Positions 1 through 51,700 of a stretch of 51,700 nucleotides of DNA are shown piece after piece (position 1 is the stretch's first letter; each line of letters begins with the position of its first letter). Origin of the DNA: Rhodothermaceae bacterium. Lineage in GTDB: Bacteria > Bacteroidota > Rhodothermia > Rhodothermales > Bin80. The DNA is taken from assembly GCA_009841335.1 (NCBI GenBank), contig VXLY01000043.1, positions 1 to 51,700 of the forward strand, in the 5' to 3' direction. Both the position numbers and the translations under genes were made by a program. Under the pieces are notes generated by a model. It saw only the letters and a list, made by a program, of their open reading frames with translations. It was not told the origin of the DNA and did not search any database.

Positions 1-102
1 GTGAAGATGTAGAGGGTTAGGGAAGCGGAGATTCTGATACGAGTTGCAATTTGAGTTTTAATTCGCATATTTAGAATACAACATCCAGAAAACAACATTC
101 GC
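1..102. other. Left-edge non-coding leader
   Basis: This AT-rich stretch ends just before the first gene. I see no coding fragment, RNA gene or clear repeat. It presumably holds the promoter of the DinB-type gene, but no convincing -35/-10 pair or strong Shine-Dalgarno sequence can be pointed to. Confidence 0.4.
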
Positions 103-639
103 ATGAAGCTGCCAGATCCATTACGTTTTCCAATAGGCGCTCCCAGGGTGGGGGAAAGTTTGTCTATTCCAGAGCGTAGTGAACTCATTAGTCAAATTGA
201 GTCTGCACCGATGCTGCTTCGTCAGGCGGTAGCCGGACTGACGGACAGTCAATTAGATACCCCTTATCGCCCTGATGGCTGGACTGTACGCCAAGTTGTA
301 CATCACATCCCTGACAGCCACCTGAATGCATACATTCGTTTTAGATGGGCTCTTACAGAGGATTTTCCACGGATCAAGGCCTATGATCAAGATGCATGGG
401 CAGATCTCTCCGATGCGCGTCACGGTCCCGTTGAAGAATCGCTTGCACTTCTGGATGCACTGCATCCTCGCTGGTGTAGACTCATGCGGGCGATGAGCAC
501 AGGTGACTGGCAGCGTGAGGTTATGCATCCAGAGGACGGCCTGCGGACCTGTGAGAACTTTCTGACGATTTATGCATGGCATGGTCAACACCACATAGCA
601 CATATCACGGGTCTGCGTGATCGGGAAGATTGGTGGTAG
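103..639 (+). CDS. bstA: YfiT/BstA-like DinB-family metal-dependent bacillithiol transferase
   Basis: The 178-residue protein has the YfiT layout: an N-terminal LRFPIG-type stretch, YRPDGWTVRQVVHH at 55-68 and a C-terminal WHGQHH at 159-164. His67, His160 and His164 sit where the divalent-metal triad of YfiT proteins is expected. In this DinB four-helix family, B. subtilis members transfer bacillithiol to electrophiles or act as metal-dependent hydrolases; the protein should be cytosolic. The length is normal for the family. It is a single-gene unit, convergent with the Na/Pi transporter 250 bp away. The family call is firm, but the thiol substrate here is inferred because no bacillithiol-synthesis gene is in the window. 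Confidence 0.88.
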   Translation: MKLPDPLRFPIGAPRVGESLSIPERSELISQIESAPMLLRQAVAGLTDSQLDTPYRPDGWTVRQVVHHIPDSHLNAYIRFRWALTEDFPRIKAYDQDAWADLSDARHGPVEESLALLDALHPRWCRLMRAMSTGDWQREVMHPEDGLRTCENFLTIYAWHGQHHIAHITGLRDREDWW

Positions 640-891
640 ATCGTGGTGCGTGTAGAGTGTTTCTTGAATTCGCTTGTATTCGTGAGACATTGACAGCCTG
701 GCACAGAAACTGACTGGGATTAGCCTGCTGGAAGAATTGTCTCACAAGGCTCATAAAGAGACGTGCAGGCTCAGGAATGATCCTTCGAATACGGGCATTG
801 GCCGCAGCTCATTTGAATTGTACCCGAGGATTCGGTAACAAGCAGCGGATCGCAAGTGCTGTTTTCTGGCGGGCATTATCGAATATTACCG

Positions 892-2043
892 TCAGAAACC
901 CAGGCTACGTGTTAACAGAATTATTACTAGGGGAACAAGAAAGAATATACAAGCAACATATCCAAATGCCCAAGCGCGGTTCTTCACAACAAGTACCCCT
1001 AATAACTCCGACATACTCACGGGAATTCTTCGAATCATTCGCAAGGGAAGGAAGGTGATTACGCCACAACAATTAAATATGAGATGAGCAAGCGCTACCT
1101 GCAGGGCAGCGGCTCCCAATACACTGCCACCACTTGCCAAAACCAGTGAAGCTAATAGTGCCGTGACCGTCGTGCCAATGTTTGCACCCAGTACAAATGG
1201 GAAGATTTGTGATACGGTTACAATTCCTGCCCCAACCAAGGGCACCGTGATTGATGTTGTAATCGATGAGCTTTGCACCATTATGGTCACGAGCGTACCA
1301 AAGACGAGCGCAATCGGTGCAGGACCAAATAGGTATTTATTGATGAGTCGCTCTGAACGGCCTAGGAACAGCTTGCGCAGGAGTACCACCAGATAGCGCA
1401 AAGAAAAAAACAGGAGTAGAACACCGAGTATCAGGACCAGCACACCGGAGTCTAGCATCAAAGCGACCAGGCCACTCACCACGGGCCCAGTCATCACATC
1501 TACAAAATCAAACAACTCAGTTCCGCCCACACCCGTAACCCCGGTGGCAAGCGCAGCAGACGATTTAGACAGAAAACCAAAGAATAACTCCAGGGGAAAA
1601 AAGATCGCGACTGCCAGTAGATTGAAAAAATCATGCACTGTGGCAGCCCCCATGGCCCTGCCGAATTCGTCCTTTCTCCCGATATGGCCCAACGAAACAA
1701 TGGTATTCGTCACGCTAGTACCTACGTTAGCTCCAAGCACTATCGGAATGGCACCCGCGACAGTAAGCCCTCCGCCGGCTACGGCGGATACCGCCAATGA
1801 GGTTACTGTGGAGGAGCTTTGTACTAGAGAGGTTGCAAGGATACCGATGAAGAGGGCTATGAAGGGATTGCTTGTAGTCTGGATCAGTTGTTCAGCAAAC
1901 CCCTCCCCTAGTAGCTTCATTGATGTGCCCATAAGCTCTAGACTGACGAAAAAGCAAAACAGTATAGCGAGCAACCCAAGTAGCGGGAGCAATGGCGAGA
2001 GACGTTGGATTCTCGACAGGTTATTTCGGTCCGATTCTGTCAT
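892..2043 (-). CDS. Na/Pi cotransporter family protein (NptA/PF02690 type)
   Basis: This 383-residue polytopic inner-membrane protein shows the inverted duplication of Na+-dependent phosphate cotransporters. The first half has LVQSSSTVTS (QSSS at 75-78) and GANVGTSVT (104-112). The second half has MVQSSSITTS (QSSS at 257-260) and GANIGTTVT (286-294). These paired QSSS repeats are the hallmark of the family, which moves inorganic phosphate with sodium. It lacks the C-terminal PhoU-like domain of longer bacterial members. It starts 75 bp downstream of the type IX-secreted beta-helix gene on the same strand and is probably the last gene of the receptor operon. Phosphate as substrate is family knowledge supported by the polyphosphate kinases nearby. 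Confidence 0.9.
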   Translation of the reverse strand: MTESDRNNLSRIQRLSPLLPLLGLLAILFCFFVSLELMGTSMKLLGEGFAEQLIQTTSNPFIALFIGILATSLVQSSSTVTSLAVSAVAGGGLTVAGAIPIVLGANVGTSVTNTIVSLGHIGRKDEFGRAMGAATVHDFFNLLAVAIFFPLELFFGFLSKSSAALATGVTGVGGTELFDFVDVMTGPVVSGLVALMLDSGVLVLILGVLLLFFSLRYLVVLLRKLFLGRSERLINKYLFGPAPIALVFGTLVTIMVQSSSITTSITVPLVGAGIVTVSQIFPFVLGANIGTTVTALLASLVLASGGSVLGAAALQVALAHLIFNCCGVITFLPLRMIRRIPVSMSELLGVLVVKNRAWAFGYVACIFFLVPLVIILLTRSLGF

Positions 2044-2118
2044 GGCAATAGAGTAGAAAAACGCCTGGTTCCTTACGCGGGGAGCCCGGCGTTACTTCAA
2101 TACAACGGTGTAGAAATT

Positions 2119-3876
2119 TTATTTAAGGAGCGTCATTTTGCGGGTTAGGCTTTCAGTCTGCGTATTGAGACGGTATAGGTAGAGGCCGCTTGGCAGGTAG
2201 CTCGCATCGAACTGCACACGGAAAGTGCCTGCAGACTTCTGGTCGTCAACAAGAACTGCTACCTGTCGTCCCGTCACGTCCAATACTGAAAGGGTGACGT
2301 TCTGCGCACGGTCAAGGTCGAATTCGACAGTGGTAACAGGGTTGAAGGGGTTCGGGTAATTCTGAGTGAGTGAAATTTCAGAAGGTATTTCCGCTACAGA
2401 AACCTGTTCAATAGACGTCGGGACAGAGTACCCCAGTTGATCAAGTGCAGTCCATCCAAACAGCCAATTCTCGCGGCCAAAGGCGCCGATATAATCGGTT
2501 TCGGAGAAGAATTGATCGCCGTCAGGGTAGTCTGCCCTAGGGAGCGTAAAAGCGGGGCTATTACCGTGGGGTCTTGGATCAAGCAATCCTGTCCCCGTCG
2601 GGCCGCGATCAATTCCTCGTAACTTTGGATCTTCGATAGCATTTCCGTTGGCCTGTAGGTAGGTAAGTACAGCAGTCACAAAAGCGGGATCACTGCCTGC
2701 AATCCAGTCTTGGGGGGAGGTTCCGGAACCGAAATCCCACCAGATGTTGTGAGTCAGACCAAGGTCTCCGGTCTCAAATCGTTGGCGACTGTCCTCAGTC
2801 TTGGATCCTGTATTGTCAATGTCTTCAATTTGGATGGCATGTCCTCCCTTGTCCGTATTAAACTGTGTGAAGATTGAGTTATGATAGAATCCACCGGAAT
2901 TATCGCGGAACATGAGCATTTCGCCGCGATCTGATTCAGGAGAAGCATCGGATCCGGGTCCAACGTACGTGACGTTATAGATTTTCGGGATAGCAAAGGG
3001 CTGGAAGTGTTCGTCGCCTCCTGCACCATCCTGCTCAGCAGCGGCCCCGGCTTTATCTGTACCCTGAAGTACAAACCAGAACTGTCCTTTACCGCGCCAG
3101 CCCTGATCCCAATCAATCGCATCGTCGGAATTAAAGGCGCTCACGAAGTACTTCAGATTGACGGTGCCTCCGAAGAATTCCACACCATCGTCACCACTGG
3201 CAAAGACCTCAATGTGCTCGAGAACTGTACCAGCACCCACACCTCCCAGTGTCAAGCCCTGGATCTCGTTGCCGTCCGACTCACCAATATTAATGCCGGT
3301 ATGACGGATAGAGACGTAGCGCATAACACCAGAGTCATCATCATCCACGCTACCGCCATATTCTGCACGTGTATCCCCATCGGGCAGGAGTTCATTAACC
3401 CCCTCAACCTCCTTATAGTCACCTGCGGCATCACCTGGGTTGTTCGTTCCCGCTTGTCCCAGGATAACGATACCTCCCCAGAGGCCGCGGTCCGGGTCTT
3501 CATTGGTAAGCAAATCGGGGCTGGAGATGTTATCCTGGAACGCGGTAAAAATAATGGGTTGAGTTAGCGTCCCATCGGCAAAAATCTTGCCTCCCCGAGC
3601 GATCACGAGCGCGGAAGCATCTGGCCCCGTTCCCTCCTCAGCTTTTATAACAGTCCCGGCGTCAATGTGTAACGTCGCACCTTCTTCTACGATAACAAGG
3701 CCGTCCAGGATATAAACATTATCGGCGGTCCATCGAACTGTGTCACCTGCTTCGATGTCATGATCTGTTACCGTGACTTCTGGGCGAGACTCAACATCAT
3801 CAAGTTGGGCTGCAGCTTCTCGCGAAGGGGCAAGAGTAATGAATACAGCAAGTAGAGCAGCAATAATCGTTCGCAT
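2119..3876 (-). CDS. Secreted beta-helix-like protein with type IX sorting domain
   Basis: The 585-residue product begins with a signal peptide (about residues 1-23, ending AAAQ). Residues about 50-480 are Gly/Asp/Asn-rich with recurring short hydrophobic turns (for example VYILDGLVIVEEGATLHI), suggesting a right-handed parallel beta-helix. From residue 506 there is an NYPNPFNP motif followed by an 80-residue beta-rich tail ending in MTLLK. This is the type A C-terminal sorting domain recognised by the type IX secretion system, so the protein should reach the cell surface or medium. It lies 157 bp downstream of the TonB receptor and upstream of the Na/Pi transporter. A partnership with the receptor, such as ligand capture, is inferred; no catalytic motif is recognisable. 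Confidence 0.85.
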   Translation of the reverse strand: MRTIIAALLAVFITLAPSREAAAQLDDVESRPEVTVTDHDIEAGDTVRWTADNVYILDGLVIVEEGATLHIDAGTVIKAEEGTGPDASALVIARGGKIFADGTLTQPIIFTAFQDNISSPDLLTNEDPDRGLWGGIVILGQAGTNNPGDAAGDYKEVEGVNELLPDGDTRAEYGGSVDDDDSGVMRYVSIRHTGINIGESDGNEIQGLTLGGVGAGTVLEHIEVFASGDDGVEFFGGTVNLKYFVSAFNSDDAIDWDQGWRGKGQFWFVLQGTDKAGAAAEQDGAGGDEHFQPFAIPKIYNVTYVGPGSDASPESDRGEMLMFRDNSGGFYHNSIFTQFNTDKGGHAIQIEDIDNTGSKTEDSRQRFETGDLGLTHNIWWDFGSGTSPQDWIAGSDPAFVTAVLTYLQANGNAIEDPKLRGIDRGPTGTGLLDPRPHGNSPAFTLPRADYPDGDQFFSETDYIGAFGRENWLFGWTALDQLGYSVPTSIEQVSVAEIPSEISLTQNYPNPFNPVTTVEFDLDRAQNVTLSVLDVTGRQVAVLVDDQKSAGTFRVQFDASYLPSGLYLYRLNTQTESLTRKMTLLK

Positions 3877-3971
3877 AAGTTGTTCAACCCGTGCTTATGG
3901 GATTGAGAGTTATTCCCTGCAAGGAACAACCGGGGGAGGCTTTTCCCAAACCCGGTAATCAGAAGGCACAT

Positions 3972-3987
3972 GTACTTCGGCAAGTAC
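3972..3987. other. Small perfect hairpin between receptor and beta-helix genes
   Basis: GTACTT and AAGTAC form a perfect 6-bp stem around a CGGC tetraloop. It lies in the 157-bp gap between the receptor stop and the downstream start. No T-run follows on the minus strand, so it is unlikely to be a complete terminator. It could stabilise or process the operon mRNA and unbalance expression of the two genes. Confidence 0.3.
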
Positions 3988-4033
3988 GAGGTCTGAGGGG
4001 GGAAGAGCTTGAAGGTGGTTCACGGTTAGAGGA

Positions 4034-7030
4034 TCAATCAATGATATAGGTGATTCCGAGTCCAATCATCCTGGACCGGGAATACGAACTGTAGTCATAA
4101 ATGCGACCTTTGAAGGTCTGGATCTGACGCACATCTGCGCCTAGCAAATTCTTAGCGGTGAGCTTGAGGCGCAGGTTTGCGGGCAAATCTTGCGAAATAG
4201 TTACATCCAGATCGCTCCTGGATTTTTCGAATACATCCGGGGTTGCGCCTTCCGTGACGGACAAGAGTCGATCACCGAAGACGGTATAGTAGACGCCAAT
4301 CACCGTTCCCAGAGTGTAATTTTCGTAGCTTGCGTTGAGGTTGAGCAGGAACGGAGACTGTCCTTCCAGCGAGCGGGTGGTGCTGGCGTTTGGATCTGAG
4401 GCCCGGATAATGATCATCTCTTCCTCGGGGATATCCACTTCCGAGCGAACGAGCGAGAAGTTACCAGCAAGTGAAAGGTTCTTGATAACCGGTATGGTGG
4501 TCCAGGTATCCAGCCGTTTGCGGGCTTCAAGTTCAAATCCAAAGACGCGGGCATGATCTACGTTCTGGAAGGACACAAAGCGTCCTTCCCCTACGTTGCG
4601 CAGGACCCTTTCAATGGGGTCGTCAAATAGCTTGTAGAACCCACTTACAGCAAGGATTTGACCGGCGCGAGCAAACATTTCCCAGCGCACATCAAAGTTT
4701 GTTATGAGTGTGCGATTAAGAAGTGGGTTTCCCTCCTGAATATCTCCGCCAACAAAATTGAAGCTCTGAAAGGGTGCAAGCTCGCGGAAGGTTGGGCGAG
4801 CCAGTGTTCGCGTGGCTGCGAATCGAAGGTTCATACCCTCGGTAATCGCATAAATAACATTGATGGACGGAAGCCAGTCTGAATTGTCCAATAGGCCCGT
4901 TTTTAGTGAATCTGGCAGGTTTTGATCGAAGCTCTCCGTGAGCATTTCGGTTGTTTCCACTCTGGCACCTCCGACTATTTTCAACTGACGAGTGAGTGGC
5001 AGCTCAATCATCAAATAACCGGCAAGAATATCACGGGAAGCGTCGTAATTGGCACGGCTTGGTGAATTTTCCTGCAGATAGAGCCCGGCGTTATAGGCAA
5101 TGATATCGCCAACATTGAGCGTGTCCAACACGCCAATATTTTCAGTTGAGAAGTATTGCTCTGAATTCCCGTCAAAGTCCCTGTAGTCAACTTCCCGTCC
5201 TTCATGATATTCAAAGCGTCGTTGCCTGAACTCCCGCTCAGAGGTGTCGTAGCGTCCGCCAAATTTGACTCGTGCTCCCAATCCTCCCCATTGTCGAAAG
5301 GGGAGGGTAAAATCCAGAATAGCGCCTTGGCTTTTTTCGCTTAGATAACGGAAGTAACGTTGTGGAGGTGGTGCGTTGCCGCCTCCAAGCGAATAGGTTG
5401 TGTCAATACCGCAAGCACCTTCCCTAATGTTCTGGGTAGAGGAGAAGAATCGAAGATCAGGTTCTTCCTGTGAATTCTGTGCAAGAGATACCTTCCATTC
5501 AATTTGGATGGGCGCAAAGCCATGTTCTCCTCTGAATTGAAAACTTTGTAGGGCCCGCTCCTCGTAGTCCAGTGTTCGTGTAATAAATGTTGCGCCTCCG
5601 GTCTGGTCACGAAAACCACTTAACAATGTAGACTGGCTGACACCACTTTGTGTGCGGAGCACAGTGAATACCAATTCGTGATTATCACTGGGTTGGAAAG
5701 CTATTGAACCGGAACCGCCCCAGGTGGCTTCGTCACTTCCTTGGATGTTTTTGAATGACGCGACCTCTTTCGGGTCTGCCTTTGTGATGATATCTAAATC
5801 TGGACCTGGGCCAAAATATGTTGTGCTGAACAGGTTCTCTATGGATGCAACATCTCCACCAATTAGTCGCCATTGACTAAATACACCATCGTCATAGTAG
5901 CTATAGCTTCTGCCATAGGTGAGACTACCGGTCAGGCCAAGTGGTTGACCAAAGAGCATTAGTCGTCCACCGGCAGCAGCGGAGAAGCTATGATTGACGG
6001 GGGTAGAGGCAAAGGAGGGCGACATAACATTGTTAAATGCCCGCGAAAAGGCATTTAAAATGTCGGCACGAGCTGTGCGAATCAGATTAGTTGTGCCACG
6101 TCGCAAGTCACGTAGGTCCGACTCGCGTGGCAATTGTTCAGTGGGATCCTTACTGTCGAGAACATCTGGTAAGGCACGCAGACCGTTGTCGTATCCAAGC
6201 CAGTCTGTATCACTGCCTGCGTAGGAGAGGAAGTTGTCAATACGGCTTGCCTGATCATCGTACGTCATTGACGCTGATACCTGCAGGGTAAATGATTCAG
6301 GGAAGGCCTTTGTCGAAACATCAACCAAACCACCACTGAAATCCCCTGGTTTGTCGGGTGTGAAGGTTTTCAGCGTTACAATGTTATCAAGGAGTGCCGC
6401 TGGGAAAAGGTCCAGCTGAAATGCTTTGCGGTCTGGATCTGCGCTGGGCAAAGTTGATCCATTCAGCGTTGTGCTCGCATAGCGATCGCCTAAGCCCCGG
6501 ATATACACATAGCGGCCACCAACGACGGAGGCTCCGGTCACCTTGGTCATAGCCGCCGCCGCATCACCTGATCCAGAGCGACTGATTGATTCAGCACTGA
6601 TGGCATCGCTTACAGCTACCGCCCTGGCACGCCCGCGCAGCAGGCCTACCTCAGAGCCCTCTAGGACAGTAGCGGTAACGTGCACTTCGCCATATGAGAG
6701 GGCCTCAGTGAAGAGTTCAATTTCCAACCGGGTGATTTCCCCCGCGGAGACAACAACATCCTCCACCGTAATAGTGGTGAAACCTACATAGGAAAAAACC
6801 AACGTGTATGTTCCAGGCTCGGCTACAAATTCGTACCTTCCGTTTAGGTCAGTTGCATCTCCGGTAGTGGTTCCGGCGATGACGGCAGTCGCTCCGATCA
6901 ATGTTTCACCATTTTCGCCGTCAACAACAATGCCCGCTAGTGTACCGGTTTGGGCTTTGGCCGGATGAGCGAGTAGAAGCAGTAGCATCGGAAGCACCAC
7001 CATTAGACCGACGCCGCGATTCTGAGGCAT
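4034..7030 (-). CDS. TonB-dependent outer-membrane receptor with carboxypeptidase-like N-terminal domain
   Basis: The 998-residue protein has a signal peptide (about 1-26, cut after AKA), then a carboxypeptidase regulatory-like beta-sandwich at about 28-105 (GTLAGIVVDGENGETLIGA). A plug domain follows at about 130-250, including YVYIRGLGDRYASTTLNG. The rest is a long beta-barrel ending in GLGITYIID. This matches the receptor family that imports large or scarce ligands across the outer membrane of Bacteroidota-like bacteria using TonB energy. It heads a minus-strand set with the type IX-secreted protein and Na/Pi transporter. The upstream 11-bp-periodic TGTTAA-like repeats suggest phosphate control. 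The ligand is unknown; a phosphorylated compound is inferred from context only. Confidence 0.92.
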   Translation of the reverse strand: MPQNRGVGLMVVLPMLLLLLAHPAKAQTGTLAGIVVDGENGETLIGATAVIAGTTTGDATDLNGRYEFVAEPGTYTLVFSYVGFTTITVEDVVVSAGEITRLEIELFTEALSYGEVHVTATVLEGSEVGLLRGRARAVAVSDAISAESISRSGSGDAAAAMTKVTGASVVGGRYVYIRGLGDRYASTTLNGSTLPSADPDRKAFQLDLFPAALLDNIVTLKTFTPDKPGDFSGGLVDVSTKAFPESFTLQVSASMTYDDQASRIDNFLSYAGSDTDWLGYDNGLRALPDVLDSKDPTEQLPRESDLRDLRRGTTNLIRTARADILNAFSRAFNNVMSPSFASTPVNHSFSAAAGGRLMLFGQPLGLTGSLTYGRSYSYYDDGVFSQWRLIGGDVASIENLFSTTYFGPGPDLDIITKADPKEVASFKNIQGSDEATWGGSGSIAFQPSDNHELVFTVLRTQSGVSQSTLLSGFRDQTGGATFITRTLDYEERALQSFQFRGEHGFAPIQIEWKVSLAQNSQEEPDLRFFSSTQNIREGACGIDTTYSLGGGNAPPPQRYFRYLSEKSQGAILDFTLPFRQWGGLGARVKFGGRYDTSEREFRQRRFEYHEGREVDYRDFDGNSEQYFSTENIGVLDTLNVGDIIAYNAGLYLQENSPSRANYDASRDILAGYLMIELPLTRQLKIVGGARVETTEMLTESFDQNLPDSLKTGLLDNSDWLPSINVIYAITEGMNLRFAATRTLARPTFRELAPFQSFNFVGGDIQEGNPLLNRTLITNFDVRWEMFARAGQILAVSGFYKLFDDPIERVLRNVGEGRFVSFQNVDHARVFGFELEARKRLDTWTTIPVIKNLSLAGNFSLVRSEVDIPEEEMIIIRASDPNASTTRSLEGQSPFLLNLNASYENYTLGTVIGVYYTVFGDRLLSVTEGATPDVFEKSRSDLDVTISQDLPANLRLKLTAKNLLGADVRQIQTFKGRIYDYSSYSRSRMIGLGITYIID

Positions 7031-7094
7031 GAAGAATTTGAGGCTTATGAGAATAGCTCGTCAGAGTAGTTCAATTCACAGGCGGGCAATAGGA

Positions 7095-7133
7095 TGTTAC
7101 CTAAATGCAAACGTGATGTTAAATTTTTGTAAC
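7095..7133. promoter_or_regulatory. Candidate Pho box: four hexamers at 11-bp period
   Basis: TGTTAC (7095-7100), TGCAAA (7106-7111), TGTTAA (7117-7122) and TGTAAC (7128-7133) are each separated by exactly 5 bp. On the minus strand, in the receptor direction, they read GTTACA, TTAACA, TTTGCA, GTAACA, close to the TTAACA-type half-sites with 5-bp spacers bound by PhoP-type regulators. The array lies 65-103 bp upstream of the receptor start and 65-103 bp upstream of ppk1. The spacing is seen directly; phosphate control is inferred from it and from the genes on both sides. Confidence 0.55.
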
Positions 7134-7135
7134 AC

Positions 7136-7148
7136 ATGATTGAATCAT
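7136..7148. promoter_or_regulatory. 13-bp palindrome in the receptor/ppk1 divergent promoter
   Basis: ATGATT-G-AATCAT is a perfect odd-length palindrome three bases after the hexamer array and 49 bp upstream of the ppk1 start. The size suits a dimeric regulator. It may be a second operator on the ppk1 side, or chance in an AT-rich region. Confidence 0.35.
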
Positions 7149-7197
7149 CAAATCCAATGATTCGTTACGGAAGTAATTCCGCTATAGTTCGAGTCTC

Positions 7198-9384
7198 ATG
7201 ATGCGTGAAACAGCTGAGAAGAAGACCATTTTGGCTTCTTCCAATAATGGTGAATCCCAGGCATTGGACCTGGAAGATTTTTCCCTTTACAACAACCGAG
7301 AGCTGAGCCTGCTGGATTTTCAGTACCGTGTGTTTGAGGAAGCGCAAGACGAGGACAATCCATTACTGGAGCGCCTAAAATTCCTCTCTATTGTCGGCTC
7401 AAATCTGGACGAGTTTTATATGGTGCGTGTGGGCGGTCTCAAGAAACAAGTTGCGAGTGGCGTAACGGATCTTTCGATTGACGGCCGAACGCCAGCCGAA
7501 CAGCTCTTGGCCGTAAGGACGGAGGCGCAGCGATTGATGCAGACCGCACATGAGTATCTTTTTACAACCCTCATTCCCGAATTGGCGGCATCAGGCATCA
7601 GAATTCTGGACTACTCGGAATTAACGGCAAGGCAGAAGGAGGAGGCTACATGGAAGTACGAGCAGACAATATTTCCGGTGCTTACGCCATTGGCGGTTGA
7701 CCCGTCGCATCCTTTTCCGCACATTTCGAATCTGAGCCTCAACCTGGCTGTACTGGTAAGGGATGAGTTGGGGGGTGAGCGTTTCGCGCGGGTCAAAGTG
7801 CCGAGACCGCTATCTCGTCTAATGCCGGTCATCTCCGAGCCTTTGAAGATCAAGGTAAACTCATCTACACGAAGAGTCTATTCCTTTGTATGGGTGGAAC
7901 AAGTGATTGCGGCCAACCTGCAGTCGCTTTTTCCTGGGATGAAAATAGAGGCCGTACACCCATTCCGGATCACGCGCAATGCGGATCTGACTATTCAGGA
8001 ACAGGAAGCAGATGATTTGCTGGAGACAATGGAGCAGGGGGTACGTCAGCGTCGCCTCGGTTCTGTACTGAGGCTTACAGTTAATCCGGACATGCCCGAA
8101 CAGGTGCGATCAATTCTGATCGAAAATATGGCTACCGATGAGAATGATGTTGTGATAGTTAATGGGCCACTTGGGCTCGCGAGTTTGATGGAGCCAATAT
8201 CTGAGATTGATCGATTTGACCTCAAGTATCAACCGTTCGTACCGTTTACTTCATTGAGGCTGAAATCCGAGACACGCGATGGAGATTTTTTTACAGTCGT
8301 GAGAGCACAGAATCATTTGGTCCATCATCCTTATGATTCGTTTTCGCCTGTAATAGAATTTTTGGAAGCCGCTTCGACAGATCCTAGCGTACTCGCGATC
8401 AAAATGACGCTCTATCGCGTGGGAAGTCGATCCCCAATTGTACGGGCGCTCATGAAAGCAAGGGAAAATGGCAAACAGGTCGCCGTGCTTGTTGAGGTGA
8501 AAGCCCGCTTTGATGAAGCAAGCAATATTGGTTGGGCCCGGGCGCTTGAGCGGGAAGGTGTTCACGTGATCTATGGTGTCATCGGGCTCAAGACACACAC
8601 CAAGGTAGCATTGGTGATTCGGAATGAAGGAGGACATATTCGGCGATATGTGCACCTTTCTACCGGTAACTACAACAGTGTCACAGCACATATCTATGAG
8701 GATCTCGGGTTCTTTACGATTGACCCGAAAATTGGCGAGGATGCCTCAGATTTGTTCAACTTCCTGACGGGTTATTCTGAAAAACGTAACTATAGCAAGT
8801 TGGTAGTTGCTCCTATTAATTTGAGAAAACGGTTCACTGAATTGGTTCGTCGCGAAATTGATCACTGCAAGGCAGGTCGCGAGTCACATTTGATTCTAAA
8901 AACCAATGCGCTCGTGGATGGAAAAATCATTCGATTACTCTATGAAGCATCACAGGCCGGCGTCAAAATAGACTTGTTAGTTCGTGGTATATGTTGCCTC
9001 AAACCAGGGATATCCGGCGTTAGTGAGAATATCAACGTGATCAGCGTTGTCGGGCGCTTCTTGGAACACAGCCGTATTTACTACTTCACAAATGGAGGCA
9101 ATGAGGAGATTTACCTTGGGAGTGCTGACCTCATGCCCCGAAATCTCAATCGACGGGTAGAACTATTATTTCCAATTCAGGATGAAGAGTACGTTCGCTA
9201 TCTCCGGGATGTAGTACTTGAATCCTATCTCCGAGACACCGTTAAAGCCAGATACTTGGATGTAGACGGTGTATATAGCCGACGGGATGGATCAGGCGAG
9301 AGGCTTGCGGTCCAGGAAGAGTTGCTTCGTGTTCGTGCTGGCTGGGTGGAGGAAGAGCAACAACATCCATGGGAACTCTTTTGA
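7198..9384 (+). CDS. ppk1: Polyphosphate kinase 1
   Basis: The 728-residue protein is full length for PPK1, which reversibly makes long-chain inorganic polyphosphate from ATP. The N-terminal domain carries YNNRELSLLDFQYRVFEEA (31-49) and GSNLDEFYMVRVGGL (67-81). The catalytic half has the two phospholipase-D-like histidine motifs: His467 in LKTHTK, the expected autophosphorylated residue, and His624 in FLEHSRIYYF. HLSTGNYN (486-493) is also typical. Two adjacent ATGs (7198 and 7201) are equally possible starts. It is divergent from the TonB receptor operon and shares a 167-bp regulatory gap with a Pho-box-like array. Identity is firm; phosphate-responsive expression is inferred. Confidence 0.97.
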   Translation: MMRETAEKKTILASSNNGESQALDLEDFSLYNNRELSLLDFQYRVFEEAQDEDNPLLERLKFLSIVGSNLDEFYMVRVGGLKKQVASGVTDLSIDGRTPAEQLLAVRTEAQRLMQTAHEYLFTTLIPELAASGIRILDYSELTARQKEEATWKYEQTIFPVLTPLAVDPSHPFPHISNLSLNLAVLVRDELGGERFARVKVPRPLSRLMPVISEPLKIKVNSSTRRVYSFVWVEQVIAANLQSLFPGMKIEAVHPFRITRNADLTIQEQEADDLLETMEQGVRQRRLGSVLRLTVNPDMPEQVRSILIENMATDENDVVIVNGPLGLASLMEPISEIDRFDLKYQPFVPFTSLRLKSETRDGDFFTVVRAQNHLVHHPYDSFSPVIEFLEAASTDPSVLAIKMTLYRVGSRSPIVRALMKARENGKQVAVLVEVKARFDEASNIGWARALEREGVHVIYGVIGLKTHTKVALVIRNEGGHIRRYVHLSTGNYNSVTAHIYEDLGFFTIDPKIGEDASDLFNFLTGYSEKRNYSKLVVAPINLRKRFTELVRREIDHCKAGRESHLILKTNALVDGKIIRLLYEASQAGVKIDLLVRGICCLKPGISGVSENINVISVVGRFLEHSRIYYFTNGGNEEIYLGSADLMPRNLNRRVELLFPIQDEEYVRYLRDVVLESYLRDTVKARYLDVDGVYSRRDGSGERLAVQEELLRVRAGWVEEEQQHPWELF

Positions 9385-9450
9385 CATCCTGGCTGCAGAT
9401 TTCTGTCTCCTGTAAGCTTGATCTGCTTCACCAGTGTTTCACGGTCGTGG

Positions 9451-10107
9451 TCAAGGATATAGCAGTTTGGTTTGCCAATCCCCAGAAGGCAGTCGATTAA
9501 ATACTAGACGCTCGTGCAGTCGATTCTTGCGCCCTTGCCAGAACTCAATACTCTCGGGAATCACCCGAAATCCTCCCCAGTGAGGGGGACAGGGGATGTT
9601 TTCTCCAGGGTATTTCTGATTAAATCGTTGCACGTGCATTTTCAATTCTGACCTTTCGTTTAGCAGCGTACTTTGGCGGGAGGCCCAAGCCCCAATACGA
9701 CTACCCCTGGGGCGTGATTGAAAGTACGTTTCACTTTCATCCCTAGTGATCCGCTCAACGTTTCCCTCTATTCTTACCTGGCGCTGGAGCGTTGACCAGT
9801 GAACAACCAGGGCTGCCCGTGGATTAGAATTCAGCTCGTTTCCTTTGCGGCTGTGGTAATTTGTGAAGAACACGAAACCACGATGATCTACGCTCTTGAG
9901 TAGAACAATTCTGCCACTCGGAACCCCATCTGGCGAGGCAGTGGCGAGTGTCATCGCCTCAGGAAGATAAATATTAGCGTCTTGAGCGAGGTCAAACCAT
10001 TCCCGGAATTGCACGATTGGATCTTTGTCGGGGCTTGCGGCCGGCAAGTCCTGGATGATTTCCTGGCTGGTTTCCACAGACATAGGTATATGTGGATCGA
10101 GGCTCAT
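9451..10107 (-). CDS. pdxH: Pyridoxamine/pyridoxine 5'-phosphate oxidase
   Basis: The 218-residue flavoenzyme oxidises pyridoxamine or pyridoxine 5'-phosphate to pyridoxal 5'-phosphate using FMN and oxygen. Family landmarks are PSGRIVLLKSVDHRGFVFFTNY, with the FMN-binding RIVLLK segment, the NPRAALVVHW beta strand, the SRIGAWASRQS segment and the C-terminal EFWQGRKNRLHERLVF signature. The length is standard. A second ATG eight codons in (at 10083) could also be the start. It is convergent with ppk1, 66 bp apart, with no clear terminator between. PLP made here would serve MetY, the PLP decarboxylase and Kbl elsewhere in the window. Confidence 0.96.
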   Translation of the reverse strand: MSLDPHIPMSVETSQEIIQDLPAASPDKDPIVQFREWFDLAQDANIYLPEAMTLATASPDGVPSGRIVLLKSVDHRGFVFFTNYHSRKGNELNSNPRAALVVHWSTLQRQVRIEGNVERITRDESETYFQSRPRGSRIGAWASRQSTLLNERSELKMHVQRFNQKYPGENIPCPPHWGGFRVIPESIEFWQGRKNRLHERLVFNRLPSGDWQTKLLYP

Positions 10108-10125
10108 AAGATAACCGGATTAGGT

Positions 10126-10263
10126 ATGATGTTAGACGAATGGAACCTGATTAACTGCGGTCTGTTGCCGACGAGATACTCACTACGTCGCAAGGTCCGA
10201 GCAGTCACTGAGCCACTCCTATACAAATGGATGAGCTTGATACACAAGATTGCCACAAAATGA
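10126..10263 (+). other. Possible 45-codon small ORF in the pdxH upstream gap
   Basis: A short open frame starts at tandem ATGs, is rich in Leu, Arg and Lys (for example YSLRRKVRAVTEPLLYKW), and ends before the next gene. It has no recognisable family and no strong ribosome-binding site. It may be a small basic peptide, a leader, or chance. Confidence 0.15.
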
Positions 10264-10372
10264 CGAGATTTTCAGCGTCGGATATAAAACACCGGGGCAC
10301 GCACGCAATACCACGGTTTTTTTCCGAAGTAACCCTTAGTATCATACCTCTCAACTGACACAAGAAGCTATC

Positions 10373-10831
10373 ATGCGCAATTTTTGGATGAACCTGCTGG
10401 CCGTAGTTGTCGGCTATCTCGTAATGGCTATTGGAATCGGAGTGATTTTTAGTGTGGCTTATATGGTTATGGGGGCCGAAGGGGCGTATCAGCCGGACTC
10501 CTGGGATGTTTCCTCGGGCTGGGTAATCATGAGCATTATAGTCGGCATCTGTGTTGCTTTGGTAGCCGGTAAGGTCTGTTACTTGATTGCTCGTAATCAT
10601 ACCGCTACCAAGTACCTGATTGCCCTGGTTCTAGTACTGGGGGTGGTTTCTGCGATAATGATGATGATAGGAGGTGGTGGTGGAGACGAAGTTCGTGACT
10701 TCGCACCATCAGTTTTCGAGGCAACTGAGAAAAGCGTTCAACCTGTGTGGTTGAGCTGGCTAAATCCGTTAATTGGCGCAGTGGGGGTTGCGGTCGGGAG
10801 CGGCCTAGTGAAGATTTTTGGGGATCGATAG
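10373..10831 (+). CDS. Small four-helix membrane protein of unknown function
   Basis: I do not recognise this 152-residue protein. Four hydrophobic segments are visible at about 7-30, 48-72, 80-98 and 126-148. A Gly-rich GGGGGDE stretch at about 100-106 precedes a soluble loop before the last helix. It starts MRNFWMNLLAVVVGYLVMA, a typical uncleaved signal anchor, so it should sit in the inner membrane. It is divergent from pdxH and convergent with ppk2, alone on its strand. In the same frame, translation could stay open for 72 codons after its stop; I treat that as uncertain rather than as part of the gene. Confidence 0.7.
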   Translation: MRNFWMNLLAVVVGYLVMAIGIGVIFSVAYMVMGAEGAYQPDSWDVSSGWVIMSIIVGICVALVAGKVCYLIARNHTATKYLIALVLVLGVVSAIMMMIGGGGGDEVRDFAPSVFEATEKSVQPVWLSWLNPLIGAVGVAVGSGLVKIFGDR

Positions 10832-11127
10832 CCCGACAAAGGCCCGCTGGCCGAGCCGAATGCAGGCAGTAAGCCTGTTTTTCCGTCGTACGGACGCGCT
10901 CTTGGCGTTGTCCGAAGGCGTGGTTTGTATCAGGTGAGAATTGTTAGCTTCCAATTTCTCAGCCCGATGTTCGTTGATGCTGACAATGGGGATACGACAG
11001 AATTAGTACTGACCAAAAAATGTTCAGTGGTCGTGTCTAGCCACAAAACTTAACGGCCGAGAATTTGATACAGGATCAAGGGATAATGCGGAGCAGTATC
11101 CATTATTGGTTGGTGCACGGTAAAAGG

Positions 11128-11943
11128 TTATGGATCCGCTGGTTTAGAAAACTGATTTCCCACGATTCGTTGTGTGTCCATAGCAGGGCGAACATAGCCT
11201 TGGTCCGACTGTAGCGGGGGAAGCGTGATTTCCGGTATCTCAATTCTGCTGTAGGGGATTTGATCAAGAAGGTGGGCAATGCAGTTCAGCCTTGCACGGC
11301 GTTTGTCATCAGCCTCAATGACCCACCAAGGAGAATTCGGAAGGTCAGTGTGCAGAAACATTTGGTCTTTTGCTCTCGAATAGTCGGTCCAGCGAGCTCT
11401 TGATTCTATGTCCATGGGGCTGATTTTCCATTTTCTTGTTGGGTCCTCAATCCGGCGTCGGAATCTGCGTTCCTGCTCTTCAGCGCTTACGGAGAACCAG
11501 TACTTGATCAGTGTTATGCCGTTCTGGATCAACATACGTTCGAATATGGGACATTCTCGCAGAAATTCCCAGTACTCCTCTTCGGAACAGAACCCCATCA
11601 CACGTTCCACGCCAGCACGGTTGTACCAACTTCGATCAAAGAGAATCATTTCTCCAGCGGCCGGCAGATGATTTGCATACCTCTGGAAGTACCACTGCGT
11701 TTTTTCGCGCTCTGTGGGTTTGGAGAGCGCTACTATGCGGCAGACCCTTGGGTTAAGCGGTTCCGTAATGCGCTTGATTGTTCCCCCCTTACCAGCCGCA
11801 TCTCGGCCTTCAAACAGTACGACGATGCGTTTCTTGTTTGATTCAATATAGCGCTGAAGCCGCGCGAGTTCTACGTGTAGTTTAGCCAGTTCCGTCCTGT
11901 AGAACTTTTTACCCAGTTGCCCGTTTTTCTGCGGGGTTTCCAT
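11128..11943 (-). CDS. ppk2: Polyphosphate kinase 2 family protein
   Basis: The 271-residue protein has the P-loop kinase fold of PPK2: Walker A GRDAAGKGG at 46-54, the lid-region Arg-rich RFRRRIEDPTRKWKIS, and the Walker B-like FDRSWYNRAGVE at 102-113. PPK2 enzymes use polyphosphate to phosphorylate nucleoside mono- or diphosphates, or run in reverse. The single-domain size and the WYNRAGVERVMGF motif fit a class I enzyme (NDP to NTP), but class assignment from motifs alone is tentative. Together with ppk1, about 2 kb away, it gives the cell both polyphosphate synthesis and use. It is divergent from metY across an AT-rich gap. Confidence 0.93.
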   Translation of the reverse strand: METPQKNGQLGKKFYRTELAKLHVELARLQRYIESNKKRIVVLFEGRDAAGKGGTIKRITEPLNPRVCRIVALSKPTEREKTQWYFQRYANHLPAAGEMILFDRSWYNRAGVERVMGFCSEEEYWEFLRECPIFERMLIQNGITLIKYWFSVSAEEQERRFRRRIEDPTRKWKISPMDIESRARWTDYSRAKDQMFLHTDLPNSPWWVIEADDKRRARLNCIAHLLDQIPYSRIEIPEITLPPLQSDQGYVRPAMDTQRIVGNQFSKPADP

Positions 11944-12008
11944 AGAATTGCAAGTACTTGGTGTGATTTTCTAAAATAAGTTTATTTGTTGCTTTTTAGC
12001 AAATTCTA
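11943..12008. promoter_or_regulatory. AT-rich ppk2/metY divergent promoter with inverted repeat
   Basis: TAGAATTGC (11943-11951) and GCAAATTCTA (11999-12008) are inverted repeats differing by a one-base bulge. They flank an AT-rich core that includes TTGC-TTTTTA-GCAA. The gap must hold promoters for both genes. No SAM riboswitch-like fold upstream of metY is apparent by eye. Confidence 0.25.
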
Positions 12009-12052
12009 TTGTAGCTGCTCCAATTCTCTTTTCATTGTTTTTTATTTGGCAA

Positions 12053-13345
12053 ATGAGTAAACCTGATCAAAAGCGTGATTTTGGCTTCGAAACGAGAATG
12101 CTCCATGCCGGTCATGTTCCAGATGCGGTGACTGGTTCGCGCGCTGTTCCGATCTATCAGACGACTTCATATGTCTTCGATAGCCCGCAATACGCGGCAG
12201 AGCTATTTGATTTGAAGCAGTATGGCAATATCTACACGCGAATCAATAACCCGACCACCGCCGCCTTCGAGGAGCGCATAGCTTCTTTAGAGGAAGGTGC
12301 GGGTGCAGTTGCGACTTCAAGCGGTATGGCTGCGCAGCTTGTTACAATGATGACGCTACTGGAGCCGGGGGACGAGGTCGTGGCTTCGCAACACCTATAT
12401 GGTGGAACACGCACACAGTTTGTGCACACTTTTCGCAAGTTGGGAGTTACTGCCCATTTTGTGGATCCCGACGATTTTGATGCATGGGAGGCAGCAATCA
12501 ACTCAAAAACGCGTGCACTTTACGCGGAGACGATCGGCAACCCTCAAGGCAGTGTAGTGGACATTTCCCGCTTGGCTGCGCTGGCCGAGTCAAACAATTG
12601 TCCGCTGATAATTGACAATACGTTTGCAACGCCTTACCTGTGTCAGCCGCTTAATCACGGGGCACACATTTCTCTACATTCAGCTACGAAGTTCGTAGGT
12701 GGCCATGGCAACTCTATTGGTGGGGTAATTATCGAATCCGGGCGGTTCGACTACAGTCACTACCCGACAATTGCAAATCCTTCACCCTCCTACCATAATC
12801 TGCGTTTCTACGATACATTTGGCCTCCATGGTTTTTTGATGAAGGCACGTGTTGAGACGGTCAGAGATACAGGTTCGTGCCTGTCGCCATTCAACGCTTT
12901 TCTTTTGATCCAGGGACTTGAGACGCTTTCAATCCGCATGGATCGTCATGTTAAGAATGCCATGGCGATTGCAAGATACCTTGAGGACGATCCGAATGTT
13001 GAGTATGTGGCCTACCCAGGATTGGAAAGTAGTCCATATCATGAACTCGCCCTCAGATATTGTCCACGTGGGCCGGGAGCTGTGTTTTCATTTGGTCTCA
13101 GAGGAGCTGATCCGCGTGGGGCCGGTAGGCGCTTCATTGAAGCGCTTAATCTGTTTTCTCACTTGGCGAATGTGGGTGATGCGCGAAGTTTAGTGATTCA
13201 TCCGGCCTCAACGACACACCAGCAGCTCTCTGATGAAGAGCTTGTAGCCAGCGGCATTGATCCTGGCATGATTCGTCTTTCAATTGGACTCGAAACTGAA
13301 GAGGATTTACTATGGGATCTAGATCAGGCGCTGCGTGCGATTTGA
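12053..13345 (+). CDS. metY: O-acetylhomoserine aminocarboxypropyltransferase (sulfhydrylase)
   Basis: This 430-residue PLP enzyme of the Cys/Met metabolism family condenses O-acetylhomoserine with sulfide to make homocysteine. The PLP lysine is Lys213 in SLHSATKFVGGHG. Other family features are the YTRINNPTTAAFEERIASLE segment, SSGMAAQ and IDNTFATPYL. I chose the ATG at 12053, which starts MSKPDQKRDFGFETRMLHAG, over a TTG six codons upstream because the typical N-terminus begins there. The stop overlaps the following CoA-binding gene by 34 bp, implying coupled translation. An alternative is O-succinylhomoserine or cysteine substrate use, which sequence alone does not exclude. Confidence 0.93.
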   Translation: MSKPDQKRDFGFETRMLHAGHVPDAVTGSRAVPIYQTTSYVFDSPQYAAELFDLKQYGNIYTRINNPTTAAFEERIASLEEGAGAVATSSGMAAQLVTMMTLLEPGDEVVASQHLYGGTRTQFVHTFRKLGVTAHFVDPDDFDAWEAAINSKTRALYAETIGNPQGSVVDISRLAALAESNNCPLIIDNTFATPYLCQPLNHGAHISLHSATKFVGGHGNSIGGVIIESGRFDYSHYPTIANPSPSYHNLRFYDTFGLHGFLMKARVETVRDTGSCLSPFNAFLLIQGLETLSIRMDRHVKNAMAIARYLEDDPNVEYVAYPGLESSPYHELALRYCPRGPGAVFSFGLRGADPRGAGRRFIEALNLFSHLANVGDARSLVIHPASTTHQQLSDEELVASGIDPGMIRLSIGLETEEDLLWDLDQALRAI

Positions 13346-13893
13346 CCAGCCATTCTTTGCTTACGGCTGAGCAGAAAGCAATATACCAAGCCCCAGACTT
13401 GGTTCGTCGAACCCTCGGGTTTGCCAGTTCGGTTGCCATCGTGGGGTTATCCACGAAGCGGCAGAAAGCCAGCTATTTCGTTGCGACTTTCCTGAAGAGT
13501 AGAGGCATAAAGATAATTCCTGTGCATCCGAAGGCAGACAGGATCCTGGGAGAAAAAGTTTATCCAACACTGAAGGATATTCCTGAACCAGTAGATGTGG
13601 TGAATATATTTCGACCTTCACACGAATGTCCGATTTACGCAGCGCAAGCCGTGGATATTAATGCTAAAGTGTTCTGGCTGCAGCTTGGACTTTTCAATGA
13701 GGAAGCAGCCACGATCGCCGGTGCGGGAGGTCTTGATGTAATTATGGACCTGTGTATCAAGATGGAGTACGGTCGCTACGATGGAACTATGCGCTTCCTG
13801 GGGATGAATACAGGCGTACTAACTTCGAAGAAAGCACAGATTGGGCGCATCAGTTCGCACGAAGATGTGGATCTGTCTGAGTGTTTATTGTAG
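13312..13893 (+). CDS. CoA-binding domain protein (YccU type)
   Basis: The 193-residue protein has a Rossmann-type CoA-binding domain: SSVAIVGLSTKRQKASYFVA at about 38-57, the IIPVHPKADRILGEKVYPTL segment, and KVFWLQLGLFNEEAA near residue 122. It resembles the CoA-binding half of succinyl-CoA synthetase alpha but has no catalytic ligase part. Its role is unknown. The ATG at 13312 overlaps metY by 34 bp; a TTG at 13357 would remove the overlap and an N-terminal extension of about 15 residues. Small CoA-binding proteins often follow O-acetylhomoserine sulfhydrylase genes, so a regulatory or acyl-donor link to methionine synthesis is plausible but unproven. Confidence 0.85.
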   Translation: MGSRSGAACDLTSHSLLTAEQKAIYQAPDLVRRTLGFASSVAIVGLSTKRQKASYFVATFLKSRGIKIIPVHPKADRILGEKVYPTLKDIPEPVDVVNIFRPSHECPIYAAQAVDINAKVFWLQLGLFNEEAATIAGAGGLDVIMDLCIKMEYGRYDGTMRFLGMNTGVLTSKKAQIGRISSHEDVDLSECLL

Positions 13894-14212
13894 TCTGAGA
13901 ACGTTGCCTGTCGGGGGTTGAGTAGCCTCGGGGATGATTGCAGGATTTAAGGCAGAATACGCTGCCTACTTGATTCAGGCCGAGATGTACAAGCGATTCC
14001 CATCATTAATGGAGCGTCAAGCACCGAAAAAGACATAGGAGGTCAGGAGTTACTCCGTATGAGAAGGTGATTTCCTGTGTTTAGTGCCAGACACATTCTC
14101 ATCCCCACTGACCATATTTTGATCAGTGCAAGATTGAGCGGTGTGAACCTAACTTGCCTCTCACGAATGTGAAACCATAGTCGGGATCGCGGAAACCTGC
14201 GCTAAGACACTT
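13894..14212. other. Intergenic gap with one possible 34-codon ORF
   Basis: This 319-bp gap lies between two convergent genes. The only coding-like piece is a plus-strand frame at 13934-14038, which encodes a small peptide containing GFKAEYAAYLIQAEMYKRF. That piece is compositionally like a short amphipathic helix, but I recognise no family. No terminator hairpin with a T-run is evident on either strand. Confidence 0.3.
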
Positions 14213-15646
14213 TTAGGAGAAGACAACCTGGATATCCGTATACTCCTTCAGGCCTTCCTCCGCGAATTCAACTCCGACGCCAGAACGCTTTACTCCCCCA
14301 AAGGGAGCGTTGGGTTGGATCATTCCGTGCTTGTTAATCCAGACCGAGCCGCATTCCATCTGGTTTGCTATTTTTCTTGCCTCTCCTATGTCCTGGCTCC
14401 AGACCGAACCTCCTAGACCGTTGGGGTTATCGTTTGCCTTCTCAATTGCTTCATCGATTCGATGATAGCGGATAATTGGCAGAACAGGTCCAAACTGTTC
14501 CTCATCCACGAGAGGGTCTCCGTTTTCTAAGTCAGCTATGATCGTGAGCGGATAAAAATATCCCTTCCCGCCCATTTTCTGCTGTATTTCTTGGGGGTCT
14601 CCCCCCAAGAGCACACGTCCTTTGGATTTGGCGCTTTGCACCAGGTCGTCCACAATATCGTATTGCTTGCGGTTCTGAATCGGCCCCAAAACAACATCCT
14701 CGTTCACACCTTCTCCTACCTTCATGTGTCGGGCAAGATCTACCAATTCATCGCAAACATTGTCATACACATCATCATGAACATAGAGACGCTTCAATGC
14801 CGCGCAGGTTTGGCCGCTATTAATGAACGCGCCCCAGAAAAGTCCTTCGGCAATCTGCTTTGGATCAACATCTGGAAGAACAATTCCGGCATCGTTTCCA
14901 CCGAGTTCAAGGGTCAGTCGCTTCATGGTTTCCGCTGAGTTCGCCATGATCTTCTGGCCAGTCGCGCAGGAGCCGGTGAAAACAATTTTGCCGATCCCCT
15001 CGTGCACTGTCATTGCGGCCCCCAATTCGTCCTTGCCCGAAATGCAGTTGACCACGCCCTTTGGCAACACTTCGTTCATGAGTTCAACCAGGCGTAGCGT
15101 GGACAAGGGCGTAAAGGGAGAGGGCTTGGATACTATCGTATTGCCCGAGAGAACAGCAGGGATGATATGCCAGATCGCAATCATTACCGGGAAGTTCCAG
15201 GGAGTAATCGAGCCTACAACACCAATTGGTTTGCGGTGAAGTTCAACCCTACCATCATCGTTGTCCTGGAGAATCTCCATCGGAAGGGAAAGGCTGGCCG
15301 TGTATTGAGTCCAGGCCATTGCGCCACCGATTTCCCAGCGTGAGCCGAGGCCGTTTAGGGGCTTACCCTGCTCCGCAGTCAGAATATGGGCGAGCTCTTC
15401 AGCATTTTCCTCAATTTTTGATGCAATTTCCAGACAAGCTGTCTGTCTTTGGGATTCGGGTACTTCGCGCCATTTTTTGAATGCTGTCTGGGCGGCTTTC
15501 ACGGCATCGTCCAGATCTTTCTTTCCCGCCATTGGTGCAAGTCCAGCTACTTTTTCATTGGCGGGATTCAACACTTCAAAGCTTCGTTCGGTAGGGACCT
15601 TCTTGCCGTTAATAACAAGGTGGAATGGGTTCATCGTGGGGCTCAT
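14213..15646 (-). CDS. NAD(P)-dependent aldehyde dehydrogenase, succinate-semialdehyde/betaine type
   Basis: The 477-residue protein is a complete aldehyde dehydrogenase. It shows ITPWNFP in the cofactor region, FTGSCATG, general-base Glu248 in LELGGNDAG and nucleophile Cys281 in NSGQTCAALK. I place the start at the ATG at 15646, preceded by AGGA at good spacing, rather than 31 codons upstream. The protein then begins MSPTMNPFHLVINGKKVP, as is usual. It oxidises an aldehyde to an acid with NAD(P)+. The substrate cannot be read from motifs. It is divergent from a PLP decarboxylase, so an amine-derived aldehyde is a reasonable guess. Cys in FTGSC, where Ser/Thr is usual, is slightly odd. Confidence 0.92.
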   Translation of the reverse strand: MSPTMNPFHLVINGKKVPTERSFEVLNPANEKVAGLAPMAGKKDLDDAVKAAQTAFKKWREVPESQRQTACLEIASKIEENAEELAHILTAEQGKPLNGLGSRWEIGGAMAWTQYTASLSLPMEILQDNDDGRVELHRKPIGVVGSITPWNFPVMIAIWHIIPAVLSGNTIVSKPSPFTPLSTLRLVELMNEVLPKGVVNCISGKDELGAAMTVHEGIGKIVFTGSCATGQKIMANSAETMKRLTLELGGNDAGIVLPDVDPKQIAEGLFWGAFINSGQTCAALKRLYVHDDVYDNVCDELVDLARHMKVGEGVNEDVVLGPIQNRKQYDIVDDLVQSAKSKGRVLLGGDPQEIQQKMGGKGYFYPLTIIADLENGDPLVDEEQFGPVLPIIRYHRIDEAIEKANDNPNGLGGSVWSQDIGEARKIANQMECGSVWINKHGMIQPNAPFGGVKRSGVGVEFAEEGLKEYTDIQVVFS

Positions 15647-16005
15647 TAAGTTTTTCCTGCAGACATATTTCGTGTCGATTCCACAAGATAGTGCTAAATC
15701 AGTTGTCTGACAGTGAATACTCTGCTGACGGTGGGACACGGCACTAACAGAGAATTCTGGGAAGTTGATGTAGTCTCATTGAGATGGTCGTACGAGGGGC
15801 TGTGATGCCTACAAAAGTAGTAATATTAATGAGGAGAAAGATACAAGTGTATGCGGGGCTGTGAAGGTAACCTTCCACACAGAAAACACGGAAAATCTTC
15901 CTTGATGGCGTTTTTCGTTTGCGCTCGAATGATTTGTTTTCTTGATACAGCGTACTTAACTTTCACATCCGTGGAGACATCTGATGGACAAAAAAATGGA
16001 CGGTA
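15647..16005. promoter_or_regulatory. 359-bp divergent promoter with direct repeat and palindrome
   Basis: Between the aldehyde dehydrogenase and decarboxylase, GGGGCTGTGA occurs twice (15796-15805 and 15855-15864). The second copy overlaps the perfect palindrome GAAGGT-A-ACCTTC (15863-15875). No coding frame is convincing. Such elements in a shared promoter suggest co-regulation of the two genes by one DNA-binding protein. Confidence 0.35.
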
Positions 16006-17457
16006 ATGACCGGTAATGATGGAGTCGGCAATGACCTCCGTATGTTGCCAGAACAAATGCTGGCACTTGCGCAGCAAACGGCAGAGTTGCTAGTGCGGCG
16101 CATTGAGAATATGCCCGGAGAAGGTGCTTGGGCGGGAGAGTTCCGGCGGGATCTTGAGGATCAATTGATGAAGCCTCCACCGGAGGAGAGCCGTTCGGCC
16201 TCGCAAGTGATAGAAGAAGCCGCAAATGAGATTCTTCCAATCGCGCTGAGCTTAGACCATCCGCGGTGTTTCGGATTTATCCCTTCCCAGCCCACTTGGC
16301 CTAGTGTCCTGGCTGACTTTATGGTTGCCGGCTTTAATATCAACCAGAGCTCTTGGTTGATCTCTAGTGGTCCGAGCCAGCTAGAGCTTGTAGTCGTTGA
16401 CTGGTTCCGGCGTTGGATTGGCTATCCAGAGGGTGCGGGAGGTGTATTAACGAGCGGGGGGTCGGCAGCGAACCTGGATGGTCTTGTTGCGGCGCGGGAG
16501 GCTGCGATTGATCCAGAACGAGGAGTTCTGTACATGAGCGAACAGAGCCACAGTGCACTCGTCAAAGCGGCCAGGATCATGGGGATTGGTCCAGAACGCA
16601 TTCGTATGATTCCGACGGACAGGTATTTCCGAATGGATATGGATGCGTTAGTTGAGACCGTGGCTAAAGACAGAGCCGCCGGATTTAGTCCCATGGCTCT
16701 ATGTGCGAACGCTGGAACGTCCAACTGTGGAGCCGTAGACCCACTGGAAGAGATGGCCGACTATTGCGAGGCCCAGGATATATGGCTCCACGTTGATGCC
16801 GCTCATGGAGGCTTTTTGCTCGTGACTGAGGAAGGTAGGGAAATCATGAGTGGGATTGAGCGTGCTGATTCAATTGTACTGGACGCACATAAGTGGTTCT
16901 TCCAACCCTATGAAGTAGGAGGCCTGATGGTCAAGGATTTGCGCACTCTTGAGTGTGCGTTTGCCGGGAAGTGCGATATTCTCCAGGACACGATTTGGGG
17001 TGCCAACCATCCAAATTTTTCGGACAGAGGTTTGCAACTAAGCCGTTCCGTTAGGGCATTGAAGATCTGGATGTCCGTTCAAACCTTCGGTATGGCCGCA
17101 TTCCGGAGAGTCCAATCGAGTGGGATGGCGCTCGCGCATCGAATTGAGGAGTATGTTGAAGAAAGTGCGGTCCTAGAGATGTTGGCACCTGCTGCATTGG
17201 GGATTGCATGCTTCCGGATAAATCCCGCGGATGCTGACCTTGACAATCATGTGCTGGAAACAATCAATAGGAACGTACTCGCCCGAGTCTTCTGGGAAGA
17301 CCATGCGTTCATATCGTCAACACGCCTTCGTGGAGCGTTAGCACTCAGGATGTGCGTCATCAATTACACTACGACTTGGAACGAGGTACACGAGACGTTG
17401 GAGATCATCTCAAAATTCGGGAAGGAGAGTTTAATTCGAGACTTATCTCCCCATTGA
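16006..17457 (+). CDS. Group II PLP-dependent decarboxylase (aromatic amino acid/glutamate type)
   Basis: The 483-residue protein belongs to the aromatic-L-amino-acid / glutamate decarboxylase family. The PLP Schiff-base lysine is Lys296 in LDAHKWFFQPYEVGG. His182 in SEQSHSALVKAA is the ring-stacking residue, and Asp264 in HVDAAHGGF pairs with the pyridine nitrogen. GGSAANLDGL (151-160) is the phosphate-binding region. It removes CO2 from an amino acid to give an amine. The substrate is uncertain; the similarity is general to the DOPA/tyrosine/tryptophan decarboxylase type. An alternative start is the ATG 12 codons in. It is divergent from the aldehyde dehydrogenase, which could oxidise the aldehyde formed after amine oxidation. 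Confidence 0.9.
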   Translation: MTGNDGVGNDLRMLPEQMLALAQQTAELLVRRIENMPGEGAWAGEFRRDLEDQLMKPPPEESRSASQVIEEAANEILPIALSLDHPRCFGFIPSQPTWPSVLADFMVAGFNINQSSWLISSGPSQLELVVVDWFRRWIGYPEGAGGVLTSGGSAANLDGLVAAREAAIDPERGVLYMSEQSHSALVKAARIMGIGPERIRMIPTDRYFRMDMDALVETVAKDRAAGFSPMALCANAGTSNCGAVDPLEEMADYCEAQDIWLHVDAAHGGFLLVTEEGREIMSGIERADSIVLDAHKWFFQPYEVGGLMVKDLRTLECAFAGKCDILQDTIWGANHPNFSDRGLQLSRSVRALKIWMSVQTFGMAAFRRVQSSGMALAHRIEEYVEESAVLEMLAPAALGIACFRINPADADLDNHVLETINRNVLARVFWEDHAFISSTRLRGALALRMCVINYTTTWNEVHETLEIISKFGKESLIRDLSPH

Positions 17458-17580
17458 TCGTGGATTATCCCGTTTCAAACGTTGCGGTGGATCAAGGATA
17501 GGTCTCACCAGCGATGCGGACGACCCGGTTCCCGTGCCGAAGTTGGTGGCGGTTTTATCTGAAATTAATGCTTGTGTAGG

Positions 17581-17870
17581 CTAGGAGGAGGCGGCTGCCT
17601 CATTTTTACGCGCACGTCCCTGTGCAGTCCATGCCTCACAGAGATACTTGAGTACACTGGGCTGTTGGACAGCCTCTAAGCATGTCGCGATGGTATTGGA
17701 TTCATCGGCGTACTTTGGTCAATGGACTTCAAGAAGAGCTCCGGCGTAATCTGACTAGAAGGGGGAGCAATACGCGGTTTCCCCAACTTGCTTTTGTCAA
17801 TGTCAATGAGCAGGGAATCCTTTATAGTTTCCTTTTGTTCAGTGCTGCGATAGCAGTGTAGCACAAACAC
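17581..17870 (-). pseudogene. Probable frameshifted relic of an unrecognised gene
   Basis: Reading leftward on the minus strand from 17870, a frame encodes a coding-like stretch including LIDIDKSKLGKPRIAPPSSQ and PELFLKSIDQ, then stops. One frame over, from about 17720, another coding-like stretch continues (KYADESNTIATCLEAVQQPS, then LKYLCEAWTAQGRARKNE) to a stop at 17581. One inserted or deleted base near 17715-17725 would join them into one product of about 95 residues. I do not recognise the family. It could also be two chance frames, or a sequencing error in a real gene. Confidence 0.35.
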
Positions 17871-17930
17871 GATGTGCTAACTCATATGTTGAACGTGCGT
17901 CGCAACAGCTATCACACCGTACAACAGTTC

Positions 17931-17937
17931 AAGGAGG
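17931..17937 (+). promoter_or_regulatory. Strong Shine-Dalgarno AAGGAGG
   Basis: AAGGAGG ends seven bases before the ATG of the beta-propeller lipoprotein and fixes its start at 17945. Few genes in this window have such a complete ribosome-binding site, so this mRNA may be translated unusually well. Confidence 0.7.
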
Positions 17938-17944
17938 TTTCCAA

Positions 17945-19096
17945 ATGACGGACAAATCCAAACGCCTATGCGGCCCGGCTCTCGTCTTGACTTGTACTCT
18001 CGTGGCAGCGTGCACGAGCTATGAGTCCAGTACAGGGTCTCGAGTCATTCAGGAATTGGATGTGCAGTTGCGTGAGGTTCTTCTTCTAGGTGCAGACGAA
18101 TCTGCTTCGGCCGAATACCTATTCGGGAGGCCTCGCTATGCCGTTACTGACGCTCAAGGCAGTATTTACGTGGCCGACCAAGAATTCATGAATATCCGTG
18201 TATATGACGATTCTGGCCGCTACATCCGTACACTGGGCAAGCGTGGGCAGGGGCCTATGGAATTCCAGAGCTTTGATGGACTTGCGATCAACCAGGAGCA
18301 GGAACTTATTGCTCTTGACAGGACAAATAGGCGGGTAACACGCTTCTCTACGGAAGGCCAGCTATTGTCTACGCACCCGCGACAGAGGTGGGCGTCGGCC
18401 TTTATCCGGCCATTTCGAGACGGATATCTCTCCCTGAGCCACCAGACCAGCGAGCCTGGCGATATCGACAGCCTGTTCCGGGTTTATGGGTCCGGGTTTG
18501 ACAAACCAACTGTGGCGTTTGGCAGCACTGATCAGTTCGCCGACCCATATAACAAGATTGAGACATCCAAACTGGGAACAGGTACCTTTATCTTCACGGA
18601 AGGGGGCCTGTTGTATGCACCGTCCCTGTATGAAGGGAAACTCTATTTGTTTTCCGAGGCAGGAGGGCAGTGGGCTCTGACAAGCACACTAGACGGCCTC
18701 GTCAAAAAGAGGGCCTATACGGAAGTGGATAAGCCCGCCATTTACCAGAATGCCGATTTTATGATTTTTTATGCAGGAACAGAAAAGGGTGCGCGAGTGC
18801 ATAATTCCAGTCTCGGTCTATTTCGTCTTCAGGATGATCGGATTGTCCACTTTACGAAGGTCGAGTTCGGAAGACAGCGCTATTTCGGCGTGGAAGTACT
18901 TGATGGAAACGGACAGCTAGTCGGTTATGGAGTCATTGAAAAAATACCGCTAACGGCTCAGGGAATAGCAAACCTGTTTCTGAAGGTAGTGTGGAAGGAT
19001 GAACAGGATCGCTTCTACGTGATAGATAGAACGTATCAGCCGGTGATTCGAGTGGTGGAATTAGAGATTCGGCCAACGGACAAGACACTGGGCTAG
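17945..19096 (+). CDS. 6-bladed beta-propeller (NHL-like) lipoprotein
   Basis: The 383-residue protein has a lipoprotein signal peptide with lipobox VAAC (Cys23), so it should be lipid-anchored in the cell envelope. Residues about 55-340 form NHL-type repeats: AVTDAQGSIYVADQEFMNIR, VYDDSGRYIRTLGKRGQGPM and LIALDRTNRRVTRFSTEGQL. Members of this 6-bladed propeller family are common in Bacteroidota-like genomes and usually lack an assigned function; they bind ligands or partner proteins. It stands alone with a strong ribosome-binding site. There is no active-site motif, and the call is to fold family only. Confidence 0.8.
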   Translation: MTDKSKRLCGPALVLTCTLVAACTSYESSTGSRVIQELDVQLREVLLLGADESASAEYLFGRPRYAVTDAQGSIYVADQEFMNIRVYDDSGRYIRTLGKRGQGPMEFQSFDGLAINQEQELIALDRTNRRVTRFSTEGQLLSTHPRQRWASAFIRPFRDGYLSLSHQTSEPGDIDSLFRVYGSGFDKPTVAFGSTDQFADPYNKIETSKLGTGTFIFTEGGLLYAPSLYEGKLYLFSEAGGQWALTSTLDGLVKKRAYTEVDKPAIYQNADFMIFYAGTEKGARVHNSSLGLFRLQDDRIVHFTKVEFGRQRYFGVEVLDGNGQLVGYGVIEKIPLTAQGIANLFLKVVWKDEQDRFYVIDRTYQPVIRVVELEIRPTDKTLG

Positions 19097-19463
19097 GGCT
19101 TGTGTCCACGATAGATCGATACGTACCACCGGCAAGAGCGTAAGCACCTAACCATTTGCTTCAAGAGTAAGCGTTATTGGCCCAGTATTGGTTGATCCGG
19201 CCCAAGCCGCTCCCTTGGAAGTGGTTACGCTGGCAGAGGCAGTGGTCCCAAGCTCCATCTGTAGCGGTAGATTGGAGGCTGCCGTAGTCCTCCCATTGCA
19301 GCACGTCAACTATTGTCCACTCACCGCAGCGGGAAATGAAAATAAGGTGTGGAATCATCCACATATTCCACGCCTTTCAATCTGAATTGAATGCGGTAAC
19401 TTTGAAGCTGCCAGGGACAAAAACATCTCTGTCATTGCTCACTCAACATCTCTAGTATTAATT
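19097..19463. other. Intergenic gap with possible coding relic and leader repeat
   Basis: In this 367-bp gap a minus-strand frame ending at 19148 contains MELGTTASASVTTSKGAAWA followed by an ITLTLEANG end, which reads like the C-terminus of a secreted beta-rich protein. A plus-strand frame over the same bases is also open, so strand is uncertain. AACATCTCT occurs twice at 23-bp spacing (19422-19430 and 19445-19453) just before the DUF1214 start and could be a regulator or processing site. Confidence 0.25.
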
Positions 19464-20654
19464 ATGCGGAAGCTTGTTATTGGTCTATTGAGCCTGTTTC
19501 GACGAGTAATTCTCCTAATTCGGAGGCTGAGTGGAAGAACTGAAGAGGACATCGCTGCACACCGGATTGTCAGTGGCAAAGCATGGGACGAATTCTGTGA
19601 TTCTCTGAAAGCTGCCGGTGCTGGGTTACAGTTTCCTAGTGCGCCTCAGGATCCATTCAATCAAGCGGAAGGCTACAGGTACCTCAGCCGTATTGCGCGC
19701 GCAGGCCTAATGGCGTTCGTCGAACACGCTGATGTTCGTGCGCCTGTGCTGCATCGCGTTGTTGATGAAGTGACGAAACTTGGTGCCGACAATCCAGATA
19801 ATTACTATCAAACAGCAGCTCTGGACGGGAACTATGAGTACAAGATCTTTGGACGGCGAAACACCATTGCATATTTGAGTTTTGGGACTCAGTCCGGCAA
19901 CTATGGTGAGGGGCGTGGCCTGCCACCCACTGGGTATATTGAATCTGATGAGATTGAAATGGACGCTGACGGGAAGTTTGTACTGACCCTAAGCTCCAAC
20001 CCTCAACCTAGAAACTGGCTACCGATGACCGCCGAAACGGGCACTCTTGTGGTACGCCAAACTTTTCTTGACCGCGCCACCGAGATTCCAGCCGATCTGA
20101 GGATTGAGCGAATTAACTGCTTAGATCATGAGCGTCGTCCTAACCCGTTAACCCCTAAAAGGCTTGATGGTGGCTTGAAAAAGGTAGGAGAACTAGTGAC
20201 CGGTGCACCGTTGCTGTTTTCGAAATGGGCAAGAGATTTCCAGAAACACACCAATACACTGCCGATGTTCGATTCCGAAGTTTCACGTGCTGCCGGCGGC
20301 GATCCAAGTATCGTTTATTATCACAGTCACTGGGCAATTGCTAAGGATGAAGCTCTCTTAGTTGAAGTCACTCCCCCAGAGTGCGAGTATTGGAACTTCC
20401 AGTTAAGTAATTATTGGATGGAATCGCTAGACTACCGGCATCATCGGATTCATACGAATAAATACCTGGCACATTACAGGGATAATGGCTCTGTCAGGCT
20501 GATCATTGCCCATGAAGACCCTAGTCTACCCAACTGGTTAGAAACGGCTGGTCACTCTTCTGGAACGATGTGCTTCCGATGGGTTCGTTCACGCGAACAT
20601 CCACAACCCATTACCCAATTGGTCAAGCTGAGTAGCCTTCGATCCAGCTTATGA
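19464..20654 (+). CDS. DUF1214 domain-containing protein
   Basis: The 396-residue protein has an N-terminal hydrophobic/basic stretch (MRKLVIGLLSLFRRVILLIR) that could tether it to the membrane. A DUF1214 domain lies at about 270-385, visible in EYWNFQLSNYWMESLDYRHH and SVRLIIAHEDPSLPNWLETA. The biochemical role of DUF1214 is not established; such proteins often accompany lipid or steroid metabolism genes. It is first in a five-gene cassette, and its stop overlaps the sulfotransferase start by four bases (ATGA), implying coupled translation. It may bind the hydrophobic substrate handled by the downstream enzymes, which is inference. Confidence 0.8.
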   Translation: MRKLVIGLLSLFRRVILLIRRLSGRTEEDIAAHRIVSGKAWDEFCDSLKAAGAGLQFPSAPQDPFNQAEGYRYLSRIARAGLMAFVEHADVRAPVLHRVVDEVTKLGADNPDNYYQTAALDGNYEYKIFGRRNTIAYLSFGTQSGNYGEGRGLPPTGYIESDEIEMDADGKFVLTLSSNPQPRNWLPMTAETGTLVVRQTFLDRATEIPADLRIERINCLDHERRPNPLTPKRLDGGLKKVGELVTGAPLLFSKWARDFQKHTNTLPMFDSEVSRAAGGDPSIVYYHSHWAIAKDEALLVEVTPPECEYWNFQLSNYWMESLDYRHHRIHTNKYLAHYRDNGSVRLIIAHEDPSLPNWLETAGHSSGTMCFRWVRSREHPQPITQLVKLSSLRSSL

Positions 20655-21910
20655 CACAGGATAGCAAGAAGGAGTTAGTGACATCTACGGATTACTCTCG
20701 CCCGTATCGCCCATTCCCCGTTAGAGCATATAATCGGTTGGGTAGAATCTTCGAGTTGCAGGGCAATCTGGAACCTGAGGAACTAATTATAAATGCACAG
20801 AAAAAAACGGGGTTGGCAGACTTGGGGGATGAAGCAGCCTTGCAATCCTTAGATGTTCTGCTCAACTCTATTAACAATGAGGCCCGTCTGAATCCCCTCG
20901 GTAAGCTGATCCAAAAATCGCGATTCAATCGTGCACTGATCCATCGCCTTCGGATCGAGGAACTACTCAAGAAGCACCCTGAAATCCATGAGATTGATCT
21001 CGGTAGAATCACGCTCATTACTGGATTACAGCGTACAGGAACGACACTTCTTCAGCGCCTATTGAATTCCAATCCAGCCATCCGTGCTTTGTCCAGTGAT
21101 GAACTTCTTGAACCAGTCCCCACAAGAAATCTGAACCGAGGCACCAAGATGATCAGAAAGTTTCGATCATCTATGGCCCATCGAGCGATTTCCTATCTAT
21201 CTCCGGATTTCAGGGTAGTGCACCCAATCAGTAAAAGTGAACCGGAAGAAGATGTGTTACTGCTGGATCTTTACTTTATGAGTCAATCGAATGAGGCGAC
21301 GATGAACGTTCCGACCTATGCGCGATGGCTGGAAAAACAGAACCATACCCATGCCTACGAATATTTTAAAACGATGCTTAAGATTCTGTCATGGCAACAT
21401 GCGGGAAAACATTGGGTGTTGAAAACTCCTCACCATATGGAGTACCTAGACGTATTCCTGAAAACATTTCCAAACGCCAATATCATACAGATCCATCGCG
21501 ATCCCAGAAAAACTTTGCCATCTTTTTGCAGCATGGTTGCGCATGGCCGTGGTATATTTAGTGACCATGTGAATCCCGAAGAAATCGCAAGTCACTGGCA
21601 CCGGAAGGTACTCCGAATGATTCAAGTCACCGAAACCGTTCGGTCCAAGTGCCAGACGGATCGGTTTTTGGATGTATCCTATTACAGCTTGATTGCGGAC
21701 CCGATTGAACAACTTCAAAAGATCTATCAGTGGGTAGGGATGGATTTTGATGATCAGGCTGTGAAATGCGCCGAACAGTACATCAAGACGAATCCGAAGA
21801 ACCGTTTTGGAAGACATTCTTACTGCTTGGAGGATTTTGGGTTAATCGAGGAGGATGTCGAAAAAAGTATTTCTGGCTACCGCCAGAAATACAAAATCCC
21901 ATTCGAATAA
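20651..21910 (+). CDS. Sulfotransferase family protein
   Basis: The 419-residue protein has the 5'-phosphosulfate-binding loop of PAPS-dependent sulfotransferases at 124-131 (GLQRTGTT, in LITGLQRTGTTLLQRLL) and the 3'-phosphate-binding region in NIIQIHRDPRKTLPSFCSMV. It would transfer sulfate from PAPS to a hydroxyl group. The long N-terminal region and overall length match bacterial sulfotransferases of lipid-like or polyketide-like small molecules rather than glycan enzymes, but the acceptor is unknown. It is coupled by ATGA to the DUF1214 gene and followed after 48 bp by two dehydrogenases. The protein is probably soluble or membrane-peripheral. No PAPS-synthesis genes are in the window. 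Confidence 0.88.
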   Translation: MTQDSKKELVTSTDYSRPYRPFPVRAYNRLGRIFELQGNLEPEELIINAQKKTGLADLGDEAALQSLDVLLNSINNEARLNPLGKLIQKSRFNRALIHRLRIEELLKKHPEIHEIDLGRITLITGLQRTGTTLLQRLLNSNPAIRALSSDELLEPVPTRNLNRGTKMIRKFRSSMAHRAISYLSPDFRVVHPISKSEPEEDVLLLDLYFMSQSNEATMNVPTYARWLEKQNHTHAYEYFKTMLKILSWQHAGKHWVLKTPHHMEYLDVFLKTFPNANIIQIHRDPRKTLPSFCSMVAHGRGIFSDHVNPEEIASHWHRKVLRMIQVTETVRSKCQTDRFLDVSYYSLIADPIEQLQKIYQWVGMDFDDQAVKCAEQYIKTNPKNRFGRHSYCLEDFGLIEEDVEKSISGYRQKYKIPFE

Positions 21911-21958
21911 TTCATCTCGCTTATTCGAATGGGCAACTCAAGCCGAATTGAATAGATC

Positions 21959-22963
21959 GTGAAAAAGCAACCGACCCTAGTAGGAGACGGCACGCCTTTC
22001 AATGCACTGGTTACCGCGGTCCGAGATCTCCGAAATCAAAAGCATTCCGAAGTCGCCGTAATTCCAGAAGGTACCCGAATTGACGGCAAAACCTGCTTTG
22101 TAACGGGCGCGAATAGTGGCCTGGGAAAGGCTGCTGCTATTGAACTTGCCAGGCGTGGAGGAAATATGATTTTGGCGTGTCGTCCAGGGCACAGCGAAAT
22201 TTCGCAGGAGATCGCCAATCTTTCAGGCTCCACAAATGTGGAACTAGTCGAAGTTGACCTTGCAGACATAAAATCAGTTCGGAACCTCTGCGATCTTTTG
22301 GCATCCCGTAACATCCAGATTGACATTGCTCTGTTGAATGCTGGGCTGATGCCTCCCAAGGCAAGAAAATCGCCTCAGGGGTTTGAGATCATGTTTGCAG
22401 TTCACTTCCTTTCTTCTCGCATAATAATAGATCGCTGGTTGGAGGATGGAGTGGTTCGTCCCTCAGCACATCCTGAAAAAACACCGCGAATTGTATTTGT
22501 TTCATCCGAAGCACACCGATCCTCCCACATGATTGATTTTGATCGTTTAGGGGAGTTTACAGATTACCGAATGAAAGATAGTCTCAAGTATTACGGAATT
22601 ACCAAACTGCTGCAGTGTATGTATGCCATCGAACTATCTCGACATCTAAACCGAGAAGAAAGGGTCGAATTAGCTGTGCACGCTATGTGCCCAGGTGGTA
22701 TCGCTTCAAATATTGCAAGAGACACACCTGTACTATTAAAGCCGGTGGTTAAGCCGCTTCTGCGGTATCTGTTACAATCTCCCGAAGAGGCGATAAATCC
22801 TGCAATTTATCTCTGCTGTTCAAAAGAGGCAGGAGCTACTACCGGAATGTATCTTCACCTAATGCAGCGAAAATCTGTCTCCCCGACTGCTTCCAATCCA
22901 GAGAATGGCTCTCTACTATGGAAAGCTAGTGCTGAGCTGATGCGGAGTATTGACTCCGCATAA
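21959..22963 (+). CDS. Short-chain dehydrogenase/reductase (retinol dehydrogenase-like)
   Basis: The 334-residue SDR has the NAD(P)-binding TGANSGLG motif at 49-56, LNAG at 126-129, a serine region at VSSEAH (181-186) and catalytic Tyr212-x3-Lys216 in YYGITK. It starts at GTG (21959). The approximately 40-residue N-terminal extension and long C-terminus resemble retinol dehydrogenase / protochlorophyllide-reductase-like SDRs that act on hydrophobic alcohols or ketones. It is the third gene of the cassette, 12 bp before a second SDR. Two SDRs in series suggest two redox steps or one oxidation and one reduction on the same scaffold. Substrate unknown. Confidence 0.88.
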   Translation: MKKQPTLVGDGTPFNALVTAVRDLRNQKHSEVAVIPEGTRIDGKTCFVTGANSGLGKAAAIELARRGGNMILACRPGHSEISQEIANLSGSTNVELVEVDLADIKSVRNLCDLLASRNIQIDIALLNAGLMPPKARKSPQGFEIMFAVHFLSSRIIIDRWLEDGVVRPSAHPEKTPRIVFVSSEAHRSSHMIDFDRLGEFTDYRMKDSLKYYGITKLLQCMYAIELSRHLNREERVELAVHAMCPGGIASNIARDTPVLLKPVVKPLLRYLLQSPEEAINPAIYLCCSKEAGATTGMYLHLMQRKSVSPTASNPENGSLLWKASAELMRSIDSA

Positions 22964-22975
22964 CCTCACGAGCCG

Positions 22976-23953
22976 ATGCCCCACGAATTTGCTAAGTCTG
23001 TTCGTCATCTTTGGCTCCTCTGCGCTCCCAAGCCCGTGGCTGAGCGTGTTGATATGACCGGCCGGACTGTGATTGTGACGGGTGCCTCTCCCAAATCTAT
23101 CGGGTACGAGACCGCCAAGGCTCTTGCTAGTTGGGGAGCAGATGTCATCGCGACCAGCCTACATGACGCTAAGACGACGGAAACATGCCTCAAGAGTGAT
23201 CTGAGCAGAATTGGTGCTGATGGGACAATTTCGGTTCGCCCTCTGGACCTCTGCGATACGAACAGTGTTTCCAATTTCGCAGAATGGTTTGTCCAAGAAT
23301 ATGAGGGCACACTTCATGTTTTGCTGAACAACGCCGGAATCCACAAGAATATCTTCAGTCCACGACAAAAGCCGCCCCTCTCGGCTGATGGCTTTGAAAT
23401 TCACTGGAGAACCAACTATTTAGGGCCTTTTCATTTGACCAATCTGTTACTTCCCAGTCTAAAACGTGGTGCTCAGGAAAGCGGCGATGCTCGAGTGATC
23501 AATGTTGCTTCTCATCTGCACGACCGAGTGAGTAACGAAGAACTGATCAATCCTACGAAGACGTACCATTCTTGGAATGCCTACGGAGCCTCAAAACTTG
23601 CACTCATTCATTTTTCATTTGAAATGAATCGACGATTTGAGAAGAAATTCAATCTGCGATCTGCTGCGCTACATCCCGGTTCAGTTCATACAAACCTTAC
23701 TCAAACCCAATCAATCAATGGTCGGATCGGGCACGTGTTGAATCGTGTGAATTACGCAATGACTTCATTGGTATTGTTGCATCGCAAGTATGGAGCTCAG
23801 ACTTTAATAATGTGCGCCAGCACCCCCACCTTACAAGGAGGGCGTTACTATGAGCGCTGCCGGGTAAGAAAATCAAGCAACCAGTCTAGGCAGACGTCTG
23901 CCTCGAAAGCATTATGGGGACAGTCCGAAGCCTGGCTTCAGAGCGTCACCTGA
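22976..23953 (+). CDS. Short-chain dehydrogenase/reductase, second of the cassette
   Basis: The 325-residue protein is a second SDR: cofactor motif VTGASPKSIG (34-43), LNNAG (117-121), serine region VASHLHD (177-183) and catalytic Tyr203-x3-Lys207 in NAYGASKLAL. The glycine motif is the TGASPKSIG variant, with a wider gap than the first SDR, so the two are paralogues rather than recent duplicates. Its TGA is followed at once by the GTG of the SRPBCC gene, so translation is probably coupled. The C-terminal arm is Arg/Ser-rich. It probably oxidises or reduces the same hydrophobic substrate class as the preceding gene; direction and substrate are not readable. Confidence 0.87.
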   Translation: MPHEFAKSVRHLWLLCAPKPVAERVDMTGRTVIVTGASPKSIGYETAKALASWGADVIATSLHDAKTTETCLKSDLSRIGADGTISVRPLDLCDTNSVSNFAEWFVQEYEGTLHVLLNNAGIHKNIFSPRQKPPLSADGFEIHWRTNYLGPFHLTNLLLPSLKRGAQESGDARVINVASHLHDRVSNEELINPTKTYHSWNAYGASKLALIHFSFEMNRRFEKKFNLRSAALHPGSVHTNLTQTQSINGRIGHVLNRVNYAMTSLVLLHRKYGAQTLIMCASTPTLQGGRYYERCRVRKSSNQSRQTSASKALWGQSEAWLQSVT

Positions 23954-24418
23954 GTGCAATTCATGGGTTTCGGAGAATATATTGTTCGGACCGACCCGGT
24001 TGAAGTCAATGCCTCCGATGAGCTTGTTTGGGGGGTGCTAACAAATAAGCAAGAATATTGTGAGTGGAATTTGTTTACATCGAAAATTCAAACGGATTTT
24101 AAGATTGGATCTCCCGTACATCTTTTGGTGAGGATGGGACCTGCCAAGTTCAGGATCACCGAAACTCTATGTGCTTTCGAAAAACCCCGCCTGATCGCAT
24201 GGGAAAAGAAGTTCGGCGCTCGTTGGCTACTATTCGCCAAGCGAGAGCAGCACATAGAGCCAATTAGTGATTCCACCTGTCGCTACTACAACGTTGACAT
24301 TTTAAATGGGCTGCTCGCACCAGTAGTCTACCTTTGTTTTGGCAATTATATGCGCCGCGGGTTCAGAGATGTAGCCACGGGTTTAAAAGCATTTATGGAG
24401 TCTCAAGCTGGCAAGTAG
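23954..24418 (+). CDS. SRPBCC family protein (polyketide cyclase/START-like)
   Basis: The 154-residue protein has the SRPBCC helix-grip pattern: ELVWGVLTNKQEYCEWNLFT at about 21-40, a beta-rich middle (RITETLCAFEKPRLIAWEKK), and the C-terminal helix RGFRDVATGLKAFMESQ. The fold makes a deep hydrophobic cavity that binds lipids or polycyclic compounds. Translation can begin at GTG 23954, touching the SDR stop, or at ATG 23963, giving MGFGEYIVR. As last gene of the cassette it may carry or cyclise the intermediate shared by the two dehydrogenases and the sulfotransferase. That role is inference from neighbours. Confidence 0.8.
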   Translation: MQFMGFGEYIVRTDPVEVNASDELVWGVLTNKQEYCEWNLFTSKIQTDFKIGSPVHLLVRMGPAKFRITETLCAFEKPRLIAWEKKFGARWLLFAKREQHIEPISDSTCRYYNVDILNGLLAPVVYLCFGNYMRRGFRDVATGLKAFMESQAGK

Positions 24419-24860
24419 ATAAATCTGAAGTTCAGGGTTGAGTCTTTGGGTTGCAAGTCGAGCAAGCGGGGAAGTTCAGTTGTAAAGGTAGAGCAGGATC
24501 CGTCTTCGTTATTAGATCAATTGCTCAAGATTCTGGGACTACGGTACAGCCCCGACTGGACGCGCATAGTGGAGGAGAATGTAGCGGGGGCGGAATCGTC
24601 TCCACCGGTTTAGCCACCTTGTCCCTAACCAGCCAGCACCACTGCAGGAATTGGAACCATGAACCCCAGATGGCGGAATCGAGGGGTGTCCGAGTGAGAA
24701 AGTAGGGAGCAGGATCAGGCCAACTCTGCTTCGGAAACGGGAAAATTACACAACTGAATTGACCCAGCGTCAATTGCGACGGATCCGGTGAATCTCAGAG
24801 ATCATTGGCCACCAAGAAAATGGCCCCAAACATGGGATAGAGGGATCTCCAAGCCACTGA
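24419..24860. other. Intergenic gap with coding-like relic downstream of the cassette
   Basis: In this 442-bp gap, the frame continuing after the SRPBCC stop stays open to 24613 and contains VKVEQDPSSLLDQLLKILGL then YSPDWTRIVEEN, which resembles the C-terminal end of a sulfotransferase-like protein. It has no ATG and no upstream domain. A further open piece in another frame follows to about 24663. The rest shows nothing clear. Stretches resembling tRNA D-arms were examined and rejected. Confidence 0.25.
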
Positions 24861-25850
24861 TCACTCGTTGTTTTTAGGAATCTTAAACCGTGGTGAAACC
24901 AGTGAATTGTCATCAAGGAACGTTGTAATCTGCACGATCCTCGCAAGTCCAGGACTATAAACTGTGGTTGTCTTTTCTGCTTGGCGATCTTCGTCGTGTG
25001 CCATGGTTGGATGGTTCACAACATCCATGACATCAACATTAATAGCCTGCAAGGATTCAGGGTAGCGCAACTGTCGGGGGGAGGTAGAGCTTGATAGAAC
25101 GACTTGGCCTCCGGTAGTTGCAATCTCAATCTCTGCGATCGGAGTAGTTTTGACGATTCGTTGTAAATGAGAGTTCGTCTTTGCGACAGACCATCCTGCA
25201 GCCTCAGTAGTACTGATAAACGCATCAATAAGGCCAGCCTGGACGACCATTTGCTTTGAGAGTACCCCATCAAAGACTGAACGAATTTCGGCCACTCGTG
25301 ATGTGTACCGGCTGGAAAGCAGATCGGCTTCACCGAAAGCAGCTAAAGCTGCGGTCATGACGGGTGAAGCATAGCTATTGTTTAATAGACCTTGTTCCTC
25401 AAAAGCCAATGCGTTACCTACCTGCACAATGCGAGGTTTGTCAATGCCGCTGACACCTACATATTTGAAGATATTCCAGTCAATTTCCCGAGTTTGGGCT
25501 GCCTGGGTGATAACAGCGTCGCTGTCAATGCCGGCGGAAAGCAGTGGAAAAAAAGCAGAGGCCTGTGGCTGCTCATCAGGATCATCCGTAAATCTAAATC
25601 TGATTGGTGTTCCGTCATCGCCACGAACACTAGTGAGATACACGACTCCCTCTGAATCAGTAATCCACAGTTCATCCAGCACCGTTTTTTCCACGATCGC
25701 ATCAAAGATGGAGATGATCTCTTCGGGTGAAAGACCTTGGTCCTCAGCAGCCGCAACAAGATGTGCGGCAATGCGGGCCTGACCAGTCATTTGTTCATCC
25801 AAAAGGGCATCTAGTCCCTTGGCGACCACAGCTAAAGAAAGTTGACTCAT
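24861..25850 (-). CDS. Soluble protein with two tandem Cache-like sensor modules
   Basis: I do not recognise a named family for this 329-residue protein, but it has a clear internal duplication. Each half begins with a long helix (LDALLDEQMTGQARIAAHLV; FDGVLSKQMVVQAGLIDAFI). Each then has a strand pair ending in LWITDSEGVVYLTS or IEIATTGGQVVLSSS, and a closing strand (KPRIVQVGNAL; LARIVQITTF). This order resembles Cache/PAS-like small-molecule sensor domains. There is no signal peptide, membrane segment, kinase, cyclase or DNA-binding domain, so it would be a cytosolic orphan sensor. It is divergent from the M28 peptidase and convergent with the sulfotransferase cassette. Confidence 0.6.
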   Translation of the reverse strand: MSQLSLAVVAKGLDALLDEQMTGQARIAAHLVAAAEDQGLSPEEIISIFDAIVEKTVLDELWITDSEGVVYLTSVRGDDGTPIRFRFTDDPDEQPQASAFFPLLSAGIDSDAVITQAAQTREIDWNIFKYVGVSGIDKPRIVQVGNALAFEEQGLLNNSYASPVMTAALAAFGEADLLSSRYTSRVAEIRSVFDGVLSKQMVVQAGLIDAFISTTEAAGWSVAKTNSHLQRIVKTTPIAEIEIATTGGQVVLSSSTSPRQLRYPESLQAINVDVMDVVNHPTMAHDEDRQAEKTTTVYSPGLARIVQITTFLDDNSLVSPRFKIPKNNE

Positions 25851-25977
25851 TATATTTAGTGTTGCAGATCCAGGTGAGCGATGTGATGTATCATCTCTGA
25901 TAGATCAATAAGCAAAAAGCCGACGTGTAAGCTAATTTATAATTTAACGGTCAAACAAGGAAAAAGCCCCAAGATCT

Positions 25978-28218
25978 ATGCATAGACTGATGCTGCAATT
26001 ACGATTTTCACTGATATTGATACTACTCGTATCGGGTTTTGGTGGACATGATGACCCGCTGCTTGGTTTTTCATCGGAACAGGCATCCCGACAGCTGGAT
26101 CTGGAGGCCAGCTTCGATACAAAGTTGAATAAAGAAAATTTGCGGACATGGATGAAGCAAATGACCGCTGCCCCACAGCATGTCGGATCTCCACAGTCCC
26201 GCGCCAATGCAGAGTTTATGGTGCAGCTGTTTCAGTCATGGGGCTACGAGGCACAAACAGAGGTCTACCAAGTTTTGTTTCCGATTCCAATCACACGCGA
26301 ATTGGAGCTCTTGTCGCCAACGCCCTTCAAAGCGAAATTACGGGAACCCGAGATTCCGGAAGATGCGAGCAGCTCAATTCGCGATAATCGTCTACCGCCG
26401 TTCAATGCGTATAGTGCCGACGGGGATGTGACCGGAGAACTTGTCTATGTAAACCAAGGCATTCCGGGTGATTATGAGGATCTTGCCCGTATGGGAATCA
26501 GTGTTGAGGGAAAGATTGTAATCGCGAGGTATGGAGGGTCTTGGCGTGGTATCAAGCCAAAGCTGGCGGCAGAGCATGGGGCAATCGGCTGTATTCTATA
26601 TTCAGATCCCCGAGACGATGGATTTTTCCAAGGGGAGCCTTATCCAGAAGGCTCTTTCCGTATGGATCAAGGGGTTCAACTGGGCTCGGTTGCAGATATG
26701 CCTTTATTCCCTGGAGATCCGCTCACCCCATTTATTGGAGCAACGGATGATGCAGAGCGACTAGAACTGGAGGACGCCCCCACACTAATGCGGATTCCAG
26801 TAATGCCAATATCCTGGAGTGATGCACAACCATTTTTGGCGGCGCTGGAAGGCCCCGTTGCCCCTGCGCGCTGGCGAGGTGGGTTGCCGATCACATATCG
26901 GGTCGGTCCTGGACCGGCTCGTGTGAGGCTTAAGCTTGCATTTGATTGGTCGCTCGTACCTGCCTACAATGTGATTGCCAAACTCGAGGGGTCGGATTAC
27001 CCCGACGAATGGGTTATTCGGGGCAACCATCGTGATGCATGGGTTTTTGGAGCTCAGGATCCCACCAGTGGCATGGTGGCTTTGATGGAAGAGGCACGTG
27101 CTATAGGAGAACTCGCACTGGCAGGACATCAGCCAAAGCGCACAATCGTTTACGCTGGATGGGATGCGGAAGAACCAGGGTTATTAGGATCTACCGAATG
27201 GGTAGAAGACCATGCAGACGAACTCCGCAAAAAGGCGGTCATCTACATCAATACGGACAGCAATGGACGGGGATTCTTGGGGGCAGGTGGATCACATACG
27301 CTCGAGCGCTTGGTGAATGAAGTCGCTGCCAGTGTTGAAGATCCGCAAACTGGCGTTTCTGTCGGGCAACGCATGCGTGCGCGACGGCGCGTTCAGGGCG
27401 ATTCCGAGGTTGATAAGCGGGAGGATTTACGAATCTCACCATTAGGCAGTGGGTCAGACTATACGCCCTTTCTCCAACATATGGGGATTGCGAGTCTCAA
27501 TATTGGATTCGGTGGAGAGAATCGAGGGGGGAGCTATCACTCCGCCTTTGATTCATTTGAGTACTATTTGCGCTTCGGGGATCCAGGATTTGAATATGGT
27601 ATAGCTTTAGCAAAGGTAACCGGACGACTAACCCTGCGGGTAGCTAATGCTGAAGTTGTGCCGGTACGACTCCAGAATTTTGCGGAAAACGTACAAGGAT
27701 ATCTCGATGAAGTCGCTGGGCTGGCTGCGACGATGCGTCAGGAAACAGTGCGTCACAACCATATGGTAGAAACGAATTCGTTTGTGTTGGCAGCAGACCC
27801 AACCAAACAGTATGTCGCTCCAAAGATGAAGGATCCCGTTCCATACCTCAACTTTGCGCCGATCAGGAATTCGGTTGCACGCTTGGCCGCGTCTGCTCAA
27901 GCCTTTGACGAAACCTTAGCAGCACAACTGGAGAGCTTGTCTGAGGAGCAACGCATAAGCATCAATCAGCAACTAATCCAGCTTGAGCGAACGATGACCC
28001 GTGAAGAGGGGCTGCCTGGACGGCCGTGGTTTAGGCATTACATCTATGCCCCTGGCTATTACACCGGATACGGAGTAAAGACAATGCCTGGCGTTCGCGA
28101 GGCGATCGAACAGCGGGAATGGGAGGAAGTGGAAACTCAAGTGAATCTGTTAGCCGAGGTATTGAATGAAGTAGCATTGTCGATTGACCGGGCTACGAGT
28201 TCCATGAACCCTGAATGA
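25978..28218 (+). CDS. M28 family metallopeptidase, glutamate carboxypeptidase II-like
   Basis: The 746-residue exported protein matches the full glutamate-carboxypeptidase II / transferrin-receptor-like layout. It has a hydrophobic N-terminal signal (about 1-24), a PA insert at about 150-300, the M28 zinc core and a C-terminal dimerisation domain from about 610. Di-zinc ligands and base are all present: His351 in GNHRDAW, Asp361 in QDPTSG, Glu398/Glu399 in WDAEEPGLLGS, Asp427 in INTDS and His521 in YHSAFDS. It should remove acidic or other residues from peptides in the periplasm or outside. Its stop overlaps the ybaK start by four bases, so the two are co-translated. Confidence 0.93.
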   Translation: MHRLMLQLRFSLILILLVSGFGGHDDPLLGFSSEQASRQLDLEASFDTKLNKENLRTWMKQMTAAPQHVGSPQSRANAEFMVQLFQSWGYEAQTEVYQVLFPIPITRELELLSPTPFKAKLREPEIPEDASSSIRDNRLPPFNAYSADGDVTGELVYVNQGIPGDYEDLARMGISVEGKIVIARYGGSWRGIKPKLAAEHGAIGCILYSDPRDDGFFQGEPYPEGSFRMDQGVQLGSVADMPLFPGDPLTPFIGATDDAERLELEDAPTLMRIPVMPISWSDAQPFLAALEGPVAPARWRGGLPITYRVGPGPARVRLKLAFDWSLVPAYNVIAKLEGSDYPDEWVIRGNHRDAWVFGAQDPTSGMVALMEEARAIGELALAGHQPKRTIVYAGWDAEEPGLLGSTEWVEDHADELRKKAVIYINTDSNGRGFLGAGGSHTLERLVNEVAASVEDPQTGVSVGQRMRARRRVQGDSEVDKREDLRISPLGSGSDYTPFLQHMGIASLNIGFGGENRGGSYHSAFDSFEYYLRFGDPGFEYGIALAKVTGRLTLRVANAEVVPVRLQNFAENVQGYLDEVAGLAATMRQETVRHNHMVETNSFVLAADPTKQYVAPKMKDPVPYLNFAPIRNSVARLAASAQAFDETLAAQLESLSEEQRISINQQLIQLERTMTREEGLPGRPWFRHYIYAPGYYTGYGVKTMPGVREAIEQREWEEVETQVNLLAEVLNEVALSIDRATSSMNPE

Positions 28219-28688
28219 AACTGTCCGCAAAGGCGAAGCATGTTCAGGGTACGCTTCGAGCACTTGGGTTGGATGTACATGTGGTCAAGCTTGCCGAATC
28301 GACAAGAACAGCGGCAGAGGCGGCATCTGCGGTTGGCTGTACTGTTGGGCAAATTGTAAAATCTCTCGTTTTTCGTGCAGGTGAGGGCCCCATATTGGTG
28401 TTGGCCAGTGGTGCAAATTTCGTGGACGAAGAACGACTTGCAGCCCTCGTGGGAACCCCGATTGAGCGAGCGCGAGCAGATTTTGTGCGACAGTATACGG
28501 GGTATGCTATAGGTGGTGTAGCTCCAGTCGGGCACCCTCAGCCGATCCGTACCTTCGTGGATGAAGATCTCTTGCAGTATGAAGAAGTGTGGGCGGCAGC
28601 AGGGGGCCCCTTTACAGTGTTTGCCTGTTCCCCCGATTTTCTGGCTTCACTGGGCAAGGTAACGCGTGTCAGGCGGGTTGCGGGTTGA
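28215..28688 (+). CDS. YbaK/EbsC-type aminoacyl-tRNA deacylase
   Basis: The 157-residue protein has the YbaK fold signatures: AEAASAVGCTVGQIVKSLVF with the conserved lysine (VKSL), the ILVLASGANFVDEERLAALV segment, and TGYAIGGVAPVGH. Family members clear mischarged tRNA (for example Cys-tRNAPro) or free-standing ProX-like substrates. It starts in an ATGA overlap with the M28 peptidase and its 3' end overlaps the convergent coaX by 20 bp. Operon membership with an extracellular peptidase is unexpected and may be only shared transcription. Exact tRNA specificity cannot be stated. Confidence 0.88.
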   Translation: MKLSAKAKHVQGTLRALGLDVHVVKLAESTRTAAEAASAVGCTVGQIVKSLVFRAGEGPILVLASGANFVDEERLAALVGTPIERARADFVRQYTGYAIGGVAPVGHPQPIRTFVDEDLLQYEEVWAAAGGPFTVFACSPDFLASLGKVTRVRRVAG

Positions 28689-29421
28689 ACTGCATAAGTA
28701 ACCTTATGCCGCGAAGCACGAGGTGGAGGTCTATCTGGGCTTCCGGTATCTTGTCAGCAAGTAGACTATGCCAGCCGCCTGTAATTGTAATTGCGGGGGT
28801 ACTCGCTAAGGCCTCCCTGATGCGAATGATAGCCCCCATGACCGCATCGGCCGTACCATGGACGATTCCATGTTGAAGTGCCTCAACTGTAGAATGTCCC
28901 AGAGCTCCGTCCGGCAAAGAAAGCGGTATCTCGGGTAGTTGTGCTGTGTAGTTGGTCAGTGCGAGGTTGGCAATTACCGGTCCGGGCATGATTACCCCGC
29001 CGAGAAAGATTCTATTTTCATTTACAGCGTCAATGGTAAAAGCTGTGCCTGCATCAATGATGATGTGTGCCCCGGCTTTGTTGTGTGCGGCATAACATGC
29101 TGCAGCTAATCTGTCAGGGCCTAGGGTTTCGGCCGGGGTATGATCAATTTGAAGAGGGAGACTAACACCGCTGCTGACACGGAATACTGGTGTCCCTGAA
29201 AGTTGATTTATGTTTGAGAGGAGGATATCTGATTGCCGAGGCACTACGCTGCACAAGCCGATACGTGCAATCGAGGTTTCTGCCTGCCAAACAGAGATGA
29301 TCTCCAAGACCTCTTCGGCAGAGTCCCTATTTGCTGCTTTCAAGAGATCATCTCCAGAAAACAAACCGATCTTGGTGCTGCTGTTGCCGATATCAATTGT
29401 AAGCCATGTAGAGCGAAACAT
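28669..29421 (-). CDS. coaX: Type III pantothenate kinase
   Basis: The 250-residue protein belongs to the ASKHA-fold CoaX family: phosphate-binding TIDIGNSSTKIGLF at 8-21, LGPDRLAAACYAA near residue 98 and IIIDAGTAFTIDAV near 120, with GGVIMPG near 140. It phosphorylates pantothenate, the first step of CoA synthesis, in the cytosol. Type III enzymes usually need a monovalent cation and are insensitive to CoA feedback. The gene starts 29 bp inside the 3' end of birA on the same strand. BirA-CoaX pairing is common in bacteria. Its own end overlaps convergent ybaK by 20 bp. Confidence 0.95.
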   Translation of the reverse strand: MFRSTWLTIDIGNSSTKIGLFSGDDLLKAANRDSAEEVLEIISVWQAETSIARIGLCSVVPRQSDILLSNINQLSGTPVFRVSSGVSLPLQIDHTPAETLGPDRLAAACYAAHNKAGAHIIIDAGTAFTIDAVNENRIFLGGVIMPGPVIANLALTNYTAQLPEIPLSLPDGALGHSTVEALQHGIVHGTADAVMGAIIRIREALASTPAITITGGWHSLLADKIPEAQIDLHLVLRGIRLLMQFNPQPA

Positions 29422-30190
29422 CGCCTGCGTAGATTGTTCGGAGTCCCTGGCGAGTCTCCAAGATTAAGGCGCCAGATTCTGCAATGCCTATGAGGGTACC
29501 GATTATTTTTTCATTCACCCCGGTGATCTGACAGCTTTTTCCTACTCCCATTAAGTTCTCAGTATAGCGTTTTCGGATAAGTGCGGGATCCGTTGACAAA
29601 AGTTCAAGAATTTTCTCTAAACGCAATAGAACATTCGCCATCATAGATGCTCTATCAACATGTTGTCCTGTTGCGAGGAGCAGCGAGGTTGCAGAACCGC
29701 TCAGCTCAGGCGGGAATATGCTCTGATTTACATTCAAACCTATGCCCAGTACCATGGGAGTCACTGGTGCACCGAAGCTTTGAAGGAGTATACCACAGAT
29801 TTTTCGTCCTTCCAGCAAAATGTCGTTTGGCCATTTAAGCTGTGGGTTGTTCGGTGAAACTATCTTCGCCACAGCTTCCGATACAGCGAATGCGGCAGCG
29901 AGGGGTACCATCCCTGTGACCGTATCGGAGATCGGCAGGCGCAGAATTATACTGAAGGTAAGATTCTGGCCTTTTGCAGCCTGCCAGAGACGCCCACGTC
30001 GACCATATCCATTCGTCTGATAATCTGTTAGGAAGGCGGTGCCGTGTGATGCATTTAACTGAACCGCCTCCATAGCCAACGTGTTCGTTGACGTTACGGT
30101 ATGCGCATAGTGCAGAGGTCGGCCAAGATTTCGTGTGGTTAATAGTGCGCTAACCTTCTGGCCGAGCGATGTATCCGTAGAATGTGACAT
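29393..30190 (-). CDS. birA: Biotin-[acetyl-CoA carboxylase] ligase, monofunctional
   Basis: The 265-residue enzyme activates biotin with ATP and attaches it to the carboxyl-carrier lysine. Visible motifs are VTSTNTLAMEAVQ, the biotinyl-AMP loop as NGYGRRGRLW (normally GRGRRGR), and LKWPNDILLEGRKICGIL. There is no N-terminal helix-turn-helix, so it should not act as a repressor. I set the start at ATG 30190 because the earlier in-frame ATG would run far into the upstream lipoprotein gene; a 41-bp overlap with that gene remains. The gene overlaps coaX by 29 bp. The Tyr in the RGRRGR-type loop is a small departure from the consensus. Confidence 0.94.
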   Translation of the reverse strand: MSHSTDTSLGQKVSALLTTRNLGRPLHYAHTVTSTNTLAMEAVQLNASHGTAFLTDYQTNGYGRRGRLWQAAKGQNLTFSIILRLPISDTVTGMVPLAAAFAVSEAVAKIVSPNNPQLKWPNDILLEGRKICGILLQSFGAPVTPMVLGIGLNVNQSIFPPELSGSATSLLLATGQHVDRASMMANVLLRLEKILELLSTDPALIRKRYTENLMGVGKSCQITGVNEKIIGTLIGIAESGALILETRQGLRTIYAGDVSLYMAYN

Positions 30191-30893
30191 TACGAGCAAA
30201 TAACCGCTGCTGCCTGGATGGGAGTTGCAGGGTAACACGGGCGGCCAATCGATAAGGCACCCATGCACCATCAGGTCCAGGACGAAGCTGGAGTTGGTAT
30301 TGGGATGTTTCTTCAAACAGAATCGTTTGGGTATGATTACGAAAACTTAATGAGACCAGCTGTCCAGATGAATCGTCAAGCACATAAGAGGCAGATTGGA
30401 TGGCTTGATTTGCACCTGGTCGGGCTGTAATGGTGATCACACGTGCGGGCTGAAACCAGTACTGGGCATCCTCTTGTATCTGGTACAAATAATCATCCTC
30501 GAACCGATCCAGCAAGTACGCGGCTTCCTCGGGTATTATTCCGTCCACCAAAGCAGATAAATCTCCCGAGTCAGTAGAGTCCGAGCCCGCAATGATAACA
30601 AATGTACCGGATGAATCTACGCGTATCAGCTGTGTTACAGAGTTGTAGGAATCCTCTCCGCGGCCTTCTGTGCGATCGAGCCGGGTATGAGGCCACTCCG
30701 ATGCCCTGGAAAACGCGTCTGAGATTAGGCTTGTTTGTGTAGTGGAGAGGATTTCGAGAATCGCATCAGCAGCTTCACGTTCTTCTGCACTTGGCGGTAG
30801 TGGAGGAGAGGAGCAGGTTGCACTGGTAAATAGAAAGACGGACACGCCGAATAGCAAAAATGCCCTTAACTGAATCAGTGGACGACACATCAA
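30150..30893 (-). CDS. Exported protein of unknown function, probable lipoprotein
   Basis: I do not recognise a family. The 247-residue product begins with a signal peptide (LRAFLLFGVSVFLFTSATCSS). Cys27 could be lipidated, but the SATC lipobox is weak. The mature part starts with a helical region (SAEEREAADAILEILSTTQT) followed by beta-rich sequence (TFVIIAGSDSTDSGDLSAL, VITITARPGANQAIQSASYV, LRPGPDGAWVPYRLAARVTL). This resembles outer-membrane-associated lipoproteins of the LolA/LolB-like beta-barrel type, but that is only an impression. It is the first gene of a set with birA and coaX and overlaps birA by 41 bp. A 23-bp tandem repeat lies upstream of its start. Confidence 0.65.
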   Translation of the reverse strand: MMCRPLIQLRAFLLFGVSVFLFTSATCSSPPLPPSAEEREAADAILEILSTTQTSLISDAFSRASEWPHTRLDRTEGRGEDSYNSVTQLIRVDSSGTFVIIAGSDSTDSGDLSALVDGIIPEEAAYLLDRFEDDYLYQIQEDAQYWFQPARVITITARPGANQAIQSASYVLDDSSGQLVSLSFRNHTQTILFEETSQYQLQLRPGPDGAWVPYRLAARVTLQLPSRQQRLFARNVTFYGYIARPEG

Positions 30894-30930
30894 ATCATGA
30901 ACCGGGCTGCGGAGCGTTTATCCTTCGGTA

Positions 30931-30976
30931 CGAGATCATTATTGCTCTAGATTCGAGATCATTACTGCTCTAGATT
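30931..30976. repeat. Two-copy 23-bp tandem repeat
   Basis: The unit CGAGATCATTATTGCTCTAG plus ATT (30931-30953) is repeated directly at 30954-30976 with one change, T to C, in the middle. It lies 38-83 bp upstream of the lipoprotein start, where promoter elements are expected. The second copy contains the stop codon of the META-like relic, so the duplication touches the end of that dead gene. Confidence 0.85.
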
Positions 30977-31358
30977 AAGGTAACAATCCAACGGGACGAG
31001 ACCGCTATTCGTTCACGGCGTAACCTTAGAGTATTATCCTCTAACCTCCAATTTCCAAACCTAAAGATTGTGAACTCGGAAGATAAGGTGCTGGGCAATC
31101 CAGTGAGCCATGGGTGAGCGGCCTTGGACAGAATTGTAACGGTAGGGGACAGCTGGATATTGGACGAATCAATCATGCAATTGTCCGACATGGAATTTAC
31201 GATTTCCTCCCCATGGGCATCGATTCACACCCCTCAAATCCCAATGTAAATGTACTATTTTGTGCAAACCGGGGTATGTCAGATATTTCAATCAACCAAC
31301 TGCCGTCAGCATAACCATCTGGTATACTTCCCGTAAATTTAGCTCTGTCAAGCGGTTG
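30970..31358 (-). pseudogene. Frameshifted META/HslJ-like (DUF306) domain gene relic
   Basis: On the minus strand, directly after an in-frame TAG at 31361-31359, a coding-like frame reads TGSIPDGYADGSWLIEISDI then NSTFTLGFEGCESMPMG and soon hits TAA near 31199. One frame over, the sequence continues as EEIVNSMSDNC, SSNIQLSPTVTILSKAAHPW, then EFTIFRFGNWRLEDNTLRLR to a stop at 30970. The order FTLxFEGC, NIxLSPT, LEDNTLRLR recalls META/HslJ-type secreted beta domains. A stop plus a frameshift indicates a dead gene. Family assignment is by eye and tentative; that it was once coding seems likely. Confidence 0.55.
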
Positions 31359-31599
31359 CTAAAAACGGATATTGCTGTGAGAAAAGTAAATGAATGATGT
31401 TCTAGGCACGGGGGCGACTGCCGCTGAGCAGCCGCGGCATCCGAACCCATGATTCCACCCAGACGGACTAAGGCAGGTCGACATTCTTTTTTGAATCGTC
31501 ACACAAGTTTAGAGGAGACAAGGGAAATTGGTAGTATGCTTAAACGAAGAGTTGTATTAGTACGATAGAAGTGGATTTTGTAGTAGTTCCAAATGGATA

Positions 31600-33921
31600 A
31601 TGGATAGCGTATCTCCCGCACCACTGCATGAAGTCACCGAAACGCGATACCTGAACTATGCTCTGTCGGTAATCACCAGTAGAGCATTGCCAGATATTCG
31701 TGACGGGCTGAAGCCGGTTCAGAGGCGTATTCTGTATGCCATGTTCACCGGGCTCCGCCTCTATCCCAATGCCCGCTATAGGAAGAGTGCCACCATTGTC
31801 GGGGACACCATGGGTAAGTACCATCCTCATGGTGACAGCGCTATCTACGACGCAATGGCGCGAATGGCGCAGACATTTGCGCTGCGCGATCCGCTGATAG
31901 ATGGACATGGCAATTTTGGTTCAGTTGATGGTGATAAACCGGCGGCCATGCGGTACACGGAGGCGAAGCTGCTGCCATTGGCGATGACCCTGTTGGAAGA
32001 GTTGCGTCAAAACACCGTTCCTTTCAGGCCAAATTTTGACGGTACACTTTTAGAACCGGTGGTGCTGCCTGCACGCATCCCCAATTTGCTGGTCAACGGT
32101 GCAACGGGCATAGCAGTCGGAATGGCAACCAACATTCCACCTCACAATCTTGGTGAGGTTCTGAGCGGGGCGATATACATGGTTGAAAGCCTGCTCAGAC
32201 GTTCGGATCATTCCTGGCCAGACTACACATTGGATCGACTGCTAGATCGATATATCCAGGGACCTGATTTCCCGACCGGGGGCAGCATGATGAACTCCAG
32301 AGAGGAGATCCGCAATATCTACAAGAAAGGGGAAGGGACCATTGTGCTTCGAGGGACTTACCGCGTCGAAGGCAAATCGAAAGTGGTCATCACCTCTATC
32401 CCCTACGCGATCAATAAGGGGGATCTGGTTGAGAAGATTGCGAGTCATATTGCAGACGAACGCATTCCACAAATCACGGATATTCGCGACGAGTCCACGG
32501 ATGATATTCGGATTGTAATGGATCTGAAGCGTGGGGCCGATGCCAAAGTGGCCATGGGATACTTATTCAAGTATACACCCATGCAATCCCGCTTCCATGT
32601 CAATATGACATGCCTGCTCCCGACCAAGAATCCACAGATTTGTGAGCCAAAGCGAGTTAACCTGCAGACAGCTCTAGAGCACTTTCTGCTCTTCCGAATG
32701 GACGTGGTGACACGCCGACTGCGGCATGAGCTGACGCAGTTGGAGGAACGGATACACATTCTTGAAGGATTTGAGATCGTTTTTGATGACCTGGACGAGG
32801 CTATCAAGATCATTCGGGCATCAAGAAACAAAGCCGACGGCGCGCAACGGCTGAGACATCGTTTTACACTCAGCGAGGTTCAGGCAAACGCTATCCTTGA
32901 AACACGCCTGTACAAACTGTCACAGCTAGAAATAAATGCCGTACGTGAGGAACTTGAAACCAAGCGGGCCAGAGCACAGGAAATCCGCGAACTACTGGCG
33001 AATGAATTGGCCCGCTGGAAAATAGTTCGCGGCGAATTGAAGCAGGTACGACGAGAGTTTGCCACCGAGCGACGTACAGTTCTGGCCCCGGATGATGAGC
33101 GGGAGTATGAATATTCCGAAGCAGATTTCATCGTGAACGAGGACACCGTAGTCATTATCTCCCGGGCAGGCTGGATTAAACGGCAACGTTCGTATACTGA
33201 TATCAATTCCATCCGTGTTCGGGAAGGCGATGAGGTTGGATGGGCGCTGGGGACAGAAACCCGCGCCAGTATAGTGCTCTGGACTAATTTTGGAAAGGCC
33301 TATACGGTAAGGGCTAACGACATTGTAAGCACTACAGGTCACGGCATCCCGCTGCAGAAGCTGTTTGATTTTAGAGATAAGGAGTGTATTATCGGGGCAA
33401 CTTCCTGTGATCCACGAGTACTACGATCATCAAGCCTGGAAGAGGATAATGGAGCCGCGCCGCTCGGATACATGGTCGCCCTTACCGTGAAGGGGATGGC
33501 TATTCGACGCTCCCTGGAGGCTCTGGCCGAGGTCTCCACACGCAAGGGACGAATATGTGTACGGTTGGACGAAGAGGACGAAGTAATTGGTGCGTGGCCA
33601 GCCGCGGGAGACGAATTTGTTTGCTTAGCTTCCCGGAGTGGTCATGCATTAATATTTCCGGTTGAAGAGATTCCTCCCATCGCAGGCGCGGGAAAGGGAG
33701 TAATCGCCATGCGTATGAAACCCGAGGATACCCTGGTTGGGGCTACCTTAAGTGTAAATATGCGAGAAGGACTTGCTGTAAAAACGTCAAGAGGCCGCGA
33801 AGATATTGTTCGTCGAACCAAGTACAAACCTGTCCGCCGAGCCGGCAAAGGCTATCCAGTCATCCTGCACGGAGAGCTGGTTGATGTTCCTCCTGAACCT
33901 GTCGAGATCCCTTTACCATGA
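31600..33921 (+). CDS. parC: DNA topoisomerase IV subunit A
   Basis: The 773-residue protein is a type IIA topoisomerase A subunit that breaks and rejoins DNA through Tyr119 in [11 protein letters not shown]. The winged-helix/quinolone region reads [19 protein letters not shown] with Ser80 and Asp84, the usual sensitive-type residues. The coiled-coil tower contains [20 protein letters not shown]. The C-terminal beta-propeller (from about residue 500) lacks the QRRGGKG GyrA box, and the length fits ParC rather than GyrA. It decatenates chromosomes with the B subunit encoded next, whose ATG overlaps its TGA (ATGA). A gyrase A role is not fully excluded without knowing other genomic copies. Confidence 0.9.
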
Positions 33922-35840
33922 GTACTTATTCGGGGAGTGATATAGTTGTACTGGAGGGCCTCGAAGCAGTACGCAAGCGTCCGGGCATGTATATCGGCGG
34001 CACAGGAAAGCCTGGGCTACATCATCTACTCTGGGAAATTGTTGATAACAGCGTAGACGAAACGGTAAATGGGTACGCGGACTGTATTGAAGTAACGCTC
34101 CATGAGGACGGTGCGAGCGTGACCGTTACCGATAATGGACGAGGTATTCCCGTAGATATACATCCAAAGAAGAAACTCCCTGCCGTGGAAGTCATCTTTA
34201 CGACCTTGCATTCCGGGGGAAAGTTTGAAGGTGATCAGTATGTGACGGCCGGTGGACTGCACGGGGTAGGGGCTTCCGTCGTCAATGCGTTGTCCAAAGA
34301 GTTGGTAGCTCGGGTAAAACGAGAAGGGAAGATATTCGAACAGCGGTTTGCGCGCGGACGCCGAACAAGTAAGCTGACGGATCTGGGGAAGCGTGTACGC
34401 GGGTCGGGAACGAGCATCTATTTTGCTCCCGATCCAAGAATTTTTGACTCGGTTAAGTTTGATGCGGCGCACATATGCGAGCAGCTTGAGATTAAAACCT
34501 ATCTGAATCGGGGCCTGCGAATAGTTTTTCGTGATGAGAGCACGGACAAAGAGATTGAGTTTATGCATGAAGGCGGGATCACTGAGTATCTGGCCAGCCT
34601 GGTAAAAGCAGGAGACATACCGACAGTGCATTCCGATGTCTTTTCCATATTTCAGGACACACTGGAGAACGGGATACGATTGGAGCTGGCCCTTCAATGG
34701 ACCGAATCAACAAGTGAATGTTTGCGCTCATATGTGAATGGTATTCCTACACGTGATGGTGGCACGCACGAGCAGGGATACAAGGATGCAGTTCGGACGG
34801 CAGTTCGGGCCTGGATGGATACACACAATGCCATTCCCCGGGGAATGGATGTTACGCCTGATGACATACGTGAGGGGCTTTTTGGCATTATTAACATGTT
34901 CATGTCTGATCCCCAGTTCCAGGGGCAGACCAAGGATAAGCTTAATAACCCTTCTGCACGCTCGCTCGTAGCTAGTACTGTCCGTATTGCGCTCGAACAG
35001 TTTTTAAACACCCATCCAACTGCCAGTGATGCGATTGGCACTCGTGTACTTCAGTCAGCACGGGCTCGTCTGGCAAGCCGCGCAGCTGCGCGATCAGCAC
35101 GCTCAAAGGCGCGTCGGAATCGACGACTGACTCTTCCGGGAAAACTGGCAGATTGCTCTTCCATGGATCCTGCTGAGGGTGAGCTCTTTATTGTTGAGGG
35201 TGATTCAGCGGGTGGTTCGGCTAAACAGGGCAGGGATCGAAAAACTCAGGCCGTGCTTCCGCTGCGTGGTAAAGTGCTGAATGCAGAGCAGGCAACAACG
35301 AAAAAATTGCTTGACAATGCAGAGTTATCCAATGTGGTTCAGGCACTAGGCTGCGGATTGGGGAAAACACTTGAGCTGGATAAACTGCGCTATCATAAGG
35401 TGATCCTGCTCATGGATGCGGATTCAGATGGGCACCACATAGCTACGTTGTTACTGACGTTCCTTTATCGGTACATGCAGCCACTCATTGACCAAGGTCA
35501 TGTATTCGTTGCAGAGCCTCCTCTGTATCGATTGGATGCCGGTAAAGAGACTCATTGGGCTCTGGACGAAACGGAGCGACATCAGATTGAGGAACGCTTG
35601 CGACGAAAAAATCCGCGTATCAAGATTGATGTGCAACGGTTCAAAGGGCTGGGCGAAATGATGCCGAAAACCCTCAAGGAAACGACGCTGGATCCAACCC
35701 GCCGCCGCCTATTGAAGATCACAATACCCGAAAAGACACGAGCGGAAACCACTATTTCCGGGCTAATGGGACGTGACGCATCTGTGCGCTATCGCTTCAT
35801 CATGGAGAATGCGTATTTGGCGGAGGACCTAGATGTTTAG
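33918..35840 (+). CDS. parE: DNA topoisomerase IV subunit B
   Basis: The 640-residue B subunit has a GHKL ATPase domain (ALWE-type [15 protein letters not shown] at 34-48, [10 protein letters not shown] at 71-80, [11 protein letters not shown]) and a TOPRIM domain with Glu427 in [12 protein letters not shown] and MDADSDGHH at 499-507 for metal. The short C-terminal part contains [10 protein letters not shown] and ends soon after, as in ParE. It powers strand passage with the ParC-like subunit immediately upstream. Translation is coupled by ATGA. The order A then B is the reverse of what many bacteria show. Its 3' end overlaps the convergent EamA gene by 41 bp. Confidence 0.92.
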
Positions 35841-36735
35841 GAGGGTAACGATGTGCCGCTGCCATGATACTGCCTGCGGCAACCAGAATCATACCAATCA
35901 CAGATAGCACGTTGGGGAAATCTCCAAAGATCAGTATTCCCCAACCTGCAGCGAACAGAATCTGAACATAGCTGATCCCCATTGCTTTTGCTGTCTGTGC
36001 CCGATGCAGGCTGCGTGTGAGAAAGATCTGGGCAATATGTGTGGCCACGCCTATACCGATTAACATCAATAACTCGACAGGAGAAGGAGCGGCTACGTCA
36101 ACAACTACGAACGGGATGCAGGCAAAGGTGGATACGAAGGAGAAATAGAAAACAATTACCGAGGCATGGTCTGTTCGACGCAGTTTACGCACGCTCACAA
36201 AGGCAAGTGCGGCCAGGAGTGCCCCCAGGAGACCCACTGCAACGGAGGGTAGATGCTGCTCATTTGCAACACCACTAAAAATAAACTCGGGCTGTACCAC
36301 ACATATGACGCCAATTATACAGGCTAGTAATCCGGTAATTGTAGGTACGGACAGAGGCTCCCGAAGCAGGATCGCTGCAATTACAGCCGCAATGCAGGGG
36401 GACGTGTAGAAGAGTACCGTTGCTTCTGCCAGTGGGAGCGTAATGAGCGTCCAAAAGAAGCACATCAATGCGCCAAATCCTGTAAGGCCCCGAAAGATCA
36501 ATAACTTCTTGTTGACCCCCCACAGAGGGATGCCGACCATACGTACCCACCAGTAGCCCAATATTGCTCCGACTGCGCTCCTGAAAAGAACGATCTGCCC
36601 CGTTGGTATGGTCGGGGCAACGAGCTTTGCCATCAAAGACATGAGGCTGAAGAAGAACACGGCCACTATCATGTATCGGATCCCGACCGGAATCCAGATG
36701 GCCCGCTGACTAGCCGGCACCTTCATGAATCGCAT
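35800..36735 (-). CDS. EamA/DMT-family transporter
   Basis: The 311-residue protein has ten hydrophobic segments in two EamA repeats. The first repeat includes FFFSLMSLMAKLVAPTIPTG and LAEATVLFYTSPCIAAVIAA. The second includes LLGALLAALAFVSVRKLRRT and AQTAKAMGISYVQILFAAGW. This drug/metabolite superfamily exports amino acids, metabolites or nucleotide precursors; the substrate is not readable. The two-repeat layout without a signal peptide is normal for inner-membrane members. A second ATG four codons in is possible. It overlaps convergent parE by 41 bp, so the two transcripts are complementary at their 3' ends. It is separated from the MoxR operon by 165 bp. Confidence 0.9.
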   Translation of the reverse strand: MRFMKVPASQRAIWIPVGIRYMIVAVFFFSLMSLMAKLVAPTIPTGQIVLFRSAVGAILGYWWVRMVGIPLWGVNKKLLIFRGLTGFGALMCFFWTLITLPLAEATVLFYTSPCIAAVIAAILLREPLSVPTITGLLACIIGVICVVQPEFIFSGVANEQHLPSVAVGLLGALLAALAFVSVRKLRRTDHASVIVFYFSFVSTFACIPFVVVDVAAPSPVELLMLIGIGVATHIAQIFLTRSLHRAQTAKAMGISYVQILFAAGWGILIFGDFPNVLSVIGMILVAAGSIMAAAHRYPPKHLGPPPNTHSP

Positions 36736-36900
36736 ACTGGAGCGATAAAGATGTATTCCACACAGGTCGCCCGAAACGGGTCAATTCTCGTGTGCGGGCA
36801 GTCACATTTGACCGGTTAGCCATCGTTATCACTATTGTTGTTCGCCGTGGTTCAGAGTGGTCCGAGCGCATGAGAGAGGTGTGTGGAGCTTTTCAGATGC

Positions 36901-37923
36901 TCACACAGTGATCGTAGCGAGCAGACGATCAACAAGATCAGTAACCGTAATGCCGTCGGCCTCAGCGTTAAAATTGGCTATGACTCGATGACGCAGTACT
37001 GCGATGGCCAATGCCTGGACATCACTAATTAGGGGAGTCAGCCTGCCGTCCATTGCAGCTAATGCTTTTGCCCCCAGAATCAGATACTGCGAAGCTCTCG
37101 GCCCCGCTCCATAAGCGATGTAATTGTTAACAAAGTCAGGAGCATCTTCGCGATTGGGGCGAGTATTTGTGACCAGACGCACAGCATACTCAATCACATT
37201 GTTAGCAACCGGAAGCTGGCGAACAAGGTCCTGGTAGTTCAGCAACTCAGATTGGGACATCGCTGGCTGTACAATCGTAGCTTGGGCTGCTGTTGTTGAG
37301 CGAACCACTTCCACTTCCTGGTCAAAGGAGGGGTAGTCGAGCCAAAGATTCAGCATAAACCGATCGAGTTGAGCCTCGGGCAGCGGGTACGTACCTTCTT
37401 GTTCAATGGGGTTCTGTGTGGCCAAAACAAAGAACGGTTCATCCAGCGAGAAGGTGGTTCCACCAGCGGTTACGCGGTGTTCTTGCATGGCTTCCAGGAG
37501 TGCGGCCTGGGTTTTTGGGGGCGTGCGGTTCACTTCGTCTGCCAATACAACATTGGCAAAAATAGGACCCTTAACAAATCGGAATACACGCTTACCGGTC
37601 CGGCGATCTTCCTCAATGATCTCGGTGCCTGTTATGTCACCTGGCATCAAGTCAGGGGTGAATTGAATTCTTGTAAAATCCAGCTTCAGTGCTTTTGCAA
37701 GTGTGCGGATGAGAAGCGTCTTTGCAAGGCCGGGTACACCAATGAGTAAAACGTGCCCTCGCGCCAAAAGGCATACCAATACGTCTCGTATGATCTCTTT
37801 CTGTCCGACAATGACTTTCGAAATCTCTCTCTCCAGACGCTTACACGCTGTCGGTAAGGCCTCTGCGAGTGCAGGGTAAGCTTCTTCCGGTTGCGGATCT
37901 CCGATGCTGACTGCTCTTGCCAT
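36901..37923 (-). CDS. MoxR-family AAA+ ATPase
   Basis: The 340-residue protein has Walker A GVPGLAKT (62-69), Walker B VVLADE (125-130), the sensor ATQNPIEQEGTYPLPEAQLDRF and a C-terminal lid domain, the complete MoxR layout. MoxR ATPases act as chaperones that mature or activate other complexes, often through VWA-domain partners, but no VWA gene is in the window. It follows a SurA-like gene by only six bases, so it belongs to the parvulin operon and may assist envelope-protein assembly from the cytosolic side. That functional link is inferred from the gene order. Confidence 0.94.
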   Translation of the reverse strand: MARAVSIGDPQPEEAYPALAEALPTACKRLEREISKVIVGQKEIIRDVLVCLLARGHVLLIGVPGLAKTLLIRTLAKALKLDFTRIQFTPDLMPGDITGTEIIEEDRRTGKRVFRFVKGPIFANVVLADEVNRTPPKTQAALLEAMQEHRVTAGGTTFSLDEPFFVLATQNPIEQEGTYPLPEAQLDRFMLNLWLDYPSFDQEVEVVRSTTAAQATIVQPAMSQSELLNYQDLVRQLPVANNVIEYAVRLVTNTRPNREDAPDFVNNYIAYGAGPRASQYLILGAKALAAMDGRLTPLISDVQALAIAVLRHRVIANFNAEADGITVTDLVDRLLATITV

Positions 37924-37929
37924 GAACTG

Positions 37930-39306
37930 TTAGTTACTAGCTGTAGTGCTATCAAATTTTGAACTCATGTCGGAGGCAGTGCCATGCAGTTCAACAAACA
38001 CCTCCTCTCTCAGGAGATCTAACCAGCGACGCATTTCTTCCGCGCGCTTGGTTTCCAATGCCAAGCTCTCTATACGGGCATAATCGGTCTCTATGTCAAC
38101 GCGGTGCGTGGAAACCTTGCGATGAAGAAGTACGATGTGCCAGGCCTGATTTCCATCCAGCAGCGTAACTTCTGCTGGTTGACTGATCTCTCCAAGATCC
38201 AATGTGTCGGTGGTCGCTTTCCAGTCAGCTCCAAGAACATCTACGAAAAGATCTCTTTCGCCTGTAGTGGGATCCATTACACGTCCTCCAATCTCGGCAG
38301 ATATCTCTTCCTCTGAATGCCGCCTTGCAATAAGCTCAAACGGAATATTGTATGTTAGAATCGAATCGCGGAGCACGGTAAGCTCTGAGATAGCGTTAGT
38401 GGGATCTGACCTTGATCGGTCAATATTAATAAGAATATGACTGAAATCAACCACATCGCCCACCCGCTCATTGACGCGAAGAATATGGTAGCCAAAAGGG
38501 CTCTTGAATGGTTGGGAAAGCTCTCCCGGATCAATTCTTGCGGCGATGGCAGCGAATTCGGGGACCAGATCCCCCAAAGCCATACTCTCGTATCGCCCGC
38601 CAGTCTGAGCAGATCCAATATCCTCCGAGTACTTCCGTGCCAGGCTTTCAAGTGTACTTACGCCGGTAACGATTGAATCTCGTATTACTCCAATAATTTC
38701 GAGTGCTTCCTGCTCCGCCTCGGGCAAAATTTCCGGATACTTCACCACATGCGAGACGCGCACAATAGGGGGGAGCACCGGCAGAGAATCAGTCGGAAAC
38801 TGCGCGAACCATTCTCTGACCTCAGTAGGCGTAATCCGAAGGCCTCGCATTTTTGTGCTTTGAAACTGATCAGAGAGAATCTGATCTCGAATCTGATCCC
38901 GTAGATCGGCCCGGATCTGAACGAGGCTTTTGCCATAAAGATCTTCCAGCCTGACTTGGCTACCCAGCTGCTGGATCATGGCGTTAATGCGTTGATTCAG
39001 CGCCTGATCTACCTGATCCTCGGTAACAACAATGTTTGTATCCCGTCTTGCATGTTCGGCGAGTACAGACTGATCTATCAGCTGCTGGAGGGTTTGATAC
39101 CAAATATCGTCACTGTATTCCAATTCCTGTTGCTGTACAATGCTGGTTACAATGCCATCAATCTCCGATTTCAGGATGATCTTGTTCTCTCCGACAATGG
39201 CAACGATTTCATCTACAACGGTCCCCTGTGCCAGACCTTGATAACAGGGCAAGGTCAACAAGACGATTAGGGCGATTGGTCGGGCGAACCTAATATTTTG
39301 AGGCAT
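37930..39306 (-). CDS. SurA-like periplasmic peptidyl-prolyl isomerase/chaperone
   Basis: The 458-residue protein has a signal peptide (about 1-26, GLAQ), a SurA N-terminal chaperone domain (VVDEIVAIVGENKIILKSEI onward) and two parvulin modules. The first runs VRVSHVVKYPEILPEAEQEA to FGYHILRVNERVGD; the second begins VVDFSHILINIDRSRSDPTN and ends with NQAWHIVLLHRKV. It would bind unfolded outer-membrane proteins in the periplasm. The second parvulin is divergent and may be inactive as an isomerase. The gene sits between another SurA-type lipoprotein and MoxR on the same strand. I use SurA-like because orthology cannot be proven here. Confidence 0.88.
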   Translation of the reverse strand: MPQNIRFARPIALIVLLTLPCYQGLAQGTVVDEIVAIVGENKIILKSEIDGIVTSIVQQQELEYSDDIWYQTLQQLIDQSVLAEHARRDTNIVVTEDQVDQALNQRINAMIQQLGSQVRLEDLYGKSLVQIRADLRDQIRDQILSDQFQSTKMRGLRITPTEVREWFAQFPTDSLPVLPPIVRVSHVVKYPEILPEAEQEALEIIGVIRDSIVTGVSTLESLARKYSEDIGSAQTGGRYESMALGDLVPEFAAIAARIDPGELSQPFKSPFGYHILRVNERVGDVVDFSHILINIDRSRSDPTNAISELTVLRDSILTYNIPFELIARRHSEEEISAEIGGRVMDPTTGERDLFVDVLGADWKATTDTLDLGEISQPAEVTLLDGNQAWHIVLLHRKVSTHRVDIETDYARIESLALETKRAEEMRRWLDLLREEVFVELHGTASDMSSKFDSTTASN

Positions 39307-39411
39307 GCGAGGAGCTGCAATGGAGGCGGACAGTGAACACTGCTATAACGGATGGCATGCGAAAATTAGTGAACGCCGCCGGGCACGGAATAAAGAATTG
39401 CATCCTCACCA

Positions 39412-40260
39412 TCACCTGATTTCTATATCCTCACTGGACTCGGCCTGTGCGCGCAGGGCCTGAACGCTGCGCGCATAGTTCTGTTTCCTGATATGAATGA
39501 CCAACTGCTGCTGAACGATATCTTTGACCCACGGTAATTCCGGAATCGTGCCCGCCGGTACACGATCTATCACCTGCAGAAAATGATATTCATCATCAAC
39601 CCCGATTATCTGGGGCTGTGTGCCCTCTGAGAATCGTTGCAGGAGTGCTCGAACCTCAGGTTGACTGTTAAAGAGTTTGGCTTCGGGAAAATAATTCTGG
39701 TTCAGAGCATGCCGATCGGCTGATGAGATGTCAAACCGGTCAATCAACGCTGTAAAGACAGAATCAGCGCTTATATCCGGGGTTTGCAAGAGAATGCTTC
39801 TGGCCAGTCTAAGAGAGTCCAAGTTTGGATTGACGAGATAGCGGACATGCACGAATGGTTCAAGTAGACGCAAATACTCCTTGTTACGCTCGTAGTAGTC
39901 CACTATTTCGGACTGGGGAACTTCATTGGTGACCTGGTTCTGATATTCGGAGATGAGTGCTTCAATGAGGACGGCGCGGGCACTTTCGTTCAGGCGGGCT
40001 TCTATATCCTCTCGGGCAGACAACTGTAGTCGTGATGCTTCCTGGTACAGAAGCTCGTCAGTGATCCATTGATCGATGATCAAGTGACGCGTGTTACTGG
40101 TGTCCGAACCAGTGGTCAGGCCGGCCATTCGGGCGTCGATATCCGCTTGTAAGAGGTAAGTGTCACCTACCCTGGCAACGAAGTCATCGGGCGGATCCAA
40201 TTGTTGGCATGCAGCGGTGGCAAACAAAAGCAGGACGCAGGCCCTAAGCCGGTTTCTCAT
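39412..40260 (-). CDS. SurA-N/parvulin-like lipoprotein
   Basis: The 282-residue protein starts with a lipoprotein signal (VLLLFATAACQQ, lipobox TAAC, Cys18). An N-terminal SurA-type domain follows (FVARVGDTYLLQADIDARMA, WITDELLYQEASRLQLSARE), then a degenerate parvulin region (FVHVRYLVNPNLDSLRLARS to EYHFLQVIDRVPAG). Parvulin active-site residues are not clearly preserved, so it is probably a membrane-anchored chaperone more than an isomerase. It overlaps the longer parvulin gene by four bases and precedes the SurA-like gene by 105 bp. The short size resembles PrsA/SurA-N proteins. Confidence 0.8.
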   Translation of the reverse strand: MRNRLRACVLLLFATAACQQLDPPDDFVARVGDTYLLQADIDARMAGLTTGSDTSNTRHLIIDQWITDELLYQEASRLQLSAREDIEARLNESARAVLIEALISEYQNQVTNEVPQSEIVDYYERNKEYLRLLEPFVHVRYLVNPNLDSLRLARSILLQTPDISADSVFTALIDRFDISSADRHALNQNYFPEAKLFNSQPEVRALLQRFSEGTQPQIIGVDDEYHFLQVIDRVPAGTIPELPWVKDIVQQQLVIHIRKQNYARSVQALRAQAESSEDIEIR

Positions 40261-42254
40261 AAACGCTGGTACGCCGTAGCTAAACGATCCGGGAATGTTT
40301 TAACACGATATTTTGAGCGCAATCTCATGTGAAGGTTTTGCTCAAGCACGATCTGAATATCGGCCATGACCTCTGTACGGGCTTCCTCAAATGTCTTGGG
40401 GCGTGGAGGTTCACTTCCATCCATAAACAGCACAAGTCGACGATTGTGTGCTGAGACTATGCTGGTATGTTCTCCGGTGGACAGGTTTAAGGCCCGATCA
40501 TAAACACTGTTGGTAAGCCCGGGGACAAGCACCGTATCCAGTTGCAGATTCCAAGTTGAATCAGAGGCAATTTTTTCGACCAAATCTGCCCAGGTTCTGC
40601 CTTCATCCAGCCAGTCAACAGCTTCGATCAGTACCGAGTCAGCAGCTCCTGAAATCTCCAAGAGACGATATCTTTCCGGCCATTGATAGCGTTCAATGTT
40701 GGCGTTAAAGTGATTCAGCAGACGCAGGGTATCCGCCGAGGATGCATTCCAAACCGAATCCTCCATGATTTTGAATATTGTGAGCCCTTCCTCAAAGTTC
40801 TGCATGATCTCTCTGAACCCTGTGTCGGATTTCTCGAGTTCAAACGCGCGGTACGCGAGTGCTTTATCGTTAAGGAATGCATCCACATAAATCAATGATT
40901 GCGTAAATGCGGTTGGACCATAGCCAACGGTATTGGTCTGTTGGGCTGCAAAGTTTGCAAACTGTTTGAGGGTATATGACGAATCTGCAAGTGTAACCAG
41001 AGGCATGGCTTCTGCAGAGTCAATTGCTGCCAATTCCCCCAGATATTGTTGTACCGAGTCTCTCTGAATTCCACCAAGCAGCCTGGACAGCAACAGCGTA
41101 TCGACGGAGATTGTATAGAGCTCTCTTGATGACCGTGCTAACGCCGTCTCTGCTTCTCGCATACGAGGGAGAGCTCGGGCCATATTTGCAAGCTCATCGT
41201 ACATTTCATCTAGTGTTCTAAATGAATCAACCTGGTCTAGCCTAATGATGTGCAGTCCATATTGAGATTCAATCACATCGGACATCTGACCAATCTCTTC
41301 CAAGGCAAATGCGGCATCATGGAAACTTTTATCCCAATTAGGGTCATGGTATGAGATTGCCGGCTGTAGGGATCCTCCACTTCGGGCGCTGCCGCGATCC
41401 TCTGAATGTGCCCTTGCCAGATCATCAAATGACGCTCCTTCGTCAAGCAAAGCCTTCAGGCTGTCCATTCTTGCACGAACCTTTGCTGAATCAGAGGGAG
41501 TCTCTTCGAGAAATCGGAGCATAATGTGTGACACATGATAACCCGGCTTGGCGTCCTCGCGGCCATGGACCTTGATTAGGTGATAACCATAAGCGCTTCT
41601 GACCACATCCGATATCTCTCCGACAGGAGTGCCGTACGCGGCGTCTTCAAAAGGTTTGATCATCTCTCCAGCGCTGAATGGCCCGAGGTCTCCCCTGAAA
41701 CCCCGTTTCGAGTTTTCGCTGGAAGCTGTCCGATCCTCTGATTGTCGGTACGCGAGGTCACCAAAATTCACGCCCTGAGCCAGTGAGTCTCGCAATGCCG
41801 TGATCCTGTCCCATGCTCTGAGGGTATCTGCAGGTGAAGCCCCCTGGGGTAAAACGATCATTATGTGGCTGGCGTGAACGAAATGTTTACGCTTTTCGTA
41901 GAGATCCTCTACAATGGGAGTAACGATCTCATTGTCTATCAGGTACGGTTTGGCGAACGATGAACGATACTCGTTGATTTCGGACTGAATACCTGGATCT
42001 TCAAAATAACCAGCGCCCTCCGCCTCTTTGAGTTTAATGAGGAAGTTGACGTAACGCCTCAAAAAATCAGTGTATTCCGGCAATGAATCTTGACTTGCAA
42101 CCTCTGCGCTCCCGACAGTTTTGGCGTATTCACGCTCGAAATCTGCCAAGGTAAAAGCTTCACCATCAATTTCTGCCACCACGATGTCCTGCGCAAAAGC
42201 AATTGGAGCTGAGAGCATTGCTGCAATCAATGCAATGCGGCGTGCTGTTTTCAT
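40257..42254 (-). CDS. Large tandem-parvulin periplasmic peptidyl-prolyl isomerase
   Basis: The 665-residue exported protein (signal peptide about 1-21, cut before QDIVVAEIDG) has a SurA/PpiD-like N-terminal region. Two parvulin domains follow: HASHIMIVLPQGASPADTLR to GYHLIKVHGRED, and HVSHIMLRFLEETPSDSAKV to QYGLHIIRLDQVDS. A long C-terminal helical chaperone-like region comes after. I chose the ATG at 42254, which begins the signal peptide, over one 24 codons upstream. It is the first gene of the four-gene parvulin-MoxR set and overlaps the next gene by four bases. The two parvulins look better preserved than those downstream. It probably assists folding of outer-membrane or type IX-exported proteins. 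Confidence 0.87.
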   Translation of the reverse strand: MKTARRIALIAAMLSAPIAFAQDIVVAEIDGEAFTLADFEREYAKTVGSAEVASQDSLPEYTDFLRRYVNFLIKLKEAEGAGYFEDPGIQSEINEYRSSFAKPYLIDNEIVTPIVEDLYEKRKHFVHASHIMIVLPQGASPADTLRAWDRITALRDSLAQGVNFGDLAYRQSEDRTASSENSKRGFRGDLGPFSAGEMIKPFEDAAYGTPVGEISDVVRSAYGYHLIKVHGREDAKPGYHVSHIMLRFLEETPSDSAKVRARMDSLKALLDEGASFDDLARAHSEDRGSARSGGSLQPAISYHDPNWDKSFHDAAFALEEIGQMSDVIESQYGLHIIRLDQVDSFRTLDEMYDELANMARALPRMREAETALARSSRELYTISVDTLLLSRLLGGIQRDSVQQYLGELAAIDSAEAMPLVTLADSSYTLKQFANFAAQQTNTVGYGPTAFTQSLIYVDAFLNDKALAYRAFELEKSDTGFREIMQNFEEGLTIFKIMEDSVWNASSADTLRLLNHFNANIERYQWPERYRLLEISGAADSVLIEAVDWLDEGRTWADLVEKIASDSTWNLQLDTVLVPGLTNSVYDRALNLSTGEHTSIVSAHNRRLVLFMDGSEPPRPKTFEEARTEVMADIQIVLEQNLHMRLRSKYRVKTFPDRLATAYQRL

Positions 42255-42375
42255 AGGTATACTCAGGGATTTTGAAGAAAAGTCGATTACACCACGGTTA
42301 ACCGTAACGGTTCCCCATGAATCCATTATGGGTTCTAGTGGGTTCTAGCGGTTCATTTCATTGTATATACCGAGA

Positions 42376-43833
42376 ATGTCTGTCATTCGCGTAAGGTTTG
42401 CTCCAAGTCCTACTGGTTATTTGCATATAGGTGGCCTTAGGACTGCCCTTTACTGCTATCTGTTTGCTCGCAGTCAAGGTGGAAAACTGGTTTTGCGTAT
42501 TGAGGATACCGATCGTACTCGATTTGTCAAGGACGCTGAGGACGATATAGTTCAAAACCTGGCATGGTGCGGATTGGACGTAGATGAAAGTCCAATGTTG
42601 GGAGGCCCCTTTGCTCCTTATCGCCAATCAGAGCGTCAGAATTTATATCGCAAACATGCGGAGTCACTGGTGGACTCGGGGCACGCGTACTATGCCTTTG
42701 ATTCGTCAGACTCGATTGCAGAACTGCGAAAAAGAAACAAAGCCTACGACGCAAGTACCCGATTACAAATGGATAATAGCCTGACCCATCCAAAAGAGGT
42801 GGTCAGTATGCGACTGGAGTCGGGCGAGGAGTACGTCGTGAGGCTATGCGTTCCCGAGGACGTAACAATTCAGTTTGACGACTTGATCAAGGGAGCAGTT
42901 AAAGTAGATTCTGCGAATATCGACGATCAGGTTCTGGTCAAGTCAGACGGCATGCCAACTTATCATCTGGCAAATGTGGTTGATGACCATCACATGGCTA
43001 TCACTCATGTAATCCGGGGCGATGAGTGGATTCCTTCTACGCCTAAGCATATTCTGCTTTATCAGGCGTTTGGTTGGCAGCCGCCTGCAATGGCTCATCT
43101 GCCATTGATCCTGAGTCCGACGGGAGGGAAGCTTTCCAAGAGAAGCGCACAGCGGCAGGGTATCCCGATCAATGTGAGTGATTATCTGTCAAAGGGATAT
43201 GAGCCACAAGCGGTAATCAATTTCCTTGCCCTTCTGGGGTGGAATCCCGGGACCGAGGATGAAGTATTTACATTGGAAGAGCTAGTGTCGACGTTTTCGC
43301 TTGGGCGGGTTGGCTCCGCACCGGCAAAATTCGATCTGGATAAGTTGAACTGGTTCAATGCCCAGCATCTTCGACGTCTGGATATTGAGGTGTTACTGGA
43401 GCGGGTTAGGCCATTTCTGGAAGAGCATGGAATAGCCGTACAGGATGCCTATATACGTAAGGTCTGTTTACTGGTCCACGATCGCTTGCAGCACGCCAAG
43501 GATTTGGCCACCAACTTCTCCTATTGCTTTGCAGATCCCGTTACTTTTGATCCAAAGGGTGTCAAGAAGCGATGGAAATCGGACGCTGCCAGTCTAGTAA
43601 ATGACTATTCCACTCGTTTGGATGCACTTACTTCGTTTAGCGAAGACGCTCTGGAATTTGAACTTCGAGATTTAGCTGCGAGTCGCAAGGTTGGGGCAGG
43701 GCGGATTATTCATCCGGTTCGACTTGCCGTTAGCGGCACAACAGCCGGTCCAGGATTATTTGCGCTTCTTCGTGTACTTGGGCAGCGAACATGCGTGCGC
43801 CGACTGCGGAATGCAGTCACGAAGCTTGGGTGA
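42376..43833 (+). CDS. gltX: Glutamyl-tRNA synthetase
   Basis: The 485-residue class I synthetase charges tRNAGlu. The N-terminus reads RVRFAPSPTGYLHIGGLRTA with the HIGH-type motif HIGG at 17-20. The KMSKS-type loop is KLSKR at 252-256 in GGKLSKRSAQRQGI. RIEDTDRTR and YHLANVVDDHHM are standard. The anticodon-binding part ends in VGAGRIIHPVRLAVSG. I use the ATG at 42376; a TTG five codons upstream is unlikely. Its TGA shares one base with the ATG of the ACT-domain gene (TGATG), implying re-initiation. It is divergent from the parvulin operon. Confidence 0.97.
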   Translation: MSVIRVRFAPSPTGYLHIGGLRTALYCYLFARSQGGKLVLRIEDTDRTRFVKDAEDDIVQNLAWCGLDVDESPMLGGPFAPYRQSERQNLYRKHAESLVDSGHAYYAFDSSDSIAELRKRNKAYDASTRLQMDNSLTHPKEVVSMRLESGEEYVVRLCVPEDVTIQFDDLIKGAVKVDSANIDDQVLVKSDGMPTYHLANVVDDHHMAITHVIRGDEWIPSTPKHILLYQAFGWQPPAMAHLPLILSPTGGKLSKRSAQRQGIPINVSDYLSKGYEPQAVINFLALLGWNPGTEDEVFTLEELVSTFSLGRVGSAPAKFDLDKLNWFNAQHLRRLDIEVLLERVRPFLEEHGIAVQDAYIRKVCLLVHDRLQHAKDLATNFSYCFADPVTFDPKGVKKRWKSDAASLVNDYSTRLDALTSFSEDALEFELRDLAASRKVGAGRIIHPVRLAVSGTTAGPGLFALLRVLGQRTCVRRLRNAVTKLG

Positions 43834-44234
43834 TGGTGCTTATAGAATATCCCGAAACCTACGCTGTCATCCGCCTTTCACCTGAAGACGAGATGCCTTT
43901 CTGGGCTACCCGTGGTCGTTTTACCTCAATCACCCGGGCGCCTGGAGAGCTCTCAGTGATATGTCCAGAACATTCCGTTCCACCAACCCAACATGCCGAA
44001 CGCGGATGGTATCTATTAGGTTGTGATGGCCCGTTTAGTTTTGATACAGTAGGCATTCTGGCCGAGCTTACAGCTGTTTTGTCCAAGGCGAATATTCCGC
44101 TACTTGCCGTAGCCACATACGATACCGACTTCATTTTGACACGCGACCAGACTGCAGCACGAGTTGCGCTCCAAAATGCCGGCCACGAGGTAGTTTCCAA
44201 GGGCTACGCTGAAGGGGCTGTATCAAAAGAATAA
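43833..44234 (+). CDS. ACT-domain (CASTOR-type) protein
   Basis: The 133-residue protein has a C-terminal ACT-like domain, with GPFSFDTVGILAELTAVLSK followed by ANIPLLAVATYDTDFILTRD, as in ACT_7/CASTOR-type small regulators. The N-terminal half (PETYAVIRLSPEDEMPFWAT) is a companion beta-rich domain. Such proteins bind amino acids or related effectors; the ligand is unknown. It starts in TGATG overlap with gltX, so translation is coupled to glutamyl-tRNA synthetase. An amino-acid sensing role is suggested but not shown. The start at 43833 was preferred over longer options inside gltX. Confidence 0.85.
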   Translation: MVLIEYPETYAVIRLSPEDEMPFWATRGRFTSITRAPGELSVICPEHSVPPTQHAERGWYLLGCDGPFSFDTVGILAELTAVLSKANIPLLAVATYDTDFILTRDQTAARVALQNAGHEVVSKGYAEGAVSKE

Positions 44235-44628
44235 GCGTTTTGCAGATGTCCACTACCGCAACAGATTCTTGCTGATATCTACCTATTTCGTACATCGGTA
44301 AGGAACATGCTGCTCATCCGTTATATTGGCAGAACCGTCGAATTGAGCTGAAATAATTCAAGTCGGAGTATAGGAACATTCTGACGGAGTAAAGACTAGA
44401 AACCGACCGACAGGGATAGGGGGTTGATTGTTTTCGTGAGTTGCCAGGTTAACGCAAGCGAGATAGCCAAAGATCGGTGAATTCTTGCCCAAAAACGAAT
44501 AGGATGACTAGATCAGACACCTTCATATGTTAATAGCGCCGGTGTCCACTGCGTCTACCTAACGACTAAAAAGACAGATTTTGACCGAAGCAGGTGGACA
44601 GATTTACGGTGATACGCTCAGTGACGCA
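44235..44628. other. Intergenic gap before the ABC transporter
   Basis: This AT-rich, stop-dense stretch shows no gene. A minus-strand frame ending at 44396 reads LALTWQLTKTINPLSLSVGF, like the last beta-strand of an outer-membrane protein, but no upstream domain is present, so it is at best a tiny relic. An in-frame TTG at 44581 is an alternative start for the ATPase gene. Confidence 0.3.
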
Positions 44629-45741
44629 ATGAGCAAGCTTAATAATAAGACCCATGTTGAGTTCAAGGGGGTCAGCAAGAGCTACGACGGACGCACAGTG
44701 GTCGTCAAGGATCTAGACCTTAGCATACGCACAGGCGAGTTTGTGACATTACTGGGGCCGTCAGGATCTGGCAAGACGACGATCCTGATGATGCTTGCCG
44801 GTTTCCAGACTCCCACAGCGGGCGAAATATTACTTGATGGGCAGCCCATTCACAACATGCCGGCGCGCAAGCGTGGGATTGGGATGGTGTTCCAGAACTA
44901 TGCGCTGTTCCCACATATGACTGTTGGTGCGAATCTGGCGTTCCCGTTGGAGGTACGTCGCATGGGTACCGAGGAACGTAGCGAGCGGGTTGAGCGGGTT
45001 TTGCGCCTAGTTCGGCTGGAAGGATTTGCCGACCGCAAACCAAGCCAGCTTTCCGGTGGTCAACAGCAGCGGGTTGCAATCGCCCGGGCCCTAGTCTTTG
45101 AGCCCTCTTTAGTGCTAATGGATGAGCCCCTGGGGGCACTTGATCGCAGTCTGCGCGACGAGATGCAATATGAGATACGTCGCATCCATCGTACATTGGG
45201 AGTAACTGTGGTCTATGTTACGCACGATCAGCAGGAGGCTATGGTCATGTCGGACCGGATCGCAGTGCTGCGTAAAGGCATCGTTGAACAGATTGCAATG
45301 CCCGAAGGGTTGTACGAAGAACCCACAAGCAGTTTTGTTGCCAGTTTCATTGGTGAGAGCAATCAACTCCATGGACGCATTCTGGGAATGTCAGAGGAGG
45401 ATAATGTCTACGAAGTAGAAACTGGTGGTGAGATGATTCATGCGCTAAAAGTGGAACCATGCAACGTGGGAGACGACGTCACGCTCTCAATTCGCCCTGA
45501 GCGAGTCAAGATCAATCCAGAGGCAGGTCGTTACACGAACGAAGTGGATGCCACTGTGGAGGATCTAACGTTCCTGGGCAATCAACTGCGCGTACGCCTG
45601 GCCACATGCGGTCGGGAGGACTTCATTGCCACAATTCCAAATATTGTGGGACATGGAGGGTGGATCACGGGAGACTCTGTTCGCCTTGGATGGACGACTG
45701 TTGATTGCCGTGCCCTCAACCATGAGCAGTTTTCTGATTAG
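44629..45741 (+). CDS. potA: Polyamine-type ABC transporter ATP-binding protein
   Basis: The 370-residue protein has an ABC ATPase (Walker A GPSGSGKTT, LSGGQQQRVAIARAL, Walker B LVLMDEP, switch VYVTHDQQEA) followed by a TOBE domain from about residue 255. This matches PotA-type importers of spermidine/putrescine and related cations. I use the ATG at 44629 because MSKLNNKTHVEFKGVSKSY fits the usual N-terminus; a TTG 16 codons upstream is possible. It heads a PotA-D-B-C order and is followed at 10 bp by the substrate-binding lipoprotein. Polyamine uptake is family inference; other small cations or opines are possible. Confidence 0.9.
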   Translation: MSKLNNKTHVEFKGVSKSYDGRTVVVKDLDLSIRTGEFVTLLGPSGSGKTTILMMLAGFQTPTAGEILLDGQPIHNMPARKRGIGMVFQNYALFPHMTVGANLAFPLEVRRMGTEERSERVERVLRLVRLEGFADRKPSQLSGGQQQRVAIARALVFEPSLVLMDEPLGALDRSLRDEMQYEIRRIHRTLGVTVVYVTHDQQEAMVMSDRIAVLRKGIVEQIAMPEGLYEEPTSSFVASFIGESNQLHGRILGMSEEDNVYEVETGGEMIHALKVEPCNVGDDVTLSIRPERVKINPEAGRYTNEVDATVEDLTFLGNQLRVRLATCGREDFIATIPNIVGHGGWITGDSVRLGWTTVDCRALNHEQFSD

Positions 45742-45751
45742 AAGAAAAGTC

Positions 45752-46846
45752 ATGAATTATTGCACGAAATCATTTGCTTTCTTGTTTGTCGTCCTCCTGT
45801 TTGTTGCCGGGTGTGGAACGGATGAGTCGCGTTCAGTCACGGCGGTTTCTTGGGGAGGTTCATACGGACGAGCCATCAATGAGGGTGTGAATATTCCCTT
45901 CGCTGAGGAGAGCGGTATTGGCGTTGTAGTCGAAGATTATAACGGAGGTCTTGCGCAGATACGTGCCCAAGTAGAAATCGGGGAGATTCACTGGGATTTG
46001 GTGGATCTGGAGATAGCTCATGCAGTGCGGGGATGTGACGAGGGACTCCTGGAACGCTTGGATATCAACCAACTACCGCCCAGCCCCGATGGGATACCAG
46101 CTGCCGAAGATTTTTTGGCAGGAACCTTTACCGATTGTGGAATGGGCACGTTTTTCTGGTCAATGGTGTATGCCTATAATGAGGAGAATATCCTTTCTGA
46201 GACGAAGCCCAGCACGATGGCTGACTTTTTCGACCTGAATACCTTTCCTGGTCGTCGAGGAATGAGGCGCGTCCCACAAATGAATATTGAATTTGCGTTG
46301 ATTGCCGATGGGGTGCCGCTGGACCAGGTCTATGCTACCATGGGTACTCCCGATGGGCTTGATCGTGCCTTTGCTAAGCTTGACATGATCAAGGAGGACG
46401 TTATCTGGTGGGAGGCGGGTGCCCAGCCACCTCAAATGCTGGCAGACGGAGAGGTGATCATGTCCACTGCATATAACGGCCGCATTTTCAATGCACAGGT
46501 GCTTGAGGATCAGCCGTTTGTGATCGTGTGGCATGGACAGCTTCTTTCCATTGGGCAAATGGTGATCGTTGCAGGTACTCCTCGACTTGATGAGGCCTTG
46601 GAATATCTCAAGTTTGCAAGCACTCCTGAAGCTATGTCGCGCGTATCCAACCGGATCTCATATTCACCTGCGCGTAGGTCGGGAGCATCGCTAGTGGCAA
46701 CTCATGTGACCACCGGCATAGAAATGGAGCCACACATGCCAGCAAGCCCCGCCAATGCGGCGCATGCTGTACACTATGACTGGTCTTGGTGGGCTGATCA
46801 TCAGGACGAATTGAACGAGCGGTTTAGTGCATGGCTGGCCCAATAA
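45752..46846 (+). CDS. ABC transporter substrate-binding lipoprotein, PotD-like
   Basis: The 364-residue protein has a lipoprotein signal with lipobox VAGC (Cys21), then a type II periplasmic-binding fold: VSWGGSYGRAINEGVN, IRAQVEIGEIHWDLVDLEIA, MRRVPQMNIEFALIADGVPL and MLADGEVIMSTAYNGRI. This resembles PotD/PotF-type receptors that deliver polyamines or similar ligands. I chose the ATG at 45752 because it begins the signal peptide. The end overlaps the permease gene by 16 bp. The binding-pocket residues cannot be assigned by eye, so the ligand is uncertain. The lipid anchor suggests inner- or outer-membrane attachment rather than free periplasmic diffusion. Confidence 0.87.
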   Translation: MNYCTKSFAFLFVVLLFVAGCGTDESRSVTAVSWGGSYGRAINEGVNIPFAEESGIGVVVEDYNGGLAQIRAQVEIGEIHWDLVDLEIAHAVRGCDEGLLERLDINQLPPSPDGIPAAEDFLAGTFTDCGMGTFFWSMVYAYNEENILSETKPSTMADFFDLNTFPGRRGMRRVPQMNIEFALIADGVPLDQVYATMGTPDGLDRAFAKLDMIKEDVIWWEAGAQPPQMLADGEVIMSTAYNGRIFNAQVLEDQPFVIVWHGQLLSIGQMVIVAGTPRLDEALEYLKFASTPEAMSRVSNRISYSPARRSGASLVATHVTTGIEMEPHMPASPANAAHAVHYDWSWWADHQDELNERFSAWLAQ

Positions 46847-48051
46847 AGCTGTCCGGTGGTCCAGGATACCGTGCGAAGTTACGAGCGCTTGGTCTTGTTG
46901 CTCCACTTTTGATCTTCATTGTAGTAACCTTCGTTGCCCCTTTAGGGACGATGTTGGTACGTAGTGTCTACGATCCCGTTGTCGCCGACGCATTTCCTGA
47001 AACGCTGGAATTACTTGATGATTGGGATGGATCGGAACTACCGCAAGAAGCTGTATATGCCATGGCGGCCAGGGAGATTAAGCGGGCGGGAACTGAGCGC
47101 ACGCTTGGTCAGGTAGCTAGTAGAGTCAACCGGGTGCAGGGGGGACTTCGAAGTGCGATAACGCGCACCGAGCGAGAACTGCGAGACATTGAGCAGGGGC
47201 CTTGGCGCGAGTCAATGACGGCCATTGACTCCGTCTGGGCTGATCCCGGAATCTGGTACGCAATCAAGACAACAGGAGAACGTTTCACAGCGCGTCATTA
47301 CTGGAATGCTCTGGATCTGCAAAGCCTGCCTGATGGTTCGGTGGTCAGGCAGCCTGAGGATCGGCGTATCTATCTACGACTGCTTTGGCGGACTCTGATG
47401 ATTAGCGGCCTCATTACGCTGCTGAGTCTGATTTTAGGCTATCCGATAGCCCATTTGATTGCGTGCTCGTCGCCCAGTCGTGCGAATTTACTGCTGATCC
47501 TGGTACTGGTCCCATTCTGGACCTCACTTCTGGTACGCACGACTGCATGGATTGTGTTGCTGCAGACACAGGGGGTTCTGAACGAATTTCTAGTTACGAT
47601 TGGTCTGATCAGCGATGGCGGACGTTTGGCCATGATCTACAATATGACGGGGACTATCGTAGCCATGACCCATGTACTCCTTCCATTCATGGTTTTACCA
47701 CTCTATTCGGTAATGAGCTCAATCCCCTCAACCCAGATGGACGCAGCAGCCTCGCTTGGTGCGACACCGTTGCAGGCATTTCTACGCGTCTACTGGCCGC
47801 AGTCACTACCTGGCGTGGGGGCAGGTGGTCTTCTCGTCTTCATCTTGGCGATCGGATACTATATCACCCCTGCACTGGTGGGGGGAAGTGATGGGCAGTT
47901 GATTTCTAATATGATTGCCTATCACATGCAAACCTCACTCAACTGGGGGCTGGCTGCTGCATTGGGAGGCGTGCTGTTATTGATCGTACTGGTCCTCTAT
48001 GCTGTGTACGAACGGCTTCTCGGTGTTGAGAAAATTGGATTGGGAGGATGA
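46831..48051 (+). CDS. ABC transporter permease, PotB-like, with large periplasmic loop
   Basis: The 406-residue permease has TM1 at about 16-40. A hydrophilic segment of roughly 145 residues follows (FPETLELLDDWDGSELPQ through GSVVRQPEDRRIYLRL), then five further TM segments with the EAA-type loop DAAASLGATPLQAFLRVYWP. Ordinary PotB proteins are about 280-300 residues and lack this long loop. It starts 16 bp inside the SBP gene and shares ATGA with the second permease. The insert is rich in charged helix and may contact the substrate-binding protein. Similar long-loop permeases occur in polyamine-type systems of marine proteobacteria, which hints at transfer. Confidence 0.88.
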   Translation: MAGPIKLSGGPGYRAKLRALGLVAPLLIFIVVTFVAPLGTMLVRSVYDPVVADAFPETLELLDDWDGSELPQEAVYAMAAREIKRAGTERTLGQVASRVNRVQGGLRSAITRTERELRDIEQGPWRESMTAIDSVWADPGIWYAIKTTGERFTARHYWNALDLQSLPDGSVVRQPEDRRIYLRLLWRTLMISGLITLLSLILGYPIAHLIACSSPSRANLLLILVLVPFWTSLLVRTTAWIVLLQTQGVLNEFLVTIGLISDGGRLAMIYNMTGTIVAMTHVLLPFMVLPLYSVMSSIPSTQMDAAASLGATPLQAFLRVYWPQSLPGVGAGGLLVFILAIGYYITPALVGGSDGQLISNMIAYHMQTSLNWGLAAALGGVLLLIVLVLYAVYERLLGVEKIGLGG

Positions 48052-48872
48052 TGGGTGCCGCGCGACTAAATCTAGGCCGAATTGCTTACCTGGGATTTTG
48101 CACAATCGTATTTGTATTCCTGGTGGCTCCCATCATTGTTATCGTTCCCCTCAGTTTCAATGCTGAGCCGTACTTCACATTCACTGAGGGAATGTTACGC
48201 CTTGATCCAGATGCTTGGTCGCTGAGATGGTACCGCGAGATCATTCAAAGCGAGGCCTGGGTAAGGAGTTTAGTTAACAGCATGTTCATTGGTACTAGTG
48301 CGACAGTACTGGCCACGGTTCTTGGTACCGTGGCAGCACTGGGACTCGCAGGTTCAGCTATACCTGCACGCCGGGTGATCATGGGCGTCATTATTTCGCC
48401 TATGGTCACTCCAGTGATTATCGCTGCAGCCGGAATGTTTTTCTTCTATTCGGGGCTTGGATTGGGACAGACTTATGTGAGTATCATCTTGGCTCATGCG
48501 GCGCTGGGTGTCCCCTTTGTCGTTGTAACGGTCACTGCGACATTGGCCGGCTACGATCCTAATTTAAATAATGCGGCGGCAAGCTTGGGGGCGGGTCCGT
48601 GGACCATTTTCCGGCGCGTACAATTTCCCTTGATCTCTCCTGGGGTGATCTCGGGTGCTCTTTTTGCCTTTGCAGTATCGTTCGATGAGGTTGTTGTGGT
48701 ATTGTTCATGGCCGGGGTTGAGCAACGTACGATTCCGCGTCAGATGTGGTCGGGGATTAGAGAGCAGATCAGCCCGGCGATTCTGGCGGTCGCTACTTTC
48801 CTCGTTGTATTTGCAGTACTTCTACTGCTCACAGTAAACTGGTTGAGACGCAGAGGAGAAGGTGGCGCCTGA
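48048..48872 (+). CDS. ABC transporter permease, PotC-like
   Basis: The 274-residue protein has six TM segments and an EAA loop (NAASLGAGPWTIFRRVQFPL) that docks the ATPase. It starts IAYLGFCTIVFVFLVAPIIV, with SFNAEPYFTF following, typical of PotC-type permeases. It overlaps the PotB-like gene by four bases and ends the ABC operon. Substrate specificity follows the binding protein, so it is only suggested to be polyamine-like. Downstream 397 bp separate it from tdh. Length and topology are normal for the family. Confidence 0.9.
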   Translation: MMGAARLNLGRIAYLGFCTIVFVFLVAPIIVIVPLSFNAEPYFTFTEGMLRLDPDAWSLRWYREIIQSEAWVRSLVNSMFIGTSATVLATVLGTVAALGLAGSAIPARRVIMGVIISPMVTPVIIAAAGMFFFYSGLGLGQTYVSIILAHAALGVPFVVVTVTATLAGYDPNLNNAAASLGAGPWTIFRRVQFPLISPGVISGALFAFAVSFDEVVVVLFMAGVEQRTIPRQMWSGIREQISPAILAVATFLVVFAVLLLLTVNWLRRRGEGGA

Positions 48873-49269
48873 TTTCTGGAAGGCGTGAAGCCAGGATACG
48901 TATTTTGCTATAAGCAAGTCCAATTCCTAACGGGCATGGGTTTCGAGCCTTAAAACCTGATTCTAAGATGGAAGAGTGCCTGTGACCACGTACGCCATTG
49001 GTAATTCTGAGACTATTTGTGCCTGCTTCCCCGTCTTTGGTTGCATTAACCACAAAATTGAGGCCTGCTAAATTCAATTATTCTCCACATTCACGGGATT
49101 TGCAAGAAGCTTACCCCTTTCGCGCAACAAAACTCGCCAAGTTTGATAGACGCCATTATATCCGAATAATATCTTCACTTCGGATATGTCGAGTTCGCTA
49201 TGATGGTACTTCGTTCATTATCGTAGAATTGTCCGTGGACCATTCTCCAACTGTTGTAAAAACTCCTTA
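48873..49269. other. Intergenic gap upstream of tdh
   Basis: This 397-bp stretch holds a 9-bp-arm palindrome (49158-49187) and otherwise no clear gene. A minus-strand frame (about 49077 to 48829) contains VVNATKDGEAGTNSLRITNG but overlaps the permease end and matches nothing I recognise. A plus-strand frame over the same bases is also open, so neither is annotated. Confidence 0.3.
49158..49187. promoter_or_regulatory. Palindromic operator-like site upstream of tdh-kbl
   Basis: ATATCCGAA (49158-49166) and TTCGGATAT (49179-49187) are perfect inverted repeats separated by 12 bp. The element lies 83-112 bp upstream of tdh, where a dimeric or tetrameric regulator could act. A TTGATA at about 49143 with TAATAT 18 bp on overlaps it and could be a promoter. 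The inverted repeat is seen directly; regulator and function are inferred. Confidence 0.5.
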
Positions 49270-50298
49270 ATGAAAGCGCTCGTCAAGGAAAAAGCCGACG
49301 TTGGTTTGTGGTTGAAGGACGTGCCCGAGCCAGAGCTTGGCATCAGTGACGTCCTGATCAAAGTAAAACGCGCTGCCATCTGCGGCACCGACATGCATAT
49401 TTACAACTGGGACGACTGGGCCCAGAACACAATCCCCGTTCCCATGGTGGTTGGTCACGAGTTCGTCGGTGAGATTGTCAAGGTCGGTTCTAACGTCATT
49501 GATTTTCACCCCGGCCAGATCGTCTCAGGTGAAGGTCACGTGGTTTGCAGTCGCTGCCGCAACTGTATGGCGGGTCACAGGCATCTGTGTGCACATGCCA
49601 GTGGTATCGGTGTGAACTGGCCAGGCGCCTTCGCAGAATATGTGGCACTGCCAATGTCCAACGTGTGGGAACACCGGCCTGGCATCGACCTTGATGTGGC
49701 CTCGCTTTTTGATCCATTGGGCAATGCCGTCCACACTGCCCTTCAATGGGACCTGCTCGGTGAAGATGTGCTGATCACCGGTGCCGGGCCAATTGGCTCG
49801 ATGGCTGCCGCTGTTTGTCGTCATGCCGGCGCACGCCATGTGGTGATCACTGATGTGGTTCCGGAACGACTGGAGACCGCCAAAAAACTTGGTGCCACCC
49901 GCACGGTTGATGTTCGTAATCAAAACCTGAAAGATGTGCAGGCTGAACTCGGAATGATCGAGGGTTTTGATGTGGGGCTTGAGATGTCCGGCAATAGCAC
50001 GGCCCTCAACGATCTGATCGAGAACATGTGTCATGGTGGTAAGGTCTCCATTCTAGGAATTCAGACCAAAGGTGCTGAGATCAACTGGGAGACCGTCATC
50101 TTCAATATGCTGACGATCAAGGGCATTTACGGCCGTGAGATGTATGCAACTTGGTATAAAATGTCTGTTATGGTTGAAAATGGGCTGGATATTTCGCCGG
50201 TGATCACACACCGTTTGCCGTATCAGGAATTCCAGGAGGGGTTTGATCTGATGAATGCGGGCGAAGCCAGCAAAGTTGTTTTAAACTGGGAAGCGTGA
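49270..50298 (+). CDS. tdh: L-threonine 3-dehydrogenase
   Basis: The 342-residue zinc alcohol-dehydrogenase-family enzyme oxidises L-threonine to 2-amino-3-ketobutyrate with NAD+. Catalytic zinc residues Cys38 ([14 protein letters not shown]), His63 and Glu64 (VVGHEFVG) are present. The structural zinc cysteines are Cys93, Cys96, Cys99 and Cys107. The cofactor motif is [12 protein letters not shown]. The product passes to Kbl encoded nine bases downstream. By eye the gene uses more C-ending codons than neighbours, and a palindromic site lies upstream. Both suggest a transferred, separately regulated pair, though by eye only. Confidence 0.96.
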
Positions 50299-50307
50299 GG
50301 ATACGCA

Positions 50308-51489
50308 ATGCATGGAGATTTTAAAGATCATCTGACCGGCATGCTGAACGGTATCAGGGAAGCAGGCCTTTATAAAAACGAACGCCAGATCACCACACCG
50401 CAGGGTGCGAGGGTCGGCATCTCTGACGGCAGTGAAGTTATCAACCTATGTGCCAATAATTATCTGGGCCTCGCCCAGCATCAGGAAGTCAGCGCTGCTG
50501 CAATGCAGGGCCTGAATGAGTGGGGTTACGGCATGGCTTCCGTACGCTTCATCTGCGGGACACAAACCCTGCACAAGCAGCTTGAAGACGTGTTGAGTGA
50601 CTTCCTAGGGGCCGAAGACACCATTCTTTACCCGAGCTGCTTTGACGCCAACGGTGGCCTGTATGAAACCATTCTCGGTCCGGAAGACGCGGTGTTCTCG
50701 GATGAGCTCAATCACGCTAGCATCATTGACGGGATTCGACTCTCAAAAGCAAAACGCTACCGCTACAAGAACAACAATATGGAAGACCTTGAAGCCAAGC
50801 TAAAGGAAGCTGACGCACGGTATAAGCTGATCACTACCGACGGTGTCTTCTCCATGGACGGTTATTTCGCTCAACTCGATAAGGTCTGTGATCTTGCTGA
50901 AGAATACAATGCACTTGTGCATTTTGATGACTGCCATGCAACCGGCTTTGTCGGTGCAAGCGGCAAGGGAACGCATGAGCATTGCGGCGTAATCGACCGG
51001 GTTGATATTATCACCGGCACGCTTGGCAAAGCGCTGGGCGGCGCAAGCGGTGGTTTCACCAGTGGCCGCAAGGAAATCATTGAACTGCTACGCCAGCGTT
51101 CTCGGCCTTACCTTTTCTCAAATACTGTTGCCCCGCCTGTTGTGGCAGGTGCACTCAAGGCCATTGAGCTTGTGACCCGATCTAGTGACTTGCGCGAACA
51201 GCTTGCAGAAAATACAGCCTATTTCCGGCAGGGTATGGAAGCACTTGGCTTCGACCTGCTCCCGGGCGTACACCCGATTGTACCCGTCATGCTTTATGAT
51301 GCAGCTTTGGCTGCCAAGTTTGCTGACGAGATGCTGAAACGCGGCATCTATGTGGTTGCTTTTTCTTATCCCGTAGTTCCAAACGGCAAGGCCCGTATTC
51401 GCACGCAGATGTCAGCCGCCCTGACCCGTGAAGAACTAGACCAAGCCATCGCCGCTTTTGGTGACGTGAAACGTCAGTTGGGCATCTAA
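50308..51489 (+). CDS. kbl: Glycine C-acetyltransferase (2-amino-3-ketobutyrate CoA ligase)
   Basis: The 393-residue alpha-oxoamine synthase cleaves 2-amino-3-ketobutyrate with CoA to glycine and acetyl-CoA. The PLP lysine is Lys241 in [13 protein letters not shown]. Family landmarks include [15 protein letters not shown] (48-62), the [16 protein letters not shown] segment and [11 protein letters not shown]. The AGGA before the ATG at 50308 is a fair ribosome-binding site. It follows tdh by nine bases in the usual tdh-kbl operon and completes threonine-to-glycine breakdown. Codon style matches tdh. Nothing odd is visible in the active site. Confidence 0.96.
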
Positions 51490-51638
51490 GCCGACTGAGA
51501 CGGGTGGCAGAGGTACTACCCCCTGCCAAGATGAGTGAATCGAATCTGGTCAGCCCCGAATTATTCAGACGATAACAGGCTTGGGGTTATGCTTGAAGGG
51601 GATACTTGTAGCTAGTGTGAGAGCCGATGTAGGTCGCA
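51490..51638. other. Gap between kbl and a possible edge gene
   Basis: This short stretch after kbl has only weak C-run/G-run pairing (AGCCCC near 51553 and CTTGGGG near 51581) that could fold loosely. There is no T-run for a classical terminator. I see no RNA gene or coding frame. Confidence 0.3.
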
Positions 51639-51700
51639 TCACGCGGCACGGCCTGCGAGTTCTTCCTCAATCAAGGCCCTAGTCTGTCTGGGATCAGCTT
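51639..51700 (-). CDS. Possible C-terminal end of a gene entering from the right edge
   Basis: On the minus strand, bases 51698-51639 read ADPRQTRALIEEELAGRAA followed by a stop. The composition is coding-like, and the DPR-TR pattern recalls C-termini of acyl-CoA carboxyltransferase subunits, but 19 residues are too few for any real assignment. If real, the gene is convergent with kbl. Confidence 0.3.
   Translation of the reverse strand, partial: ADPRQTRALIEEELAGRAA

Follow-up and report, generated by a model that had tools for sequence, protein, structure and literature searches.

A 167-bp gap separates a TonB-dependent receptor gene from the divergent ppk1 in the window analysed here, a 51,700-nt stretch of contig VXLY01000043.1 from a Rhodothermaceae bacterium, and the repeats within it raise the question of whether phosphate controls the flanking genes and, if so, which of them. 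The initial annotation described four TGTTAA-like hexamers at exact 11-bp spacing between the receptor operon and ppk1. Direct reading confirms both the positions and the flanks, with TGTTAC (7095–7100), TGCAAA (7106–7111), TGTTAA (7117–7122) and TGTAAC (7128–7133) separated by spacers of exactly 5 bp. The units are of the TGTWAA type on the plus strand and of the TTWACA type on the minus strand, where they read toward the receptor; positions 1–6 of each unit are informative and positions 7–11 weak. PHO boxes consist of 11-nt units repeated in the same direction, with CTGTCAT units in E. coli and GTTCACC units in S. coelicolor (PMC4415409). The array resembles the PHO boxes of PhoB and PhoP in being built of 11-nt direct repeats with 6–7 conserved nucleotides and 4–5 loose positions, and it contains the two or more such repeats, of about seven conserved and four loose positions, by which a PHO box is recognised (PMC4415409). 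It differs from them in its consensus, TGTWAAC, and in having four units. The features of the locus are collected in Table 1.

Table 1. Predicted and annotated features around the array (positions refer to the window)
Feature	Position	Strand	Remarks
Predicted Pho-box array	7095..7133	.	four 11-bp units; basis: sequence, genus conservation, motif at relatives' pstS/nptA promoters
TonB-dependent receptor, TonB-Xanth-Caul-like	4034..7030	-	opens the probable Pho operon; array-to-ATG distance 64 bp
Secreted protein with type IX secretion (T9SS) sorting tail (Por_Secre_tail)	2119..3876	-	second gene; order kept across family
NptA-type Na/Pi cotransporter	892..2043	-	third gene; PF02690
Polyphosphate kinase 1 (ppk1)	7198..9384	+	divergent; possible second array target; TIGR03705 above cut-off; ATG 65 bp from array
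Polyphosphate kinase 2	11128..11943	-	same neighbourhood across family; profile match, gene order
ATTnAA hexamer (here ATTGAA), candidate -10-type element	7070..7075	-	alignment of ten genomes

Conservation of the array in relatives with the same gene order had been put forward as a check, and both are kept throughout the genus. In the alignment the array is present in 10/10 genus genomes, including G002, at a fixed phase and position, and the operon encoding the receptor, the T9SS-tailed protein and NptA is divergent from ppk1 in every one of them. Across the ten aligned genomes, which provide nine distinct sequences, invariant columns number 17 of 40 in the array, compared with 7 of 70 in the flank toward the receptor. 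Weaker arrays of three to four units, mostly in the same orientation, are found at the receptor promoter in four other genera of the family (p 0.005–0.025); none was seen there in the fifth (G014). A pattern search of the 3.49-Mb genome for four TGTNA units at 11-bp steps, allowing no more than one mismatch, returned two sites, the window array and one on another contig (C33:27086).

To follow the motif beyond this locus, we used a seven-column matrix built solely from the genus arrays, that is, from a locus where no pst gene exists. At 30 loci of order-level relatives, the 420 bp preceding the pstS match were scanned with a threshold of 9 bits. Pairs of units at 11 bp gave a mean score of 9.16, and 17 of the 30 loci, from nine families, reached at least 9 bits, leaving 13 below; families were counted besides loci because relatives are non-independent samples. 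Other spacings gave means of 4.7–6.8, with 1–7 matches at spacings 7–9 and 12–22 and 11 matches at spacing 10, and 400 column-permuted matrices all stayed below the observed mean. A crude four-unit score on the same upstream regions had looked negative, and the signal appeared with the two-unit matrix and the spacing control. With a matrix that included C33-type sites, there were no matches in the pstS coding sequence (0/30).

In three genomes (G023, G024 and G045), all without PstS, nptA is immediately preceded by an 11-bp pair; other spacings gave 0–1 matches. No box was found upstream of nptA in four of the seven Pst-less genomes outside the family that carry the gene, and no 11-bp pair was found upstream of it in six genomes with both PstS and NptA (in one of these, 284 bp were scanned). 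The two transporters tend to exclude each other, with both present in 6 genomes, NptA only in 23, PstS only in 26 and neither in 4 (Fisher P 3e-7, uncorrected for relatedness). Promoters of phosphate-acquisition genes thus carry the repeat at the receptor/nptA operon itself, at 17 of 30 pstS loci of relatives and at nptA in three Pst-less genomes.

The initial annotation also called for a PhoB/PhoP homologue, and a PhoB-like regulator with a PhoR-like kinase is indeed encoded in the genome. Only two response regulators with an OmpR-type DNA-binding domain (Trans_reg_C) are present. One of them, at C5 ~10546–11283, combines PF00072 and PF00486 and has PhoB as its best-scoring model in the library; its score of 208.4 bits against the PhoB equivalog TIGR02154 (NCBIfam) lies under the cut-off of 296.2, and we call it PhoB-like only. 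The adjoining kinase gene (C5 ~9480–10529; HisKA and HATPase_c) has PnpS and PhoR as its best models, both under cut-off. The pair therefore has the composition of a PhoB-type system, a receiver joined to an OmpR-type DNA-binding domain with a PhoR-like kinase adjacent. Homologues of the regulator occur in 59/59 genomes (that of G003 is only distant), and in G028, G038 and G047 the best homologue is encoded just upstream of pstS. No box that might serve as an autoregulation site was found upstream of the phoB-like gene. The second OmpR-type regulator is encoded with a kinase (L002; G000 C97:35341-38571) beside conjugation genes for a TraF-like peptidase and a TrbB-like ATPase, which suggests that this two-component system is carried by a conjugative element.

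What was computed here comprises the array and its conservation, the motif shared with relatives' pstS and nptA promoters, the regulator and kinase genes, and an apparent lack of Pst, PhoU and PitA (see below); from these we infer binding, activation, the direction of regulation and the phosphate signal. The proposal that this is a Pho box is strongly supported by three of these lines: the PhoB-like regulator, the array conserved together with its gene order, and the 11-bp motif found in relatives at the promoters of pstS and nptA. We predict with considerable confidence that the array is a four-unit PhoB-type Pho box driving the receptor/nptA operon under phosphate starvation, and very probably the landing site of the phosphate-starvation regulator. 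Under phosphate starvation, the PhoR-type kinase would phosphorylate the PhoB-type regulator encoded next to it, and regulator molecules would bind the 11-bp units head-to-tail. From the unit nearest the TonB receptor, they would then recruit RNA polymerase to the receptor/T9SS-protein/NptA operon, and activation of the operon would lead to more phosphate import. In the closest relatives of the window, ppk1 may be co-activated from the same box.

The last of these steps bears on a further claim of the initial annotation, namely that one Pho box governs both transcripts. This part was supported for the receptor operon, on account of its spacing and promoter-like element, and faltered for ppk1. 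The distance from the array to the receptor ATG is 63–67 bp in 9/10 genus genomes and ~52 bp in G002, and an ATTnAA hexamer lies exactly 19 bp from the array edge on the receptor strand, a spacing fixed in 10/10 genus genomes. Such a hexamer would suit a -10-type element, the closest repeat of the array then taking the -35 position. It seems likely that the array belongs mainly to the TonB-receptor/T9SS-protein/NptA operon, because the receptor distance is fixed and ATTnAA is conserved 19 bp away. If instead all four units activated both the receptor/nptA operon and ppk1, import would be coupled to polyphosphate storage. We consider such bidirectional control finely balanced, leaning slightly against it. 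The near-equal distance of the array from the two start codons and the divergence of the gene pair in all ten genus genomes speak for it, as do the Pho boxes that Streptomyces carries upstream of ppk (PMC7866108). However, the first in-frame start of ppk1 lies 64–96 bp from the array in nine genus genomes and more than 300 bp away in G002, at least 2 kb separate receptor and ppk1 in G010 and G012 (two other genera), the ppk1 side of the gap showed no promoter element with genus-wide conservation, and the matrix including C33-type sites had no matches upstream of ppk1 in order-level relatives (0/12). Control of ppk1 by the array, where the gene lies 65 bp away, is plausible but unproven because the distance drifts in this way. 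No array-quality site was seen near the polyphosphate kinase 2 gene.

An alternative to the predicted Pho box is that the array binds the OmpR-family regulator with a signal other than phosphate, such as envelope or iron stress, its link with phosphate genes being indirect. Part of the case for this lies in what the genome appears to lack. PhoU was not found in this MAG, which is 97.5% complete, nor was any PstB above cut-off; PstS was found neither in the genome nor in any of 16 family genomes, and PitA neither in the genome nor in the genus. The genome thus does not have the PstSCAB plus PhoU set of a canonical Pho system and departs in this from PhoB/PhoP systems, and these usual signalling partners were not found. 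Because Pst, PhoU and PitA were not found, the genome has no recognised phosphate importer other than NptA of the flanking operon, although some unrecognised importer is possible. The sub-cut-off PhoB score of the regulator also favours a different signal, as does the second site in the genome: the gene downstream of the C33 array encodes a TonB-domain lipoprotein and has no evident phosphate role, and its orthologues in the genus genomes G001, G004, G006, G007 and G008 carry the array too. Against this, the same motif at the same spacing is enriched at pstS and present at nptA promoters of relatives, and the closest homologue of the regulator adjoins pstS in three genomes; we regard a non-phosphate signal as improbable.

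Judged from the gap alone, the array is borderline, and the comparative evidence decides. With no preset motif, the top four-copy periodicity in the 167 bp is 11 bp (start 7094, 20/24); first-order Markov sequences equal this with P=0.003 when only 11 bp is considered and with P=0.056 when any spacing from 7 to 19 counts. Allowing three mismatches, the four-unit pattern gave 18 matches genome-wide versus 21 for the reversed control, which is background, and weak matches therefore mean nothing. A genus-wide search with a three-unit pattern gave 32 matches versus 30 for the reversed control, and only the two orthologous sites recur. A functionless chance periodicity in an A+T-rich gap, for which the P of 0.056 and the genus-wide counts might be cited, is already contradicted by the conservation of the array at fixed phase and position in 10/10 genus genomes and by the transfer of its motif to pstS promoters, and can be regarded as highly improbable.

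Among the three-unit matches, L249, L257, L259, L260, L263, L265 and L267 are near genes without an obvious phosphate role. The array of G002 C94 (L120), upstream of another TonB receptor, was left out of the count, given its opposite orientation and a distance of ~170 bp. This array and another three-unit TGTTAA array near the gene for a secreted protein (L262; G002 C145) are possibly chance or further regulon members. At the C33 locus (L241; G000 C33:20000-35000), three TonB C-terminal-domain-like proteins are encoded next to rpiA (1544–7866), the third being the lipoprotein with the C33 array.

The predicted Pho box can be set beside known systems. As with PhoB/PhoP boxes, the genome encodes an OmpR-family regulator and a PhoR-like kinase, and relatives have the motif at pstS promoters; the putative main target, the TonB receptor/NptA operon, is different. 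By gene descriptions, the locus resembles PUSIII of F. johnsoniae, which unites a TonB receptor, T9SS-secreted proteins and a Ppk-like gene and is strongly induced by phosphate depletion (PMC8115612). PUSIII differs in having ECF sigma/FecR regulators and no NptA, and the term 'Pho box' is absent from the text of that paper (PMC8115612). The same study reports pstS to be missing from one Flavobacterium subclade and nearly all its plant-associated strains (PMC8115612). In Caulobacter, the secreted protein ElpS is made under phosphate starvation and encoded beside a TonB receptor (Cc0171), a likeness again by gene descriptions; it is a lipoprotein whose release is aided by the T2SS (PMC2996285), whereas the protein here has a T9SS tail. 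The Streptomyces pit-pst-ppk supercluster likewise places a phosphate transporter adjacent to a polyphosphate kinase with 11-nt repeat Pho boxes, but there Pst is the transporter, and pstS and ppk each have upstream boxes of their own (PMC7866108), while here a single array lies between divergent genes.

No Rhodothermales Pho box is described in the titles or abstracts of the open-licence literature searched, and TGTWAAC units at 11 bp provide a testable consensus for the order. The locus also suggests a phosphate regulon that has outlasted the loss of Pst and PhoU, and is therefore relevant to phosphate sensing by PhoR in their absence. In its fullest form, this would be a PhoBR regulon lacking PitA and Pst genus-wide (Pst family-wide), with PhoU not found here, rewired to the receptor/T9SS/NptA operon, and with a box that also drives polyphosphate synthesis; we offer this only tentatively, as somewhat short of probable. 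In such a regulon there is no Pst-PhoU relay, and PhoR would therefore have to sense phosphate without it. Some relatives appear to be marine-sponge symbionts, judging from bin names, and polyphosphate storage by symbionts has been discussed for sponges (PMC7022310); a link between import and ppk1 would therefore merit testing.

Two further observations concern the flanking genes. The ppk1 leader (7142–7188) contains two small inverted repeats, GAATCAT..ATGATTC and CGGAA-GTAA-TTCCG, which are lost in more distant genus members. The T9SS-tailed protein has no sequence match in the PDB, and its fold model is of low confidence (pLDDT 44). A distant homologue of it (31% identity) is encoded in Pseudoalteromonas shioyasakiensis (L271; CP076682.1), where its gene adjoins a TonB-dependent receptor and ExbB/ExbD/TonB genes.
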